Translations under genes and position numbers: made by a program | From: Janthinobacterium sp. | Lineage (GTDB): Bacteria > Pseudomonadota > Gammaproteobacteria > Burkholderiales > Chitinibacteraceae | DNA length: 64,000 bases | NCBI GenBank assembly: GCA_025360045.1 | Contig: JANYCY010000033.1 | Coordinates: 1 to 64,000 of the forward strand | Direction of reading: 5' to 3' | In this document: one piece after another, positions 1 to 64,000 of the stretch | Numbering within the stretch: position 1 is the stretch's first letter | Layout of the letters: the number at the start of each line of letters is the position of its first letter | The notes under the pieces: model-generated | Database searches by the model: none | What the model was told of the DNA's origin: nothing | Seen by the model: the letters and a program-made list of their open reading frames with translations, nothing else

Positions 1-97
1 CGCTCTCCCGCCACTGTGTCACGCGCAGTAGCCACTCCCCGCGCCGAGCCTGCAAATCCCCCATAAATCCCCCTGCTTGATAAAAACCTCAGCATGA

Positions 98-289
98 CGA
101 AAAAAGGGAGTGGCGTTTAGATGGGAGGGCTGGGCGCTTACTGTAGAGCACTTGAAGAGCGAAAACAACACTGAAAATACAAAACTGGCCCTCAATAAAA
201 TATTAAGTGCGATAGATAAACTCGAGCATGGAGTAATCCTTTCAATAAAAAACAATAGCAATAGAACCATTCCGGAATTAATCAAATGA
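98..289 (+). pseudogene. 3' remnant of a gene upstream of the MotB/ZorB-like gene (possible ZorA/MotA-like partner, unverified)
   Basis: Open frame from 98 to TGA 287-289 (...WEGWALTVEHLKSENNTENTKLALNKILSAIDKLEHGVILSIKNNSNRTIPELIK*). It overlaps the ATG at 286 by ATGA. In-frame stops lie upstream at 95-97 and 29-31, so the 5' part is missing. Confidence 0.35.
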
Positions 290-933
290 AAGACAAGCCA
301 AATGAATGGGTATCAATCTCTGATTTAATGGCGGGTGTAATGGCTGTTGTTATGCTTTTGCTTGTTATGTCTGTACTGCAAAAGACCTATGCGGATCTAA
401 AGCATAAAAAAGAAATGGAAGAAAGCTCAGTTACGCAAAAAAGTAAAGTTTCTGCCATTTTGACTGACTTAAAATCTTCACTTAATAAACAAGGGGCTGC
501 AGATTTAGTCTCTTTTGATATTGATGCAGGCAGAATCACACTTAAAGATAATGTATTTGAACGAGGTAGTGCATGTATTACTGCCGAGGCAAAAACAGCC
601 ATTGCCAGTGTGGAGGAAAAAATTGCTAAATATTTAACAGAAGTAAAAGGGGCACAGGTTTTTATTAATGGGCATACAGACAATATCCCCGTGTCCAAAC
701 CTGTCACAGATTTTGCCCGTTTTTGCACTGTATACGATGACAACTTTACCCTTTCTGCCGCACGTGCACGTGAAGCTCGCAAATTACTCATTGGTAAACT
801 AGCAGAAGAAAAAGCAAAAGAGATTATTGTTGCTGGATATGGGGACTCTCAACCCTTAAAAGGGATTCCACATAGTGATGCAAAGAATCGCCGAGTAGAA
901 ATTAACTTTGCCTTTAAAGGGCTTGAACCTTAA
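286..933 (+). CDS. MotB/ZorB-like inner-membrane protein with C-terminal OmpA-like peptidoglycan-binding domain
   Basis: One N-terminal TM preceded by WVSISDLMAG; C-terminal OmpA-like signature (INGHTDNIPV...LSAARAREARKLL...GYGDSQPL...NRRVEINF). Confidence 0.75.
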   Translation: MKDKPNEWVSISDLMAGVMAVVMLLLVMSVLQKTYADLKHKKEMEESSVTQKSKVSAILTDLKSSLNKQGAADLVSFDIDAGRITLKDNVFERGSACITAEAKTAIASVEEKIAKYLTEVKGAQVFINGHTDNIPVSKPVTDFARFCTVYDDNFTLSAARAREARKLLIGKLAEEKAKEIIVAGYGDSQPLKGIPHSDAKNRRVEINFAFKGLEP

Positions 934-950
934 AACCCAGTAATAAATTA

Positions 951-989
951 AAAAAACCGCCCAATCAGCAGCACTGGGGCGGTTTTTTT
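951..989. terminator. Bidirectional rho-independent terminator
   Basis: aaaaaaCCGCCCaatcagcagcactgGGGCGGttttttt between convergent genes. Confidence 0.7.
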
Positions 990-1009
990 ATGGCTAAATA
1001 TTACAAATA

Positions 1010-1879
1010 TCAATGCAGCTGCGGATTAACCTCAGTAATCCCATGCCCAATAAATAGCTGGGTAACGTCTACTTGATCGAACTGGTATTTCTCGTTGCAG
1101 AACTCGCAGCCCACGTCCACATGGCCGTGTTCGGCCAGTAGGCCTTCAATTTCTTCTTTGCCTAGCATTTTCAGCATGCCGCCTACGCGCTCTCTGGAGC
1201 AGGTGCAGGCAAAGCTTGGGAATACGGGGTCGAAGATGCGGACTTTTTCTTCGTTATACAGGCGATAGAGTGTTTCACGCAGCGGCAGGGTCAGTAGTTC
1301 TTCGTCTTGAATCGTTTGCGATAAGGCGGTGACTCTGTCCCAGCCATCTTCATCGCCTTGGCCTTCTGGTAGTTTTTGAATCAACAGGCCACCGGTCATT
1401 TCTCCGTCGGCCGCCAGCCAGATTTTGGTGTCGAGCTGCTCTGAGCGCTGCATATAGTTTTCGATGATTTCAGCCACGCTCTGGCCTTTTTCAAAGCCCA
1501 CAATACCTTGCCATGTTTCGCCGTCTTGCGGGTCGATCATGATGGAAAACTGGCCTTGGCCGATCAGCTCGGCCAGCGTGGCATCGCTAGAAAGCAAGCC
1601 TTCCCAACGCGCTGTAGCGCGCATGGTCATTTCGCTAGTGCATTCCACCACCAGCATTTTCAACGGGCCATTGCCACGCAATTGCATCACTAAAGTGCCA
1701 TCGAGCTTAATGGTTGCGGTGAGTAAGGCGGCAGCGGAAAGTAGCTCGCCAATGCGCTTTTGTAAAACCGGCGGGTAAGGATGACGGGTCAAAACTTCTT
1801 TATAGGTTGCATCAAGCTGAACAATTTCGCCGCGTACTGGCAGGCCATCAAACAGAAAACGCTCTAGTGAATCTTTCAT
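1010..1879 (-). CDS. hslO: Hsp33 redox-regulated chaperone
   Basis: Full-length Hsp33-like protein with C-terminal CxC...CxxC zinc/redox motif (FACTCSRERV...GCEFCNEKY). Confidence 0.93.
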   Translation of the reverse strand: MKDSLERFLFDGLPVRGEIVQLDATYKEVLTRHPYPPVLQKRIGELLSAAALLTATIKLDGTLVMQLRGNGPLKMLVVECTSEMTMRATARWEGLLSSDATLAELIGQGQFSIMIDPQDGETWQGIVGFEKGQSVAEIIENYMQRSEQLDTKIWLAADGEMTGGLLIQKLPEGQGDEDGWDRVTALSQTIQDEELLTLPLRETLYRLYNEEKVRIFDPVFPSFACTCSRERVGGMLKMLGKEEIEGLLAEHGHVDVGCEFCNEKYQFDQVDVTQLFIGHGITEVNPQLH

Positions 1880-2466
1880 TTTTTGCTCTCTACTGATTTA
1901 ACTTTTGTTACGGTGTAGCTCGTCATGGGCATAGATGAGCTTACATCAAAAGCACAACCTGCTTCGATCCCAATACGGGCAATGTCAGCCGCGCTTAAAT
2001 CAGGGTTATCGTAAACAGCATTCATGGCGCCAATTGCGTAATCACGGCCACTGCCTATGCCCCAGAAGCGCTGGTATTCATAGACTTCTCGCAGGCTATA
2101 GACGGCAAAAATACCATGTGGATTAGCCATCAAAACGGTCATTTGGCTAGATTCGTAAGGATCATCGTCTTCTTCGTCTACTTTTAAGAAAAAATCATCT
2201 TTTAATTTGGGATGCAGTTTTCTAAAGCTTTCAAAAATGGCAGGTCTATCGCTGAAATCTAGGTTTTTTACTTTTTTAAGCGCAGCCTGCAACACTAAAT
2301 CGTGTGCAGCGCTGCCTGCAATTGAGAAATAACCATCGTGTGCAGCAAAAATTTTATTCCAACATGCATCGTCCCCCGCACCTAGCCGGGTATCACCAAA
2401 AGTAGATTGGCTATCCGCCGCAATAGCGATCTGATCGCCTTTTTTAACAACAACTACCGTGGTCAT
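1876..2466 (-). CDS. Proteasome-like Ntn-hydrolase, betaproteobacterial proteasome homologue (BPH) type
   Basis: MTTVVVVKKGDQIAIAADSQSTFGDTR...GSGRDYAIGAMNA: N-terminal Thr nucleophile after Met and proteasome beta fold-like motifs. Overlaps the hslO start by 4 nt. Confidence 0.75.
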   Translation of the reverse strand: MTTVVVVKKGDQIAIAADSQSTFGDTRLGAGDDACWNKIFAAHDGYFSIAGSAAHDLVLQAALKKVKNLDFSDRPAIFESFRKLHPKLKDDFFLKVDEEDDDPYESSQMTVLMANPHGIFAVYSLREVYEYQRFWGIGSGRDYAIGAMNAVYDNPDLSAADIARIGIEAGCAFDVSSSMPMTSYTVTKVKSVESKK

Positions 2467-2743
2467 TTATTTTCCTTATTAGCGCAGTTCTAAAAAAAAC
2501 CTGTAGACACAGAGAAAAAACAAGAACAAAGAGCACACAACCTTTAGGATAGGGCACGAAATAAGCGCCCGAAATGGCATGTCGTTATCCCCTAGTGTTT
2601 TTATTGGAGATCCAGCAGCGCAGCTGGATTCCCGCCAAAGACACGCGGGAATGACGAGGGTTTCATCTATTATTTTCTCTGTGTGCTGTATTGCCCCTCT
2701 GTGTTCTCTGTGTCTACAGATTTTTTAATGAGAGTTATTCCAA

Positions 2744-3223
2744 TTAATCTTGTTCTTCAATCAACTCAATCAAGCGAATCAAGGCATGGCGTACTGTTTG
2801 CATACGCACGTCGCGCCTGTCGCCATCAAATAATTCTTGCTCGGTGATAATTCCCGCTGGCCCGGCAAAAGCAAAGCAGACTGTACCCACCGGTTTTTCA
2901 ACGCTACCCCCTGCTGGGCCTGCCACGCCGCTGACGGCAACGCCCCACTCAGCACTGGCCAGATGACAAGCACCTTGCACCATGGCGGCGACGACAGGCT
3001 CGCTCACCGCGCCCAGCTTGGCGATAAAATCAGGCGGGACGGCAAGCATGTCCATTTTGGCTTCGTTGGAATAAGTAATAAAGCCACGCTCAAACCACGC
3101 CGAGCTGCCTGCCACATCGGTAATCGCTCCGGCAATCAGGCCACCAGTGCAAGATTCTGCGGTTGTTACGCTCTGACCACGCGCCAACAACACACGACCG
3201 AGCTGAGTTGCTAATACCAACAT
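2744..3223 (-). CDS. pncC: CinA C-terminal domain / nicotinamide-nucleotide amidase
   Basis: TTAESCTGGLIAGAITDVAGSSAWFERGFITYSN...SGVAGPAGGS...PVGTVCFA. Start placed at internal Met (MLVLATQ, 3223) because the ORF 5' extension lies in a GTAGGGCGGGTG palindromic repeat. Confidence 0.88.
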   Translation of the reverse strand: MLVLATQLGRVLLARGQSVTTAESCTGGLIAGAITDVAGSSAWFERGFITYSNEAKMDMLAVPPDFIAKLGAVSEPVVAAMVQGACHLASAEWGVAVSGVAGPAGGSVEKPVGTVCFAFAGPAGIITEQELFDGDRRDVRMQTVRHALIRLIELIEEQD

Positions 3224-3372
3224 GGGGGTGACACCTTTAGATTTCAAATAAAAACAGGGGGTAGGGCGGGTGCAAGCCACGTATTTTTCAGCATTGCTCG
3301 CGGGTTGCACCCGCCCTACGAATAACGTTTTACTTACGTTGATAGGATTAGATCCAACTCGCCCTACTTTAT

Positions 3373-3945
3373 TTAAACCGCCGCAGGAACAACGACCGCT
3401 GGCTCTCGAATAAAGTTTTCGCGGTAGAACTTCAGCTCATCAATCGATTCTTGGATATCGGCTAAAGCGGTATGCGCGCCGCGCTTTTTAAATTGCTTGG
3501 CGATTTCTGGCTGCCAGCGTTTGCACAGCTCTTTGAGTGTGGACACGTCCAGATTACGGTAATGGAAGAACTCTTCCAAAGTAGGCAGGTATTTCACCAA
3601 AAAGCGTCGATCCTGATGCACCGAATTACCACATAGTGGCGATGCACCTTTAGGCACATGTTCTTTTAAAAAGGCGATGAGTTGTGCTTCTACTTCGGCC
3701 TCAGTAAAAGTCGATGCTTTTACTTTATCGATTAAGCCCGATTTACCGTGGGTGTTTTTATTCCAATCGTCCATCGCATCTAAAACGCTATCATCCTGAT
3801 GCACCACAAATACGGGGCCTTCGGCAATCATATTCAGATTGCTATCGGTAATAATGACGGCAATTTCGATCACGCGCTCTTTCTCGGGATCAAGCCCTGT
3901 CATCTCCATATCAACCCAGATGAGGTGGTTCTTGTCTTGTGGCAT
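3373..3945 (-). CDS. orn: Oligoribonuclease
   Basis: [31 protein letters not shown]...[19 protein letters not shown] DEDDh exonuclease motifs. Confidence 0.95.
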
Positions 3946-5237
3946 ACTTGGCCTTATTCAATCACACAAAAATGCTATTTTACCCGCAAATGAACGCAAA
4001 TCAGTTCTCCCTCCTCTTTCTGTTTGCTTTAACGGCCAGCGTAATATTGCAACTCTGGCTGGCAATGCGCCATATCAACCATGTAAAACGCCATAGAGGC
4101 AGCGTTCCTGCTGAGTTTAGCGCAGAGATCACCCCAGCCTCGCATCAACGCGCCGCCGATTACACTGTGGCAAAAACACGTTTTGGCATGATCCTTACCC
4201 TGTTTGAAGCCATGCTTTTAGGCGCATTTACCTTGGGTGGTGGCATTGAGTGGTTCAATCAACTGGTATCAGGCTGGTTTAGCTCGCCACTTTGGGCAGG
4301 TGTGGCCTTGATTATGGGCATCACGCTTATCCATAGCTTAATCACTCTGCCATTTACTTTAATTTCCACTTTCAAAATTGAAGCCAGTTTTGGCTTTAAT
4401 AATATGAGTGCCAAACTATTTATTGCCGATACGCTTAAAACCACGGCCGTGGCCGTGGTGATTGGCCTGCCGCTCTTGGCTGGCGTGTTATGGCTAATGG
4501 AGCAAATGGGCACATATTGGTGGCTATGGGTTTGGGCTGTGTGGGTAGGATTTTCACTGTTATTAATGTGGGCCTTTCCCACTTTTATTGCGCCAATTTT
4601 TAATAAATTTGAGCCTTTATCTGATCCTGATTTAAAACAGCGAATCGAATCGCTTTTAAGCCGCTGCGGCTTCAAAACCAATGGCATTTATGTAATGGAT
4701 GGCTCTAAGCGCTCTAGCCATGGCAATGCTTATTTCACTGGGCTTGGTAAAGCCAAGCGAATTGTATTTTTTGATACCCTGCTCAAGCATTTAAATGCCA
4801 GTGAAGTGGCCGCTGTATTGGCGCATGAATTAGGCCACTTTAAGCATCGCCATATTGCCAAACGTATGGCTTGGACCTTTGGCCTAATGCTGGGTATGTT
4901 GTGGGTTTTAGGGCAATTAAAACAGGAATTATGGTTTTATCAAGGCCTAGGCGTAAATAGCCAATCCACCGCTACGGCCCTCTTGCTATTCTTTTTAGTG
5001 ATGCCGGTGTTTACCTTTATTTTTGCCCCGCTCAGCTCAATGTCATCGCGCAAGCATGAATATGAAGCCGATGCTTATGCGGCAGAGCAAGAATCCCCCA
5101 GCGATTTGATTAATGCCTTGGTGAAGCTTTATCGCGACAATGCCGCCACGCTCACGCCTGACCCTTGGCATAGCCTGTTTTACGATAGTCACCCACCAGC
5201 TGCATTACGTATCGCGGCTTTGAAAAAGCTAAATTAA
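3939..5237 (+). CDS. M48 family metalloprotease (Ste24/CAAX protease-like)
   Basis: [10 protein letters not shown] zinc motif, multiple TM, C-terminal [10 protein letters not shown]. True start probably 3972 (MLFYPQMN) or 3990 (MNANQF). Confidence 0.9.
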
Positions 5238-5272
5238 ACTAATTGTTATTGACCTTATAGAGAGAATATAAA

Positions 5273-5599
5273 ATGTCACTCAGCACAGAGCATTGCCAAG
5301 ATGGCGCAGCTAAGCTCAGCGAAGTAGAAGCAGAAATGTTATCTACCGATCTGCAAGACTGGATCGTGACTGATACTTATCTGGAGAAAACCTTCCGCTT
5401 TAAAAACTTTTACGAAACCATGGGTTTTGTAAATGCCGTGGCCTGGATGGCCAATCAGCAAGATCACCACCCCGATTTAGACGTTAGCTACAGCCGCTGC
5501 CGCGTGCGCTGGAATACTCATTCCGCCAACGGTATCAGCCGTAATGATTTTATCTGCGCTGCCCGTTCGGACGCACTCACATTGAAAGCGAATTCATGA
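5273..5599 (+). CDS. 4a-hydroxytetrahydrobiopterin dehydratase (pterin-4a-carbinolamine dehydratase)
   Basis: FKNFYETMGFVNAVAWMANQQDHHPDLDVSYSRCRVRWNTH. Confidence 0.9.
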   Translation: MSLSTEHCQDGAAKLSEVEAEMLSTDLQDWIVTDTYLEKTFRFKNFYETMGFVNAVAWMANQQDHHPDLDVSYSRCRVRWNTHSANGISRNDFICAARSDALTLKANS

Positions 5600-6474
5600 C
5601 AGAAACAGCCCGTATCGTCGCTAGCCACGGCAGGTCTTATATCGTTGAATGCACTCATGGCCAGCGCCTTCGGGCCAGTACCCGTGGCAAAAAAACGGAC
5701 TACGCCTGTGGCGATTTAGTCGACATCCAGATATTGAACGATGAGCAAGCGGTGATTGAGCGCGTATTAGAGCGCAAAACCCTGCTTTATCGCTCTGATG
5801 CCTGGAAAAGCAAGCTGATCGCAGCCAATGTCACCCAGCTGATTATTGTATTAGCCTCGGAGCCTAGCTTTTCTACCGAGCTAATCAGCCGCTGCGCCAT
5901 TGCCGCCGAAGCGGGTGGCATTCAAACCCTAATCTGCTTAAATAAATGCGATTTACCAACGGCGGCGGCGGCAAAAGAGCGGCTGCAATACTTTGTAAAT
6001 TTAGGCTACAACGTGGTTGAAATTTCGGCGCTCGATAATATCGCCCCGCTACGTGCTTCTTTAGTGGGGCATATTTCGGTATTGGTTGGGCAATCGGGCA
6101 TGGGTAAATCCACCATTACCAATGCGCTACTGCCAGACGCTAATGCACGAGTGAATGAGATTTCTATCGCGCTGGACGCGGGTAAGCACACCACCACCAA
6201 TGCCACGTTTTATCATTTGGATGCAGAATCGGCACTGATTGATTCGCCAGGCTTACAGTCTTTTGGCTTGGCGCATATCACGGCGCAAGATTTACCGGCT
6301 TATTTTCCAGAATTGAGAGAGCGAATTGGCACTTGCCGCTTTCATAACTGCCGCCACCGCCAAGAACCAGATTGTGGCATGCGCGCAGGGGTAGAAGAAG
6401 GCACGATTAGCCCACAAAGGCTGGCCCTGCTGCATCGCTTACAAGATGAATTAAGTGCAGGTGAGCGCTATTAA
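5596..6474 (+). CDS. rsgA: Ribosome small-subunit-dependent GTPase
   Basis: Circularly permuted GTPase: LNKCDL, GQSGMGKSTITNALL, DSPGLQSFGL, C-terminal Cys/His zinc motif. Confidence 0.95.
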   Translation: MTETARIVASHGRSYIVECTHGQRLRASTRGKKTDYACGDLVDIQILNDEQAVIERVLERKTLLYRSDAWKSKLIAANVTQLIIVLASEPSFSTELISRCAIAAEAGGIQTLICLNKCDLPTAAAAKERLQYFVNLGYNVVEISALDNIAPLRASLVGHISVLVGQSGMGKSTITNALLPDANARVNEISIALDAGKHTTTNATFYHLDAESALIDSPGLQSFGLAHITAQDLPAYFPELRERIGTCRFHNCRHRQEPDCGMRAGVEEGTISPQRLALLHRLQDELSAGERY

Positions 6475-6656
6475 ATCTAGCCAATAGGCCTGCATTTATT
6501 TGAGAAATACACAGCCTAGACTAAGCTGTAAAAGAAGAAATTAAGTCATCAGACCAAATATGACATACAAGTATCTTATTTAAAGAACAAGCCTCCATAG
6601 GCTGCTCTGCCTGATGCTTAATTTCTTATTTTATTCAATCGGCTTGGGGTGAGGTA

Positions 6657-8168
6657 ATGAGTAAAGCGACTACGGTACGTCGACAGTTTATTAGCCTGCT
6701 TTTACTGATTATTTTATTACTGCTTTCCCAAACAGCCATCATTTGGCATATTTCATCCGAAGTGCTCATCAATGGCCCGCGCTATCAGCGCATTATCGCT
6801 AGTAAAGACCTCATTGCCGATATCCTTCCCCCTCCCGCTTATTTAGTAGAAACACATCTGCTGGTACAGCAATTAATCAATAGCACCGATGCCAAACAAA
6901 GTGCCCAACTCATTCAAGACTTAAATAAAGCAGAAAAAACCTTTAAAGAACGCCAACTTTACTGGCATCACAGTTTGTTCCCTCAGTCCATCATTCAAGC
7001 AATGAAAGACGTCGCCTACCCTCCTGCACAACAATATTTCGACTTACTCAGGAAACAGCTTCTGCCTGCCATCAACGTAGATGACTATTTTGCAATAAAA
7101 GAAACGGGCATCAAATTACAAGCGCTATATGAGGTGCATCGCAAAGGAATCGATGCCGTTATTCCTCTTGCCCTTGCCTACCAGCAAGAGGAAGAAAAAA
7201 TGGCGGCCCTCACCGCACAAAAAAGTAGCCAGATGGCTCTAGGCTTACTCATTACCACGCTTATCATCATCAGCCTTATCGTGGCGTCAACTTATCGCAA
7301 AGTACTACATATTTTAGAAGCTGAACCTGCAATGGCCGATGTGATGACACATATCGCAGCAGGCAATTTGCAAGTGGTCACCGCGCTCAACCCTAAAGAT
7401 GCAACAGGCTTGCTCGCAGGGATAAAAGCCATGGGCATGCACTTAACACAGGTGATTGAAGACACCCAAAACTGCGTTTCTGCCCTTTCAACGCTATCTG
7501 CTCAAATCAGCATGACGGCAAGAACACTCAATCAGTCCAGCTATGAATTAGCCGCAGGCATTGAACAAAGCACTGCCGCTTTGAGCCAGCTCACCCATAC
7601 CACTCGGCTTACCCTCCAAAATAGCGTGCAATCGGTCAGGCAATCAGAAGACGCCGTTGAAGCATCCAAGCATGGCGCTTTAATCATCAGAGAAACCGTA
7701 AGCGTTATGCGAAATATCGCTAAAAAAGTCAACATCGTCGACGATATTGCCTACCAGACCAATCTGCTCGCCTTAAACGCCGCCATTGAGGCGGCACGGG
7801 CCGGAGAGCATGGCAAAGGATTTGCCGTAGTGGCGGTAGAAGTACGAAAACTAGCGCTACGCAGCCAAATTGCGGCCTCTGATATTGAGGGCTTGGCACA
7901 AACGAGCATCGAAAAATCAGATGCCGCCGTTCAAGCACTTGATCAGATTGAAAACGCAATTCAACGCACAGCCGAACTCATCTCGCAAATATCAACCTCA
8001 GCCGCAGATCAATCCAGCGCGATTGAACAAATCAGCGCAACCGTACAACAATTCAGCGCGATATCCAGTATGAATTCAGAGCTTGCCACTCAACTTACCA
8101 GCTCATCAGATGAAATCAAACAACAGACAGAATTAGTACAAGAAAAAATACATTTTTTTAAGCTATAA
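6657..8168 (+). CDS. Methyl-accepting chemotaxis protein
   Basis: Two TM and signalling hairpin [38 protein letters not shown]. Confidence 0.93.
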
Positions 8169-8370
8169 ACACTGCAAATAGGAGGGGAGTAACATTCACA
8201 CTTTTCTGTAGCGCCCCTCCTCGATTTAAATCTAATTATCGATAACTGAAAGCAAAAACCATGTTTACTTTAAGAATAATCAGAAATTATTTACAATAAA
8301 CACAGTTCACACTATGACAGTCCACGCAAAGTAGGCAAAATTAGCCTCTAAATTTTTATTGTGATTTGCC

Positions 8371-10572
8371 ATGGTTGCCGTTACCCGCCCGCTTGCCCAA
8401 TCCATTGCAGAAGCAGCAGATCCTGATCGCTGGCTGAGCGCCCTGACTGAGCGCTATCCGCCCACCGATATCGTGCGTATCCGCCAAGCGCTTGATTGGA
8501 TATTCGAGCAATACGGCCAACTTATCCATACCGATACCGGCTGCTCGCTGTTCCAGCATGCCGTAGCCAGTGCGTCCATCGTGGCCGATTTACGCCTCGA
8601 TGCAAATTCGGTGATTGCCACCCTCTTATTTGCGCTGCCTACCCAGCTCAATCAGCCCATCGAGCTGATTAATACCCACTTTGGCCCCGATGTCACGCGG
8701 CTGGTCGATGGAGCCAGCAAGGTCAGTAAATTACGCAGCCTTGCCCACCCTACCGGTGGTAAATCGGCAGACGCGGCCCAGCAAATCGAAGCCGTGCGCA
8801 AAATGCTGATCGCGATGGTAGAAGACATCCGCGCCGTGCTGATCAAGCTGGCATGGCGCACCCAAACCATGCACGAGCTAGCCCGCGCTCCAGACGATGT
8901 GCGCCGCCGCATTGCCCAAGAAACGCTCGATTTATTCGCCCCTTTAGCTAATCGTTTGGGGGTATGGCAAATTAAATGGGAATTAGAAGACTTAGGCTTC
9001 AGATATCTACATCCTGATACTTATAAAAAAATTGCTAAGCTATTAGACGAGCGCCGAGTTGATCGGGAAAAATTTATTGATGAGGTGCTCAACACCCTCA
9101 GAGTCGAGCTCAATCATGCCGGTGTAAAAGCTGATTTAATGGGTAGGCCTAAACATATTTTCAGCATTTGGAAAAAAATGCAGAAAAAGAAGCTCGATTT
9201 CTCCGAGCTGTACGATATTCGTGCCGTGCGTATTCTGGTTCCCGATTTAAAAGATTGCTATACCGCACTCGGTATTGTGCACAATCTTTGGCAGCCTATT
9301 CCGGGCGAATTTGACGATTATATTGCCCACCCTAAGGGCAATTTTTATCGCAGCCTGCACACGGCCGTGATTGGCGAAAATGATAAAGCGGTTGAAGTAC
9401 AAATCCGTACCGTAGAAATGCACGAGCACGCCGAATATGGCGTGGCGGCACACTGGCGCTATAAAGAAGGCGGCCAAGGCGATGCACGCTATGAAGAAAA
9501 AATTGCTTGGCTGCGCCAGCTCTTAGATTGGCGCGAAGATATGGCCAGCGAAACACAATTTGCTGAGACCTTTAAAGCCGAGCTATTTGACGACACCATT
9601 TATATTCTCACCCCCGCAGGCCGCGTCATTACCCTGCCTAAGGGCAGTACGCCCGTTGATTTTGCCTACCATGTGCATACCGATTTAGGCCACCGTTGCC
9701 GGGGTGCCAAAGTAAACGGCCAGATTGTGCCGCTCTATACCGCTTTAGAAAACGGCCAGCGGGTAGAAATCTTATCCACCAAAGAAGGCGGGCCAAGCCT
9801 CGACTGGCTGCATCAGGGCTATGTAAAAAGCCACCGTGCCGCCAGCAAAATCCGTCATTGGATACGCCAGCAGCATCAAGATATCGCCCTTGAAGCAGGC
9901 CGCTCTATTTATGATAAAGAAGCCGCTCGCTGCGCTGCCCGAGATGCCAATCAAGACAGCATTGCGGTTAAATTAGGCTGCAAAAATATAGAAGAGCTTT
10001 ACGCTGCGCTTGGCCAAGGAGAGATTTCTCAAAGAGAGCTTAACCAAGCATTCAGAGAAAGCCTAGCGCCTATCGAGCCCATCACCGAGCAGCCTAATGA
10101 CTTTATTAAAGCGGCAAGAGCCAATGGCAATGGCGAAGGGATTTTGATTGAGGGCGTAGATAAGCTAATGACCCTGCTGGCAAAATGCTGCAAACCCGTG
10201 CCGCCTGATCATGTAATGGGCTTTGTAACTAAAGGCCGAGGCATCTCTATTCACCGTAGTGATTGCAGCACGCTTAAACGCCTAGCCAGCGCCGCGCCAG
10301 AGCGTTTAATTAATGCTGATTGGGGAATTCAGCGCGGCCATGTATTTGCGACTGATTTATTAGTCGAAGCCCATAACCGCAGCACGCTATTACGCGATTT
10401 AAGCGACATTATGTCGCGCGAACGAATTAACGTCACTGCGGTCAATACGCAAAGCAAAGATCAACGCGTCATGATGCGTTTTACTTTAGAAATTAGAGAC
10501 GCCGAACAATTACAAAGAATCTTAATTAAATTGCAAGATGTGAATGAAGTCATTCGGGTGATCCGCGGGTAA
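8371..10572 (+). CDS. relA: RelA-type (p)ppGpp synthetase
   Basis: RelA/SpoT domains, TGS and ACT; synthetase EFDD signature (GEFDDYIAHPKGNFYRSLHTAV) and HD box degenerated, so RelA rather than SpoT. Confidence 0.92.
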   Translation: MVAVTRPLAQSIAEAADPDRWLSALTERYPPTDIVRIRQALDWIFEQYGQLIHTDTGCSLFQHAVASASIVADLRLDANSVIATLLFALPTQLNQPIELINTHFGPDVTRLVDGASKVSKLRSLAHPTGGKSADAAQQIEAVRKMLIAMVEDIRAVLIKLAWRTQTMHELARAPDDVRRRIAQETLDLFAPLANRLGVWQIKWELEDLGFRYLHPDTYKKIAKLLDERRVDREKFIDEVLNTLRVELNHAGVKADLMGRPKHIFSIWKKMQKKKLDFSELYDIRAVRILVPDLKDCYTALGIVHNLWQPIPGEFDDYIAHPKGNFYRSLHTAVIGENDKAVEVQIRTVEMHEHAEYGVAAHWRYKEGGQGDARYEEKIAWLRQLLDWREDMASETQFAETFKAELFDDTIYILTPAGRVITLPKGSTPVDFAYHVHTDLGHRCRGAKVNGQIVPLYTALENGQRVEILSTKEGGPSLDWLHQGYVKSHRAASKIRHWIRQQHQDIALEAGRSIYDKEAARCAARDANQDSIAVKLGCKNIEELYAALGQGEISQRELNQAFRESLAPIEPITEQPNDFIKAARANGNGEGILIEGVDKLMTLLAKCCKPVPPDHVMGFVTKGRGISIHRSDCSTLKRLASAAPERLINADWGIQRGHVFATDLLVEAHNRSTLLRDLSDIMSRERINVTAVNTQSKDQRVMMRFTLEIRDAEQLQRILIKLQDVNEVIRVIRG

Positions 10573-10755
10573 TACCTTACATCAGCAAAGGCTAATTAAA
10601 CCTAGCTTTCGCTCTTTTATATGTAATAATTAACATGTAAATACACATCAAAGCGCTTGCTTTTCCAATTCGAATCAAGATCGATTCGCAATTTGAGGGT
10701 TACACCCAGCCGCTTTTTAGATCAAAACATGTTATACGCATAAAAGAGCCCAATC

Positions 10756-12642
10756 ATGAATCAATCTCTTAAAGTAAAATTGATTGTGTTTATTTCATTA
10801 TTAACGCTTATTTCTGGCACCATACTTACATATGGCAGCTATTTAAAAATGCGTCATGAAATGATCAATGTTAGTTTGCATAATGAAATTATAGGGATTA
10901 GCACTGGCTACAATGTGGTACTTCGTAACTGGGTGGCAGAGAAACAACATATTGTTTCTGGCTTAGCGGAAGCATTATCAAAAGCAGATGACCCTGTTCC
11001 TGCTTTATATCAAACCGAAAAAAGCGCCAAATTTGATTTGGCCTATATCGGCACCCCCGATAAAAAATTTATCAGTGGGCATAAAGTCAATATGCCAGCA
11101 GACTTCGATGCAACTTCTAGGCCTTGGTATAAACAAGCAATGGCTGCAGGCAAAACCATTCTTACCCCTCCCTATATCGATGCAGAAAGTAAACAATTGA
11201 TTCTCTCCTTTGCCTCACCGGTAAAAAGCGAGACAGGCTTTAAAGGCGTAGCCGCCGTCGACATCTCGCTTGAGGGGGTGGTGAAAGATGTTTTAAATAT
11301 CAAACTCACCGGTAATGGCTATGCCATCCTTGCAGATAAAGCAGGGCAAATCTTAGCGCATAGTGAAAAAGACAAACTCAATAAACCGACCACCGATATA
11401 TCCAGTGATCTAAGTGCCAGTAATATGGCAAATATAGCAAACAGCCATGAACTAGCAGAAATCAATATTGCGGGTGAAGATAAATATGTATTCATTCAGC
11501 CTGTTGAAGGCACCGATATTAATCTGATTTTAGTTATTGATAAAAAAATTATTCTAGAACCACTTAATCAATTAATTTGGCAAGCCATTGCCGCCCTCGT
11601 TATTCTCTTACTTATTGTTATTCCTGTAGCAGGATTACTAATCACCAAAATGCTGCGTAGCCTAGATAAAGTACGGATCGCCATGCAAGAAATTGCCCAA
11701 GGCGGTGGTGATTTAACGCGTAAAATTGAAATTGATGGCAGCGATGAAATTGCTGCCACAGCCCAAGCATTTAATCGTTTTACCGATCAATTACGCAGCA
11801 TGTTTATTGATATACGCAAAGAAGTGGGCAATCTCACCACCGGCATAGGATCAATCAACTCTGTACTCAATGATCTTGCCAATGATTCACAGCGGCTTTC
11901 TGACCTATCTGCATCCAATGCAGCCACCATTGAAGAAATCACCGTCAGCATTTCTCATATTGCTGATAATTCCCGAGATGCTAATCAGCTCGTCACCAGC
12001 ACGGGCGCCCTATCTGGCCAGTCTGCATCAACAGTTAAAGAAGTCGCTAATGAAGTAGGCAAATCGGCAAGAGAAGTCAGTGATTTATCCAGCCTGCTTG
12101 ATCGACTGAATCAAAGAGCACAAGATATTAGCGGCATTATTCGGGTGATTAAAGAAATTGCAGATCAAACAAACTTGCTAGCGCTCAATGCCGCGATTGA
12201 AGCTGCACGCGCAGGTGAGCAAGGCCGCGGCTTTGCGGTCGTTGCCGATGAAGTCCGTAAACTCGCCGAGCGCACTTCTTCTGCCACCATTGAAATTACC
12301 GGCATGATTGATGGGATTCGCGGGGAGACAGGGATTGCCGTTAATAATATGCAGACCACCATCACGGCAGTACAAAGTGGCGTGAACTTATCTGAAGAAG
12401 CTGCCACCAAAATTGGCCATATCCGTGAAAATATGGACGAAGTTATGGCGAAAATTGGTGAAATTGCTCATGCCACACTTGAGCAACAAAACGCCACCAC
12501 GGCCATGGCTCAAAGCGCTGAAAACATTACCAATCAAATGCAGCAGTCAGACTCCAACCTGCAACAAGCCACCCGCACCGTACATGATTTAAATGAATTA
12601 GCAGCCTACCTCACCGAGCAATTTCGCCGCTTCAAGCTTTAA
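10756..12642 (+). CDS. Methyl-accepting chemotaxis protein with periplasmic dCache-like sensor
   Basis: TM-dCache-TM-HAMP and hairpin [41 protein letters not shown]. Confidence 0.93.
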
Positions 12643-12658
12643 TAATTAATGCATTCAT

Positions 12659-12684
12659 CAACAGCCCCTGCATGGGGCTGTTTG
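12659..12684 (+). terminator. Rho-independent terminator after the MCP gene
   Basis: aaCAGCCCCtgcaTGGGGCTGttt. Confidence 0.55.
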
Positions 12685-12770
12685 CATTTGTGGCCCTTAT
12701 AAATAACCGCAACAAAAAACCCGCAAGACCTGGGGCACTTTGCGGGTTGATGTATTACTAGCAGATAGTG

Positions 12771-12796
12771 TTGGTATCCCCGAAAGGAATCGAACC
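12771..12796 (-). repeat. attL: partial copy of tRNA-Arg(CCT) 3' end
   Basis: TTGGTATCCCCGAAAGGAATCGAACC matches 25701-25726 (TTGGTATCCCCGACAGGAATCGAACC) with one mismatch. Confidence 0.88.
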
Positions 12797-12843
12797 AGAT
12801 AGCTAAGTCCTTGTATTTACTAGACTCACAAAAATAACGCTTG

Positions 12844-12871
12844 AAATATACCAACAAATATACCAACAATG
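12844..12871. repeat. Left copy of 28-bp end repeat (candidate integrase arm-type site)
   Basis: AAATATACCAACAAATATACCAACAATG, identical to 25564-25591. Confidence 0.75.
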
Positions 12872-12903
12872 CGCGTTCACTGGGACGAAGCTAAAGGGCA
12901 ATC

Positions 12904-14256
12904 ATGGGCGGTAAATCAAAAGCAGATGGCTTGACCATTTTGCAACTCAAAAGCCAAATAAAAGCTGAGCAACAGCACATTGCAGCCGAAACAGTAAAGC
13001 CACCCAGAAAGATAGCCTGTGGCGCTGGTTTGCAGCTTTGGGTGATGGGTGAAGCCATGTATTGGCGGCTGCCCTATCGCTTTGGCGGTAAGCAGAAGGT
13101 ATTGGCGCTGGGCGTATGCAATCCTGCTAAGCCTGAACTGTCCGAAGCACGAGAAAAAGCACTCGAAGCAAAACGACAGCTTGCCGCTGGCCTAGATCCA
13201 AACCAAGCAAGGCAAGACGACAAACACGCCAAGGCTTATGCCCACGCCAACACCTTTGAAGCCGTCGCCTTAGAGTGGCACGCTAAAGAGCTGGCTAGCG
13301 GTACGTGGAAGCCTAAGCCTGCGCTGATTGTTATGCAAAGGCTCATCGCTAACCTGTTTCCCATGCTTGGCAAACGCCCTATTGAGTCATTAACCACCCG
13401 CGACCTGATGGGGCCGCTTAGAAAACTAGAATCAGCGGGCACGCTAAACGTTGCTAATCGCGTGCGACAGTACACGGCTAGCATCATGCGCCATGCTATC
13501 CAGACCGGACGGATAGATAAAAACCCAGCCTTAGACCTGCAAGGCGCTATCTCTTCGCCTAAAGCATCCCACCACCCCGCGCTACCCTTAAACCAACTCC
13601 CTGAACTATTACAGCGTATTCGCGGCTATACGGGCTTGCAAGTCGTGTGCTGTGCGGCTGAGTTTGCATTGCTCACTGGGGCGCGGTCTTCTGAATTTAG
13701 ATTTTCGCGCTGGTCTGAATTTGATCTAGTGGCGGGTATTTGGACTATTCCAGAAAAGCGTGAGGCCGTCGAAAATGTAAAGTATTCAGAACGGGGCGAA
13801 AAGATGGCCCGTGTAAGGGTTATTTATCTTTCCACACAAGCGGTCACATTATTAAAGTTTATTCAGTCAATCAATGGCAAAGAGCTATTTGTATTTAAAG
13901 GCCAAAAACGTGACACGCCATTAGGTGAAGGAACCATTAATCTAATGCTGAATAAATTAGGATATAGCACCCAGCTAGATATCTGCCTGCATGGTTTTAG
14001 AACCATGATGGTATCAAGCCTAAATGAATCACTTCAATTCAGCGCTGATGCAATTGAGCTTCATATCGGGCATGAAAGTAAAAATGAAGTCAGGGGTATT
14101 TATAATCGCAATGCTCAATATCTAGCAGAGCGCCAAAGAATGCTGCAATGGTGGGCGGATTACTTGCATGTTTTAGAAACAGGGACCTACATACCACCGG
14201 CTGATTTTAAGATTCAAGCGCTGCAAGAGCTGCCTAAGTTACGAGTGGTTGCGTAA
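12904..14256 (+). CDS. int: Tyrosine integrase with N-terminal arm-binding domain (P4-type)
   Basis: RLPYRFGGKQKVLALGVCNPAKPELSEAREKA arm domain; catalytic LLTGARSSEFRFSRW, HGFRTM, HIGHESKNEVRGIYNR. Confidence 0.93.
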   Translation: MGGKSKADGLTILQLKSQIKAEQQHIAAETVKPPRKIACGAGLQLWVMGEAMYWRLPYRFGGKQKVLALGVCNPAKPELSEAREKALEAKRQLAAGLDPNQARQDDKHAKAYAHANTFEAVALEWHAKELASGTWKPKPALIVMQRLIANLFPMLGKRPIESLTTRDLMGPLRKLESAGTLNVANRVRQYTASIMRHAIQTGRIDKNPALDLQGAISSPKASHHPALPLNQLPELLQRIRGYTGLQVVCCAAEFALLTGARSSEFRFSRWSEFDLVAGIWTIPEKREAVENVKYSERGEKMARVRVIYLSTQAVTLLKFIQSINGKELFVFKGQKRDTPLGEGTINLMLNKLGYSTQLDICLHGFRTMMVSSLNESLQFSADAIELHIGHESKNEVRGIYNRNAQYLAERQRMLQWWADYLHVLETGTYIPPADFKIQALQELPKLRVVA

Positions 14257-14318
14257 GGGGCGATAATACCACTTCCCTAAAATGGGGCTAGTGTGGGGTG
14301 GGGGTATACTGTTTTTTC

Positions 14319-14408
14319 GGTGTGACCAGTGTGACCGGTGTGACCACTTTGATTTAAAAGGGATTTTTTTGTATGACCACGTAAAACCAAGGTGTGACCG
14401 GTGTGACC
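14319..14408. repeat. Left iteron array (GGTGTGACC), 90-bp arm of inverted repeat
   Basis: Contiguous 9-mers 14319-14345 (GGTGTGACC-AGTGTGACC-GGTGTGACC), a degenerate GTATGACC, then two at 14391-14408; inverted relative to 24674-24763. Confidence 0.9.
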
Positions 14409-14695
14409 AAAACCGGCTACTGGTCACACGCAAGCCTTGTTTTTATTGAGTTCAACAAATACACGGGTTTTACAGCAGCACAAAAAAACAAAAAACAGGC
14501 GTTTTTTTGATGGTTTTTTATACGCAAAAAAACAGAGTCATATAATACCACTTTCTTACAAAATGCTTTTTTGCTTGGTTTTGTGGTGGGTTGGTACAAT
14601 GGGTAAGTAAGGGCTAGTCCGGCCAGATGAAAACGGGAAACCTTCACCCGCTGCCCTTGTTTCTTCTTGAAGGTTACTTGTTGAAGGGCAGGTAA

Positions 14696-15781
14696 TTGAA
14701 AATATCTAAAACAATACATTCTGAGCGTGATTTGCCAAAGTGGTTTTCTTTGGAATCATATAAAAAAATGGAACAATTTACGGCTACAGATTGGGCTTGT
14801 GAAATTGCTAAACGACTTTGTGACATTAAAAAATTCGGCAACGGGTTAAATAGCAATGAAGGGGCGCATTGGTGGATGATAGAAAGGGCAAGCGGGCCAA
14901 TTTGGGAGGTTGGTTATTACCATCCTGATTATTATAAATTTGAACAAAAAACAAGGCGTGTATATGGCAGGTGTATTGGAAAGTATCATGCAGGTACGGT
15001 GAGTATTTTTGGTCCTTATATCCCGAAAAACCAATCTGAATACTCATTAGAAGAACAAGAAAGATTTAAAAAAATAATTAATGAAAAATTAAAAAAAGAA
15101 AGAGAGTTATTAAATCTTGTAGAGCCATATTATTTTCATGTGATTAGCGCTCCGCATAAATTATTGCCGCTCCACAATAAAAATGTAGCCCTTGCTTCTA
15201 ATAAGCGTGTCTATGGTGCACTCTTAAACAAAGAAGACAAAGAAGAAATATCAAAGTGTTTTTATACGATTAAAGATCATGATGGCATGCTGCATCTCCT
15301 ATACAAAAACAACCCAGAAGATGTATGTAAATCATTTAATATCACAAAAGAAGAAGTAGAAAGTGATCTAGCCAATTACAAAAAATGTTTAAAATACATG
15401 GAAAAACCATATAATGAAGGCGCAAGTTTACTAATAGAAATAAATTCATCAGCAAGTGATGAGCAATTAATTATTGAATTTAATAATTTACTGGAACAAT
15501 TGCGATCTGATAAAAATAGAATCAAAAACACCTATACTGAATCTAAATTTTCCAAGTGGCGAAGCTATCATATACTAGCTTACTTTGATTTAAACTATTG
15601 GGCAAAACTAGAAGGTATTAAAATTACTCACGCTGCAATTATGCGTATTTTCTTTCCTAATGAAGAAATTAAATGTTTTAAAACTAGGGTTGATCGACAA
15701 GATAAATTATGTAAAGAGGTGTTTTCTATTGATACGGTGCGAGTTTTAGCCGCTCAAGCGGGTGTATATTCACCAATATAA
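14696..15781 (+). CDS. AT-rich cargo protein of unknown function (N-terminus resembles DUF6387-like LPxWFxLxxY; tentative)
   Basis: 361-aa ORF with TTG start and a candidate ribosome-binding site in AAGGGCAGG, followed by a terminator; lower GC than the rest of the island. Confidence 0.7.
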   Translation: MKISKTIHSERDLPKWFSLESYKKMEQFTATDWACEIAKRLCDIKKFGNGLNSNEGAHWWMIERASGPIWEVGYYHPDYYKFEQKTRRVYGRCIGKYHAGTVSIFGPYIPKNQSEYSLEEQERFKKIINEKLKKERELLNLVEPYYFHVISAPHKLLPLHNKNVALASNKRVYGALLNKEDKEEISKCFYTIKDHDGMLHLLYKNNPEDVCKSFNITKEEVESDLANYKKCLKYMEKPYNEGASLLIEINSSASDEQLIIEFNNLLEQLRSDKNRIKNTYTESKFSKWRSYHILAYFDLNYWAKLEGIKITHAAIMRIFFPNEEIKCFKTRVDRQDKLCKEVFSIDTVRVLAAQAGVYSPI

Positions 15782-15813
15782 TATTTATTTATCACCGTCA
15801 AGAGTATAGAAAG

Positions 15814-15849
15814 GGGGAAAATCTGAATGATTTTTCCCCTTTTTTTTAG
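15814..15849 (+). terminator. Rho-independent terminator after cargo ORF
   Basis: aGGGGGAAAAATctgaatgATTTTTCCCCtttttttt-type hairpin. Confidence 0.65.
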
Positions 15850-15961
15850 GGCTGAATTTCACCAAGTTTTTACCTTACTGTTTTGCTTACTGTATGTTTT
15901 TTGTTGATGCAATATTGCACTTGTCAGGAGGCATCGCTGCCTTCCGCAACCATTCAAGGAA

Positions 15962-16174
15962 ATGACGAGTATGCAATACACAATAGAAAGACTCCTGCCC
16001 TCCGAGGCTGCCAAGCTCCTTGGCAAAGCAGAAAGCACACTTACCCGTGAACGCTCGCGCGGCACTGGGTGCGCCTATTTAAAGGTAAATGGCCGCGTTC
16101 GCTACCTGAAGTCAGATATTGACGCTTACCTGGCAAAGCACAGCCAATCTGTACAGCCCAAGGCGGGTCAATAA
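15962..16174 (+). CDS. Small HTH (excisionase/AlpA-like) DNA-binding protein
   Basis: MQYTIERLLPSEAAKLLGKAESTLTRERSRGTGCAYLKVNGRVRYLKSDIDAYLA; winged-helix excisionase-like. Confidence 0.75.
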   Translation: MTSMQYTIERLLPSEAAKLLGKAESTLTRERSRGTGCAYLKVNGRVRYLKSDIDAYLAKHSQSVQPKAGQ

Positions 16175-16422
16175 TGGCGGCTAAAGTTATTTCCTTGCCC
16201 TGCCAGCCTACGGCACAACCAGCACAGCCCCTTGCTTTGATTAAGTTGCCTGAGGTTTTAAGGCGTACCGCGCTGGGCAAAACAACCATCTATACGCTGA
16301 TTAAATCCGGTGAATTTCCGGCTCAAATTTCTTTGGGTGGTAAATCAGTGGCGTTTATCGAATCAGAAGTAAATCAGTGGATTAGTGACCGTATTAGCGC
16401 TGCCCGTGGGGTGACGGCATGA
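16174..16422 (+). CDS. AlpA-family regulator
   Basis: LIKLPEVLRRTALGKTTIYTLIKSGEFPAQISLGGKSVAFIESEVNQWISDRI. Confidence 0.88.
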   Translation: MAAKVISLPCQPTAQPAQPLALIKLPEVLRRTALGKTTIYTLIKSGEFPAQISLGGKSVAFIESEVNQWISDRISAARGVTA

Positions 16423-16613
16423 CGCCCAATCAATTACTGGCCCGTTTTCCCCAGCTTCAGGCGGCTGAACCGCTCGCGGCTGCGGCTTTACAGCAAGCGG
16501 CTGTACTGGCGGCTAATGTTCCGGCCTCTGTGGCCCTTCTCGCTGCTGCTTTATTAATGGCCGCCACTTTAACAGCTCCAAACCCGACACATAAAGGAGC
16601 TAATGATGAATAG
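16419..16613 (+). CDS. Small hypothetical protein
   Basis: 64-aa Ala-rich ORF in a chain of ATGA/overlap-coupled ORFs. Confidence 0.45.
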   Translation: MTPNQLLARFPQLQAAEPLAAAALQQAAVLAANVPASVALLAAALLMAATLTAPNPTHKGANDE

Positions 16614-16809
16614 TCACGAAGTTTTGTCACGTATTCCCTGCCTGTCGCTGCATGAAGCAACGGTTATTGCTTCCGTCAAGACCTACTACCAAGCGTTTAC
16701 TGGCCTTGGAGAGGGTAAAGAACTGGCGCTGGAATTCGCAAAAATTGCAGCAATCGTTGGCGTTTTGTCTAAGCAACAAACCGTAAACACCACGGGATTA
16801 ATGCAATGA
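16606..16809 (+). CDS. Small hypothetical protein
   Basis: MNSHEVLSRIPCLSLHEATVIASVKTYYQAF...; overlaps neighbours on both sides. Confidence 0.5.
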   Translation: MNSHEVLSRIPCLSLHEATVIASVKTYYQAFTGLGEGKELALEFAKIAAIVGVLSKQQTVNTTGLMQ

Positions 16810-17096
16810 ACCGACCATTTAGCGAAATAGGCGAAATTACATTAACCGACGGTAGCACGTTGAATATCGGCGAAACGGTGGCAATGATGGCCGCCAATAT
16901 GAAGGCGGATAACCTTGATTTTGACGTGGCCACCCTGCTAAACACCCAGATTGACGGCTTGCAAGCGTGCGAGTGTTTAAGCCCAGAAGCGACGGCGCGT
17001 TTTATGGGGGTAGCGGCGGGGCTGCTTATTCTGGCGCATGAAGTACAAGCCGCGTGTGGGTTAGTGCCTGCTTTACCTAAGGAGGGTTTGCATTGA
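16806..17096 (+). CDS. Hypothetical protein
   Basis: 96-aa ORF, ATGA-overlapped with both neighbours. Confidence 0.6.
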   Translation: MNRPFSEIGEITLTDGSTLNIGETVAMMAANMKADNLDFDVATLLNTQIDGLQACECLSPEATARFMGVAAGLLILAHEVQAACGLVPALPKEGLH

Positions 17097-17803
17097 AACC
17101 GATTACACAAGGCCATATTGTGCCATTTGCCTTGGGTGGCATTGAAGCGATTACAGCCGGTGAAGCGATGTTTGTATCAGTTCGGCATTTATGCGAAGTA
17201 TTCGGGCTTGATTTTAGTAGTCAGCGTAAAAAACTGCTGCCTGACCCTAAATTCAACTGTGGTGATATGACCATGGTTGCCGCTGATGGCAAGATGCGCG
17301 AGTTGCTAACGATCCCACTAGAACAGGTTGCAGGCTTTTTGTATTCGATCAACATCAATAAAGTAAGCCCTGATGTTCGCCAAGCTTTGCTTGATTACCA
17401 AGATGAATGCACCAAGGCATTGAACGATTACTGGACAACCGGCAAAGCAGAACAGCAAACCTTATCGACACAGATGGCCTTTCAGATTGCCGACACACTG
17501 GCGGTGTTTAAAGACGAATACGCGGCTATTTATGGCAAGGCGGCGGATGCGGTGCCGCATTCTGGCTTGTATGCCAAGATTCAGAGCTGCTTAAATCAGG
17601 TGGTATGCGGTGCTGATCGCCTGCCCGATGGGCTGGCCCGTCAAGCCTTGCCTAAAGTGGCGCTTGATCGACTCAAAGACGCGGGAAAAATGCTGCGTAA
17701 GTTGTTTATTCAGGGGGTAAAGCTCAAGGATGCGGCTAAGCAATTGCATAGCGCCTTTCCTGATCCGGTACTTAAGATTGAAACAACGGTAACGCTAGCA
17801 TGA
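17093..17803 (+). CDS. Phage antirepressor with P22_AR_N-like N-terminal domain
   Basis: IVPFALGGIEAITAGEAMFVSVRHLCEVFGLDFSSQRKKLLPDPKF...LTIPLEQVAGFLYSININKVSPDVRQALLDYQDEC. Confidence 0.88.
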   Translation: MKPITQGHIVPFALGGIEAITAGEAMFVSVRHLCEVFGLDFSSQRKKLLPDPKFNCGDMTMVAADGKMRELLTIPLEQVAGFLYSININKVSPDVRQALLDYQDECTKALNDYWTTGKAEQQTLSTQMAFQIADTLAVFKDEYAAIYGKAADAVPHSGLYAKIQSCLNQVVCGADRLPDGLARQALPKVALDRLKDAGKMLRKLFIQGVKLKDAAKQLHSAFPDPVLKIETTVTLA

Positions 17804-17804
17804 G

Positions 17805-18230
17805 CTACGCTATCGGCTTATCTTTCATCGACTCAGGCAAAGGGAAAACAAGTCGCCCTTCCCCTGCGAGCATCTGCCTTACTGACTCTTCCAGTTTGGC
17901 TGCGATATCGCGGCCTGCTTCAAATTGGCTTAATTCATCGTCTGATAAAGGCCGTGACGGCGGCAAAGGTACGGGACTTGTTTCACCCGCGACCATTTGC
18001 CGTATAGATTCAAGCAATTCCGCGCCAATGTCCCGCTGTGCATCGCGGGCGAATAGTTCCGCTTCAGTCATTGGCGTTTTAGATGGCGCTTGGTTGATTC
18101 CTGCCTTGTTTCGGGCGGCGGAAAGCGTCACGGTCGTGCTGCGACCGGCGCGACCGGCGTTCATTTCTCTAACCGATTGCAGTAAATCGGCTTGGAATTG
18201 CACACATTCCTTATCTACTTTTTGGCTCAT
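17805..18230 (-). CDS. Protein of three tandem antitoxin N-terminal-like segments, no HTH
   Basis: Repeats: (1) ADLLQSVREMNAGRAGRSTTVTLSAARNKAGINQ; (2) AELFARDAQRDIGAELLESIRQMVAGETSPVPLP; (3) DDELSQFEAGRDIAAKLEESVRQMLAGEGRLVFPLP. Compare antitoxin at 18531: DEELTAFEANRDIAAELEESVRQMLAGDTHPVPLP. Confidence 0.65.
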   Translation of the reverse strand: MSQKVDKECVQFQADLLQSVREMNAGRAGRSTTVTLSAARNKAGINQAPSKTPMTEAELFARDAQRDIGAELLESIRQMVAGETSPVPLPPSRPLSDDELSQFEAGRDIAAKLEESVRQMLAGEGRLVFPLPESMKDKPIA

Positions 18231-18231
18231 T

Positions 18232-18534
18232 TCAAGCCGCGATGGGTATCACTTCTTGGTTGATTTGCTTGGCGCTGGTCGTGGCTGCAATCTTCAAATC
18301 GTAGGCGGATTGCAGATTAAGCCAGCTTTGCGCGTCCCCACCAAAGTACCGAGCCAAGCGCAAGGCGGTATCGGCACTAATGCTACGGCGTTCGCGCACA
18401 ATATCATTAATCCGCGTGGCGGGAACGTGCAAGGCCACAGCCAAGGCGCGGGCGCTCATCCCCAGCGGGATAAGGTAGTCTTTACGCAAAATCTCCCCCG
18501 CATGAATGGGGCGTATACCGTTGTTGACACTCAT
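18232..18534 (-). CDS. HigA/VapI-type XRE antitoxin
   Basis: IRPIHAGEILRKDYLIPLGMSARALAVALHVPATRINDIVRERRSISADTALRLARYFGGDAQSWLNLQSAYDLK. Confidence 0.9.
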   Translation of the reverse strand: MSVNNGIRPIHAGEILRKDYLIPLGMSARALAVALHVPATRINDIVRERRSISADTALRLARYFGGDAQSWLNLQSAYDLKIAATTSAKQINQEVIPIAA

Positions 18535-18839
18535 ACCGCGTACTTACGCAATATTTCCGGTGTGTCATTGGCGATTTTTAGCAGGGTTTGCGCGGCTTTG
18601 GATGGCTTACGCCTGCCTTGTTCCCATGCTTGCAAGGTCTTAGCAGATACACCCAGCAAGGCAGAAAAAGCGGCTTGTGATAACCCTGTCTTTGCACGCG
18701 CTGCGATGACGGCGGGTAGTGGGACTGGGTGGGTATCACCAGCTAGCATTTGCCTTACTGACTCTTCTAATTCGGCGGCAATATCGCGGTTAGCTTCAAA
18801 GGCGGTTAGCTCTTCATCGCTGAGTGGCTTCGATAACAT
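18531..18839 (-). CDS. YiaG/HigA2-type HTH antitoxin
   Basis: DIAAELEESVRQMLAGDTHPVPLPAVIAARAKTGLSQAAFSALLGVSAKTLQAWEQGRRKPSKAAQTLLKIA. Confidence 0.9.
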   Translation of the reverse strand: MLSKPLSDEELTAFEANRDIAAELEESVRQMLAGDTHPVPLPAVIAARAKTGLSQAAFSALLGVSAKTLQAWEQGRRKPSKAAQTLLKIANDTPEILRKYAV

Positions 18840-19134
18840 CTTTCAACTCCTTCAATTTATGGCCTGCAATGGCTCCGGTGGTGCTTTTGGCATACATAAA
18901 CAGCAAGACAGATTGCCCGTTCGCCATGCGGTTAAAGTAAATCACCCGTACACCACTGGATTTACCCGCCCCTTGGCGCTGCCAACGGATTTTTCTACAT
19001 CCGCCCGACTCTCGGACTACATCCCCAGCTTCGGGATGTTCTGCAAGGTGGGCGGCAAATTCGCCGCGCTCTTCTTCAGTCCAGTAATAAGGCCAAAGCC
19101 GTTGAAATACCGAGGTTTCAATAATTGTGTTCAT
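18814..19134 (-). CDS. RelE/HigB-type toxin
   Basis: MNTIIETSVFQRLWPYYWTEEERGEFAAHLAEHPEAGDVVRESGGCRKIRWQRQGAGKSSGVRVIYFNRMANGQSVLLFMYAKS; internal Met start at 19134. Confidence 0.88.
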   Translation of the reverse strand: MNTIIETSVFQRLWPYYWTEEERGEFAAHLAEHPEAGDVVRESGGCRKIRWQRQGAGKSSGVRVIYFNRMANGQSVLLFMYAKSTTGAIAGHKLKELKDVIEATQR

Positions 19135-19245
19135 TACTTCACTATACGCCAATGTAGGATAGTCCCACAAGGTAGGAGTAAACCACTTGACGCAAGCCGC
19201 AAGCTTGCCTATATTGGCCGTGCTGCATTCAATCATGCAGACGGG

Positions 19246-19296
19246 ATTGGACTCCCGAACGTTAAGGCGGACAAACCGCTACCCAGCGGCTTTTTT
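19246..19296 (+). promoter_or_regulatory. seqA-like element plus terminator, copy 1
   Basis: ATTGGACTcccgaacGTTAAGG (19246-19267) followed by CCGCTacccAGCGGcTTTTTT (19276-19296). Confidence 0.7.
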
Positions 19297-19329
19297 ACGT
19301 CCGTCAACACTATAGATGCGTCCTTTATG

Positions 19330-19400
19330 GCGGGTCGTAGTGGGGGCAGCTTCGGCTGCGCCGGTTTCCTTAACGCCGGTAGTCCAACCCTGCTACGGCC
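19330..19400 (+). ncRNA. C4/P4-CI-like antisense RNA, copy 1 (approximate ends)
   Basis: Hairpin GCAGC-TTCG-GCTGC, then loop CCGGtttCCTTAACgCCGG and GTAGTCCAAccctgCTAC. CCTTAAC (19368-19374) and AGTCCAA (19381-19387) are complementary to elements upstream and downstream. Confidence 0.72.
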
Positions 19401-19461
19401 TACCACCTTCGATTGGACTCGAAGCGGCGGGTTATTCAAACCTGTTAAGGAAGCATTCACC

Positions 19462-19611
19462 ATGCCCAAGCACGCCCGCGTCTTATTTTCCTATTGCACC
19501 GTCATTCTCCTTACCCTTGCCGTCGAGCGTGGCGCTTCTGTGGCCGTCATTCTGGCTACGCTAGCGACTTTTGCGCTGGTGCATGCGATAGGAGGGGCTA
19601 GCCATGAGTAA
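19462..19611 (+). CDS. Small hydrophobic kil-like/Icd-position protein, copy 1
   Basis: 49 aa MPKHARVLFSYCTVILLTLAVERGASVAVILATLATFALVHAIGGASHE; SD in GTTAAGGAAG, which is the seqC target of the antisense loop. Confidence 0.6.
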   Translation: MPKHARVLFSYCTVILLTLAVERGASVAVILATLATFALVHAIGGASHE

Positions 19612-19724
19612 TCATTTAAACCTGTGCCATGGCGTGACTGTCACGCATAAATTAAGCAACGTGCTTGACGCAAGCCGCAAGCTTGCCTATATTGGCCGTG
19701 CTGCATTCAATAGTGCAGACGGGA

Positions 19725-19774
19725 TTGGTCTCCCGAACATACAGGCGGACAAACCGCTACCCAGCGGCTTTTTT
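19725..19774 (+). promoter_or_regulatory. seqA-like element plus terminator, copy 2
   Basis: TTGGTCTcccgaacATACAGG (19725-19745) followed by CCGCTacccAGCGGcTTTTTT (19754-19774). Confidence 0.7.
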
Positions 19775-19807
19775 ACGTCCGTCAACACTATAGCTGCGTC
19801 CTTTATG

Positions 19808-19878
19808 GCGGGTCGTGGTGGGGGCTACTTCGGTAGCGCCGGTTTCCTGTATGCCGGTAGACCAACCCTATTACGGCC
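19808..19878 (+). ncRNA. C4/P4-CI-like antisense RNA, copy 2 (approximate ends)
   Basis: Hairpin GCTAC-TTCG-GTAGC (covaries with copy 1), loop CCGGtttCCTGTATgCCGG and GTAGACCAAccctattAC. Confidence 0.72.
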
Positions 19879-19939
19879 TGCCACCTTCGATTGGTCTCGG
19901 AGTGGTGGGTTACTAAACCCAATACAGGAAGCATCCACC

Positions 19940-20089
19940 ATGCCCAAGCACGCCCGCGTCTTATTCTCCTATTGCACCGTTATTCTCCTTACCCTTGCCC
20001 TCGAGCGTGGCGCTTCTGTGGCCGTCATTCTGGCTACGCTAGCGACTTTTGCGCTGGTGCATGCGATAGGAGGGGCTAGCCATGAATAA
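19940..20089 (+). CDS. Small hydrophobic kil-like/Icd-position protein, copy 2
   Basis: 49 aa MPKHARVLFSYCTVILLTLALERG...; one aa difference from copy 1; SD in ATACAGGAAG. Confidence 0.6.
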   Translation: MPKHARVLFSYCTVILLTLALERGASVAVILATLATFALVHAIGGASHE

Positions 20090-20327
20090 TCATTTAAACC
20101 TGCTCCAAACCGTGACGGTCACGCATTCGATGGCTAATGCCCATTTGGCAGCGGATGACTACATCCCGACAGCCGCAACGGATATGTATGTATCCATCGC
20201 GCTGCAATTGGCGTTTGAATGCCTGCAAGGGGTGAAGCATCCGCAAGATTGCTATTTTCAATCCTTGCTCGCGCTGGACTATTTACAGCCGGTGATAGCC
20301 TTGATTAAGGAGGCTAATCATGCGTAA
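20082..20327 (+). CDS. Hypothetical protein
   Basis: 81 aa, ATGA-type overlap with the preceding kil-like ORF; its N-terminus (M.NHLNL..TVTH) is duplicated at 19604. Confidence 0.6.
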   Translation: MNNHLNLLQTVTVTHSMANAHLAADDYIPTAATDMYVSIALQLAFECLQGVKHPQDCYFQSLLALDYLQPVIALIKEANHA

Positions 20328-20442
20328 ACCTAGCCGCAATGCCAGCGCCAAAGCCCGCCACTTCGCCCTATTAAACACTGCATTACGTCGGCCCAAGCAA
20401 GAGCGCACTAAGCCCGCCTTTGCACGTATCCACACCCGTTAA
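20320..20442 (+). CDS. Very basic 40-aa small protein
   Basis: ATG 20320 in MRKPSRNASAKARHFALLNTALRRPKQERTKPAFARIHTR*, overlapping the upstream ORF, SD AAGGAGG. Not in the supplied ORF track. Confidence 0.5.
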   Translation: MRKPSRNASAKARHFALLNTALRRPKQERTKPAFARIHTR

Positions 20443-20461
20443 AACTTAGGAATTTATCAGC

Positions 20462-20995
20462 ATGGAAAAAATCGCTATTGGTATAGCGGGCGGGGATTCT
20501 TGCGCCCAAGATTCAGGATTTAGTGGCTATTCAAGCCAGCCAAGCCGTCCAAACCCAGCAAGAAAGCCCAAGCGTAGCCGCAAACCGCATATTGAGCCTG
20601 AGCCGCTGGCTAGTGAGCAGGAAACACCACCGCCGACCATCTGGGGCTTGGAGGACTTAAAAGATGAGGATACGCGGCGCTTCTTTATGGCGTTTTCAGC
20701 GAGTCATTGTAATTCTAGCAATAACGCTACCGCCTTTATCTTGTGTCAATTTGAACAATTTAGCGCTGCGGATCGTCAAGCGAACAAAGCGCGGACATTA
20801 GCTGTTACGCACGGCTTGGAATCGCTGCTCATTGGCTTGGAACAAGCGTCTAATTTAGTGGATGCGGTATCGGCCTCGATGAGTAGTGGAGCGCCTTTAA
20901 ACGATCAAGCGGTGGCTAGTGCCTTAGCCGGTATTGTTGGGATTCTGGATCAGCACACCCGTACCGCCGGTGCGCTGGTGGATCTGACACTATGA
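20462..20995 (+). CDS. Hypothetical protein
   Basis: 177 aa; stop overlaps the primase start (ATGA). Confidence 0.65.
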   Translation: MEKIAIGIAGGDSCAQDSGFSGYSSQPSRPNPARKPKRSRKPHIEPEPLASEQETPPPTIWGLEDLKDEDTRRFFMAFSASHCNSSNNATAFILCQFEQFSAADRQANKARTLAVTHGLESLLIGLEQASNLVDAVSASMSSGAPLNDQAVASALAGIVGILDQHTRTAGALVDLTL

Positions 20996-22008
20996 CCGCC
21001 CGCCTTGATATAGCAGCCCTTAAAGATGCGGCCCGTGATCGTTGGCCCCTTATCTTGCAAGCCGCCGGTGTGGATCTGGCTTTTCTTAAAAACAAGCACG
21101 GCCCATGCCCTGTATGCGGTGGCAAAGACCGCTTTCGGTTTACCGACAAAGACGGGCGCGGCGGGCATATTTGTAATCAGCATTGCCCTGATGGCGGTGA
21201 CGGCTTCCGGCTGCTGATGGATTACCGTCAAAGCGACTTTATCAGCGCGGCGCGGTTTGTGGCTGAGGTATTAGGCGGCGCGGCTGTGGCGGCGATTGCA
21301 CCCAATGCGGCGGCCATAGCAGAGCGCAAGGCATTAGAAGACGCTGAGCAGCGGCGGGCATGGGAAAAAGCCAAGGCTGAGAATTTCGCCCTGTGGCATA
21401 GCAGCTTTCCTATTCAGGCCGATAGCACCGTGGGCCTGTATTTACGGCATAGGGGGCTAGCGCTGAGCGAGTACCCCAAGGCTTTACGCTTTAATCCGGC
21501 CTTGCCCTATTGGGATAAGGTGGATGGTAAGCTGATTAAGCTAGGCAACTATCCCGCCATGATTGCCGCCGTACAAGCGCCCAATGGCGGTGCGGTGGCG
21601 CTGCATAAAACCCACCTTCAAGCCAATGGTCACAAGGCCCAAGTCCCCAGCGTTAAAAAGTGGAGCGCTAAATCTGCTGATGCAAAAGGCGCGGCGGTGC
21701 GCTTGTTTCCTGCTGCTTCCCGTATGGCAGTAGCAGAAGGCATTGAAACCGCCTTAGCCGTTTATAGCGCTAATGCCTTGCCGGTATGGGCTGGCTTATC
21801 GGCCTTTGGCGTGGCGGCTATGGTATTGCCTGAGTATGTGCAAGAGGTGTTTATTTTTGCCGATCATGACGAAAACCAAACCGGCCAAAAAGCGGCTAAT
21901 CAACTGGCTGAACGGCTGATAAGCCAAGGCAAAACCGTAAGAGTTTTATACCCAAGCATCGCCGGTGTGGATTGGCTGGATGTACTAACAAAAGCAGAGA
22001 AGAAATAA
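20992..22008 (+). CDS. P4-alpha-like primase (zinc finger + Toprim)
   Basis: CPVCGGKDRFRFTDKDGRGGHICNQHC; Toprim VAEGIETALAVYSANALPVWAGLSAFG...VFIFADHDEN. Confidence 0.93.
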   Translation: MTARLDIAALKDAARDRWPLILQAAGVDLAFLKNKHGPCPVCGGKDRFRFTDKDGRGGHICNQHCPDGGDGFRLLMDYRQSDFISAARFVAEVLGGAAVAAIAPNAAAIAERKALEDAEQRRAWEKAKAENFALWHSSFPIQADSTVGLYLRHRGLALSEYPKALRFNPALPYWDKVDGKLIKLGNYPAMIAAVQAPNGGAVALHKTHLQANGHKAQVPSVKKWSAKSADAKGAAVRLFPAASRMAVAEGIETALAVYSANALPVWAGLSAFGVAAMVLPEYVQEVFIFADHDENQTGQKAANQLAERLISQGKTVRVLYPSIAGVDWLDVLTKAEKK

Positions 22009-23891
22009 TGACGGAAACCGTATTGATTGAAGGTTTAGGGGCGGATTTGGAGCGCCTTAAAAATCCAGAAACAACCCCGCCTTTAGGGGTAAAAGCAGAC
22101 GCTACCCAAACCGCCGCCAAACCTAAAGCAAAGGCTAAGACCAACACAGTAAAAACCAGTGGCGGCCATTTTAAAGCCAGCGATGAGGGTGTTTTTTATC
22201 AGGCTGATGAGGCGGAACCTAGAAAGATTTGCGGGCCGCTGTGGCTGGTGGCCCAAGTTAGAAACGTAGATGGTGCGGGCTGGGCGGTACTGGTTAAGCT
22301 GCATGATCTGGATGGCTGCGAGAAAGAGCACATGATCTCGCGCTCTAAGCTGCTATCGGATCAATCAAGCCGCGTATTAGAAGAGCTGGCCGACCTTGGC
22401 TTATGGTTTAGCTTTGCCCCAGATACTAAAAAGCTGTTGCTGCAATATTTGCAATCAGGGGCGGAAGTCCATAGGGCGCGATTAATTCCGGCTACAGGCT
22501 GGCATGAAGGGGCCTTTGTCTTGCCGGATGAAATTATAGGCCGTACTGATGAAGCATTAATCTACTCAGGCAAGCTTAAACCGCCCATAGGGGTAATGGG
22601 AACGCTTGAGGGCTGGCGCGATGGCGTGGCCCGTTTAGCGCTAGATAACCCGCTCTTTTTGCTAATGCTGGGTTCTGGTTTTGCAGGGCCGCTATTGCGT
22701 TTATCTGGCCTTGATTCTGGCGGCTTTCATATCGCTGGCTATTCAAAAACCGGTAAAAGCACGGTGTGCGATATGGCCGCTTCTATCTATGGAGCGCCTA
22801 AAGGCTACCGCCAAACATGGCACGGCACAGCCACCGGCATTGAATACACCAGTGCGGCTTTTAATGATCTGCCTTTAGTACTAGATGAGATTGGGCAAGC
22901 TGAGCCAAAGGCGGTAGATACCGTGGTGTATATGCTGAGCCAAGGGCAAGGCAAGGCGCGGGGCCGTGATAGCGGCGGCTTGCGTGAGGCTACGCGCTGG
23001 TGCTGCTTTGTGCTTTCAAATGGCGAACATGATCTAGCTACCCATTTAAAAATGGGCGGTAAAGAGATTAAAGCAGGGCAAGCGGTGCGCTTAATGTCAT
23101 TACCGGCTAGGCGGGTGCATGGTGCGCTGGATGAATTACACGGCTTTGCTGATACACCAGCGCTTTGTGCTGCGGTGGCCAATGCGGCTAAGTTGCATCA
23201 TGGTGCGGTAGGCCGTGCCTTTCTTGAATCACTGGCCCATGCTGATCGAGCACAGCTAACCCTTCAATTAAGGGAAGCGCTGAATAAGTTTGCGCTTGAA
23301 TGCGTGCCGGTGGCTGCATCTGGCCAAGTAAGACACGCGGCACAGTATTTTGCTTTAGCGGCGTATGCGGGAGAGCTGGCCAGTAGCTACAACCTGACCG
23401 GCTGGCCGCTGGGTACGGTGTGGAATGCGGCTAAAGTGATGTTTGCTGACTGGTTACAGCATCGAGGCGGCGCTGATGATGAGGAAAATAAGCAAATCAT
23501 TCGCCAAGCCCGCTATTTCTTTGAACAGCACGGCATGTCACGCTTTCATCGCTGGAATGATGAAGTCAACACCGTCATAGATACCCACGGCCCTAAAACG
23601 CTGGGGATGTGTGGCTTTGCTAAGACCGTGGATATTGCTATTAATGGGCAGTTTACGGACGTCAAAGCCTCTGAGGTCACGTATTACGTTTACCGTGAAT
23701 CATGGGCCAATGATGTGCTAAAAGACCGTGATTTAAAGCGGGCCAATAAGCTGCTACTTGAAATGGGCGTACTTACCCCCGCCAAAGATGGCAAAGCCTC
23801 ACAATCCAGAAAATTACCTGGCAGTGGCCGCGCTAATGTCGGGGTCTATGTGGTGAATCCGGCCATGCTTTACAGTGGTGGCGATGATTAG
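22008..23891 (+). CDS. DUF927-type replicative helicase/ATPase
   Basis: Walker A HIAGYSKTGKSTVCDMAASIYG, Walker B LPLVLDEIGQA; start at 22008 (TAATG overlap). Confidence 0.9.
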   Translation: MTETVLIEGLGADLERLKNPETTPPLGVKADATQTAAKPKAKAKTNTVKTSGGHFKASDEGVFYQADEAEPRKICGPLWLVAQVRNVDGAGWAVLVKLHDLDGCEKEHMISRSKLLSDQSSRVLEELADLGLWFSFAPDTKKLLLQYLQSGAEVHRARLIPATGWHEGAFVLPDEIIGRTDEALIYSGKLKPPIGVMGTLEGWRDGVARLALDNPLFLLMLGSGFAGPLLRLSGLDSGGFHIAGYSKTGKSTVCDMAASIYGAPKGYRQTWHGTATGIEYTSAAFNDLPLVLDEIGQAEPKAVDTVVYMLSQGQGKARGRDSGGLREATRWCCFVLSNGEHDLATHLKMGGKEIKAGQAVRLMSLPARRVHGALDELHGFADTPALCAAVANAAKLHHGAVGRAFLESLAHADRAQLTLQLREALNKFALECVPVAASGQVRHAAQYFALAAYAGELASSYNLTGWPLGTVWNAAKVMFADWLQHRGGADDEENKQIIRQARYFFEQHGMSRFHRWNDEVNTVIDTHGPKTLGMCGFAKTVDIAINGQFTDVKASEVTYYVYRESWANDVLKDRDLKRANKLLLEMGVLTPAKDGKASQSRKLPGSGRANVGVYVVNPAMLYSGGDD

Positions 23892-24252
23892 CCCTTATCC
23901 TGCCCAGCCTAACAAAGGCCCAAGCGACCACCCACCGGCGGGAGCTGCTGCCCTAGCGGCGTTTCTATCTGCGCCGGTTTGTGTTGAAGCGCCCACCCTA
24001 GCCCATGCACCCGCTACGCTAAAGCCTGCATTCTTATTACCAAGCCATAGCCATGAGGCGCGGCAAGCGTGGCGGCAAGTGGTGGGCAATGTAGCGGACT
24101 TTCTGGGGTGCTCAGATGATGAGAAGGCAGATATGCTGTATCAACTAGAAAGCCCCAGCTTCTTGGCTGCGGTGCTGGCTATTGCTAAGGGCTATTGCTT
24201 GGCTAGTCAGCAATCACTAGCGCTTTTAAAGGCGGGGGATACCTACACCTAA
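23875..24252 (+). CDS. Hypothetical protein
   Basis: 125 aa, overlaps the helicase end; last gene of the replication operon. Confidence 0.6.
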   Translation: MVAMISPYPAQPNKGPSDHPPAGAAALAAFLSAPVCVEAPTLAHAPATLKPAFLLPSHSHEARQAWRQVVGNVADFLGCSDDEKADMLYQLESPSFLAAVLAIAKGYCLASQQSLALLKAGDTYT

Positions 24253-24673
24253 ACCGGTATAAGCCGCTTTAGCCTCTCCCTTTATAAGATGACAAGGTCA
24301 TTAGCGTTTGCTGATGGCCTTTGTTTTTGTGTGCTACTTAGGCGCTTACCCTTGTCTATTTGCTTTCTATTGTTGTTTTAAATAAGAAAGCATTTAGAAA
24401 ATATATAGCATTGTGGGCCGTGTACTATTCGGCTTACAAATTAGCGTAAACCCCATCAAAACCATGTGATCGTTTCTTGCTTTGGCATTAGCTGCTGGTG
24501 GTGTTTTATGCTGATGAGGCAAGCGTGAGCACCTGCTTTAATCGCTGCATAAAACCACTAAGGGCAAGGCGGTATGCCCTAGCTTACCCACTCCTCTTTT
24601 TCCCTATCCCTTGCTAAGCCCTTTGTTTAAAAGGGTTTACGCCTCTTTCGCTGTCTTTCTCACTTGCCAATCT

Positions 24674-24763
24674 GGTCACACCGGTCACACCTTGGTTTTA
24701 CGTGGTCTCACAAAAAAAACCCTTTAAAATCAACGTGGTCACACTGGTCACACCGGTCACACC
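24674..24763. repeat. Right iteron array (GGTCACACC = reverse GGTGTGACC), 90-bp arm of inverted repeat
   Basis: 9-mers at 24674-24691 (x2) and 24737-24763 (x3), mirror image of 14319-14408. Confidence 0.9.
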
Positions 24764-25032
24764 AGAAAAACACCCACCCCCTACCCCCGATGTGCTGCTA
24801 TGGCGCACAGGGGGAACACCTTCGCGCTCGTTTTGTGATATTTACACACTGTAAGGATTGCTGTTTTTTAGCTTGGCTTAACCTGTTTCTATTTCTGCAT
24901 ATTTGTAAGATAAAACAATAACCATCTTGCTATCACTCAGACAATAGCCTTTAAATCTTACGCCACCAAGTGGGGCGCAAGGGAACAAACCAAGCTAAGG
25001 CCCCACCCCATCCGGCATGGTGTATATCACTA

Positions 25033-25072
25033 TTTTAAGTTCGACCATGTACTTAAGGTATGACCGGTGTGG
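25033..25072. repeat. Left arm of ~40-bp inverted repeat containing an iteron-like motif
   Basis: TTTTAAGTTCGACCATGTACTTAAGGTATGACCGGTGTGG, reverse-complementary to 25377-25420 over about 30 nt with one mismatch. Confidence 0.85.
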
Positions 25073-25376
25073 CTGATTCATCTGCTTACAGGTAAGGGGG
25101 GGGGCTAAAAGTCTGTCATGTAAGACTAAGAAACCGTGTGCTTAACCGTACTTTTTCGCGGACTGCTTTTTATAGGGGGGGGGTCTAATTGCAATGGGGC
25201 TGGTAATGATCGAAGGCCAAGGCTTAAAAAAAAGGGAGCGAAAAGGTTAGCGCCTTATAGTCGCGGCATATGCACTAGAAAACGGGTATTTTTACTCCAG
25301 ACGCCCCCTAAATCAAAGGTTTTTACACCATTAAGAAATGGGCTTTGTCATAGCTTGGGTCTATTGCCAAATTACG

Positions 25377-25420
25377 CCGGTTACACCAGTCACACCTTAA
25401 GTACATGGTCGAACTTAAAA
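25377..25420. repeat. Right arm of ~40-bp inverted repeat containing iteron-like motifs
   Basis: CCGGTTACACCAGTCACACCTTAAGTACATGGTCGAACTTAAAA. Confidence 0.85.
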
Positions 25421-25563
25421 AGAGTAATAGGCTATCTGTTTGCCGGTGAAACCGTCCATATCCATCAAATGCAAAAATGCATCGCGGGCATATTCCCTGC
25501 CAGCCCCCAGCAGCGCGATTTTGTAGAGGTAACTACCTAGGCATGGCATTGTTGGTATATAAA

Positions 25564-25591
25564 AAATATACCAACAAATATACCAACAATG
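25564..25591. repeat. Right copy of 28-bp end repeat (candidate integrase arm-type site)
   Basis: AAATATACCAACAAATATACCAACAATG, identical to 12844-12871; a further inverted copy TTGTTGGTATAT precedes it. Confidence 0.75.
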
Positions 25592-25701
25592 AAGAGCGGC
25601 TGTAGGGGGTATTTGGCGCACTGTGGCGGAAACAAAAAACCCCGCAAGCGGCATGTTTGCAGGGTTTAGAGAACTTACACGGACTAGGCTGAACTGGTGC
25701 T

Positions 25702-25776
25702 TGGTATCCCCGACAGGAATCGAACCTGTATCTAGCGCTTAGGAGGCACTTGTACTATCCGTTGTACTACGAGGAC
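25702..25776 (-). tRNA. tRNA-Arg (anticodon CCT)
   Basis: Reverse strand GTCCTCGTAGTACAACGGATAGTACAAGTGCCTCCTAAGCGCTAGATACAGGTTCGATTCCTGTCGGGGATACCA: 7-bp acceptor, TTCGATTC T-loop, CCT anticodon, encoded CCA. Confidence 0.95.
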
Positions 25777-25829
25777 GAAGCCAATCACTGCGGGCGTATT
25801 ATACCTGTCATCCGCTCAGAGTAAACGCT

Positions 25830-26312
25830 TTACATTCTAATACTCAATTTCTCAAGTAAAGGCCGTAAATCTTCTGGGAATTTAATGTTTTCACCAGGGC
25901 TAGATAAAACCTCTAATTTGCCATTACTGATCAGGCCCACTTCTAGTTTTCTATTTTCTGTATCAATCAAAATATACGCTTGGCCCTTCCCCTCTTCCTT
26001 GGCGCTGCCTTGCACATACAACACCCCATCTTGCAAAAGTGGGCTGGTTTTTTCCATATACAGCTTAAAAACATCAAGCTGAGGCCCCAGCAATAGGCGT
26101 AGCGCGTGCTTTAGAGGGGGCCGCTCCCATAGCTTGATATCTTGGGGGTTTTGGCCGACATACTGCTGCAAGCGATCCCATTCCACTTGATTTTTTTTAA
26201 AAAACACATCTGGTGTACTGGCGTCTAACGCAGCCCGAGCAGGGGCTGCGGTCTTTTCTTGGCAAGCGGTCAAAGCAAAGGCCATGATCAATAGGGCGAT
26301 ACGGAACAGCAT
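25830..26312 (-). CDS. Putative lipoprotein
   Basis: Signal peptide with lipobox MAFALTAC|Q. Confidence 0.65.
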   Translation of the reverse strand: MLFRIALLIMAFALTACQEKTAAPARAALDASTPDVFFKKNQVEWDRLQQYVGQNPQDIKLWERPPLKHALRLLLGPQLDVFKLYMEKTSPLLQDGVLYVQGSAKEEGKGQAYILIDTENRKLEVGLISNGKLEVLSSPGENIKFPEDLRPLLEKLSIRM

Positions 26313-26405
26313 AAATAATCCTTAGCGAGCAGTCCTATATTTGAAAGAATTCAGCGCTAAAGTTCATTTATTAATATGTAAATGCTGCGCTTTTTTACGT
26401 AACCA

Positions 26406-26948
26406 TCACTCCCAAAGCTTTTTCCAACCGGCATGGCCCATGCTGCGCAATGTAGCAATATTCCTATCCACAATGACATCGGCATCAGGAAAAGCCTCTA
26501 CCGCCTTATCAATACTGTCTTCACGAAGTAAGTGCAAGGTTGGATAAGGGCTGCGATTAGTGTAATTGTCGATATCATCCGGCTCGCTGCCTTCAAACTG
26601 ATACTGGGGATGAAAGCTGGCGATTTGAAAAATGCCATCTAGATTAAGCTCGGCCAATACTGAATCAGCAACACCTAGAAAATCGTTATACGCCACAAAA
26701 TCCCCCAACACATAGGGGTGAATCAAGAGCGTCATTTCAATCTTTGTGGGGTCAGCGTCGCTCAATAGCTCTAACTCTGCAATTAAAGTCTCGATCAACA
26801 CATCAATATTGCGTGCCTCACTCACCGTGTAGCGCACTTGTTTTTTAATATGCACCGCTTTAGCAAAAGGGCAAAGATTTAAACCAATCACGGCTTTTTC
26901 TAGCCAGCGCTCGGTATCCAGAATAATTTGGTCGTTAGATGGCATCAT
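26406..26948 (-). CDS. DUF1415 family protein
   Basis: WLEKAVIGLNLCPFAKAV...ASFHPQYQFEGSEPDDIDNYTNRSPYPTLHLLRE. Confidence 0.85.
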   Translation of the reverse strand: MMPSNDQIILDTERWLEKAVIGLNLCPFAKAVHIKKQVRYTVSEARNIDVLIETLIAELELLSDADPTKIEMTLLIHPYVLGDFVAYNDFLGVADSVLAELNLDGIFQIASFHPQYQFEGSEPDDIDNYTNRSPYPTLHLLREDSIDKAVEAFPDADVIVDRNIATLRSMGHAGWKKLWE

Positions 26949-26953
26949 ATTTT

Positions 26954-27262
26954 TTATAGGGGAGGATATTTAACAGCATTTAAAACCATTTTTGCCCGAA
27001 TGGCCGTTTCTAAATCAACATTTAGCACATCAGCCAACCTAATCATATAAAGCATCACATCGGCCATTTCTTGCTCAACGGCTACGCGCTTTGCCGAATC
27101 TAATTGCTGAGATTCCTCTGGCGTTGCCCATTGAAAATGCTCAACTAACTCGGCCATTTCTACCGACATCGCCATACATAGATTCTTAGGCGTGTGATAA
27201 CGCTCCCAATCGCGATCTTTGGCAAATTGGCGAACGTCGAGTATGAGTTGGTTTAAATCCAT
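26954..27262 (-). CDS. MazG-like nucleotide pyrophosphohydrolase
   Basis: RDWERYHTPKNLCMAMSVEMAELVEHFQW...EQEMADVMLYMIRLADVLNVDL; start at internal Met. Confidence 0.88.
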   Translation of the reverse strand: MDLNQLILDVRQFAKDRDWERYHTPKNLCMAMSVEMAELVEHFQWATPEESQQLDSAKRVAVEQEMADVMLYMIRLADVLNVDLETAIRAKMVLNAVKYPPL

Positions 27263-27318
27263 GAATCTATGGCTCTCTATCGCATTTAGTATGGGCATAA
27301 AGACTTGCCCACCCTACA

Positions 27319-27864
27319 TTATTTAAATGGTTTTAAAATACTGAAATGCGCTTCAATCGATTGGCTATTATCTGCCAGCCATACTTGCCCATCTTGAATC
27401 GTGCATTGCAACTGCATATTGCGATTAGCTAAAGCGGCTAATGTGTGGGTCATTTCTACCGGCACATTAATTACTTGCAGATTATCTAAACGCTCTAATT
27501 TGCTGACAATGCCTTTCCACCAAACATCAGCGCTATTACCGCTATACGTAAATACCGCCACTTTTTGCGCTTTACCGCAGGCTTGGCGAATGCGCTTTTC
27601 ATCGGGCTGGCCTAATTCAATCCATAACTCAATGGCGCCAGTTAAATCTTTTTGCCAAATATCTGGCTCCTCGGTATCGCTCAAGCCTTTAGTAAAGGCG
27701 AGCGATTCGCTGGCATGCAGAGCAAATGCCAATAGACGCACCATCATGCGTTCGTCATTTTCAGAAGGGTGACGCGCAATCACCAAAGAATGGGTGGCGT
27801 AATAATGACGATCCATATCGGCAATTTGCAGATCAGACTTAAAAATAGTTGCCTTGAGGGCCAT
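27319..27864 (-). CDS. yaeQ: YaeQ family protein
   Basis: MALKATIFKSDLQIADMDRHYYATHSLVIARHPSENDERMMVRLLAFAL. Confidence 0.9.
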   Translation of the reverse strand: MALKATIFKSDLQIADMDRHYYATHSLVIARHPSENDERMMVRLLAFALHASESLAFTKGLSDTEEPDIWQKDLTGAIELWIELGQPDEKRIRQACGKAQKVAVFTYSGNSADVWWKGIVSKLERLDNLQVINVPVEMTHTLAALANRNMQLQCTIQDGQVWLADNSQSIEAHFSILKPFK

Positions 27865-27918
27865 GGCGGATCACGGGAAAAATGAAATAAGCCCGCATCT
27901 TACCCTAAATGTGAAAGC

Positions 27919-28116
27919 TCAATCCGCCCTGCACTGCTGGGGGGTTTTAGCATGCTCAGCCAAATGCCGCATCTTGTGATGTACATCGGTGAGGCTTTCT
28001 AAACAGGCGCTACGCAATAGCTCTTGCTCGCCATGATGAGTCACACGAAAAAGCCCGTATTCCATGGCTTCAGGTTCACTCACCGGCCAGATAGGGTGAA
28101 TTACAAAGGTGCTCAT
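27919..28116 (-). CDS. Small hypothetical protein
   Basis: 65-aa ORF preceded by plausible SD. Confidence 0.4.
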   Translation of the reverse strand: MSTFVIHPIWPVSEPEAMEYGLFRVTHHGEQELLRSACLESLTDVHHKMRHLAEHAKTPQQCRAD

Positions 28117-28430
28117 GATAAATATCCTGATGATTAAGTGTTATCAAAAGACTATGCAAGCATCGTGCCAAAGTATCGAAAGCTTGCAAGCCGTATAACT
28201 AGATCATCGGCGGCATATAAGAAGACTTTAATGGTGCTGCCAAGCGGCATTCTTTGCCGCTTGGCAAGGGAAGAGCTTAACCCACAGCCCTATCAACTTA
28301 GCTAGATACTGGCACACGATGACAAGTATTGAATCATCGTAGGGCGGGTGAAACCCGCGTTATTTTCAGCATCGCTCGCGGGTTTCACCCGCCCTACGAA
28401 AAACATTTCGCTTACGTTGATAGGATTGAT

Positions 28431-29066
28431 TTAATCCATGCCCAATTCAGCGCAAATTTTTGCCATTTTTTCTTTTAATTCAAAGAGTTCCATCTCTAAA
28501 AGATCCACTTTAACTTGCAAGGCTGAATCGCCGCTGCCTTTGGCACTTGGCGCGGCCTCATTGATCACGGGCTCGCCCGATAATAAATGCGCCCAGCGGC
28601 TTTCCCTTGCGCCCGGCTGACGAGGCAGTTTTACCACCAAGGCCCCGCTACTTCGGGATGTAAGCTCTTCTAAAAAAGCCTCTACCGCTGAAATATCAGA
28701 AAACTTATGCAGGCGCTCAGAAGCTAAACGCAGCTCCCCCGCTGTTTGCGGGCCTCGCAACATCAGCACCGTTAAAATCGCCACCGATTGCGATGGCACT
28801 TGAAACACGGCTGCAAAGCACTGCGAGTAACGCGCAATACGCCCGCCCAAATGCGAAGACTCAACCAGCTTCAGCTCTTTTAAATGCACCAGCGCTTCAT
28901 CCGCTTCGGTGTCATTAATTGACACGACAGGATCACGGCTGGATTTCTGATTACAACCTGAAACAAGGGAATTCAAAGAAAGAGGATAGGTATCAGGAAC
29001 AGTAATTTGCTTTTCGATTAGAACACCCAGAATGCGGGTTTCGAGCAGGGAAAGGAGGAAAGTCAT
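28431..29066 (-). CDS. yceH: YceH (DUF480) family protein
   Basis: LETRILGVLIEKQITVPDTYPLSLNSLVSGCNQKSSRDPV. Confidence 0.9.
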   Translation of the reverse strand: MTFLLSLLETRILGVLIEKQITVPDTYPLSLNSLVSGCNQKSSRDPVVSINDTEADEALVHLKELKLVESSHLGGRIARYSQCFAAVFQVPSQSVAILTVLMLRGPQTAGELRLASERLHKFSDISAVEAFLEELTSRSSGALVVKLPRQPGARESRWAHLLSGEPVINEAAPSAKGSGDSALQVKVDLLEMELFELKEKMAKICAELGMD

Positions 29067-29371
29067 AGATCACCAGCAGATCAAGCAGATGGGTTTATTA
29101 TGCACTTAAATGATGCGAAGCTTACTAATTGATGTTACGCCGCCTTTGAAAAACGCGAACAAAACACTTTTGATGAAGAGGATAGAGAGCTAAACCTTAA
29201 ACCACAGAGTAAAACGAGGACACAGAGATCACAGAGATCACAGAGAAAACGTCTAATCATTGGTTTTCTCTGTGAAACTCTGTGTCCTCTGCGTTCTCTG
29301 TGATTCAGGATTTTGCGCTGTGTCACATCAAATGCTGAGGATACGATATGGGCACAGCGCCCACGCCCCCC

Positions 29372-32300
29372 TTAACTAATACTCATCAAACTCGCATTCC
29401 CGCCTGCGGCTGCGGTATTTACGCTGATGGAGCGCTCGGCTAATAGGCGGGCCAGATCAAAGTCTTCTCCGGCAACAAGGGCAGCGCTGGATAGGCCTTG
29501 CACTTGCAAGATAGGCCCAGCGATTTCTGCAATTTGGCGGTTGATCTCACCCAATGCATCGCTATCGCCTTCAAACAAGACCCCCCCCATTACACCGGCC
29601 TCAGCAATAGATGGCTTCATTACAACTCGGCCAGATAAGGCTTTTGGCAAGGCATCAAGCACCGCTTTTACTGCCGGATTCGCAATAAATATCGCTTGGT
29701 TGCCACTGGCTAAGGCGGCAGCAAATTGCGCTTTTGCACCCAGCTCAGTTGCGGCAATACACAACACAGGGCCGCGTGGATGCAGTAAGTAGCGGTTGCG
29801 CTCGCCAGTTGGGCCTGGCAAGTCGATATTTGCACCTAGGCCCGATCCAGCGAGGTAGCGGCTGCAACGGGCGGCCGCAGCGTCTTCTTTATTGGATTGC
29901 AAATGATCGTGGTAGGCCAGTAGCGGAGCGAGGGCCGCTTGGTCCCCTGGCAAGGTTTGCGCAGGGCGGCGGGACAAGAGTCGTGGTAAATACAGCGGGC
30001 CACCGGCCTTAGGGCCAGTCCCCGATAGACCTTCACCACCAAAAGGTTGCACCCCAACCACGGCACCAATCACATTGCGGTTTACATAAATATTCCCCGC
30101 CTGCACTTTTTCCACCACATGGGCGATGGTTTCGTCGATACGGGTATGCACACCAAAAGTCAGGCCAAAACCCGTTGCATTGATATCGTCAATCAACTGA
30201 TCCAGCGCTTCGCGGCGATAGCGAATCACGTGCAATACGGGGCCGAAGACTTCTTGTTTCAGCTCAGAAAGGCTATTGATTTCGATCAGCGTAGGCGCAA
30301 TAAAGGTGCCTTGCTGGCATAACGACGGCAGCGACAGCGCTAATACCTCAGCACCACGGCTCTTGAATGCTGCGATATGGCTGGCAATATTTTGCTGCGC
30401 CTCAAGATCAATCACGGGGCCTACATCCACAGCCAGCGAATCAGGCTTGCCGATATTTAACTCCTGCATCGCGCCTTTCAGCATATGCAGAATATGGTCT
30501 GCCGCCTCGCTTTGCAGGCAGAGCACGCGCAATGCCGAGCAGCGCTGACCAGCCGAATCAAACGCCGACATCAGCACATCGCCAACCACCTGCTCAGCCA
30601 AAGCCGATGAATCGACGATCATGCAGTTCTGGCCACCGGTTTCGGCAATCAGCGGAATGGTGCGGCCATCTTTATCGAGGCGTTTAGCCAAATTGCTGGC
30701 GATTAAGCGCGCCACTTGAGTAGAGCCGGTAAACATCACGCCACTGCAACGCGCGTCTGAAATTAAGGCGCTACCCACGGTTTCACCACGGCCTGGCAAG
30801 AGTTGCACCGCACCAGCTGGCACACCCGCTGCACGCAAGATGCGCACGGCTTCGGCAGCGATTAGCGGCGTTTGCTCTGCAGGCTTAGCCAGCACAGGGT
30901 TGCCTGCTGCCAAGGCTGCGGCAACCTGACCAATAAAGATCGCAAGTGGGAAATTCCACGGGCTGATACACACCACGGGGCCCAGCGGGCGATGCGTATC
31001 ATTGGCAAAATCTTGCTCGATTTGCCCCGCGTAATAGCGCAAGAAATCGACCGCTTCACGCACTTCGGCAATCGCATTTGGCAGAGATTTACCCGCTTCA
31101 CGCACAATCAAGCCCAACAGCGGCTGCATACCCGATTCGAGCAATTGCGCGGCGCGATTTAGGCAAGCGGCACGCTCGGCGACCGATGTGGCTTGCCAGA
31201 TTGGGCCAATATTTGCGGCATGCATAAAGGCAGTCGCCACATCATCCACATCGGCTTCAATCACATAGCCCACTACATCTTGATGATCGGCAGGGTTTTT
31301 AACCGCCTGCTTACGAGTCATATCTAGCTCGGCCACCACACCCAATAAGGGCGCAGCCAGCCATTCGGTATTCGCGCCCGCCAAGAGGGCGGCAGACAAG
31401 GAGGCCAAGCGATGCTCATTAGATAAATCCAAGCCGCTAGAATTCAGGCGATTTGCACCAAACAACAGGCGTGGCAGCGGGATTTTATCGTGCGGGGCAA
31501 AAGCAGGAATCACCGCCAAGGCTTGCACAATCGGATCGATAATCAATTCTTCAATCGCCACATTCTCATCGGCAATGCGGTTTACAAACGAGCTATTTGC
31601 GCCGTTTTCCAATAAGCGGCGTACTAAATAGGCCAAGAGCGTTTCATGGCTGCCCACCGGCGCATACACGCGGCAAGGGCGGCCTAGTTTTTCACGCGCG
31701 GTGACTTCTTCGTATAGAGGCTCGCCCATACCGTGCAGGCACTGAAACTCATACTGGCCAGGGTAGTAATTTTGCCCCGCAAGGTGATAAATCGCCGAAA
31801 GCGTTTGCGCATTATGCGTTGCAAACTGTGGGTAGACCGCATCTGGCGTCGCCAGCAATTTTTTAGCGCAGGCAAGGTAAGCCACATCGGTATAGACCTT
31901 ACGCGTGTATACCGGATAATCTTCCAAACCATCCACTTGTGCACGCTTGATTTCGCTATCCCAATACGCGCCTTTTACCAGACGAATCATCAAACGGTGG
32001 CCGCTGCGGCGGGCCAGATCAATCACATAATCGATCACATGCGGCGCACGTTTTTGATACGCCTGAATCACAAAGCCAATGCCGTTCCAACCGGCCAGCT
32101 CAGGATCGAAACACATCGCTTCTAGCAAATCGAGCGAGATTTCTAAACGATCTGCTTCTTCAGCATCAATATTTAAACCAATATCGTAACGACGTGCGAG
32201 GCGAGCTAGCGCAATCACGCTAGGCAATAATTCAGCCGTCACGCGGTCTTGCTGCGCACGCGAATAACGAGGGTGCAGCGCAGAAAGCTTAATCGAAATT

Positions 32301-33256
32301 CCAGGGCCTTCATAAATACCGCGCCCAGCAGAGGCCTTACCAATGGCATGAATCGCTTGCTCGTAAGCGGCGTAATAACGCTTGGCGTCGTCAAGCGTGG
32401 TGGCTGCTTCGCCCAGCATATCGTAAGAATATCTAAAGCCACGGGCTTCAAATTTGCGGCTATTGGCCAACGCTTCGGCAATAGTTTCACCGGTTACAAA
32501 CTGCTCGCCCATCAGGCGCATCGCCATATCGACGCCCTTGCGAATCAAAGGCTCGCCGCCACGGCCTATCAGGCGGGTTAAGGCAGAAGACAGCCCTGCT
32601 TCACTATTGGTAGCAACCAGTTTACCGGTCAGCATCAAGCCCCAGCTTGCGGCATTCACAAACAAGGATGGCGATTGCCCAAGGTGGGCATGCCAATCGC
32701 CCTTGCTGACTTTATCTCTGATCAAGACATCACGCGTGGCACGATCGGGAATGCGCAGCAAAGCTTCGGCAAGGCACATCAGCGCCACGCCTTCTTGGCT
32801 GGATAAGGAGAACTCGTGAATCAGGCCTTCAACACCGCCACCGGTACGCTTGGCGCGTAATGCTGCTACCAATTTATGCGCCAGGGCCTGTGTTTGCTCC
32901 GCCATATGCGCCGTCGGCATTTTGGCTTGCTCAATCAGCACCGGCAGGCATTCGACTTCTGGGCGGCGATAGGCCGAAGTAATGGCAGAGCGCAAAACAC
33001 TTTGCACGGCAATGCTTTGGGCCAGCTCTAGGAAAGGAAGATTACTTTCAACGCCGTCTGCATCGTCCAGCAGCGGCAGCGCTTCGCCATCTTGCGCTAG
33101 CTCCAGCGGGCGAGCGCCCTGCTCTACCTGCTGCAAATAAGCAAAAATCGATTGCTTAATCAGCCAATGCGGCGTCCTATCTAATTGCTGCGCTGCGGTT
33201 TTAATCCGCGCACGCAAATCGTCGTCAACTTTAATTCCTAGCGTTGTGCTGGCCAT
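29372..33256 (-). CDS. putA: Trifunctional PutA: RHH regulator, proline dehydrogenase, P5C dehydrogenase
   Basis: N-terminal RHH; PRODH motifs; ALDH motifs (SPWNFPLAIFIGQVAAALAAGNPVLAKPAEQTP, GQRCSALRVL). Confidence 0.95.
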   Translation of the reverse strand: MASTTLGIKVDDDLRARIKTAAQQLDRTPHWLIKQSIFAYLQQVEQGARPLELAQDGEALPLLDDADGVESNLPFLELAQSIAVQSVLRSAITSAYRRPEVECLPVLIEQAKMPTAHMAEQTQALAHKLVAALRAKRTGGGVEGLIHEFSLSSQEGVALMCLAEALLRIPDRATRDVLIRDKVSKGDWHAHLGQSPSLFVNAASWGLMLTGKLVATNSEAGLSSALTRLIGRGGEPLIRKGVDMAMRLMGEQFVTGETIAEALANSRKFEARGFRYSYDMLGEAATTLDDAKRYYAAYEQAIHAIGKASAGRGIYEGPGISIKLSALHPRYSRAQQDRVTAELLPSVIALARLARRYDIGLNIDAEEADRLEISLDLLEAMCFDPELAGWNGIGFVIQAYQKRAPHVIDYVIDLARRSGHRLMIRLVKGAYWDSEIKRAQVDGLEDYPVYTRKVYTDVAYLACAKKLLATPDAVYPQFATHNAQTLSAIYHLAGQNYYPGQYEFQCLHGMGEPLYEEVTAREKLGRPCRVYAPVGSHETLLAYLVRRLLENGANSSFVNRIADENVAIEELIIDPIVQALAVIPAFAPHDKIPLPRLLFGANRLNSSGLDLSNEHRLASLSAALLAGANTEWLAAPLLGVVAELDMTRKQAVKNPADHQDVVGYVIEADVDDVATAFMHAANIGPIWQATSVAERAACLNRAAQLLESGMQPLLGLIVREAGKSLPNAIAEVREAVDFLRYYAGQIEQDFANDTHRPLGPVVCISPWNFPLAIFIGQVAAALAAGNPVLAKPAEQTPLIAAEAVRILRAAGVPAGAVQLLPGRGETVGSALISDARCSGVMFTGSTQVARLIASNLAKRLDKDGRTIPLIAETGGQNCMIVDSSALAEQVVGDVLMSAFDSAGQRCSALRVLCLQSEAADHILHMLKGAMQELNIGKPDSLAVDVGPVIDLEAQQNIASHIAAFKSRGAEVLALSLPSLCQQGTFIAPTLIEINSLSELKQEVFGPVLHVIRYRREALDQLIDDINATGFGLTFGVHTRIDETIAHVVEKVQAGNIYVNRNVIGAVVGVQPFGGEGLSGTGPKAGGPLYLPRLLSRRPAQTLPGDQAALAPLLAYHDHLQSNKEDAAAARCSRYLAGSGLGANIDLPGPTGERNRYLLHPRGPVLCIAATELGAKAQFAAALASGNQAIFIANPAVKAVLDALPKALSGRVVMKPSIAEAGVMGGVLFEGDSDALGEINRQIAEIAGPILQVQGLSSAALVAGEDFDLARLLAERSISVNTAAAGGNASLMSIS

Positions 33257-33299
33257 TTTTTTGCGTTCTATTTGATCAAGATGGCATATTATAGATCGA

Positions 33300-33352
33300 G
33301 TTGCACCTTAAAATGCTAGGGCTATCCCTAGGGTTGCACCTTCTAGGTTGCA
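33300..33352. promoter_or_regulatory. Candidate PutA operator cluster
   Basis: Three GTTGCA(CCTT) motifs at 33300, 33333, 33347 and palindrome CTAGGGctatCCCTAG 33316-33331 upstream of putA. Confidence 0.6.
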
Positions 33353-33458
33353 CCTTATAAAAATAATAACCGCCTGTCTCATCGAGCCTCAGATTCTTTA
33401 ACCTGTTTAATTCATTTGTAATAACATCCGCCACATTAGAAAATCATAATAAACCCGA

Positions 33459-35108
33459 TTGACAGAGGTATTGCAGATGCTTTACACGCTCAAAGGCAAA
33501 ATTCAGGCCGTCATGATTTTATTAACGACGCTCACTGTTGCTCTATTTACCTACTTTAGCTATCAGCAAGCACGCAGCCATGCCCTGCAAGCCATTGATA
33601 GCCAGCTTGCCGCCGCAGCCACGGGCTATCGCTATGTTTTAGGCGAGGGCTTTCACGCCGAGCTAAAACCACGTGAGCAAGCCGATCTGCCACAAATGCG
33701 TCAGCTTTCCGAGCGCCTTACCCGCTATAGCAAGGAGTTAGGCCTACCGTTTATTTACGGCTATATCCAGCGCGAAGGTAAAATCTATTACGTGCTCTCT
33801 TCCCTCTCCCCTGAAGAAGAAAGCAAGCCCGACGCCGAGGTTTACCTCACCGCATCAGATTCCACCAGCAAGCAATTGCAAACCGCAATTAGCACTAAAC
33901 AGCGCACATTTGATGAATACGACAGTAAATTTGGCAGCTTCCGCACCATTTTCCTGCCCTTCACCAATAGCAAGGGTGAAACCATTGTGGCTGCCGCCGA
34001 TGCCAATTTATCCTCGGTGAAAGAAACCTTAAACAGCATTTTGCTGAAATCGGTGATCCTAGGCTTAGTCGCCATTTTGCTCTCCACGCTGGCATCACTA
34101 TGGCTGGCCAATCTGGTCACTCGCCCGCTGAATCGCTTAAGAATCGCCATGCAAAACTTAAGCAGCGGCAACGCCGATCTAACCGTGCGCTTAGATAGCA
34201 GCAGCCGCGATGAAACATCGCATATCGCCAGTGCTTTTAATCAATTTATGGGTGACTTACATAAGATGATTAATCAAGTCAGCCAGCAAGCAGGCAAGCT
34301 AACAGGAGGCGTGGCCGATATCGAGCAAATGGCGCAAAAGCTATCGCAAGAATCACATAAGCAAGCCGATATGGCCTCCGCATCTGCCGCCAATATTGAA
34401 GAAGTTACCGTCAGCATTGCCCATATTGCCGATAGCACCCAGCAAGTTGAAAACACCGTTAAAGAAGCCGATTTGGGTGCGCAAGCCAGTGCGGATGCCG
34501 TGAACACCATGCGGGACGACACCAATAAAATGGCCGGCACGGTTGGCGAGCTGAGCAACACCATGCAAGAGCTATCTGAGCAATCGCAGAAAATCAGCTT
34601 AATCACCGTCACCATTAAAGACATCGCGGGCCAGACTAATTTGCTGGCACTCAACGCCGCGATTGAAGCCGCAAGAGCAGGCGAAACAGGCCGTGGCTTT
34701 GCCGTTGTGGCTGATGAAGTCAGAAAGCTGGCCGAGCGCACCGCCCGCGCCACAGAAGAAATCGAGCACATGCTCGGGTCGATCAGCGATAAAACCGAGC
34801 ACGCCGTCGGCAAAATGCAAGCCACCAAAGAGATGGTGAGCGGCAATCAAGCGCTAGCCCAAGTGATTGCCGAACGCATCGGCGGCATGCAGGCAGAAAT
34901 GCAATCGGTAGCCGGAAAAATCATCGAAATATCCAGCGCCACCCGCGAGCAATCCATGGCCACCGAACAAATCGCCCAAGTCGCCGAAAAGATCAACCAT
35001 CAGGTTACTGAAACAGACATGGCATTAAAAAACACCCGCGCCACGCTAACCGATTTGTCTGAATTGGCGGCGAATTTACAGGGGATTGTGGGGCGGTTTA
35101 AGTTGTAA
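33459..35108 (+). CDS. Methyl-accepting chemotaxis protein
   Basis: TM-sensor-TM-HAMP and [41 protein letters not shown]. Confidence 0.93.
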
Positions 35109-35419
35109 GGTATTGCTTGATACTCATTCCCGCATGCCTTTGGCGGGGATCCTGCTGCACAGCTGGATCCCCACTAAAAACACTCGGGGAGAACGGTTTT
35201 AGGGAAGTTATTTCGAGCCACTCATGCCTTTTGAGCAAGGCAGGCTAATCGGCATGTCCACTAAGCAACGTCAAAAAGATATTTTGACTACGCTCAATAC
35301 TAAAAAAACGATAACTACCCAACAGCCTATTACTTATCTTACATCTATTTCTCCCACCTTCTAAAAACTGTAATACCACGCTGGTATCCTGAAGGCTATA
35401 TGACTTTGGGGAGTGATCC

Positions 35420-35956
35420 ATGAGTATTTCAAGTGAGCTGCTTGATCGCATTTATGTCAAAACGACCCAAGGGCAAAAAGAGATTGCTGAACGCAGCAGT
35501 GGCCTATTGGCAAAGCAGCGCCGCTTGCTAATCTTAATTGACGGCATCAAATCCAGTAGCGAATTGGCAGCACTTTTGGCTGAGTTTGAGCTTTCAGCCA
35601 AGCTCAATGAATTGGCAGAACTTGGGTTTATTCAATTAAAAGATAGCCCGCTCAGTGTTGAGATCAGCGATAAAGTCATCAAAGAATTGCCCAAAGCACC
35701 CGCTGCTGAAGCGACCATCACCCCAAGTATTGACCCAATTTTCCTCGAGCAAGCCAAAAACCTAATGGTAGAAAGCGCCCAACATTGCTTGGGTATTATG
35801 GCTAGATCATTAATTGAAGAAATACAGCAGTGCAATCAAAGCAATTACAAAGTAGTGATTGCCCGCTGGAATATGGCATTACGCCAATCCAATAAAGCAC
35901 GCACCCATGCCGATCAATATGTGGATGCGGTAAAGACTTTAATTGGGATTGATTGA
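35420..35956 (+). CDS. Conserved hypothetical protein
   Basis: 178-aa ORF, SD GGGGAGTG upstream. Confidence 0.7.
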   Translation: MSISSELLDRIYVKTTQGQKEIAERSSGLLAKQRRLLILIDGIKSSSELAALLAEFELSAKLNELAELGFIQLKDSPLSVEISDKVIKELPKAPAAEATITPSIDPIFLEQAKNLMVESAQHCLGIMARSLIEEIQQCNQSNYKVVIARWNMALRQSNKARTHADQYVDAVKTLIGID

Positions 35957-36241
35957 TTTAAATAATGGATGTTACACAGCAAAACCCAAATCTTGAAACA
36001 CGGAGCTGACCGAGAACACGGAGTTTCACGGAAAAAGGTTAGTTAGGCATTTATCATAATCCGGCCACGTATTTGCCAACATCGAATCATCGTAGGGTGG
36101 GTGAAACCCGCTGTTTTCTTAGCATTTCAGGTTAAAGTCTGGCGGGTTTCACCCGCCCTACAAAAGATGAAATGCATGCTATTAGCCTCAATTGATGCGT
36201 ATGGAGCGGATAAAACTTAGCCCAACCTAGCGATTTTCAGC

Positions 36242-36760
36242 TTACGGCCTTTCGAGTAATTCCCGCCTACAGGGCTCAAACTGATGCAGATATCGGGTGA
36301 AGGTATCTTTAGGTCGCTCAAGCCCATTAGAGGCCAAAACTCGAGCCGCCATGCCTCGATGGTTGCTACCATGCGTCAACAAATGCAACAGAATTTCCTC
36401 AACTGAAAGCTGCCCTTGCTCACCATCTGTGAATTGGAAATAAACCTGCCTACTCAATTCAATTTGGCTCACTGCTTCTGTAAAACCCACCAACCAAGCA
36501 TCATTCTTATCCATCCGATCTTTTAGCTCAGAGAGCGAAGGCGTTTCAGGAGTATTATCAGCGGTGTACAGCTCTGGACGGCCCGATATGCGGCTAATAA
36601 AAAGGCTGTCCACCACGGTTGTGTGATTCAAGATACGGGCGAAGAAGATTGAGTCATCGTCCGATAGCAAATGAAACTGCCGCTCGCCATAAGAAAGAAG
36701 CTCCGCATTTGCCCACGCCTTGTACTTGAACGCTTTTAGATACACATTATTTGCTTGCAT
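36242..36760 (-). CDS. DinB-family protein
   Basis: MQANNVYLKAFKYKAWANAELL...ILNHTTVVDSLFISRI...LLHLLTHGSNHRGMAARVL; start at internal Met. Confidence 0.88.
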   Translation of the reverse strand: MQANNVYLKAFKYKAWANAELLSYGERQFHLLSDDDSIFFARILNHTTVVDSLFISRISGRPELYTADNTPETPSLSELKDRMDKNDAWLVGFTEAVSQIELSRQVYFQFTDGEQGQLSVEEILLHLLTHGSNHRGMAARVLASNGLERPKDTFTRYLHQFEPCRRELLERP

Positions 36761-37038
36761 AGTGGCTCTGATGAAGTTAAAAAAGCCGTAAGGCGTGATA
36801 AATACGATGGCCAACCCATCAAAAAACCTAGGGAAAAACAAAAGGAATACTTTCTTTACTTGCAGACAACAATCATACAATCGTCAGTGTACCAAAAGAA
36901 TAATGACAAACAAATAGAGCTATATCTTTCTACAAGCAATATTCTCCCCAGCCATCAGCTAAAGAATTCACATTACTCAACGCTTCCCTAAGGCATCCAT
37001 CGCCGCTTGGCTTTATACTGCTCATCCAAACATAAAAA

Positions 37039-37968
37039 TTGCTGGAGACTTGGATGCTTGCTCGATTTCGCCCTCTGATTATTGCCGTCACCGTCGCTTC
37101 AACCCTGCTCGCCCCCCTCGCCAGCGCCGCTGTCAGTAAAGCGGTTTCAGCCAGCAATAAAGTAGAAAACGCCAATAGCTTGCTGTGGAAAATTGAGAAA
37201 AAAGGCACGCCTGCTTCTTGGCTGTATGGCACGGCGCATGTGGGTGATCCACGCGTGACTCAGCTCAGCCCTAAGACCGAAGCCGCTTTTGCTGATTCTA
37301 AGAAAGTAGTCACCGAAATTCGCCTCGATTTTGGCATGATGATGGAAATGGGTAAGCGCATGCTGACTGCGGAGCCATCGCTTGCGCAAGTCATCGATAA
37401 AGATCATTACCAAAAACTTTTGCCAGCCTTAGAGGCACGCGGCTATCCAGAAGTGGCCACCGCCAAGCTGAAGCCTTGGGGCGCTGCCATGCTGCTGATG
37501 GCACCGGTACGCCAGCCGGGGCAAATGCCGCTTGATTTGCTATTCGCCAAAATGGCCATTGAAGGACAAAAAGATTATTCCGGCTTAGAAACACTGGATG
37601 AGCAATTAAGTGTTTTTGAAACTATTCCAGAAGCCAAACAAATCGAGCTGCTCTACGCCGTACTCGATCAACAAGCCGAGCTTGAAAAGAGCTATCAAAA
37701 GATTCTGGATCTTTATCTCAAACAAGATATCAATGGGCTAGCCGAATACGCCGCGCAAGACGATTTTAAAATGGTTGATCAAGCATGGCTAAATCAATGG
37801 CGTAATCAATTACTCGAAGCCCGCAACCCACGCATGGTCGAACGCCTGACTGACAAGCTTAAAGAAGGCAACGCCTTTATCGCCGTAGGTGCTTTGCATC
37901 TGCCAGGCAAAACCGGCCTGATCCAAAGCCTGCGCCAACAAGGCTACCGCGTAAGCCCTGTGAAATAA
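37039..37968 (+). CDS. TraB/GumN family protein
   Basis: LLWKIEKKGTPASWLYGTAHVGDPRVTQLSPKTEAAFADSKKVVTEIR...NAFIAVGALHLPGKTGLIQSLRQQGYRV. Confidence 0.9.
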   Translation: MLETWMLARFRPLIIAVTVASTLLAPLASAAVSKAVSASNKVENANSLLWKIEKKGTPASWLYGTAHVGDPRVTQLSPKTEAAFADSKKVVTEIRLDFGMMMEMGKRMLTAEPSLAQVIDKDHYQKLLPALEARGYPEVATAKLKPWGAAMLLMAPVRQPGQMPLDLLFAKMAIEGQKDYSGLETLDEQLSVFETIPEAKQIELLYAVLDQQAELEKSYQKILDLYLKQDINGLAEYAAQDDFKMVDQAWLNQWRNQLLEARNPRMVERLTDKLKEGNAFIAVGALHLPGKTGLIQSLRQQGYRVSPVK

Positions 37969-38252
37969 TATTTACTACACGATCGTCCTCCGCGCGCGTA
38001 TGTATCTATACAAGTCAGCGGCACGTATTCCCCCCTTTGAAAAAGGGGGGCTAGGGGGGATTTGGAATTGCATATCTTTACACGAGCAAACAAAGCCACA
38101 CAAAAGCAAATCCCCCTCAATCCCCCTTTGATAAAGGGGGAGGTTGCGGTACTAAAGTGCCACCTAAAATGATGTAGATGCTTATGCGCCCTAGGTCCCA
38201 CACAAAACGCAGTGCGCCAAAAATGCCGAAAACGCCTTACGAGACCCACCCC

Positions 38253-39290
38253 ATGAAATATCACCTTTTACCCAAAACTGATTTAAATATCTCCACGCTC
38301 TGCCTTGGCACCATGACCTTTGGCGAGCAAAACAGCGAGGCCGATGCGCACGAGCAGCTTGATTATGCGGTTGCGGCGGGGATCAACTTTATTGATACCG
38401 CCGAAATGTATCCGGTGCCTGGCAAGGCGGAGACTCAGGGCTTAACCGAAAGCTATGTGGGTAGCTGGCTGGCCACGCAAAGCCGCGACAAGATTATTCT
38501 GGCGAGCAAGATTTCTGGCCCTAATCGCGGCATGGATTGGATACGCGGCGGGCCAAAATTAAATCGTGAGCAAATTCATGCCGCCTGCGATGCCAGCTTA
38601 AAGCGTCTGCAAACTGACTATATCGATCTTTACCAATTGCACTGGCCTGCCCGCCATGTGCCGATGTTTGGTCAAAGCTATTACGACCCTAAGCAAGAGC
38701 CTGCCCATACCCCCGATTTTGCAGAGCAGCTTTCGGCACTGGATGAGCTGGTTCAGGCCGGTAAAGTGCGCCATATCGGGCTATCCAATGAAACCCCTTG
38801 GGGCGTGATGGAAGCCAGCCGCGTGGCGCAAGCGCAATCTCTGCCGCGCATTGCCACCATTCAAAATGTATTTAATTTAATTAACCGTCAGTTTGAAAAT
38901 GGCTTGGTTGAAACCTGCTATCGTCAGGATGTGGGCCTGCTTGCGTATAGCCCGCTGGCGTTTGGTTTGCTTTCCGGTAAGTATTTTGACAATCCGCAAG
39001 CGGTTGGCAGGATGACGCGCTTTAGCAATTTTGGCGCACGCTATTTAAAACCAGCAGTACCCAACGCGATCGAGGCCTATGTAAAACTCGCCAGAGAGCA
39101 CGGCTTATCCCCAGCTCAAATGGCTTTGGCATGGGTCAGCAGCCGCTGGTATGTAGCCAGCAATATTATTGGTGCAACCACCATGGCTCAGCTGAAAGAA
39201 AATATCGGCAGCTTAGATGTAATCATCACGCCAGAATTAGACGCCGCAATTGAAGCCATTCATAAGCAAAGCCCTAATCCAGCGAATTAA
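38253..39290 (+). CDS. Aldo/keto reductase (Tas-like)
   Basis: MKYHLLPKTDLNISTLCLGTMTFGEQNSEADAHEQLDYAVAAGINFIDTAEMYPVP; start at internal Met. Confidence 0.92.
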   Translation: MKYHLLPKTDLNISTLCLGTMTFGEQNSEADAHEQLDYAVAAGINFIDTAEMYPVPGKAETQGLTESYVGSWLATQSRDKIILASKISGPNRGMDWIRGGPKLNREQIHAACDASLKRLQTDYIDLYQLHWPARHVPMFGQSYYDPKQEPAHTPDFAEQLSALDELVQAGKVRHIGLSNETPWGVMEASRVAQAQSLPRIATIQNVFNLINRQFENGLVETCYRQDVGLLAYSPLAFGLLSGKYFDNPQAVGRMTRFSNFGARYLKPAVPNAIEAYVKLAREHGLSPAQMALAWVSSRWYVASNIIGATTMAQLKENIGSLDVIITPELDAAIEAIHKQSPNPAN

Positions 39291-39552
39291 TGGCACTAGG
39301 AAATCTCCTCTAGAAAAAACCCAAGCCTTAAACCCGAGTAAAAGGAGAACACAGCATTCCCTAGAGAAAACCTAAGCTATCTTTTTGATTTTCTCTTTGA
39401 AACGCTGTGTTCTCTGTCGCTGAGTAATCCCTCCTGACCCTCAATAGCAAAAAACATATTCTTTTCCACTTTGGCAATTGATTTTAAACAACGCACCTCT
39501 ATAACAAGGATAGAGGTTTCGTTTTCAATGAGCGATTGCAGGGGATCATCTT

Positions 39553-40680
39553 ATGTTTGGCTTTACCCAGAAAACTGAGTCAAAAAATACCGTAGATACA
39601 CAGCTCGATACGATGAAGGCAATCCTCGATCATGTAGATAATATGATCTTGCTCTGCGATACCAGCCACGAAAACAATGTGTTTTACGTGAATCAAACCG
39701 CTAAAAGCGTCTTTGAAAAATATCGCCAAGAAATGACTCAAGTGTTGCGTGGCGCAGACCCTACCCAAGCGCATGGCGGCTCTATCCATCGCTTTCACCA
39801 TGATCCAGAGCGGGTTCGCCGCATCTTGCAGCAGCTGGGCAGCGGCGCTAAAAATGCCACTCACGTTGCCGACATCCCCTTAGGCAGTATCACCTTACGC
39901 ACCAAGGCTTACCCGATTTGGGATGCTGCTGACAGCAGCAAAGTAAAATGCTATCTAGCCTGTTGGGAAGATATCACCAGCAAAGTTAAACACGAAGAAT
40001 TACAAAAAGACGTTGCCAGCAAGGCCAGCGAGCTGCATGAGCAAGTCTCGTATATTGCCTCCACCATGGAAGAAGTCAGCACCAGCATTGATGAAGTCGC
40101 ACACACAACAGCTGAGGCCAGTAGCAGAGGCAATAGCGCATTTGAAAGCGCCAATGAAGGGCAAGTGGTGGTGGAAGGCGCAGTACGCGGTATGCGTGAT
40201 GTAGCCGAATTGGTCCGCACCACAGCAGGCGTGATCGGCCAGCTCAATACTCAATCCGATAAAATTGGTGTGATTGTGGGGGTGATTAAAGATATTGCCG
40301 ATCAAACTAATTTACTGGCGTTGAATGCCGCCATTGAGGCCGCACGAGCTGGCGACACGGGGCGAGGTTTTGCCGTGGTGGCCGATGAAGTACGTAAATT
40401 GTCCGAGCGCACCGCCAAGGCAACCGCCGAAATTGGCGAGCTGATTCGCTCAATTCAAATAGAAATCGAACGCGCCGTCGGCACCATGAATTCTGGCGAA
40501 AAAGACGTAAGCGCTGGCGAAGAAAAAGCCGTTAGCGCAGAAAAAGCCTTAGTGCGCATCGTGCAAGATGTAGGCGCCATGCGTAATCTCATTAGCGAAA
40601 TTTCCAATGCATCTGAGCAGCAAGCCAGCTCAGTCAGAGATGTGGCGCAACGCTTAGAAGTGATTACCTCAAAACAATAA
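39553..40680 (+). CDS. Cytoplasmic PAS-like chemotaxis/signalling protein
   Basis: No TM; PAS-like N-terminus; [41 protein letters not shown]. Confidence 0.9.
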
Positions 40681-40884
40681 AGAATCCGTAAAAAAGCCCC
40701 CACTCACCTTATGGCTACGGGGCTTTTTATCGCCTTAGGACTTGGCTCCTATTCACTTCCCACTACAAAACTTCGTCATTCCCTCATGCCTTGGCGGGAA
40801 TCCAGCGGCGCTAATGGATCCCCGATAAAACCACTCGGGGATGACTCATATCATTTATAGATTTATTTCACAGCACTTCTTAGC

Positions 40885-40928
40885 CATAAAAATCCCCCGC
40901 TAGCTCAAAGCCAGCGGGGGATTTTTTT
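40885..40928. terminator. Rho-independent terminator
   Basis: aaaaatCCCCCGCTggctcaaAGCCAGCGGGGGattttttt-type hairpin after the peroxiredoxin gene. Confidence 0.75.
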
Positions 40929-40956
40929 AAATTAAATCGCTAAAACAATTTAGTAA

Positions 40957-41562
40957 TTACAGATCTTTAGCGTTTTTAGCCAAGTAATCAGCAACGCCAG
41001 CAGCATCTGCCTTCATCCCTGTTTTACCTTTGCTCCAGCCTGCTGGGCAAACTTCACCGTGCTCTTCAGTGAATTGCAGTGCATCAACCACACGCAGCAT
41101 TTCGCTGATATCACGGCCTAGTGGCAAGTTGTTTACTACTTGGTGCTGAACAACGCCCGATTTGTCGATCAGGAAAGAGCCGCGCAATGCAACGCCTTCT
41201 GCTGCCAATTCAACATCATAAGCTTGGCAAATTAAGTGCTTAATATCGGCAACTAAGGTGTAACCAACTTGGCCAATACCACCTTTTTCTACCGGAGTGT
41301 TGCGCCATGCAGCATGAGTAAATTGGCTGTCGATCGACACGCCGATTACTTCTACATTGCGCTCTTTGAATTCTGCCAGGCGGTGATCAAAAGCGATCAG
41401 CTCAGATGGGCAAACAAAAGTGAAATCTAAAGGATAGAAGAACACCACGGCGTATTTACCGGCGGTGGCTGCCTTAAAGTTGTAGCTATCTACGATCTCG
41501 CCATTACCGAGAACGGCTGCTGCGGTGAAATCTGGTGCGCTTTTACCAACGAGTACGGCCAT
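40957..41562 (-). CDS. Peroxiredoxin (AhpC/Prx1-type 2-Cys)
   Basis: VFFYPLDFTFVCPSELIAFD...EVCPAGW. Confidence 0.94.
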   Translation of the reverse strand: MAVLVGKSAPDFTAAAVLGNGEIVDSYNFKAATAGKYAVVFFYPLDFTFVCPSELIAFDHRLAEFKERNVEVIGVSIDSQFTHAAWRNTPVEKGGIGQVGYTLVADIKHLICQAYDVELAAEGVALRGSFLIDKSGVVQHQVVNNLPLGRDISEMLRVVDALQFTEEHGEVCPAGWSKGKTGMKADAAGVADYLAKNAKDL

Positions 41563-41685
41563 GTGATGCTCCTAGTGTTTTTTAAAATTAAACCCGACGT
41601 ATTCTGAGTAAATAGTCGGACGCTGTCCAATCAACAAAGTTCATCTTGAGGATAGCTTTTCTCAATGACCTCTTGATGAAAGTAC

Positions 41686-43722
41686 TTAAACCTTAAACCT
41701 ATCCACGGCTTTTTGTAAATCTAAAGAAAGATGCCCTAGGTTTTTGGCGGCATCATGCACCTGCTGCAAAGCCTGATTATTATCGTGAACCATGGTGTTT
41801 ATTCTGTCGACATTGAGTGAAATATCTTCGGTAGCTTTAGATTGCTGCGCCGTTGTTTTGGCAATGTGATGCACGCTGTCCGACATTTTATTCGTGCCTA
41901 TCGTAATTTCGGCAATTTGATCCGCCGCATCTTTCGATAACTCGACGCCTTCTTCTACCTGCTGCAAAGCCAACTCCATGCCTTTAGCCGCCTGAGTGGT
42001 TTCATCCTGAATCAGCGTAATCATTTTGCCAATATCTAAAGTGGCACTGCTGGTGTTTTCTGCCAGCTTTCTCACTTCATCGGCCACCACAGCAAATCCA
42101 CGCCCTTGTTCCCCTGCACGCGCCGCTTCGATAGCTGCATTAAGCGCAAGCAAATTGGTCTGATCGGCAATGCCACGAATCACATTCACCACTTTCGAGA
42201 TATCGCTTGAGCGCTCTTTTAGACCATTCATCAGCATCGATTGCGCCTTAACCACGGCTTCAATTTTGGCGATTTCAGCCGAGGTCGCCCGCACGCCAAA
42301 TTCAGCTTGGCGTGCATTGGTTTCTGCAACATGGCTCATCGTTTCAGTGGCAAGGGCATTTTCTGCAATCAAGTTAATCCCCACCGAGACCTCCTCAATG
42401 GCACCTGCCGTTTGCTCCGCAGCCTTGGCTTGCATGGATGAGCCCTGTGCCACCGTATCTGCGTGGCCTGCTAATTGAGCAATTTGCACATTCAGCTCAG
42501 CCACTTGTAGCTTCACCGTATTAATCATTTCGGCGAGAGAGCCTACAAATACATTAAACGCCTGCGAAGTACGGCCAATTTCATCGCCGCTACTGACTTC
42601 TAGCCGATGGCTTAAATCTGCATCGCCTGCCGACAATTGCATCATGGCTTGATTAAGTCGCAAAATAGGCCGAGTTAAATAATTAAGCGTGCCTGATAAA
42701 ATAATCGAGAGGATTAATAATCCTAAGCCACCAATTAAAAATGAAATTTGCAATAGCCGATTAGAGCGCGCATAAAACTCGGCCTCTGGCACATTAATCA
42801 CTAAGCTCCAAATCAAGCCCGTTTTTCCCATTTTTATCGGCATAAAGAAACGGATAAACCCACCATTCTCAATATGCAAAGATTTACCGCTTTGAATTTC
42901 AGCCAATATATTGGCAGGGATCTCATTGCTATCTACGGACTTAGCTAAACGAGATGAATCAGGGTGGCTGCCATAAATGCCACCGGCACTAATCAAGCTA
43001 ATAAAACCACTATCAAAGACTTTGACTTGGCTTAGCGTTTTTTGCAAATCCCCCATTGGAATATCGCTGCCTGCCACACCCACAAACTGGCCTTGGTGCT
43101 GAATAGGCAGAGCAAATGACATCATTAACACCTTGGTATCGGTGTCCACATAGGGCTCCACCACAGACAACTTGCCCGAGGCTTTTGGCGCTGTGTAATA
43201 AGCACCACCGTAATAGGCTTCTTCCCATTTGCTCACTGCAGCCTCATTCATCTCGGCATCATGGGCGTATTCAACCAGCTCAACTTTATCGCCCTTACGT
43301 AAGGCCCATGGTGCATAAGCACCTGAAGGATAAGCGGTTTTATCCTTGGTAAATTCAGCATCTTTGCCATCAAATTGACCATGCTCATAAATCAGCCATA
43401 GATCATAAAGCGCAGTATTGTCTTTTAAAGCTTGCAATAAAAAGCTATTGGTTTGGCTGCGCTGCAATAACCCATGTTGCTTGCTACTCTCTAAGCTACT
43501 CACCAAAGTTTGTAATGGCCCCAATGGCTTTTCCAGCTCATTTTGTACAAATTGTGCATAATGCTTGGCCATATTTTCTGCACTACCAAATGCCTCGGCG
43601 CTCATTTCTTGGCGAGTATTCCAAGCCAGCACAGACAACATCAATCCTAAAATAATAAATAAAGAGCCCAGCACCGTTAGCATTATTTTGGCGCGAAAAC
43701 CAAGCTTTTTCATGGGCGTCAC
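41686..43722 (-). CDS. Methyl-accepting chemotaxis protein with dCache sensor
   Basis: [41 protein letters not shown]. Confidence 0.93.
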
Positions 43723-44040
43723 CCTTTAAAAAGAAGAAGGATTGAAACGTAAGAGTAGTCGTATGTAAACTAAGCTGTATAAGTATTTTCGCATAGAGCC
43801 TATTAAAAAATAAGCTTACGAAATACAAAAAAACATCCAGAATAAATTTACTGATAACGGTAACGACTTACGACAAGAAACAATAAACATCAAGCAATGT
43901 AAGCCTTAGCAAACGAATACACCACTTCATAATGTCCCTAATACCTTTTAAGCAAGAATCACGTACCTCGCTAGGCAATGGGTGTTAGCATCAATCCCCC
44001 TTTCTAATTTGTACTCTGCCCCGCCAAATCCTAATCATTC

Positions 44041-44800
44041 TTGCAAAGCCCTTCTGAGGAAGCGTTGCGTCGGTTCGAAAAGCATCCAACGCCGCACCTA
44101 CACAAGGCTTTCATGCCCTATAGCACGCCCATTGGCTACCAAGTCAAAACTCAAGATATCGCCGTTGCTGGCGGGCTTGATTTAAACATCCGCTCGCTAC
44201 TCGATATTCAGCAGTATTTTGATCCTCTAGGCGAAGCAGAAAACGCGGGAATTTCGCCTGCTTGCTGGCCGCTATTTGGGCAAATCTGGCCATCGGCACA
44301 AAAGCTGGCCGATTTAATGCAAGTTTATATTTTGGGTGAGCGACGGATTTTAGAAATTGGCTGTGGCTTGGCGCTGGCAAGCATGGTGGTGCATCGCAGA
44401 AATGGCGATATCACCGCCAGCGATTGCCACCCATTGACCGAGACTTTTCTGAAAGCAAACTTGCAGCTCAATACCCTGCCCGCGCTGAAATACAGCACCG
44501 GTAATTGGGAGCGTGCAAATCTTGAGCTAGGCCAATTCGATTTAATTATCGGCAGCGATGTGCTCTACGAGCGCAACCAGCCCGCCGCGCTCTCCGCCTT
44601 TATCGACCGCCATGCCGCCCCCCCAAGCCGAAGTACTGATTATCGACCCCAACCGAGGTAATCGAAGTGCTTTTAACCGGCAAATGGCTGCAAATGGCTT
44701 TAGCCTGAGCGAAACACTAATCAACAAGCCCCTGCATGATGGCCGTGCTTACAAGGGTAGATTATTGAAATATGAGCGAGAGATAGCGTGTGTTTGCTAA
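44041..44800 (+). pseudogene. Class I SAM methyltransferase interrupted by frameshift at C7 tract (44618-44624)
   Basis: ORF 44041-44661 (RRILEIGCGLALASMVVHRRNGDITASDCHP...FDLIIGSDVLYERNQPAALSAFIDRHAAP) continues in another frame as QAEVLIIDPNRGNRSAFNRQMAANGFSLSETLI...KGRLLKYERE to 44800. Confidence 0.8.
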
Positions 44801-45109
44801 ACAAATTGTATTTTTAGTAGCAAGCAGCGAAAAAGCGCTAATAACCACGCTCTCTGCGTAGGGCTTTTTAAAGTCCCCTTGAAACACGCCGTAGCGAGGA
44901 ACAAGCGGGGCGGGGGATCGCTTGGGAGCGAGGTACGAGCCAATCCCGCCCGCCGCCGACTCGATTGTCCGCAGCGCAGGGGCCTTCGTGTTTCGTGGGG
45001 TGGCCTTCTTTGGCTTCGTTTCTTGGCCACACAAGAAAGGAAGGTCCAGCGGGACGCCCGCACCAAAATCAATGTGCCGAAGGCACTAAAAAGATCTTTT
45101 AGACTTTGG

Positions 45110-45730
45110 TTAACGCACAAGGGGTAAAACCCGCAACTTTAAAAACACCATCGCAGCCAACAGCGCATCGTTCAGTGGATCATGGCGGGGCAAGTCGGGT
45201 AGGTTTAGCGTTTGCAGAATATGGCTAAGGCTTAGGTCTACATCGGGGCGATGCGCCGTTACCATTTGGTCATAAAACAAGCCGGATACCTCGATGCAGG
45301 CATTGGGCAAAGCCACGCCCAGCATGGGTTTTAGCAGACGGTTGAGCACCGCCAAATCAAATTCCAAATAATAACCCACCAAGGGCCGTGGCCCGATAAA
45401 GTGCAGCAGAGCGGCCAGAGCCTCCTCTATAGCCATGCCCTCTTGCACATCCTGATGGCGCAAACCATGCACGGCAATGCTGGCCGGATCAATTTGCCCT
45501 GCGGGTTTAACTAGCAATTTAAGATGCTCGGAAACTAAAATCTTCGGGCCTTTAATCTTGATCGCAGCAATGCTTAAAATCTCTGCCTGCTTGGGGTCTA
45601 GGCAGCTCATTTCACAATCTAGGCTGACGTATTCATCTGCAATAGGCTCGCCCCATAGGTAGGCGAACTCTTGATTCGCCAAGGCTAGGCTGCGCGATCT
45701 GCACCAGCGCTGCCAATAGCCCCAGCTCAC
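45110..45730 (-). CDS. DEDD 3'-5' exonuclease (DnaQ/epsilon-like)
   Basis: YVSLDCEMSCLDPKQAEILSIAAIKI...VGYYLEFDLAVLNRLL...HDPLNDALLAAMV. Confidence 0.88.
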   Translation of the reverse strand: MSWGYWQRWCRSRSLALANQEFAYLWGEPIADEYVSLDCEMSCLDPKQAEILSIAAIKIKGPKILVSEHLKLLVKPAGQIDPASIAVHGLRHQDVQEGMAIEEALAALLHFIGPRPLVGYYLEFDLAVLNRLLKPMLGVALPNACIEVSGLFYDQMVTAHRPDVDLSLSHILQTLNLPDLPRHDPLNDALLAAMVFLKLRVLPLVR

Positions 45731-47520
45731 AACATGCCCAGCTTAAAGTGGTGGCTAATCAGCTGGCGAAATTGCTTCACCACCGACAGCGTGTCTTTTA
45801 ATAACTCGCGCTCCAGCGTGGTTAAAGCAGCAGGATCGATCAGATGATCAACTGGCTTATCCATAGCCTGATTGAGCAGCCCAGCTTTAAGCTGCAAGCC
45901 TTGTAAAAACGCCAGAGATTCGGCTAAATCACGGCCAAAGCGCTCACTTAAATGGCCCATATCACTTAAGCGCTGAATACGTTGATAGCTATTACACTCA
46001 TCTATCCCATATTGCAGCGCAAGGCTGCGCAGGCCGTGCACCACAGGGAAAATGCCGCCTTTTTTAATATCGAGCGCGTGTTTATCCGGCCCAACCGTGG
46101 CAATTAGCCTAGAAAACAAATTAATCGGCGGGGAGAATTGTTCGACCGGAAAAGCAAAGTGCGATAAAAATGCCGCGTTGTCGCCTAAATCCTGCTGCAA
46201 ATACTGGCGCAAGCCCTCAAACAAAGCCACCTGCCCGCACACTGGCCGCGCATCCAGCCAAATCGCCATATGCATTACATTTTCACCGCTGGCGCTGCTG
46301 GTCCAAGTATTAATCTGCCGCTTATACCCTGCCACACTTTGCCGCCACAGAGGGTTAGAAACCATCACGAAGCCGGGGCAAGAAGGGTAGCCAAAGGCGA
46401 TCAGCTGCTGATTAAATTCACTACACACGCGCTCCAGATCCGGATGCTGATAGCCATCTTCAATAATCAGCGCATTATCCTGATCGGTATTTAATATTTG
46501 CTCGCCGCGTCCTTCAGAGCCTAAAACCAGCAGGCACACATGCGGCAGCATCTCTGGCGGGGCAAGCAGGGTAAACAGGCGGCTAAATAAACGCTGGCGA
46601 ATTTCCCCGACCAGCTCGGCCAGCAGGGTGATTTTCATGCCATTGCCGTGCAAAGAGCGGATTAATTGCTGAGTGCTTTTAACCGCCGCCATCAGCCCAT
46701 CGGGATGATTGGCACGGCCAATTTGTGCGGTAATGCCGCGTGGATTATGCGAGTTATTAAAAAAAGCCGACATCAGCTCGATCTGCTCCAGCACGCCGCA
46801 AACCTCGTCGCCCTCCAGCACCACCAGCCTTTGCACCGAGTGCCGCATCATCAACAGCATGGCGTGGTGCAGATCGTCCTCGGCTTTTACACAAATCAGC
46901 GGGCGCTTAAGGTGGCGATAAATCGCTTCATGATTGGCATCCAGCCCATCCACCACCACATTGCGCAAATCGCTCTGGGTAAAAATCCCCACGCCCGAAG
47001 CTTCCTTCACCAACACGGCGCGGCTATGCACGCGTTTCATCAGCCGTGCCGCATCCATCACCGTGGCGCTTTCTGCTAGCCAGCAAGGTGAATGCAGTAC
47101 CGCATCGGCTACCCTTGGCTGTAACTCTTGCACGGAGTGCCCCAGCGCCGCCAATTTACGCGCCACATCCGCATAAAAAAACGCCGCAAACTGGCTATTA
47201 GCATCGCTGATTTTCATCGCCACATCACGCCTGATATGCCAAAGCAGCGTGTCGTCATGTGCATGCAAAGTGCAGCAAGCCTTGCCACTCAGCAGAGATT
47301 TACTATCCAGCACATCAAAACAGCCGTAAAAGCTCGCCTCACCACCCTCCCTGACTAGCCCCTTCATCACCACCAGCAAGGCATCTACCCCCTCGCCCTG
47401 CTGCTGAATCACCGATCCAGCCGCGTAATAAGCCACATCCAGCGCAGCGGCGACGCGATCCCGCTCTGCGGTATTCAGGCTATTAAACGGTGCACGATTA
47501 AAATCAAAAGATGTCGTCAT
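45727..47520 (-). CDS. cNMP-binding/CBS/DUF294 nucleotidyltransferase signalling protein
   Basis: N-terminal cNMP-like, CBS pair, LLVLGSEGRGEQILNTDQDNALII nucleotidyltransferase motif; overlaps the exonuclease gene by 4 nt. Confidence 0.9.
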   Translation of the reverse strand: MTTSFDFNRAPFNSLNTAERDRVAAALDVAYYAAGSVIQQQGEGVDALLVVMKGLVREGGEASFYGCFDVLDSKSLLSGKACCTLHAHDDTLLWHIRRDVAMKISDANSQFAAFFYADVARKLAALGHSVQELQPRVADAVLHSPCWLAESATVMDAARLMKRVHSRAVLVKEASGVGIFTQSDLRNVVVDGLDANHEAIYRHLKRPLICVKAEDDLHHAMLLMMRHSVQRLVVLEGDEVCGVLEQIELMSAFFNNSHNPRGITAQIGRANHPDGLMAAVKSTQQLIRSLHGNGMKITLLAELVGEIRQRLFSRLFTLLAPPEMLPHVCLLVLGSEGRGEQILNTDQDNALIIEDGYQHPDLERVCSEFNQQLIAFGYPSCPGFVMVSNPLWRQSVAGYKRQINTWTSSASGENVMHMAIWLDARPVCGQVALFEGLRQYLQQDLGDNAAFLSHFAFPVEQFSPPINLFSRLIATVGPDKHALDIKKGGIFPVVHGLRSLALQYGIDECNSYQRIQRLSDMGHLSERFGRDLAESLAFLQGLQLKAGLLNQAMDKPVDHLIDPAALTTLERELLKDTLSVVKQFRQLISHHFKLGML

Positions 47521-47814
47521 AAGTCCCCCTATAGCTAATTTTAGATTTAATGGCGGGGAAAGGCGGGGAGATCTGGGTGTTTATTGATGTAGATCTGAGC
47601 TTGCGGGGTAAACCCAAATCTTAAAACCCGGAGAGCACGGGGGACGCGGAGTTTCACGGAGGAAAACAGATTTTGAGTCATTGCGTAGCTATGGGCTAAT
47701 GACGACGGCCAGATACTATCCTTGAGACGAAAAAAAACCCTTGATCAACAAGGGCTATTTTCTTATTCAGCTTACTTACTATCTAAGACTAAACTCAGCC
47801 AGTGCAGCTGCACT

Positions 47815-47907
47815 TGGCGGAGAGCAAGGGATTCGAACCCTCGATACAGGTTTTGCCCGTATGCTCCCTTAGCAGGGGAGTGCCTTCGACCACTCGGCCA
47901 ACTCTCC
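47815..47907 (-). tRNA. tRNA-Ser (anticodon GCT)
   Basis: Reverse strand GGAGAGTTGGCCGAGTGGTCGAAGGCACTCCCCTGCTAAGGGAGCATACGGGCAAAACCTGTATCGAGGGTTCGAATCCCTTGCTCTCCGCCA; long variable arm. Confidence 0.95.
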
Positions 47908-48011
47908 ATCAAGACTGCGAATCATACCTAATCACTTACAATTTAGTCAATAAAACTGTCAAAATTCCACAAAATAATATATTTCAATATTGCTCTGCGT
48001 CCTTTTCAGCC

Positions 48012-49013
48012 TTACAAATCCTCTGGCATCTGTGGCACCGCAGCGCCATTACCCGCCACCATGCCATAAGCCATCCACAGCATCAGCAGGCCGTACATAA
48101 TTCTGGGGAACCACTCGGCGACTTTGCTTTGGAAATCAGCGATGGAAGCACTTTCCATATTTACATGCCGCAGCAGCATTTCAGGCAAAGTGCCGCTGGC
48201 CTCCCCTGTTTGCACAAAACCCGTCACCCGTTCTTCCCCTAAAAAAGACTGATGATCAAGCGCTTTAGCGAGGCTATCCCCGCGCTGCATTTTGGGCAGG
48301 ATGCGGCTGTATTCGCTGCGAATCAGCTGATTATGAATCGCCCGGTTCGCCTTGGGCAGAGCATCAAACATCGGCAGGCCCGCTTCCAGCATCAGCGCCA
48401 GGCTTTCAAAAAAATCCCGCGCATTACGCCGCACATGCATGGCCCCAAAGAGCGGCATTTTGATCAGCAGCGTTTCAATCTGCAACCGTAAGCGAGACGG
48501 CCCAGTGACTTCCAACCAATCCGAAACCCCTTTAAACAAGCCATAGAGACAGATAAAAAACAGCATTGGCCGCAGGCAGCGCCACAAATAAGCAGCAGGG
48601 CTAAGCGTGCCCAACACCAAATCGGGCAAAGGTTGTACTAGTAAAGCCAACACAAACACCACGATGGGCAGCATCATTTTGGAGCGCATCTGCTTGCTTA
48701 ATCTGGCTTTCAGCGTATAGCGCTCAGCCAAGCGAAAATAAGTATGCGCAGGGCTGCCCGCACTAATCGCCGCATGCAGCAAATCCGCTTCCAGATCGCT
48801 AAACAAGCCCGCCATCCGTCCTGCCACCGCCACATCCTTGCCCCGCCCCAGCCACTTACGCGCCTCGTCGACCCTAGGCTGAGCCGATTTTGCTAGCCGC
48901 AAGGATAAAAAAGCCTGCGCCACCGGCAAGCCAGCCTTCTCCATCGTTGCCAGATGGGTAAACAAATCGGCACGGATGGCGTCAGTTAATGGGGGGAGTT
49001 TGGGTTTAGGCAT
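48012..49013 (-). CDS. GspF/PilC-like inner-membrane protein (orphan)
   Basis: LLIKMPLFGAMHVRRNARDFFESLALMLEAGLPMFDALPKA...FVQTGEASGTLPEMLLRH; no other pilus/T2SS genes adjacent. Confidence 0.85.
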   Translation of the reverse strand: MPKPKLPPLTDAIRADLFTHLATMEKAGLPVAQAFLSLRLAKSAQPRVDEARKWLGRGKDVAVAGRMAGLFSDLEADLLHAAISAGSPAHTYFRLAERYTLKARLSKQMRSKMMLPIVVFVLALLVQPLPDLVLGTLSPAAYLWRCLRPMLFFICLYGLFKGVSDWLEVTGPSRLRLQIETLLIKMPLFGAMHVRRNARDFFESLALMLEAGLPMFDALPKANRAIHNQLIRSEYSRILPKMQRGDSLAKALDHQSFLGEERVTGFVQTGEASGTLPEMLLRHVNMESASIADFQSKVAEWFPRIMYGLLMLWMAYGMVAGNGAAVPQMPEDL

Positions 49014-49503
49014 TTGACAATTTTTTAAAAAACCATGAATAAAGCCCTAAGTTTTCTTCCGAAGATATGCTTAATAACTCAGGAACAAATATAGGTAATT
49101 TTTTTAGCTCCTTCTTTATTTTAGGCATAGTTTTTTTCTCTAGCTCTACAAATTCATCATAACATTCTGGGTTGAGCTTCATTTTACGAGAACACTGATA
49201 ACACACCTCGTAATACTCTCTAATTAGCCCGGCTGTTTTTTTATCAAAATATTTATAAACATTTGCATTAAAATTAGAGAACTTAACAACTTCCTTTCTA
49301 TCTATCACTCCTCTATCGCACTGTGTCATGTAGCCTACAAGCTTAACAAATGAATCTATTGTTAACTTTGCGCAATCTAGTTTATTTAAAATTTCAAGTT
49401 GATTAGCACTTTTACTTGCAAAATAAATAGCAGGAACTCCAACGAGAAAAGTAGAAATAGGACCTGCCCACCCAAGAATTAATGTCATTTTATCAGCAAT
49501 CAT
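49006..49503 (-). CDS. Hypothetical AT-rich protein with N-terminal TM
   Basis: 165 aa; overlaps the GspF-like start by 8 nt. Confidence 0.6.
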   Translation of the reverse strand: MIADKMTLILGWAGPISTFLVGVPAIYFASKSANQLEILNKLDCAKLTIDSFVKLVGYMTQCDRGVIDRKEVVKFSNFNANVYKYFDKKTAGLIREYYEVCYQCSRKMKLNPECYDEFVELEKKTMPKIKKELKKLPIFVPELLSISSEENLGLYSWFFKKLSNA

Positions 49504-49708
49504 ATATTTCCTTATTTTTTATAAAAAATAATTTCAGAACACTCCGAAACTATTTCAATTAAAACACGAAGATATTTTATTACAAGCCCTTGCTTTATTT
49601 GATTTCCATGCATTGGCGAAATATTCATCAAAAAACACCGGTCTCTTACTGCATTCCCCCCCACTTTCCGCTACCCTCCCCCCTAAGCCCATTCAATAAG
49701 ACTTCCCC

Positions 49709-52700
49709 GTGCTACATCTATTCCAATCCAACCGTATCGATGTTCTGCTGGCGGCGCTGGCGCATCAGTTAGAGACTTCTCCTTTAGCTTCCCCTTTTGA
49801 GCAGGAAAAGATTGTGGTGCAGTCTAAGGGGATGGGGCGGTGGTTGAATTTTCGCTTGGCAGAAAAGCAGGGCATGACGGCGCAGATGGGTTATCCGCTG
49901 TTGGCGTCTTTTTTCTGGGATTTAATGCAACGCACGCTGGGCGGCAATCTGCCGAAGAAGTCGCCGTTTTCGCGGGAGATTATGGGCTGGCGGGTATTGG
50001 CCTGGCTAGATTCGCAGCCTAATGCGCCGGTGCTGCTTAATTATCTGCGCGAAGGCGGGGATTTTCGGCGCTTTGAACTCGCCACGCGCATTGCCGATGT
50101 GTTCGATCAGTATTTGGTTTACCGCCCCGACTGGCTGCTGGCTTGGGAAAAACATCAGAGCCTAGGGCTGGGGGACGATGAGGCTTGGCAAGCGGCGCTG
50201 TGGCGCTATCTATCTAAGGATGAGCTGGATATTCGTGTAGATGGCGGCCATCGTGGCGCGCTGCTGGCGGCCACTCACAAGCGGCTGCTCGACCCGCGCC
50301 CGCTGGATTTGCCCAGCCGTGTTTCGCTATTTGGCATATCCAGCCTGCCGCCGGTGTATATGGAGATTTTGCGCGCGCTGTCTAAACGCTGCGAGGTGTT
50401 TATCCATGCGCTGAATCCTTGCGGCGAGCCTTGGGGCGAGATTCGGGATGCGGCGGAAATCGCGCGGCTTTCTGATGGCTTTGATCCTGAAGACCTGTAT
50501 TTGGAAGTCGGCAATCCGCTGTTGGCGGTGTGGGGCAAGCAGGGGCGGGAGTTTTTTAATCAGCTGATTGCCGAGCCAGAAATCCTTGAATACTTCACGC
50601 CTTTTCCTGGCAACCACGACACGATGTTGCAAACGCTAAAAAGCGATGTGCTGGAGCTTGTCGCCCGCAGCCCGGAAACCGCACAGCGCGTGGCGGCGAA
50701 CGATCAATCCTTGCAAGTGCATATCTGCCATTCAGCCATGCGCGAAATTGAAGTGCTGCACGATCAGCTCTTGGCGCTATTCGAGGCCGACACCACGCTC
50801 ACCCCCGCCGATATTGTGGTGTTGATGCCCGATATCGAACATTACATTCCCTATATTGAGGCCGTATTCGGTCGCCATTTGGAGAAGGGCGGCGCATCTG
50901 CACTCTCCGCTCCCCATGTGCCCTTTGCCATTGCTGACCGCAGCCTAAAAGACGCAGCTCCCTTGGCGCAAGCCCTGCTAGAGCTGCTCACCCTGCCGCA
51001 ATGCCGCTTTGCCAGCGATTGGATGATGGCGCTGCTGGATATCCCCGCCATTGCCCGCCGCTTTGAAATCCCCGCATCCGACTTGCCCACCATCCACCGC
51101 TGGATCAGCGAATTAGGCATTCATTGGGGCAGAGACGGCGAGCATAAGGCCGAGCTGGGTTTACCCAATACCTTTGAGCACACTTGGCGGTTTGGGCTAG
51201 ATAGATTGCTGCTGAGCATCGCACTGCCCGCTGGCGTGGCGGGCGCTGCTGCACCACTCTTTGCTGGCACATTGCCCGGCAGCGGCGTGGCGGGAAATCA
51301 GGCGCAGTTGGCGGCTGGCCTCGCGGCTTTTGCCGAGACGCTGTTTGAGCAAGCCGCATCGCTATCGGGTGAGCACACGCCCGAGCTGTGGCATAGAAAA
51401 TTGATAGACATGATAGAGGCGCTGTTTGCGCCGGATGATGATGAAGCGCTTACTCTGGCCGAGCTGCGCGAGCAGATTATTGAATTTGCCGAGCAAAGCC
51501 GTGCCGCCAACTACGATGCGCCGGTGGATTTATCTGTGCCGCGCAGTTGGCTCAATGGCGCGCTGTCCGGCAAGATTCCGAGTGGTGGTTTTTTAACCGG
51601 CGCGGTGACATTTTGCGCCATGGTGCCGATGCGCTGCCTGCCCTTTAGAGTGATTGCCCTCTTGGGCTTTAATGACGGCGCTTTCCCGCGCGAATCGCGC
51701 CCGCCGGGCTTTGATTTGATGGCGCACAATCCGCAATATGGCGATCGATCCCGTCGCGCCGATGATCGCTATCTCTTCTTGGAAACCTTGCTTTCAGCCA
51801 GCGATGTGCTGTATCTGAGTTATGTAGGCCGTGGCATCCAAGATAATGGTGTGATTCCGCCATCGGTGGTGGTGTCTGATTTGCTCGACGCCGTGGGGCG
51901 CAGCTTTGTGCTGGAAGACGCCCCGCCGCAACCCGCCCTTGGCAACGAGGCGCTGAAATGGCGGCGCATCGAGCGCGAGCGGCTACTCAAGCATCTGATT
52001 ACCGAACACCCGCTGCAACCCTTTAGCCCTCGCTATTTTAAGGAAGAACGACTACCCGCCTATTCCCCACTCTGGTTTGCTGCCGCCACCGCCATTGGCC
52101 AGCCGCAGGGCCTGCCACTCTCGGTATTGGCAGAAAGCTTGCCGCTGCCCGATGCAGAATTTAAAAATGTCGCGTTTAACGATTTGCTGGCCTTTTGGCG
52201 CAACCCTACCCGATATTTACTCAGAAACCGCATCGGCATCCGGCTTGCTGACGAGGCTGTGGAATTCGAAAGCAACGAGCCATTTAGCCTGTCTTTTTCC
52301 GCAAAAAGCGAGCTAAACCAAGTAATCTGGCAATCCCTGGAGCAGGGCTGGAGCAGTGATTCCATCGCCACCGGCCGAGCCGCCGGCCTGCTGCCGCACG
52401 GTGGTTTTGGCGATATGAGCGCCGCCAAGCAATCGGCCACGCTACGCAAACTCTATAACGCCGCCGAGCCACTGCTCAGCGATGCAACGCTGGCACCGCA
52501 TTCTTTTCTGTTTAAATTTGCGGACGATATGCAGCTCAACGGCGCACTGCACCAGCTACGCCCCAATGGGCAAGTGGCGGTTTGGACAGACCACAGCTCG
52601 CCCATCGAGCTAATCGCCTGCTGGCTAAAACACCTCGCCCTCTGCCACGCCGCACCCGATGGCGTGCAACAGGAAACACGCATCGTCAGTCAAAAAGGCC

Positions 52701-53035
52701 ATTGGCGCTTTGGGCCAGTGGAAAACGCCGGTGTAGAGCTAGAAAAATGGCTGCATTACTACTGGCAGGGCCTATCCAATCGCCTACCCTTTGCCACCCG
52801 CAGCAGCGCCAAATACGCCGAAGCACTCAGTGGCGACGATGGCTCAGTAGATGCGGCAGAAAAAGCCGCCAGAGAAAGCTGGCACGGCAACAGCCTGCGC
52901 GGCTTTGCTGGCGAAGAATCAGAAATCTGGTACGAAATGGCTTGGCGCGGGCAAAGCTTGCTGAGCGACGAGGGATTTGCCGAGATGGCAAATGAGCTGT
53001 TGCTGGCGATGTATCAATGCAGGGAAGAGCTATAA
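49709..53035 (+). CDS. recC: Exodeoxyribonuclease V gamma subunit
   Basis: MLHLFQSNRIDVLLAALAHQL...VQSKGMGRWLNFRLAEKQGMTAQMGYPLLASFFWDLM...RVSLFGISSLPPVYMEILRALS. Confidence 0.93.
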   Translation: MLHLFQSNRIDVLLAALAHQLETSPLASPFEQEKIVVQSKGMGRWLNFRLAEKQGMTAQMGYPLLASFFWDLMQRTLGGNLPKKSPFSREIMGWRVLAWLDSQPNAPVLLNYLREGGDFRRFELATRIADVFDQYLVYRPDWLLAWEKHQSLGLGDDEAWQAALWRYLSKDELDIRVDGGHRGALLAATHKRLLDPRPLDLPSRVSLFGISSLPPVYMEILRALSKRCEVFIHALNPCGEPWGEIRDAAEIARLSDGFDPEDLYLEVGNPLLAVWGKQGREFFNQLIAEPEILEYFTPFPGNHDTMLQTLKSDVLELVARSPETAQRVAANDQSLQVHICHSAMREIEVLHDQLLALFEADTTLTPADIVVLMPDIEHYIPYIEAVFGRHLEKGGASALSAPHVPFAIADRSLKDAAPLAQALLELLTLPQCRFASDWMMALLDIPAIARRFEIPASDLPTIHRWISELGIHWGRDGEHKAELGLPNTFEHTWRFGLDRLLLSIALPAGVAGAAAPLFAGTLPGSGVAGNQAQLAAGLAAFAETLFEQAASLSGEHTPELWHRKLIDMIEALFAPDDDEALTLAELREQIIEFAEQSRAANYDAPVDLSVPRSWLNGALSGKIPSGGFLTGAVTFCAMVPMRCLPFRVIALLGFNDGAFPRESRPPGFDLMAHNPQYGDRSRRADDRYLFLETLLSASDVLYLSYVGRGIQDNGVIPPSVVVSDLLDAVGRSFVLEDAPPQPALGNEALKWRRIERERLLKHLITEHPLQPFSPRYFKEERLPAYSPLWFAAATAIGQPQGLPLSVLAESLPLPDAEFKNVAFNDLLAFWRNPTRYLLRNRIGIRLADEAVEFESNEPFSLSFSAKSELNQVIWQSLEQGWSSDSIATGRAAGLLPHGGFGDMSAAKQSATLRKLYNAAEPLLSDATLAPHSFLFKFADDMQLNGALHQLRPNGQVAVWTDHSSPIELIACWLKHLALCHAAPDGVQQETRIVSQKGHWRFGPVENAGVELEKWLHYYWQGLSNRLPFATRSSAKYAEALSGDDGSVDAAEKAARESWHGNSLRGFAGEESEIWYEMAWRGQSLLSDEGFAEMANELLLAMYQCREEL

Positions 53036-53198
53036 GGCAAGGCCCAAGGTCATTATTTGAGCTTTTAAAAACAATAAAATCGTCATACTCGAACGTTTTA
53101 TTGGGGACCCAGCTGCTCTGCTGAGTCTCCAATAAAACCATTCGAGGATGACGATTATGGCCTTAGTACTAAGGGATGAAGCGAGTCCTTAGATCCGC

Positions 53199-53948
53199 TT
53201 AAAACCGCTCATCCATCCGCAAATAGCGCCACTGACCAACGGGCAAATCGGATAGCGAGATACGGCCAATACGCAGGCGGCGGATTGCGATCACTCTCAG
53301 GCCGACTAATTCGCACATACGGCGAATCTGGCGCGGGCGGTTTTCACGCAATACAAAGCGCAATGAGTCTTCACTCTGCCAGCTGACTTTAGTTGGCTTT
53401 AAGCGCTCATCATCAAGGCTCAGGCCATTATTAAGCTGTTTTAAGCCTTCTGTGCTCAACATTCCTTCGACTTGAACGGCGTATTCGCGCTCTACATCCA
53501 CATCCGACATCAGCTTTTTAGCGATGCGGCCATCTTGCGTCAGCACCAGTAGGCCCGATGTATCTACATCTAAGCGGCCCGCTGGAGCGAGGTTGTGCAT
53601 GTGTTTTTTAAGGAAATTGATGCCGGTTCGGTCGCCAATAAAGCGCGTTTCCGCTTTGATCAAGGTCCAGGCTGGGCGATCCCCCGGCTCGGCAGGGCCG
53701 GATACATAGCCCACTGGCTTGTGCATCAGAATGGTGACGCGCTCAGCTTGAAATACCGTGGCTTGGCGCTCTAGAGTGATTTTTTGCTCAGGCACAACAC
53801 GGCTACCGAGGGTGTTGACCACCACGCCATCGACTTTTACCCAGCCCTGTTCAATAAATTCGTCGGCCTCGCGGCGTGAGCACATGCCCAGCTCGGTCAT
53901 GCGTTTGGATAAGCGGATGGATTCGGTCATGGTCGTAATACTTTTCAT
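53199..53948 (-). CDS. RsuA/RluF-like 23S rRNA pseudouridine synthase
   Basis: S4 domain (MCSRREADEFIEQGWVKVDG), LAPAGRLDVDTSGLLVLTQDG, RPRQIRRMCELVG. Confidence 0.92.
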   Translation of the reverse strand: MKSITTMTESIRLSKRMTELGMCSRREADEFIEQGWVKVDGVVVNTLGSRVVPEQKITLERQATVFQAERVTILMHKPVGYVSGPAEPGDRPAWTLIKAETRFIGDRTGINFLKKHMHNLAPAGRLDVDTSGLLVLTQDGRIAKKLMSDVDVEREYAVQVEGMLSTEGLKQLNNGLSLDDERLKPTKVSWQSEDSLRFVLRENRPRQIRRMCELVGLRVIAIRRLRIGRISLSDLPVGQWRYLRMDERF

Positions 53949-54279
53949 AAGAGCAATCTGCCATTGTACCCGCTACAGGCAAAAAAAACGCCACTGAACG
54001 TCTTAGCCCCGCTAGCGGGGAAAGCACACCATAAGAAACAAGATAGAGCCTTTTGTTTCTTATGGGCCAGTGGCGCAAATACATACAGAGGAGAGAGATG
54101 AAACAACATCGAAATCAATTCAATGTACACATTACGTTTCAGCAGCAATCATTCTAATTTCTTAGAGCAATTGCGTCGTTGCATAAATTACATTATAGGC
54201 GGCGAATATTACCCAGCAAAGACAAGCCTTAGCTGCCATCGCGCGTATTTAATCAAAAATTAAATATCTTCTACGGCAA

Positions 54280-55428
54280 GTGCGACTTATGCTTAAACCA
54301 AATCCACCTAAAGGTGTCCCTATGAACTACGACAGCTTACTCACGCCGAAAATTCACGATATCAATACCTTCCAAGATTTTCGGGAAAGCCTTGCCGATC
54401 ACGCGCCACGCATCGAGCAAATTATTGCCGAGCTAAAACGAGACCCCGGCAAAATGATGTTGATTTCTGATTTGTTTCGCGCCTTTCATAATATCAAGGG
54501 CGATGCTGGGCTATGCCGTGTTGAGTTTGTAGTGCCCTTGGTGCATGGCATAGAAACGCTGCTTTCCAGAATGCGCGCTGGCGAGCTGCAGCTCACCGAA
54601 GTGCTGTCTGAAGTATTACTACTGACCTTAGATAGGCTAGAGCAAGCGGTCGAATCACTCAGCAATAATGCATCAGCCAGTAGCTTGCATCTGCCGACCT
54701 TAGCTCGCGGCTTAGATGGGCTTTCTACTTTGCAAGCTGAAGAGCTTGATCCTGCTTGTGCTCGGCTGATCGAAGCAGTTACCGGTTTTAAACATGCCGC
54801 CGTGGTCTTGCCAGATCGTACCCGTGCCGAAGTAGAGCGCTCAAATGAGGAGCGCAGCCAAGATTTACGTTTTTTCCGCAATATGGCACTGCAATTAGAA
54901 ATGCGCTCACCGCTATTTCGTGGCCGCACTGCACGCAATTTGCAATTAGCACTCGCCACCAATAAAGCCGCAGGCGGCGTGGTTTCTAGCACTCAGCTAG
55001 AAGCCGCCGTGTATATGCACGATATTGGCATGATGTTTTTACCCGAATCGCTGTGGCTGAAAGTAGAAAGAATGTCTGACGCCGAGCGCGCACAATTACT
55101 TGATCACCCCGCTTGGGCCGCAGGGCTTTTAGCCAGAATGGAAGGCTGGCAAGACGCATCAACCATGTGTTTACAGCACCACGAAAGTGTCGAAGGTAAC
55201 GGCTACCCCAATAAACTCAGCGGTAACGATATTGTGCCGGGTGCCAAAATCCTCGCTCTGGTCGATGCTTTTGAGGCCGTCATGCTCAAACACAGCCATC
55301 GCGGCCAGAATAAATCGGTGCTGCGGGCCATTGCCGAAGTCAACGCTTCTGATCAGCAATTTGATCCAGACTGGATAGAGCCATTTAATCGGGTGATACG
55401 CACCATGATGGAAAACGGCGGCTTATAA
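54280..55428 (+). CDS. Hpt-HD-GYP fusion protein
   Basis: Hpt motif FHNIKGDAGLCRVEFVVPLVHGIETLL; HD-GYP motifs YMHDIGMMFLPESLWLK and HHESVEGNGYPNKLSG. Confidence 0.85.
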   Translation: MRLMLKPNPPKGVPMNYDSLLTPKIHDINTFQDFRESLADHAPRIEQIIAELKRDPGKMMLISDLFRAFHNIKGDAGLCRVEFVVPLVHGIETLLSRMRAGELQLTEVLSEVLLLTLDRLEQAVESLSNNASASSLHLPTLARGLDGLSTLQAEELDPACARLIEAVTGFKHAAVVLPDRTRAEVERSNEERSQDLRFFRNMALQLEMRSPLFRGRTARNLQLALATNKAAGGVVSSTQLEAAVYMHDIGMMFLPESLWLKVERMSDAERAQLLDHPAWAAGLLARMEGWQDASTMCLQHHESVEGNGYPNKLSGNDIVPGAKILALVDAFEAVMLKHSHRGQNKSVLRAIAEVNASDQQFDPDWIEPFNRVIRTMMENGGL

Positions 55429-55666
55429 GAAGTAGCGGCACCTTGAGGGATGATGAAGTTTTATACCTAGTAGCTGATGTGACTCAGCAAAACCCAGACC
55501 TTGAACCACAGAGAAAAGGGAGAACACGGAGTGCCACGGAGAAGACCATACAGAAACAAGGTTTTCTCTGTGAAACTCCGTGTTCTCTGCACACTCCGTG
55601 GTTCAAGATTTGGGTTTTATGCTGGAGTGGAATTGCCGCTGCTGCGTACTCGCTATTTGAATTTCA

Positions 55667-56656
55667 CTATCGGGTTGCTGCCAATCTAGGGGCAAATTCG
55701 CTGACGATAAACTCGACAAAGGCGGTTACTTTGGCGGGAAGCCAGTCGCGTGCGGGGTAGACGGCATACACAGGTAGGCCCACTGCTAGCTGGTAATCGG
55801 GCAGCAGCGCCAGCAATTGCCCACTGGCAAGCGGTGCGGCTAATAAGGCGCGGTCAATCAATAATAAACCTAGCCCATGGGTGGCCGCATCGACCAAAGC
55901 ACAGGCATCATTCATCGCCAAAGGCCCCTTTACCCGCACTTTCTCCTCCCCTAATGGCCCAGAAAAAGTCCATAGATTCATAGCGCGCGAGCCATTTTGG
56001 TAAAATAGACAAGCATGCTGTGCCAAATCGCTTGGTGTTTGCGGCGTGCCCTTCTGTGCCAGATAGGCTGGGCTAGCAACCAACTGCAATTGCAATTCAC
56101 CCAGCTTACGTGCAACCAAGGTTGAATCTGGCAAATGGCCGACCCGAATAGCGATATCGACTTGCTCAGTCGTTAAATCCACAAAACGATCTTCCAATTG
56201 CAAGAGCAAATCAACTTCTGGATAACGCTGGGAAAATAAAGAAAGTAAGGGGACTAAATGCACCCTAGCTAGCGACGACGAGCAGCTCACTTTCAGCCGC
56301 CCACGCACATTCTGCCGATAATCATCGGTAATCGCATCGATATTACCCAACGCCGCAGCCACCGTTTGCGCCTCTTGCCAAACCCGCTCGCCTAATTCGG
56401 TTAACGCCAGCTTACGTGTTGTTCTTTGTAATAATTTTGCGCCAAGCTGAGCTTCAAACCGTGCCAGCTGCTTACTCACCGACGAGCGATTCAGCCCCAG
56501 CTCCTGTGCGGCCCCCGTCAAACTGCCATGGCGTACCACGCAGGAAAACAGCGCCAAGCCTGGCAAAGTATCTAGAGAAAGAGTCATCCGTGCTTCCTTT
56601 GGTCCTGAGAGCTGATTGATTCCGTTGAGGCAACAATGTAATGCTTTTGTTAGCAC
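55667..56656 (-). CDS. LysR-family transcriptional regulator
   Basis: FSCVVRHGSLTGAAQELGLNRSSVSKQLARFEAQLGAKLLQRTTRKLALTELG. Start likely 56587 (MTLSLDTLPGL). Confidence 0.93.
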   Translation of the reverse strand: MLTKALHCCLNGINQLSGPKEARMTLSLDTLPGLALFSCVVRHGSLTGAAQELGLNRSSVSKQLARFEAQLGAKLLQRTTRKLALTELGERVWQEAQTVAAALGNIDAITDDYRQNVRGRLKVSCSSSLARVHLVPLLSLFSQRYPEVDLLLQLEDRFVDLTTEQVDIAIRVGHLPDSTLVARKLGELQLQLVASPAYLAQKGTPQTPSDLAQHACLFYQNGSRAMNLWTFSGPLGEEKVRVKGPLAMNDACALVDAATHGLGLLLIDRALLAAPLASGQLLALLPDYQLAVGLPVYAVYPARDWLPAKVTAFVEFIVSEFAPRLAATR

Positions 56657-56718
56657 TAATCAATTCAACGATTCATTGCTAAACTCGCCCTATTCACTTA
56701 CTCACTGGAAGAATAAAA

Positions 56719-57657
56719 ATGACAGCAAGCATGCAAGCCATTCGCCAACACAGCTACGGTCAACGCGATGTATTACAGCTAGAAAACGTGCCAACACCGC
56801 AGATTAGCGCTGATGATGTGTTAATTCGTGTCCACGCAGCTGGGGTTAATCCGGTGGATTGGAAAATCCGTGAAGGCTATTTGCAATCCATGATATCTCA
56901 TGAAATGCCACTCACTTTGGGCTGGGATGTAGCGGGTGAAATTGTTGCCCTAGGCGAGCAAGTCACAGGCTGGCAAATTGGCGATGCCGTATATTCCCGC
57001 CCAGATATTGCCCGCAATGGTGCGTATGCCGAGTTTGTTGCCGTTAGGGCCAGCGAAATTGCCAAAAAACCACGAAGCCTAGACTGGCAACAAGCCGCAG
57101 CCGTGCCTTTAGCCGCGCTGACTGCATGGCAAGCGCTATTTGAAATAGCAAAATTGCAAGCTGGCGAGAAAGTACTCATCCATGCCGGAGCAGGCGGTGT
57201 GGGCCTGTTCGCAATTCAATTAGCCAAGTGGCGCGGTGCCGAGGTATATACCACCACCTCTGGTAAAAACGCCGAATTAGTCAGCGCCCACGGTGCCGAC
57301 CATGTGATTGATTACACGCAAGCCAACTTCGCAGATTTACGTGATCTAGATGTGGTGTTTGACACTATGGGCGGCGACATTTTGTCCCAAAGCTGGCAAA
57401 CACTGAAAGCTGGAGGACGACTCGTTTCAATTTGCGACGCTCCCGATACTGCTACCGCACAAAAACACCAAGTAAATGCTCACTTTTGCTTTGTGCAGCC
57501 TAATGCCGCTCAGTTAAGTGAAATTGCTACATTGTTAGATGCCGGACACATCAAAGTGGTCATCGACAGCGTGTTTCCATTAGCCCAAGCCGCCCTTGCC
57601 CATGAGCGCAGCGAAAGCGGCCGCGCCCGTGGCAAGATTGTGCTGCAAGTCGCTTAG
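56719..57657 (+). CDS. Zinc-type/quinone oxidoreductase-like alcohol dehydrogenase
   Basis: MQAIRQHSYGQRDVLQLENVPTPQI...VLIHAGAGGVGLFAIQLAKWRGAEVYTTTS. Confidence 0.93.
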   Translation: MTASMQAIRQHSYGQRDVLQLENVPTPQISADDVLIRVHAAGVNPVDWKIREGYLQSMISHEMPLTLGWDVAGEIVALGEQVTGWQIGDAVYSRPDIARNGAYAEFVAVRASEIAKKPRSLDWQQAAAVPLAALTAWQALFEIAKLQAGEKVLIHAGAGGVGLFAIQLAKWRGAEVYTTTSGKNAELVSAHGADHVIDYTQANFADLRDLDVVFDTMGGDILSQSWQTLKAGGRLVSICDAPDTATAQKHQVNAHFCFVQPNAAQLSEIATLLDAGHIKVVIDSVFPLAQAALAHERSESGRARGKIVLQVA

Positions 57658-57980
57658 ATCCCTAAATAAACCGTCGTCATTCCCGCTTGGGGGTGACGAC
57701 GTTTTTATTGAGCCTACCATTTTGGAACGTAATTCAAGTCATATCCTTAAGTTTATCTAACACAAGATAGAGTATTTTTTTACCCAAGTATTTCAACCTC
57801 AACACATAATACTGACGCCATACAGGCAAATTCATTCTGCATTATTTTTTTAATTGTCAGAAAGATATCTAAGATAAATCCCCCCCCGTGCTTGCATGAT
57901 CGCCCCTACGATCTATTCTGCTATATGTATGAGCGCAAACTAGCCACTCGCAGATCCTAATCGCTGAAGTTTAATCCCCC

Positions 57981-58718
57981 ATGAAGACCTATTCCTTCCT
58001 AGCGCTATGGCTAATCGTCTACTCCTTGAGTGGCCATGCAGAAAGCATTCGTGTTGTTACTGAAACAACAGCTTATTCTTATATGAAGGAAGGGAAAGTG
58101 GCTGGATCAGCCACAGAAGTGATTGAGCTGAGCCTAAAAAAAGCAGGTATCACCGATTACAGCATCAATATCTACCCATGGGCAAGAGCGTATGATCTCG
58201 CCTTACAAAAAGCCAATGTACTGATTTATCTCATTGCCCGCACCCCCAACAGAGAAGCAGATTTTAAATGGGTAGGTGAGCTAAGCAGGCCACAGTGTTT
58301 TTTGGTCAAACTAAAAGAAAGAACGGATATCAAGGTTAATAAACTAGCAGACACTAAGCGCTATTCTATTGGGGTCGTCAGAGACGATGTGCGCCAACAG
58401 TATTTGCAGCAACAAAAATTAACCAATCTAAGTATTTCATCCCAGCAATCAGATAGCTTTAGGCAATTAGTCAATCATCAACTAGACCTTATTGTTTTAT
58501 TTGATGCAGATATGCCTCGCCTCTGCCAACAGCAATCTTTTGACTGCAATAAACTCGAGAAACTATTCTTACTTAATGAGCTGAGCAATGGGATATATAT
58601 GGCATTTAGTAAGAAAACACCTGATAAATTAGTTAAACAAACTCAGGATGCTTTTGAAAAATTAAAAGCAGAAGGCCTAGTAAAACAAATAATGGAACAG
58701 GTCCCATTGCCACGCTAA
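57981..58718 (+). CDS. Periplasmic solute-binding (SBP_bac_3-like) protein
   Basis: Signal peptide; YPWARAYDLALQKANVLIYLIARTPNREADFKWVGEL. Confidence 0.85.
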   Translation: MKTYSFLALWLIVYSLSGHAESIRVVTETTAYSYMKEGKVAGSATEVIELSLKKAGITDYSINIYPWARAYDLALQKANVLIYLIARTPNREADFKWVGELSRPQCFLVKLKERTDIKVNKLADTKRYSIGVVRDDVRQQYLQQQKLTNLSISSQQSDSFRQLVNHQLDLIVLFDADMPRLCQQQSFDCNKLEKLFLLNELSNGIYMAFSKKTPDKLVKQTQDAFEKLKAEGLVKQIMEQVPLPR

Positions 58719-58730
58719 GAGGGGATTATC

Positions 58731-59492
58731 TTGCTGAGGCTAAAATATATTTTTCTATCGCTATTACTCAATCTCACATTTGAGGCATTGGTTTTTGCCG
58801 AAACAATTAAAGTAGTCACCGAGGAGCTTGCTCCATATAACTATACCGAAAAAGGTGTTTTAACTGGATTTTGCACCGAGATTGTTCAGGCTATCCTCAA
58901 AGAAATCAATATTCAAGGCGATTTTCAATCTATGCCTTGGGCAAGGGCTTATGACAGTGCACTTAGAAACGAAAATGTCCTGATCTATTCAATTGGTCGC
59001 ACGCCACAAAGAGAAATGCTGTTTAAATGGGTAGGCCCGATTGCTCCTGCCAATAATTATTTATTTGCTCTAGCCAGTAACAATATAAAAATATCTCAAT
59101 TAGCAGATGCAAAAAAATACCAAATTGCAAGCGTCAACGCAGATGTTGGCGAGCAATTTTTAGAATCCCAAGGATTTTTAAAAGGAAAGAACCTACAGTC
59201 AAGCGTGAAATATCAGCTGAATTACGAAAAATTAAAACTTAGGCGCGTTGATTTATGGGTCATGAACGAAATGGCAGCTTATCACCTTGTTCGCCAAGCA
59301 GGCGATGATCCCGCAAAAATCCTAGTAAGGGCTTATAAACTTCAACTCAGCGAAAACGGATATTTCATTGCATTTAGCCATAAAACCTCTGACAAGGTCA
59401 TCGACCGATTCAACATTGGGCTAGAAAATATAAAAAAAAAGGGCATATTTGATTTAATAAAAAAGAAGTGGTTATTAGAAGATTTAGATTAA
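58731..59492 (+). CDS. Periplasmic solute-binding (SBP_bac_3-like) protein, paralogue
   Basis: Signal peptide; MPWARAYDSALRNENVLIYSIGRTPQREMLFKWVGPI. Confidence 0.85.
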   Translation: MLRLKYIFLSLLLNLTFEALVFAETIKVVTEELAPYNYTEKGVLTGFCTEIVQAILKEINIQGDFQSMPWARAYDSALRNENVLIYSIGRTPQREMLFKWVGPIAPANNYLFALASNNIKISQLADAKKYQIASVNADVGEQFLESQGFLKGKNLQSSVKYQLNYEKLKLRRVDLWVMNEMAAYHLVRQAGDDPAKILVRAYKLQLSENGYFIAFSHKTSDKVIDRFNIGLENIKKKGIFDLIKKKWLLEDLD

Positions 59493-59567
59493 ATTTTGGC
59501 TCCAAAGCCAATTCATCATAACAATTAATATTTCTGCTCATAAAAATCGATCACTTAAAAGCTAACC

Positions 59568-61925
59568 ATGCCGCATACCGCTCAATCTGGTCAATCGCTT
59601 GGAAGCCGCATGGTTTTGGCCACGCTGGTTTTTTGTTTTGTTTTTACGCTTGGCGCCGTGGCCGTCAAAACATGGTCTGCATGGCAAATCAATTTAGCCG
59701 CGATGCGTAGCGAGCTCGGCCTGATCGCGCAGGTTTACCAACACACATTAAGTAAAGCCATCTGGGAGATGGATAGAGATGCGCTAAGCACCCATTTGGC
59801 CAGCGCCTCTAAAGTATTGGCCGTAGGTCAGATTGTCATCACTATTATGCCAGAGCAGCTTGCCACAGAAAGCTTTGCTTTCAAGCAACCCGGTTGGGAA
59901 AAATCGACCATCGCCCCCTCCCAACAACTTACTCTAAGTTACCAATCCTTTTCCAACGCCCCTAGCCAACAAGTAGGAAAGCTGACTCTTTATGGTGATG
60001 AACGCGTTTTGTGGTCACGTTTACGTGGTGAAGTAGCCGCAATTATTGTCACGCAAATTATCCAGTCCTTATTACTGGCAGGATTTATTATGCTGATCTT
60101 TAACCGCTCTGTGACGGTGCATGTTCAACGTATTGCCCACCATTTAGCTCAATTAAGCCCCGCTAATTTGGGCCATCCACTCATCATGCAACGCTCTCCT
60201 GAGCGGCAAGATGAGCTCAGCATGTTGGTGTCTGGCGTCAACCATTTGCAAGGCAGCCTGTCAGATTACTTGCAGCAGAAACAACTCTACGAACAGGAGC
60301 TAGCCGAGCATCGAGATCATTTGGCCGATCGAGTGTGGGAGCGTACTGCAGAATTATTCGCCGCCAACAAGGCATTGGCTAGCTCGGCCGAAACATTACG
60401 CCAGCTAGGGGATATCGGAAAGGAGCTGACTACCAGTTTAAATCCGCACGCTATTTGCCGGACACTTTATCGACACTTATGCGCCTTACTGCCCCTCGAT
60501 GCCTTTAGTGTTGCGCTGCTTGATGAGCAAGGAGATCGCTTAAACCTTATTTATTACATCGAAGATGGCAGAGTCGCCGCCCCCACTGTATTGATGCTTG
60601 ATCACCTCAGCTCGCTCTCCGTCTTAGCCTTTCGCGAAGAGCGTGAGCTGATTGTGGCGGATGAAGCACTTATCGAAAAAGCCCCTACACCCGAGGGAAT
60701 TACACCCGATGCTCCCATGCGCACTGCAGTGCTACGCCCCTTAATTGTGAACAGCCAACGTATTGGGGTGGTGTCTATCCAAAGCCATAGCGCCAATGCT
60801 TTTCAGGAAAGAGAGCTAGAAATTTTACGCTCTACTGCCGTTTATGCCGCCATTGCACTCGCCAATGCAACGGCCTACGCAGCAACAGAAGCATCTAGAG
60901 AACAAACCGCCAATGCATTAGAAGACTTGCGCCAAGCGCAGAGCCAGCTCATTCAATCCGAAAAAATGGCCACCCTTGGGCAATTGATTGCAGGTGTGGC
61001 CCATGAAATCAATACTCCGATTGGTGCAGTTAAATCCAGCGGTAAAAACATTGCCGATGCTCTAAGCCACGCCTTAGAAAACCTACCCAAGCTGTTTCAA
61101 TTGCTCAATGAAACTGACCAACGACGCTTTATGCAATTGATCAAGCACAAAGCTGAGCGCCTACTCAGCACCCGCGAAGAAAGAAGCAAAGTACGCGCAC
61201 TTAGCCAGCAACTAGCAGATGCTGCAATCTCCAACCCTCGCTACAAAGCAGGCATCTTGGTGCAATTACATGCCGAAAACCATCTTGCCGAGTATTTACC
61301 CCTGCTCATACACCCCGAAAGCGCCCTCATCCTTGATACGGCTTACAGTATCGCCAGCATTATCGGCAATACGGACAATATCAATATGGCGGTAGAAAGC
61401 GTCACCAAGATTATCTTTGCGCTGAAATCTTTCTCCCGCTTTAATCATGAGGGCGTCAGCATCGAAGCTCATTTAAAAGACGGCTTAGAAACCGTCCTGA
61501 CCATTTATCAAAATCAAATCAAACAAAATATCGAACTTATCCGTAATTATCAGGATATCGAGCCGATTATTTGTTTTCCTGACGAGCTAAATCAGGTGTG
61601 GACCAATCTCATCCACAATGCATTACAAGCGATGCAATATAAAGGGGTGCTTAAGGTAGAAATCAGCCGAAGCGGCAATGAAGCCATCGTAGCGATTTCT
61701 GATAATGGCTGTGGTATCCCAGAAAACATTCGCTCCCAAATATTTGACGTCTTTTTTACCACCAAGCCAGCAGGAGAAGGCAGCGGGCTGGGGCTGGATA
61801 TCGTCCAAAAAATCATCGCCAAGCATCGTGGCCGAATCGAAGTGCATAGCGAAGTAGGCCAAGGCAGCACCTTTACTATTTATTTGCCCTATCTCTCTGC
61901 AATAAGCCCTCTCTCAGCGATTTAA
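59568..61925 (+). CDS. Sensor histidine kinase with GAF domain
   Basis: TM-HAMP-like-GAF; GVAHEINTPIG H-box; N, G boxes (NLIHNALQAM, ISDNGCGIPE, GEGSGLGLDIV). Confidence 0.93.
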   Translation: MPHTAQSGQSLGSRMVLATLVFCFVFTLGAVAVKTWSAWQINLAAMRSELGLIAQVYQHTLSKAIWEMDRDALSTHLASASKVLAVGQIVITIMPEQLATESFAFKQPGWEKSTIAPSQQLTLSYQSFSNAPSQQVGKLTLYGDERVLWSRLRGEVAAIIVTQIIQSLLLAGFIMLIFNRSVTVHVQRIAHHLAQLSPANLGHPLIMQRSPERQDELSMLVSGVNHLQGSLSDYLQQKQLYEQELAEHRDHLADRVWERTAELFAANKALASSAETLRQLGDIGKELTTSLNPHAICRTLYRHLCALLPLDAFSVALLDEQGDRLNLIYYIEDGRVAAPTVLMLDHLSSLSVLAFREERELIVADEALIEKAPTPEGITPDAPMRTAVLRPLIVNSQRIGVVSIQSHSANAFQERELEILRSTAVYAAIALANATAYAATEASREQTANALEDLRQAQSQLIQSEKMATLGQLIAGVAHEINTPIGAVKSSGKNIADALSHALENLPKLFQLLNETDQRRFMQLIKHKAERLLSTREERSKVRALSQQLADAAISNPRYKAGILVQLHAENHLAEYLPLLIHPESALILDTAYSIASIIGNTDNINMAVESVTKIIFALKSFSRFNHEGVSIEAHLKDGLETVLTIYQNQIKQNIELIRNYQDIEPIICFPDELNQVWTNLIHNALQAMQYKGVLKVEISRSGNEAIVAISDNGCGIPENIRSQIFDVFFTTKPAGEGSGLGLDIVQKIIAKHRGRIEVHSEVGQGSTFTIYLPYLSAISPLSAI

Positions 61926-62112
61926 ACTATTTAAATACCAAGAAATAAGGCATGGGTAGATTCAAATATGCACCGCAAAAAACCTGCGCAGCTCCTATTT
62001 TTGAACTACAAAGAAAAGAACTGGTAAGCAAAAACAATGAAATATGTCAGTAAAAACAATAAATTACACAATTCATCTTATTTCAGTAACAAGCGATTTT
62101 TAGAGATTTAAA

Positions 62113-63099
62113 ATGGCAACCATTTTATGTGTAGATGACGACAGCAGCGTGTTAAGCGCCCTGCGCTCTTTATTGGGCCAGTGCTTAGAGCATGATCAAT
62201 TGGTCGAAATTGCCGAAAATGGAGCAGAAGCGCTAGAAATTATTGCTGAACTCGCCGAAGACGGGCTAGAGCTCAGCGTCATCATTGTCGATTACATCAT
62301 GCCTGGAATGAAGGGTGATGAACTCTTAGTGCAGGTGCACGAGCTGCTGCCCAATACGATTAAAATTATGCTGACAGGGCAAAGTGATTTAAACGGCGTG
62401 AAGCGCACCATCAACGAAGCTAATTTATTCCGCTTTTTAGAAAAACCTTGGCAAAACGAAGATATTGTCCTCACCGTACAAGCCGCCATCAGAGCCTACG
62501 AGTTGGATCATCGGCTAGAGCTGCAAAATCAAGAATTACAGCGTATCAATGAAGAGCTAGAGCTAATCGTGGGCGAGCGCACACGTCAACTGGTCGAAAA
62601 GAATAAAGAATTAGAACAATTGGCCGTCACAGATCGTTTAACCGGCCTCTATAACAGGCTGTTTCTTGACCAAGTATTAGAGCGAGAATTCAGCACCATA
62701 GGCCGCCACGGCACAACATTCTCATTAATATTGCTAGATATTGATCACTTCAAACACGTGAACGACACTTACGGCCATCACGCCGGAGACGAAGTACTCA
62801 AATCCATCAGCAAAATACTCAAAGAAAGCGTCAGAGAAAGCGATGTCGTTGGCCGCTGGGGGGGCGAAGAATTTCTCATCCTTTGCCCCAATACCTCACA
62901 CTCAGACACGCTTAAAATTGCCGAAAAACTACGTTTAGCCATCGAGCAATACGACTTCGCATCCATAGGCTGCCGCACCGCCAGCTTTGGCGTGGCCAGT
63001 TACCAACAGGGCGACACGATTGCCACGGTAGAAGCACGAGCCGACAAAGCACTTTATCTTGCCAAAGATAAGGGCCGTAACTGCGTGGAGTCTGGCTAA
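62113..63099 (+). CDS. Response regulator with GGDEF domain (diguanylate cyclase)
   Basis: Receiver VDYIMPGMKGDELL; active site RWGGEEFLIL. Confidence 0.94.
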   Translation: MATILCVDDDSSVLSALRSLLGQCLEHDQLVEIAENGAEALEIIAELAEDGLELSVIIVDYIMPGMKGDELLVQVHELLPNTIKIMLTGQSDLNGVKRTINEANLFRFLEKPWQNEDIVLTVQAAIRAYELDHRLELQNQELQRINEELELIVGERTRQLVEKNKELEQLAVTDRLTGLYNRLFLDQVLEREFSTIGRHGTTFSLILLDIDHFKHVNDTYGHHAGDEVLKSISKILKESVRESDVVGRWGGEEFLILCPNTSHSDTLKIAEKLRLAIEQYDFASIGCRTASFGVASYQQGDTIATVEARADKALYLAKDKGRNCVESG

Positions 63100-63236
63100 G
63101 CTGCATGGTTCAAGCCAAGCACTAGGGATAGTGCGCTAAACCTTAAAACACAGAGAAAACCCTTCAAGCGTTGGTTTTCTCTGTGGATCTTTGTGTTCTC
63201 TGTGGTTCAAGATTTGGCACTGTGTTACATCAAATC

Positions 63237-63707
63237 CTAAGCCGTCTGCAGCACCACAGGCCACGCGACTTGGCCAGGGATGCGGATCCCATCGTCTATC
63301 GTTCCCTGCTGCAAGCTATCTTGCTTGACCTGCAATACGATAAAACGCAGGTCATCTGTGCCGGTATTACGATAGGCACGGATTCCGCCTGTACTAACAC
63401 GCACCACCGAGCCCTCAGCAATCGCAAACAGTGCGTCATTCACCATAAATTCACCCTGCCCACTCAAAAATAAATATATTTCCTCATGCTCCCGATGCTG
63501 GTGAGAAAAAGGCATGGCGGCGCCCGGCGGAAAACAGTTGTAAGAGATTTCAGCCCCAGAGAGCTGCAATGCCTCTTTTAAAAATACCTTTCCTGGCACC
63601 TTGCGATTACCCAGCCCAGCAAAAGTGTATTCATACTGCATTAAACTCAGCAAAGATCCTAAATGAGCCGCGCTATAGTTAGCTCCGTGTTGGCTTTTAA
63701 CATCCAT
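63237..63707 (-). CDS. Cupin-domain protein
   Basis: FSHQHREHEEIYLFLSGQGEFMVNDALFAIAEGSVVRVSTGGIRAYRNTG. Confidence 0.88.
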   Translation of the reverse strand: MDVKSQHGANYSAAHLGSLLSLMQYEYTFAGLGNRKVPGKVFLKEALQLSGAEISYNCFPPGAAMPFSHQHREHEEIYLFLSGQGEFMVNDALFAIAEGSVVRVSTGGIRAYRNTGTDDLRFIVLQVKQDSLQQGTIDDGIRIPGQVAWPVVLQTA

Positions 63708-63808
63708 GTCGAACTCCAGCGGTGGTTAGTTACAAGCTGATATTAGGTCTGGCGAAAGCATAAAGTCAGTGGCAATATAGACATTATTAATGCGGATATG
63801 GACAGAGT

Positions 63809-63892
63809 ATGAACACCGTGGCTTTCATCCTGCCAGACGCTTTATTTACCTCTGGTTTATTGAATATGGATATGGATATGGGCACAGTATGA
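63809..63892 (+). CDS. Putative 27-aa leader ORF created by tandem duplication of the downstream gene start
   Basis: MNTVAFILPDALFTSGLLNMDMDMGTV*; stop overlaps the ATG at 63889. Confidence 0.4.
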   Translation: MNTVAFILPDALFTSGLLNMDMDMGTV

Positions 63893-64000
63893 ACACCGTC
63901 GCTTTCATCCTGCCAGACGCTTTATTTACCTCGGGTGTCACGGGGATGCTGGATCTGTTTTACTTTGCCAACCGCATTGCAGAGCAAGATGGTGGCCCTG
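63889..64000 (+). CDS. 5' end of a DJ-1/PfpI-AraC (GlxA-like) regulator, truncated by window end
   Basis: MNTVAFILPDALFTSGVTGMLDLFYFANRIAEQDGGP... Confidence 0.6.
   Translation, partial: MNTVAFILPDALFTSGVTGMLDLFYFANRIAEQDGGP

Follow-up and report, generated by a model that had tools for sequence, protein, structure and literature searches.

Two complete P4-CI/C4 antisense RNA modules of differing predicted specificity in series in a P4-like satellite island

Introduction

Immunity exerted by a C4/CI RNA of a single specificity is textbook knowledge, and members of the C4 antisense RNA class are processed by RNase P to an RNA of roughly 80 nt. The window analysed here, a stretch of 64,000 nucleotides from a bacterial genome, carries two such RNAs side by side with different recognition letters, and so raises the question of what one element would do with two immunity RNAs and how it came by them. 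In phage P4, the CI RNA pairs with seqA and seqC, leading to premature termination of transcription (PMC4825925). In the c4 RNAs of phages P1 and P7, the a' loop determines which target is recognised and the b' loop covers the ribosome-binding site, and the two phages are heteroimmune through these RNAs (PMC5320573, PMC12197685). P1 and P7 (icd/ant) each carry one specificity in separate phages, whereas the window RNAs, which belong to the same C4 family, bring two specificities into one element. A single genome of Acinetobacter baumannii encodes 21 similar C4-like sRNAs of group 1 with variable a', but these are not described as arrayed modules, with seqA and seqC to match, ahead of replication genes (PMC5320573).

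Results

Both RNAs belong to complete modules of the P4 family

An earlier note on this DNA had described tandem P4-CI/C4-type modules, and all of the tandem elements it named were found where it had placed them, correct to the base. The family assignment was borne out by a search with the Rfam C4 model, in which C4/CI antisense RNA 1 (19323-19410, 73.5 bits) and RNA 2 (19801-19888, 75.4 bits) matched RF01695 over the full model and cleared its gathering score of 45 bits. Because phage P4 gave both a C4 match at cI (74.9 bits) and an isrK match over seqA in the same search, the window module can be placed in that family; the seqA of P4 is isrK- and a1b1-like, and its elements follow the order seen in the window modules. 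The P4 order proposed for the locus was recovered in full: promoter, seqA with terminator, CI RNA, seqC, small ORF and replication genes, all on the plus strand.

Module 1 opens with a putative promoter (TTGACG-17-TATATT, 19187-19215; consensus match only), followed by a seqA/isrK-like leader segment (19222-19296) in which a terminator scan placed a hairpin at 19276-19289; its Rfam isrK match (41.1 bits, E 3e-7) lies under the isrK gathering score. The seqA a-site TTGGACT (19247-19253) and b-site GTTAAGG (19261-19267) face the loops b' CCTTAAC (19368-19374) and a' AGTCCAA (19381-19387) of C4 RNA 1. Both sites recur in seqC, at 19413-19419 (TTGGACT) and, overlapping the Shine-Dalgarno sequence, at 19444-19450 (GTTAAGG), just ahead of a hydrophobic 49-aa ORF (19462-19611). 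Module 2 repeats this layout, with a putative promoter of the same consensus form (19665-19693; again a consensus match only), an isrK-like leader segment (19700-19774, Rfam isrK) with a terminator at 19754-19767 from the same scan, seqA sites a (TTGGTCT, 19725-19731) and b (ATACAGG, 19739-19745), C4 RNA 2 loops b' (CCTGTAT, 19846-19852) and a' (AGACCAA, 19859-19865), seqC sites a (TTGGTCT, 19891-19897) and b (ATACAGG, 19922-19928, overlapping the Shine-Dalgarno sequence), and a second hydrophobic 49-aa ORF (19940-20089). The locus thus has the RNA family and element order of P4, and in both an isrK-like seqA carries a terminator and seqC covers the Shine-Dalgarno sequence; P4 has one module, however, whereas the window island has two, each with its own promoter and lettering.

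The 478-bp tandem duplication reported previously holds as a 478-bp offset; the homologous units themselves, however, are 463 bp each (19186-19648 and 19664-20126; 41 differences, 91% identity), with a unique 15-nt stretch (19649-19663), for which no homologue was found, between them. The repeated unit runs from the -35 box to a point within the following ORF (81 aa, 20082-20327, plus strand), whose first codons also form the 3' end of unit 1 (19604-19648). PHROG searches with the 49-, 81- and 177-aa ORFs returned no match for any of them, and Pfam searches returned none for the 177-aa ORF and a sub-threshold match only for the 81-aa ORF. Frames at 17800-19611 and 19604-20089 stay open across each leader and C4 RNA, in frame with the 49-aa ORF, and are candidate Icd/Ash-like frames.

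Matched lettering predicts two orthogonal switches

Four substituted positions separate the modules and, as had been noticed, each is matched in seqA, C4 loop and seqC of its own copy, so that each copy is predicted to pair strongly with itself and weakly with the other. Were substitutions independent and as frequent as observed, the four seqA changes would all be matched at both other sites with a probability of about 1e-13. Computed for isolated duplexes, and hence irrespective of folding, loop geometry and any effects of Hfq or RNase P, cognate loop-target energies ranged from -9.0 to -14.4 kcal/mol, compared with -2.2 to -5.9 kcal/mol for non-cognate pairing of copy 1 with copy 2 at the same sites. 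The cross-pairing calculation therefore agrees with the suggestion of an orthogonal pair, with cognate pairing predicted to be strong and non-cognate pairing weak at all four sites.

Covariance across homologues pointed the same way, with conserved pairing present and all four helices covarying in Watson-Crick fashion. In a sequence-only alignment of 45 leaders, the observed pairing was reached by 0 of 1,000 row shuffles, and several helix positions held three or four Watson-Crick types. Chance repeats are ruled out by the matched triple changes together with this covariation. We also considered matched co-variation itself as the novelty of the locus and rejected this, as it is general in C4 RNAs: 223 distinct C4 loci comprised 203 specificities, and complementarity to the own leader far exceeded that to other leaders. 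Since matched change is the norm for C4, the finding lies in the tandem arrangement. Specificity consists of a few loop letters and their matched targets, with natural variants one to four letters apart. The two sister islands closest to the window island, G001 and G008, add two further b' alleles, both with matching targets; in a', G001 is lettered like copy 2 and G008 like copy 1. A third C4 RNA of the host genome (G000:C83:81616-81701; L003, L096) has a third, fully matched specificity, with b' CCATTTGC and a' ACGCCAA.

The modules lie in a P4-like satellite island

As judged from its sequence, the window holds a 13-kb (12.96-kb) P4-like satellite island inserted in tRNA-Arg; the closest matches of the host genome (G000) are an Iodobacter MAG and a related MAG. 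The island is bounded by a 26-nt direct repeat, of which the left copy (12771-12796), a partial copy of the tRNA-Arg 3' end, is 96% identical to the right copy (25701-25726) within the 3' end of tRNA-Arg(CCT). On its plus strand follow a tyrosine integrase (12904-14256; Pfam Phage_int_M, Arm-DNA-bind_3 and Phage_integrase), an int-alpA RNA (14607-14673; Rfam RF02996, 51.2 bits), an AlpA-type regulator (16174-16422; PF05930), an antirepressor-like protein (P22_AR_N, 17093-17803; PF10547, PHROG anti-repressor Ant) and, beyond the modules, a TOPRIM primase (20992-22008; Pfam, PHROG DNA primase) and a DUF927 primase/helicase-type replication protein (21972-23891; PF06048, PHROG). Two clusters of 9-bp iterons face each other and flank the island interior, one (GGTGTGACC, 14295-14409) being P4 ori/crr-like by position and the other (GGTCACACC) lying at 24673-24787; they form the arms of a 115-nt inverted repeat and are likely replication sites. 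As iterons occur at two separate places in P4 too (crr and ori), the island is a P4-like satellite by content, with integrase, AlpA regulator, primase/helicase, iterons and tRNA attachment repeats all present. AlpA-type regulator, primase/helicase, iterons and tRNA-type integration are common to both elements, but the cI/kil protein genes and the capsid-hijacking genes sid, delta and psu of P4 were not named among the island ORFs scanned.

Upstream of module 1, a minus-strand cluster of small genes (17808-19134), probably a toxin-antitoxin cassette, encodes two Xre-like HTH proteins and gave a weak match to RelE. Near the right end of the island lies a 38-nt inverted repeat (95%; arms 25033-25070 and 25383-25420, with 312 nt between them). 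The middle of the DUF927 gene (22500-23500) is a mosaic segment, with 63-77% identity to sister island L059 compared with about 90% in neighbouring stretches.

Arrays recur in other satellites and prophages

The earlier note was aware of no tandem dual-specificity array. This stands for the literature searched, in which no description of tandem C4/CI modules was found (older P4 papers lie outside that search), but the architecture is shared by six other contigs (G754, G167, G723 and the IMG/VR contigs L194, L237 and L185), each with two to four differently lettered C4 modules on the same strand, spaced by 0.35-5.4 kb. New here, within that literature, are thus arrays of two to four orthogonal modules per element. 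Close arrays occurred in at least four of the approximately 130 C4-positive genomes listed, a frequency that is a lower bound.

The largest array seen, L317 (G754:C9, 1496-3350), packs four tandem C4 modules into 1.4 kb; the island that holds them is P4-like, encodes AlpA, a DUF927 protein and an integrase, and has its replication gene after the array. Its a' loops read GTTCGAA, AGGTCAA, CTGCTAA and ATGCGAA, its b' loop is common to three modules, and every module has matched seqA and seqC. Leaders or ORFs of the G754 modules reappear at further C4 loci of that genome, which points to module shuffling; like those of the window, the G754 modules are crossed by long open frames. G167, G723 and contig L194 carry two modules each, followed by Bro-N, Rha, Ant or ORF6N genes, so that these prophage arrays gate antirepressor-type genes, whereas the window array precedes replication genes. 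L237 has two modules ahead of duplicated DUF6124 genes, with a weak seqA match, and the three modules of L185 lie 4.6-5.4 kb from one another. Across the arrays examined, all 14 of 14 within-array pairs differed in a'; since the same a' is shared by 9% of random pairs from the C4 pool, chance sampling of that pool would give this too. The difference argues against recent duplication, and selection for difference is a possible but not a necessary reading.

Origin of the pair

Comparison with the sister islands suggests that recombination between islands of differing immunity is the most likely origin of the array. Duplication in place followed by co-divergence, the origin proposed previously, is disfavoured by the single modules of G001 and G008, the closest sister islands, and by a sharp mosaic break at 19234. 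Between 16803 and 19233 (2,431 bp), a single difference separates the window island from that of G001; from 19234 onwards, module 1 departs from the G001 module, with 40 differences in 463 bp. Copy 2 differs from the same module at 33 of 463 positions, and the two copies differ from each other at 41 of 463. The leader without its specificity sites tells the same story (18/185 between the copies; 16/185 and 14/185 between G001 and copies 1 and 2, respectively), as does the 49-aa ORF (4/150 bp between the copies; 3/150 and 4/150 to G001). In none of these comparisons are the copies closer to each other than to a single-copy homologue, as a tandem duplication would have them. Among the site patterns, seven group copy 2 with G001 and three group the two copies, and 3' of module 2 the divergence from G001 is about 5% over the next 334 bp. 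A duplication younger than the G001 split is hard to fit to these figures, whereas the joining of two different modules fits them.

That one module was duplicated in place and then diverged with compensation would account for units that are 91% identical, share an exact 5' boundary at the promoter and carry nearly identical 49-aa ORFs. We nevertheless regard it as improbable, because the copies are no closer mutually (41/463) than to G001 (40 and 33/463) beside an upstream arm with 1 difference in 2,431 bp, and because the 81-aa ORF segment at the tail of unit 1 differs from the resident allele. An old duplication, with one module then lost in the sister islands, is possible. An assembly artefact that fused two strain variants is conceivable in a draft genome of 97 contigs, but we give it hardly any credence given the 15 nt of unique sequence and the distinct 81-aa ORF start at the junction, and comparable arrays in independent assemblies. 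As for a source under recombination, a junction-pattern search of 43 family genomes and a search of viral contigs revealed no donor of module 1, and a DNA search of phage and plasmid records found no close match.

Discussion

Proposed working and role of module 1

The sequence shows two complete P4-CI/C4 modules in series in the island, and on the evidence as a whole we consider it reasonably probable that recombination brought them together and that module 1 would find its likeliest use in trans. By analogy with P4, a transcript from each module's own promoter would traverse seqA, the C4/CI RNA and seqC, and the a' and b' loops of the processed C4 RNA would then pair with seqA and, across the Shine-Dalgarno sequence, with seqC. 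As a proposed consequence, the small ORF would stay untranslated and transcription would end before the replication genes. Since loop and target lettering differ between the modules, each RNA is predicted to silence only its own leader. Under P4 logic, transcripts started at either promoter should be stopped by C4 RNA 2 ahead of the replication genes; C4 RNA 1 could stop only those from promoter 1. Module 2, which adjoins the replication genes, would by this analogy suffice for the island's own control, and module 1 would be dispensable for it. As module 1 alone could not shut the second promoter, its likeliest use would be in trans: C4 RNA 1 could act on incoming elements bearing leader 1 and render the host immune to relatives of a second specificity. 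We favour such trans-acting immunity with moderate confidence, and a broadening of superinfection immunity by the pair, as suggested earlier, is plausible. Specificity 1 or 2 was found nowhere else in the 43 family genomes (junction pattern), the viral contigs (seqA pattern) or the fetched C4 loci, so that a trans target is hypothetical.

Two other accounts of the pair deserve weight. The modules might be kept solely for self-contained control, each of its own downstream gene, with the lettering merely avoiding cross-talk and no immunity in trans. Elsewhere the arrangement would suit this, as prophage array modules each precede their own Bro-N, Rha, Ant or ORF6N gene and different G754 modules precede different ORFs; in the window, however, the 49-aa ORFs that follow the two modules are almost identical (4 differences in 150 bp), which leaves little for separate gene control to explain, and we think this account rather unlikely. 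Somewhat less likely still, the pair could have arisen by recent recombination and have no selected role, one module being due to be lost. The single-module state of the two closest sister islands and the count of array-bearing genomes given above would agree with such transience, but each module is intact, with all its sites matched, and unrelated hosts repeatedly carry arrays, with up to four modules. We retain use of module 1 in trans as the preferred reading.

Arrays as a possible immunity repertoire

More tentatively, and as a possibility to which we assign less than even weight, recombination may let satellites and prophages gather C4 modules of different lettering, and the resulting arrays may act as a multi-specific RNA immunity repertoire, in which one module controls the owner's replication and the others exclude competitors of other immunity groups. 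If this were true, up to four specificities would be combined in one island. With several C4 specificities possible in one element, such arrays open the evolution of satellite immunity groups to direct tests, and tandem C4 modules offer ready-made orthogonal antisense switches.

A few specificities of array modules also occur in other phages (L316, L214, L203, L152 and L141), which could be coincidence; a further match, L188, was discarded as a shared specificity because it is not a C4. Dispersed C4 RNAs reach 28 to 37 per genome in G014 and in G435, G438, G439 and G447 of family f27. The contig with the two-module array L194 also carries, on its minus strand (5838-5904), an Rfam match to a type II hammerhead ribozyme (52.6 bits).

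Follow-up and report, generated by a model that had tools for sequence, protein, structure and literature searches.

Two tandem C4/CI-type antisense RNA modules with different recognition letters precede the replication genes of an integrated element

In a 64,000-nucleotide stretch of Janthinobacterium sp. DNA (the window), we find two C4/CI-type antisense RNA modules arranged in tandem upstream of the replication genes of an integrated element. We read them as two complete, independently promoted modules of different specificity, serial locks that an integrated P4-like element would carry in front of its replication genes, and we give this reading a probability of about 0.6. The sequence shows, for each module, a promoter-like site of its own, a seqA leader with a terminator, a C4 RNA, and a seqC overlapping a Shine-Dalgarno sequence; the predicted recognition letters agree inside a module but not between the two. 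C4/CI RNAs are a textbook immunity mechanism, and RNAs of the C4 family are characteristically processed by RNase P to stable RNAs of about 77-90 nt. To our knowledge, C4/CI is known as one switch per phage.

Results

The repeat units differ by a matched set of recognition letters

Tandem Repeats Finder reported a single array at 19186-20126 with a period of 478 bp (2.0 copies, 91% matches, 0% indels), confirming the 478-bp tandem duplication described in the initial annotation. Re-reading the sequence, we found all of the motif coordinates given there to be correct. All module features, ORFs, and downstream genes described below are on the + strand. Each repeat unit runs in the order promoter-like site, leader with the a and b elements, terminator-like hairpin, C4 RNA, a and b again, and 49-aa ORF, and the second b element sits in the Shine-Dalgarno position.

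In module 1, seqA-1 (19247-19267) consists of a, TTGGACT (19247-19253), and b, GTTAAGG (19261-19267), and is followed by a terminator-like hairpin, CCGCTACCCAGCGG, with a T run (19276-19296), which we read from the sequence. The C4 RNA (19323-19410) carries b' CCTTAAC (19368-19374) and a' AGTCCAA (19381-19387). The same a and b letters return in seqC-1 (19413-19450) at 19413-19419 and 19444-19450, the latter being the Shine-Dalgarno sequence of ORF 1 (19462-19611), a 49-aa frame read from the sequence and the predicted output of C4-1. Module 2 has TTGGTCT (19725-19731) and ATACAGG (19739-19745) in its seqA leader, b' CCTGTAT (19846-19852) and a' AGACCAA (19859-19865) in its C4 RNA (19801-19888), and TTGGTCT (19891-19897) and ATACAGG (19922-19928, the Shine-Dalgarno sequence of ORF 2) in seqC-2 (19891-19928). 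ORF 2 (19940-20089), the predicted output of C4-2, differs from ORF 1 at 4 of 150 nt, with one amino acid change (V to L). The a and b elements of both copies are exact 7-9 nt complements of their own C4 loops.

Aligning the copies, we counted differences at 41 of 463 positions. Twelve of these form the matched recognition set, four each in seqA (copy 1 > copy 2: 19251 A>T, 19261 G>A, 19263 T>A, 19264 A>C), the C4 loops (19371 T>G, 19372 A>T, 19374 C>T, 19383 T>A), and seqC (19417 A>T, 19444 G>A, 19446 T>A, 19447 A>C). Every seqA change recurs in seqC and has its complement in the C4 RNA, so the alignment upholds the claim that four substituted positions are each matched in three places. One of the four letters lies in the a element and three in b. 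By a back-of-envelope estimate, given the 8.9% divergence and the four seqA changes, the chance of such a set is about (0.089/3)^8, or <1e-12. The C4 stems of both copies also keep their pairing despite the changes, with double compensations at 19348/19357 and 19349/19356.

Both C4 RNAs belong to the family of phage P4 CI RNA

Searching with the Rfam C4 model (RF01695, gathering score 45), we recovered both C4 RNAs at full length with 73.5 and 75.4 bits, and the CI RNA of phage P4 scores 74.9 bits in the same family. The C4/CI identity that had been proposed from the letters is thus well founded. In both copies the a' and b' loops are complementary to elements upstream and downstream, with b over the Shine-Dalgarno sequence, as in the C4 family. 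The leaders at 19222-19296 and 19700-19774, each ending in a terminator, are isrK-like (RF01394; 41.1 bits with E 5e-7, and 39.7 bits), both below the gathering score of 50; the P4 leader reaches 60.8 bits. Another sub-gathering match (RF03163, 22.6 bits) lies at 19687-19739.

A consensus scan placed candidate sigma70-like promoters, TTGACG-N17-TATATT (10 of 12 matches), at 19187-19215 and, identically, at 19665-19693. These were absent from the initial annotation. Their number is close to the chance expectation (2 found, 1.8 expected), and they are noteworthy by position only. As each unit has its own promoter-like site, the modules should be separately transcribed locks.

Downstream of module 2, an 81-aa ORF (20082-20327) overlaps the end of ORF 2. 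It is followed by a primase gene (20992-22008; Zn_Ribbon_Prim and Toprim_3; PHROG DNA primase, 1.1e-69) and a gene for a DUF927 replicative helicase/primase-like protein (21972-23891; 1e-64), both probable downstream targets. The order seqA leader with terminator, CI (seqB), seqC, small ORF, and replication genes is that of the P4 CI region, as had been claimed; sequence, domain matches, and the P4 control bear this out.

The end of ORF 1 is overlapped by a 161-aa ORF (19604-20089), which reads through module 2 and begins like a truncated, variant copy of the 81-aa gene. We found no Pfam or NCBIfam match for the 161-aa ORF, no convincing family in Pfam and NCBIfam for the ORF parts that span the C4 RNAs, and no Pfam or PHROG match for the 49-aa ORF. 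The 3' half of the latter (19522-19607 and 20000-20085) is nearly identical in nucleotides in both copies and in the congeners G001 and G008; the 5' half in G008 lacks this near-identity. The 3' half may carry more than a coding signal.

Computed pairing favors the own targets of each C4 RNA

Computing duplex energies, we obtained -33.8 kcal/mol for C4-1 with seqA-1 and -34.9 kcal/mol for C4-2 with seqA-2, against -21.4 and -22.6 kcal/mol for the crossed pairs. At seqC, the own duplexes gave -28.4 and -26.6 kcal/mol and the crossed ones -22.9 and -21.5 kcal/mol. The own-target advantage is therefore about 12 kcal/mol at seqA and 5 kcal/mol at seqC. These values describe isolated segments; we chose them over cofolding, as kissing loops lie outside the cofold model. 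Because kissing loops are not modelled, the cofold energies are small (for C4-1, -2.0 with seqC-2 vs -2.4 with its own seqC). The duplex energies, stronger for own than for crossed pairs, agree with the proposal that pairing is kept within a copy and weakened between copies. Each switch should thus recognize mainly itself, as far as computed orthogonality goes. Since the a elements of the two copies differ by a single letter and the crossed duplexes lie near -21 to -23 kcal/mol, partial cross-repression may occur.

As a control, we compared 47 distinct modules. The 7-mer complementarity to own targets was 0.96, 0.81, 0.98, and 0.91 (a upstream, b upstream, a downstream, b downstream), and that to the targets of other modules was 0.17, 0.06, 0.11, and 0.04. 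An identical parser recovered the P4 seqA and seqC around the CI RNA and the P1 elements as positive controls. As own targets far outmatch the others, we take the a/b architecture to be a general family property and not a chance occurrence here.

Congeners carry single modules with other letters

A near-identical element lies at the same site in G001 (98.6% identity over 2.8 kb upstream). It has one module, with the letters TTGGTCT/CACAAAG, and the single module of G008 has TTGGACT/TACAAGG. Together with TTGGACT/GTTAAGG and TTGGTCT/ATACAGG in the window, the a element occurs in two states and the b element in four. The 49-aa and 81-aa ORFs are conserved in both congeners.

The flanks upstream of copy 1 and downstream of copy 2 match G001, and, as in both congeners, module 2 directly adjoins the conserved downstream gene. 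Between the copies, the spacer holds a truncated and variant start of the 81-aa gene (MSNHLNLCHGVTVTH vs MNNHLNLLQTVTVTH). The genome is in 97 contigs with a contamination estimate of 1.15%, which might raise the suspicion that the assembly joined two elements or alleles. Such an artefact is highly improbable, however, given the unique spacer, the absence of indels, a longest stretch identical between the copies of well below 100 bp, and flanks collinear with the G001 element.

The initial annotation had explained the repeat by duplication followed by stepwise co-divergence in place. The near-identity of the promoter-proximal leader (2 of 60 positions differ), the terminator leader (1 of 54), and the ORF (4 of 150) would suit this history. 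The remainder is patchy, however, with 12 of 51 positions changed in the seqC leader against the 4 of 150 in the ORF, and the non-pairing differences are clustered (P = 0.003, simple permutation), although this clustering could also stem from unequal constraint along the module, stronger on promoter, terminator, and ORF. The relatives already have other a/b combinations, and the copy 2 stem variant TAC/GTA also occurs in G001 and G008; moreover, stepwise change would require three-site intermediates. We consider co-divergence quite unlikely. Instead, we infer that recombination joined modules of two heteroimmune relatives, which fits better because of the single third specificity in G001, the patchy divergence, and the truncated variant gene start in the spacer. 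We found no donor element.

Tandem modules of distinct specificity occur in four other genomes

We surveyed more than 1,100 genomes, scoring the best candidates per genome, and counted by hand about 370 C4 matches among the matches listed. Same-strand C4 neighbors within 1.5 kb occur in the genome of the window and in G173 (1.4 kb), G443 (1.3 kb), G1085 (0.9 kb), and G474; C4 pairs several kb apart (G156, G581, and G700) were left out of this count. The tandem modules in these four other genomes all have distinct, internally matched letters, so the arrangement is not unique to the window. In G173, reading by eye, we saw an antirepressor-like ORF after each module. G474 has four modules, at 1700, 2055, 2653, and 3007 of contig C9, each with a promoter-like site of its own, TTGACT-N18-GATAAT, and a terminator, inside an element with AlpA and DUF927 genes. 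Because the first 324 bases of another contig of this genome, C14, also occur identically within the array, the G474 assembly and its count of four modules are to be taken with caution. A BLAST search of the G474 array against phage and plasmid records returned nothing informative.

Among viral contigs, 29 loci show the C4 pattern. One tandem look-alike, L091, has an upstream C4 (4992-5080, - strand) beside an intact module; as this first C4 has no complementary seqA or seqC targets, we rejected L091 as a working pair. In a family relative, G014, at least 20 C4 RNAs are scattered over the genome, a set comparable with the Acinetobacter baumannii Group 1 RNAs.

Module 1 could be a passenger that has not yet decayed, left by a recent unequal recombination, with module 2 alone mattering. 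The direct junction of module 2 with the conserved downstream gene and the truncated variant of that gene in the spacer would be expected of such a by-product, and relics do occur, as the targetless C4 of L091 illustrates. Yet nothing is missing from module 1, in which the promoter-like site and terminator, the two target pairs, the C4 stems, and the ORF are all kept, and independent arrays with intact modules exist elsewhere, four modules in G474. We regard the by-product explanation as unlikely, albeit the strongest competitor; the array may have arisen by recombination only recently and not be maintained by selection.

The overlap of ORF 1 with the 161-aa ORF through module 2, and the similar overlapping ORFs that link the G474 modules, look relay-like. 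They would suit a serial timer or dose control inside one element, in which specificity changed only to avoid cross-silencing. An internal timer would have no need, however, of the wide specificity variation among single-module relatives, and we find this explanation rather improbable.

Discussion

Proposed working of the serial locks

Processing of a leader transcript yields CI/C4 RNA, which base-pairs with its targets and either blocks translation or favors termination ahead of the downstream genes (PMC4825925, PMC5320573, PMC12197685). We return to the reading of two serial locks. By analogy with P4 and P1/P7, each C4 RNA would be cut from its own leader transcript and would pair with its own seqA and seqC, keeping the 49-aa ORF from being translated and transcription from reaching the replication genes. 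Silence would require both C4 RNAs, because each promoter would be blocked by the C4 RNA of its own module alone, promoter 1 by C4-1 and promoter 2 by C4-2. Derepression of module 1 could spread through module 2 with ribosomes that translate the 161-aa ORF.

A dual resident would repress incoming elements of either type. In a single-type cell, the unmatched module of an incoming dual element would still drive expression of the element's replication genes, and only a dual resident would silence that element fully. Such a dual element should dominate both single types. More tentatively, and with the odds somewhat against it, mobile elements may build arrays of orthogonal C4/CI locks (two here, four in G474) from recombined cassettes of heteroimmune relatives, which would leave a resident immune to several rival types and able to invade hosts held by any single type.

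Comparison with known systems

The P4 CI region shares with the window an RF01695 RNA, an isrK-like leader with a terminator, seqC over a Shine-Dalgarno sequence, and replication genes downstream (PMC4825925), but it has one module, whereas here there are two with different letters and a promoter-like site each. In P1/P7 c4, the a' and b' loops likewise pair with a and b elements (PMC5320573, PMC12197685; P1 was checked here), and a 4-nt difference in a' separates the P1 and P7 immunity types (PMC5320573). There, however, the specificities are split between two phages and the output is icd/ant, whereas here one element holds both, before replication genes. The A. baumannii Group 1 RNAs are numerous C4-family RNAs with varied a' loops in one genome and processing at an RNase P-like site; unlike here, the parts of that report we draw on describe no tandem array with own matched seqA/seqC sets (PMC5320573). 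Gifsy-1 IsrK/STnc1160 also combines a leader sRNA with a terminator, a processed CI-like RNA, a regulated small ORF, and translational coupling (PMC4825925), but it is a single module with antirepressor/antiterminator genes as output.

The RNA family and the immunity design to which the parts belong are both known; the tandem multi-specificity arrangement appears to be new and undescribed, and the case for it from sequence is strong. Searching the open-access literature, we found no published description of tandem C4/CI modules with different specificity, in line with what the initial annotation had supposed.

If the array-building reading is true, satellites and prophages would have an RNA-based, extensible immunity repertoire, and multi-specificity arrays may let one element block several rivals. 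Natural arrays would also suggest how new immunity types could arise while the old one stays. With at least eight a/b combinations, they would be ready-made natural antisense RNA switches for studying how few letters set immunity.

Host element and neighborhood

Within its integrated element, the repeat is flanked on one side by genes for a tyrosine integrase (12904-14256, +) and an AlpA regulator (16174-16422, +) and by an int-alpA RNA (14607-14673, RNA match), and on the other by the primase and DUF927 genes; integrase and AlpA were identified by domain matches. A 28-bp direct repeat, AAATATACCAACAAATATACCAACAATG, occurs near both ends (12844-12871 and 25564-25591), the right copy just before a tRNA gene (25705-25776). 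This suggests that the repeat and the tRNA mark the element ends, and the repeat is likely linked to attachment sites. The element has the integrase and AlpA of P4-like satellites. As the element proteins scanned with Pfam and PHROGs include no homologues of psu, sid, delta, or epsilon (criteria of PMC8628076), we do not class it as a P4-like satellite. BLAST comparison of the array with phage and plasmid records was uninformative, and loci for the DUF927 protein numbered 0 in viral contigs and 2 in genome contigs, one of them apparently the G008 contig.

Just upstream of module 1 and divergent from it, RelE-like (weak, below cut-off) and Xre/HigA-like genes (18534-19236, -) likely form a toxin-antitoxin pair, with a further HTH gene at 18232-18534. 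The element also carries an antirepressor-like protein (P22_AR_N, 3.9e-31) at 17093-17803, upstream of the C4 array. Elsewhere in the genome of the window, a third C4 module (L003, G000:C83:81616-81701) has another matched letter set, ATTGGCGT / GCAAATGG.
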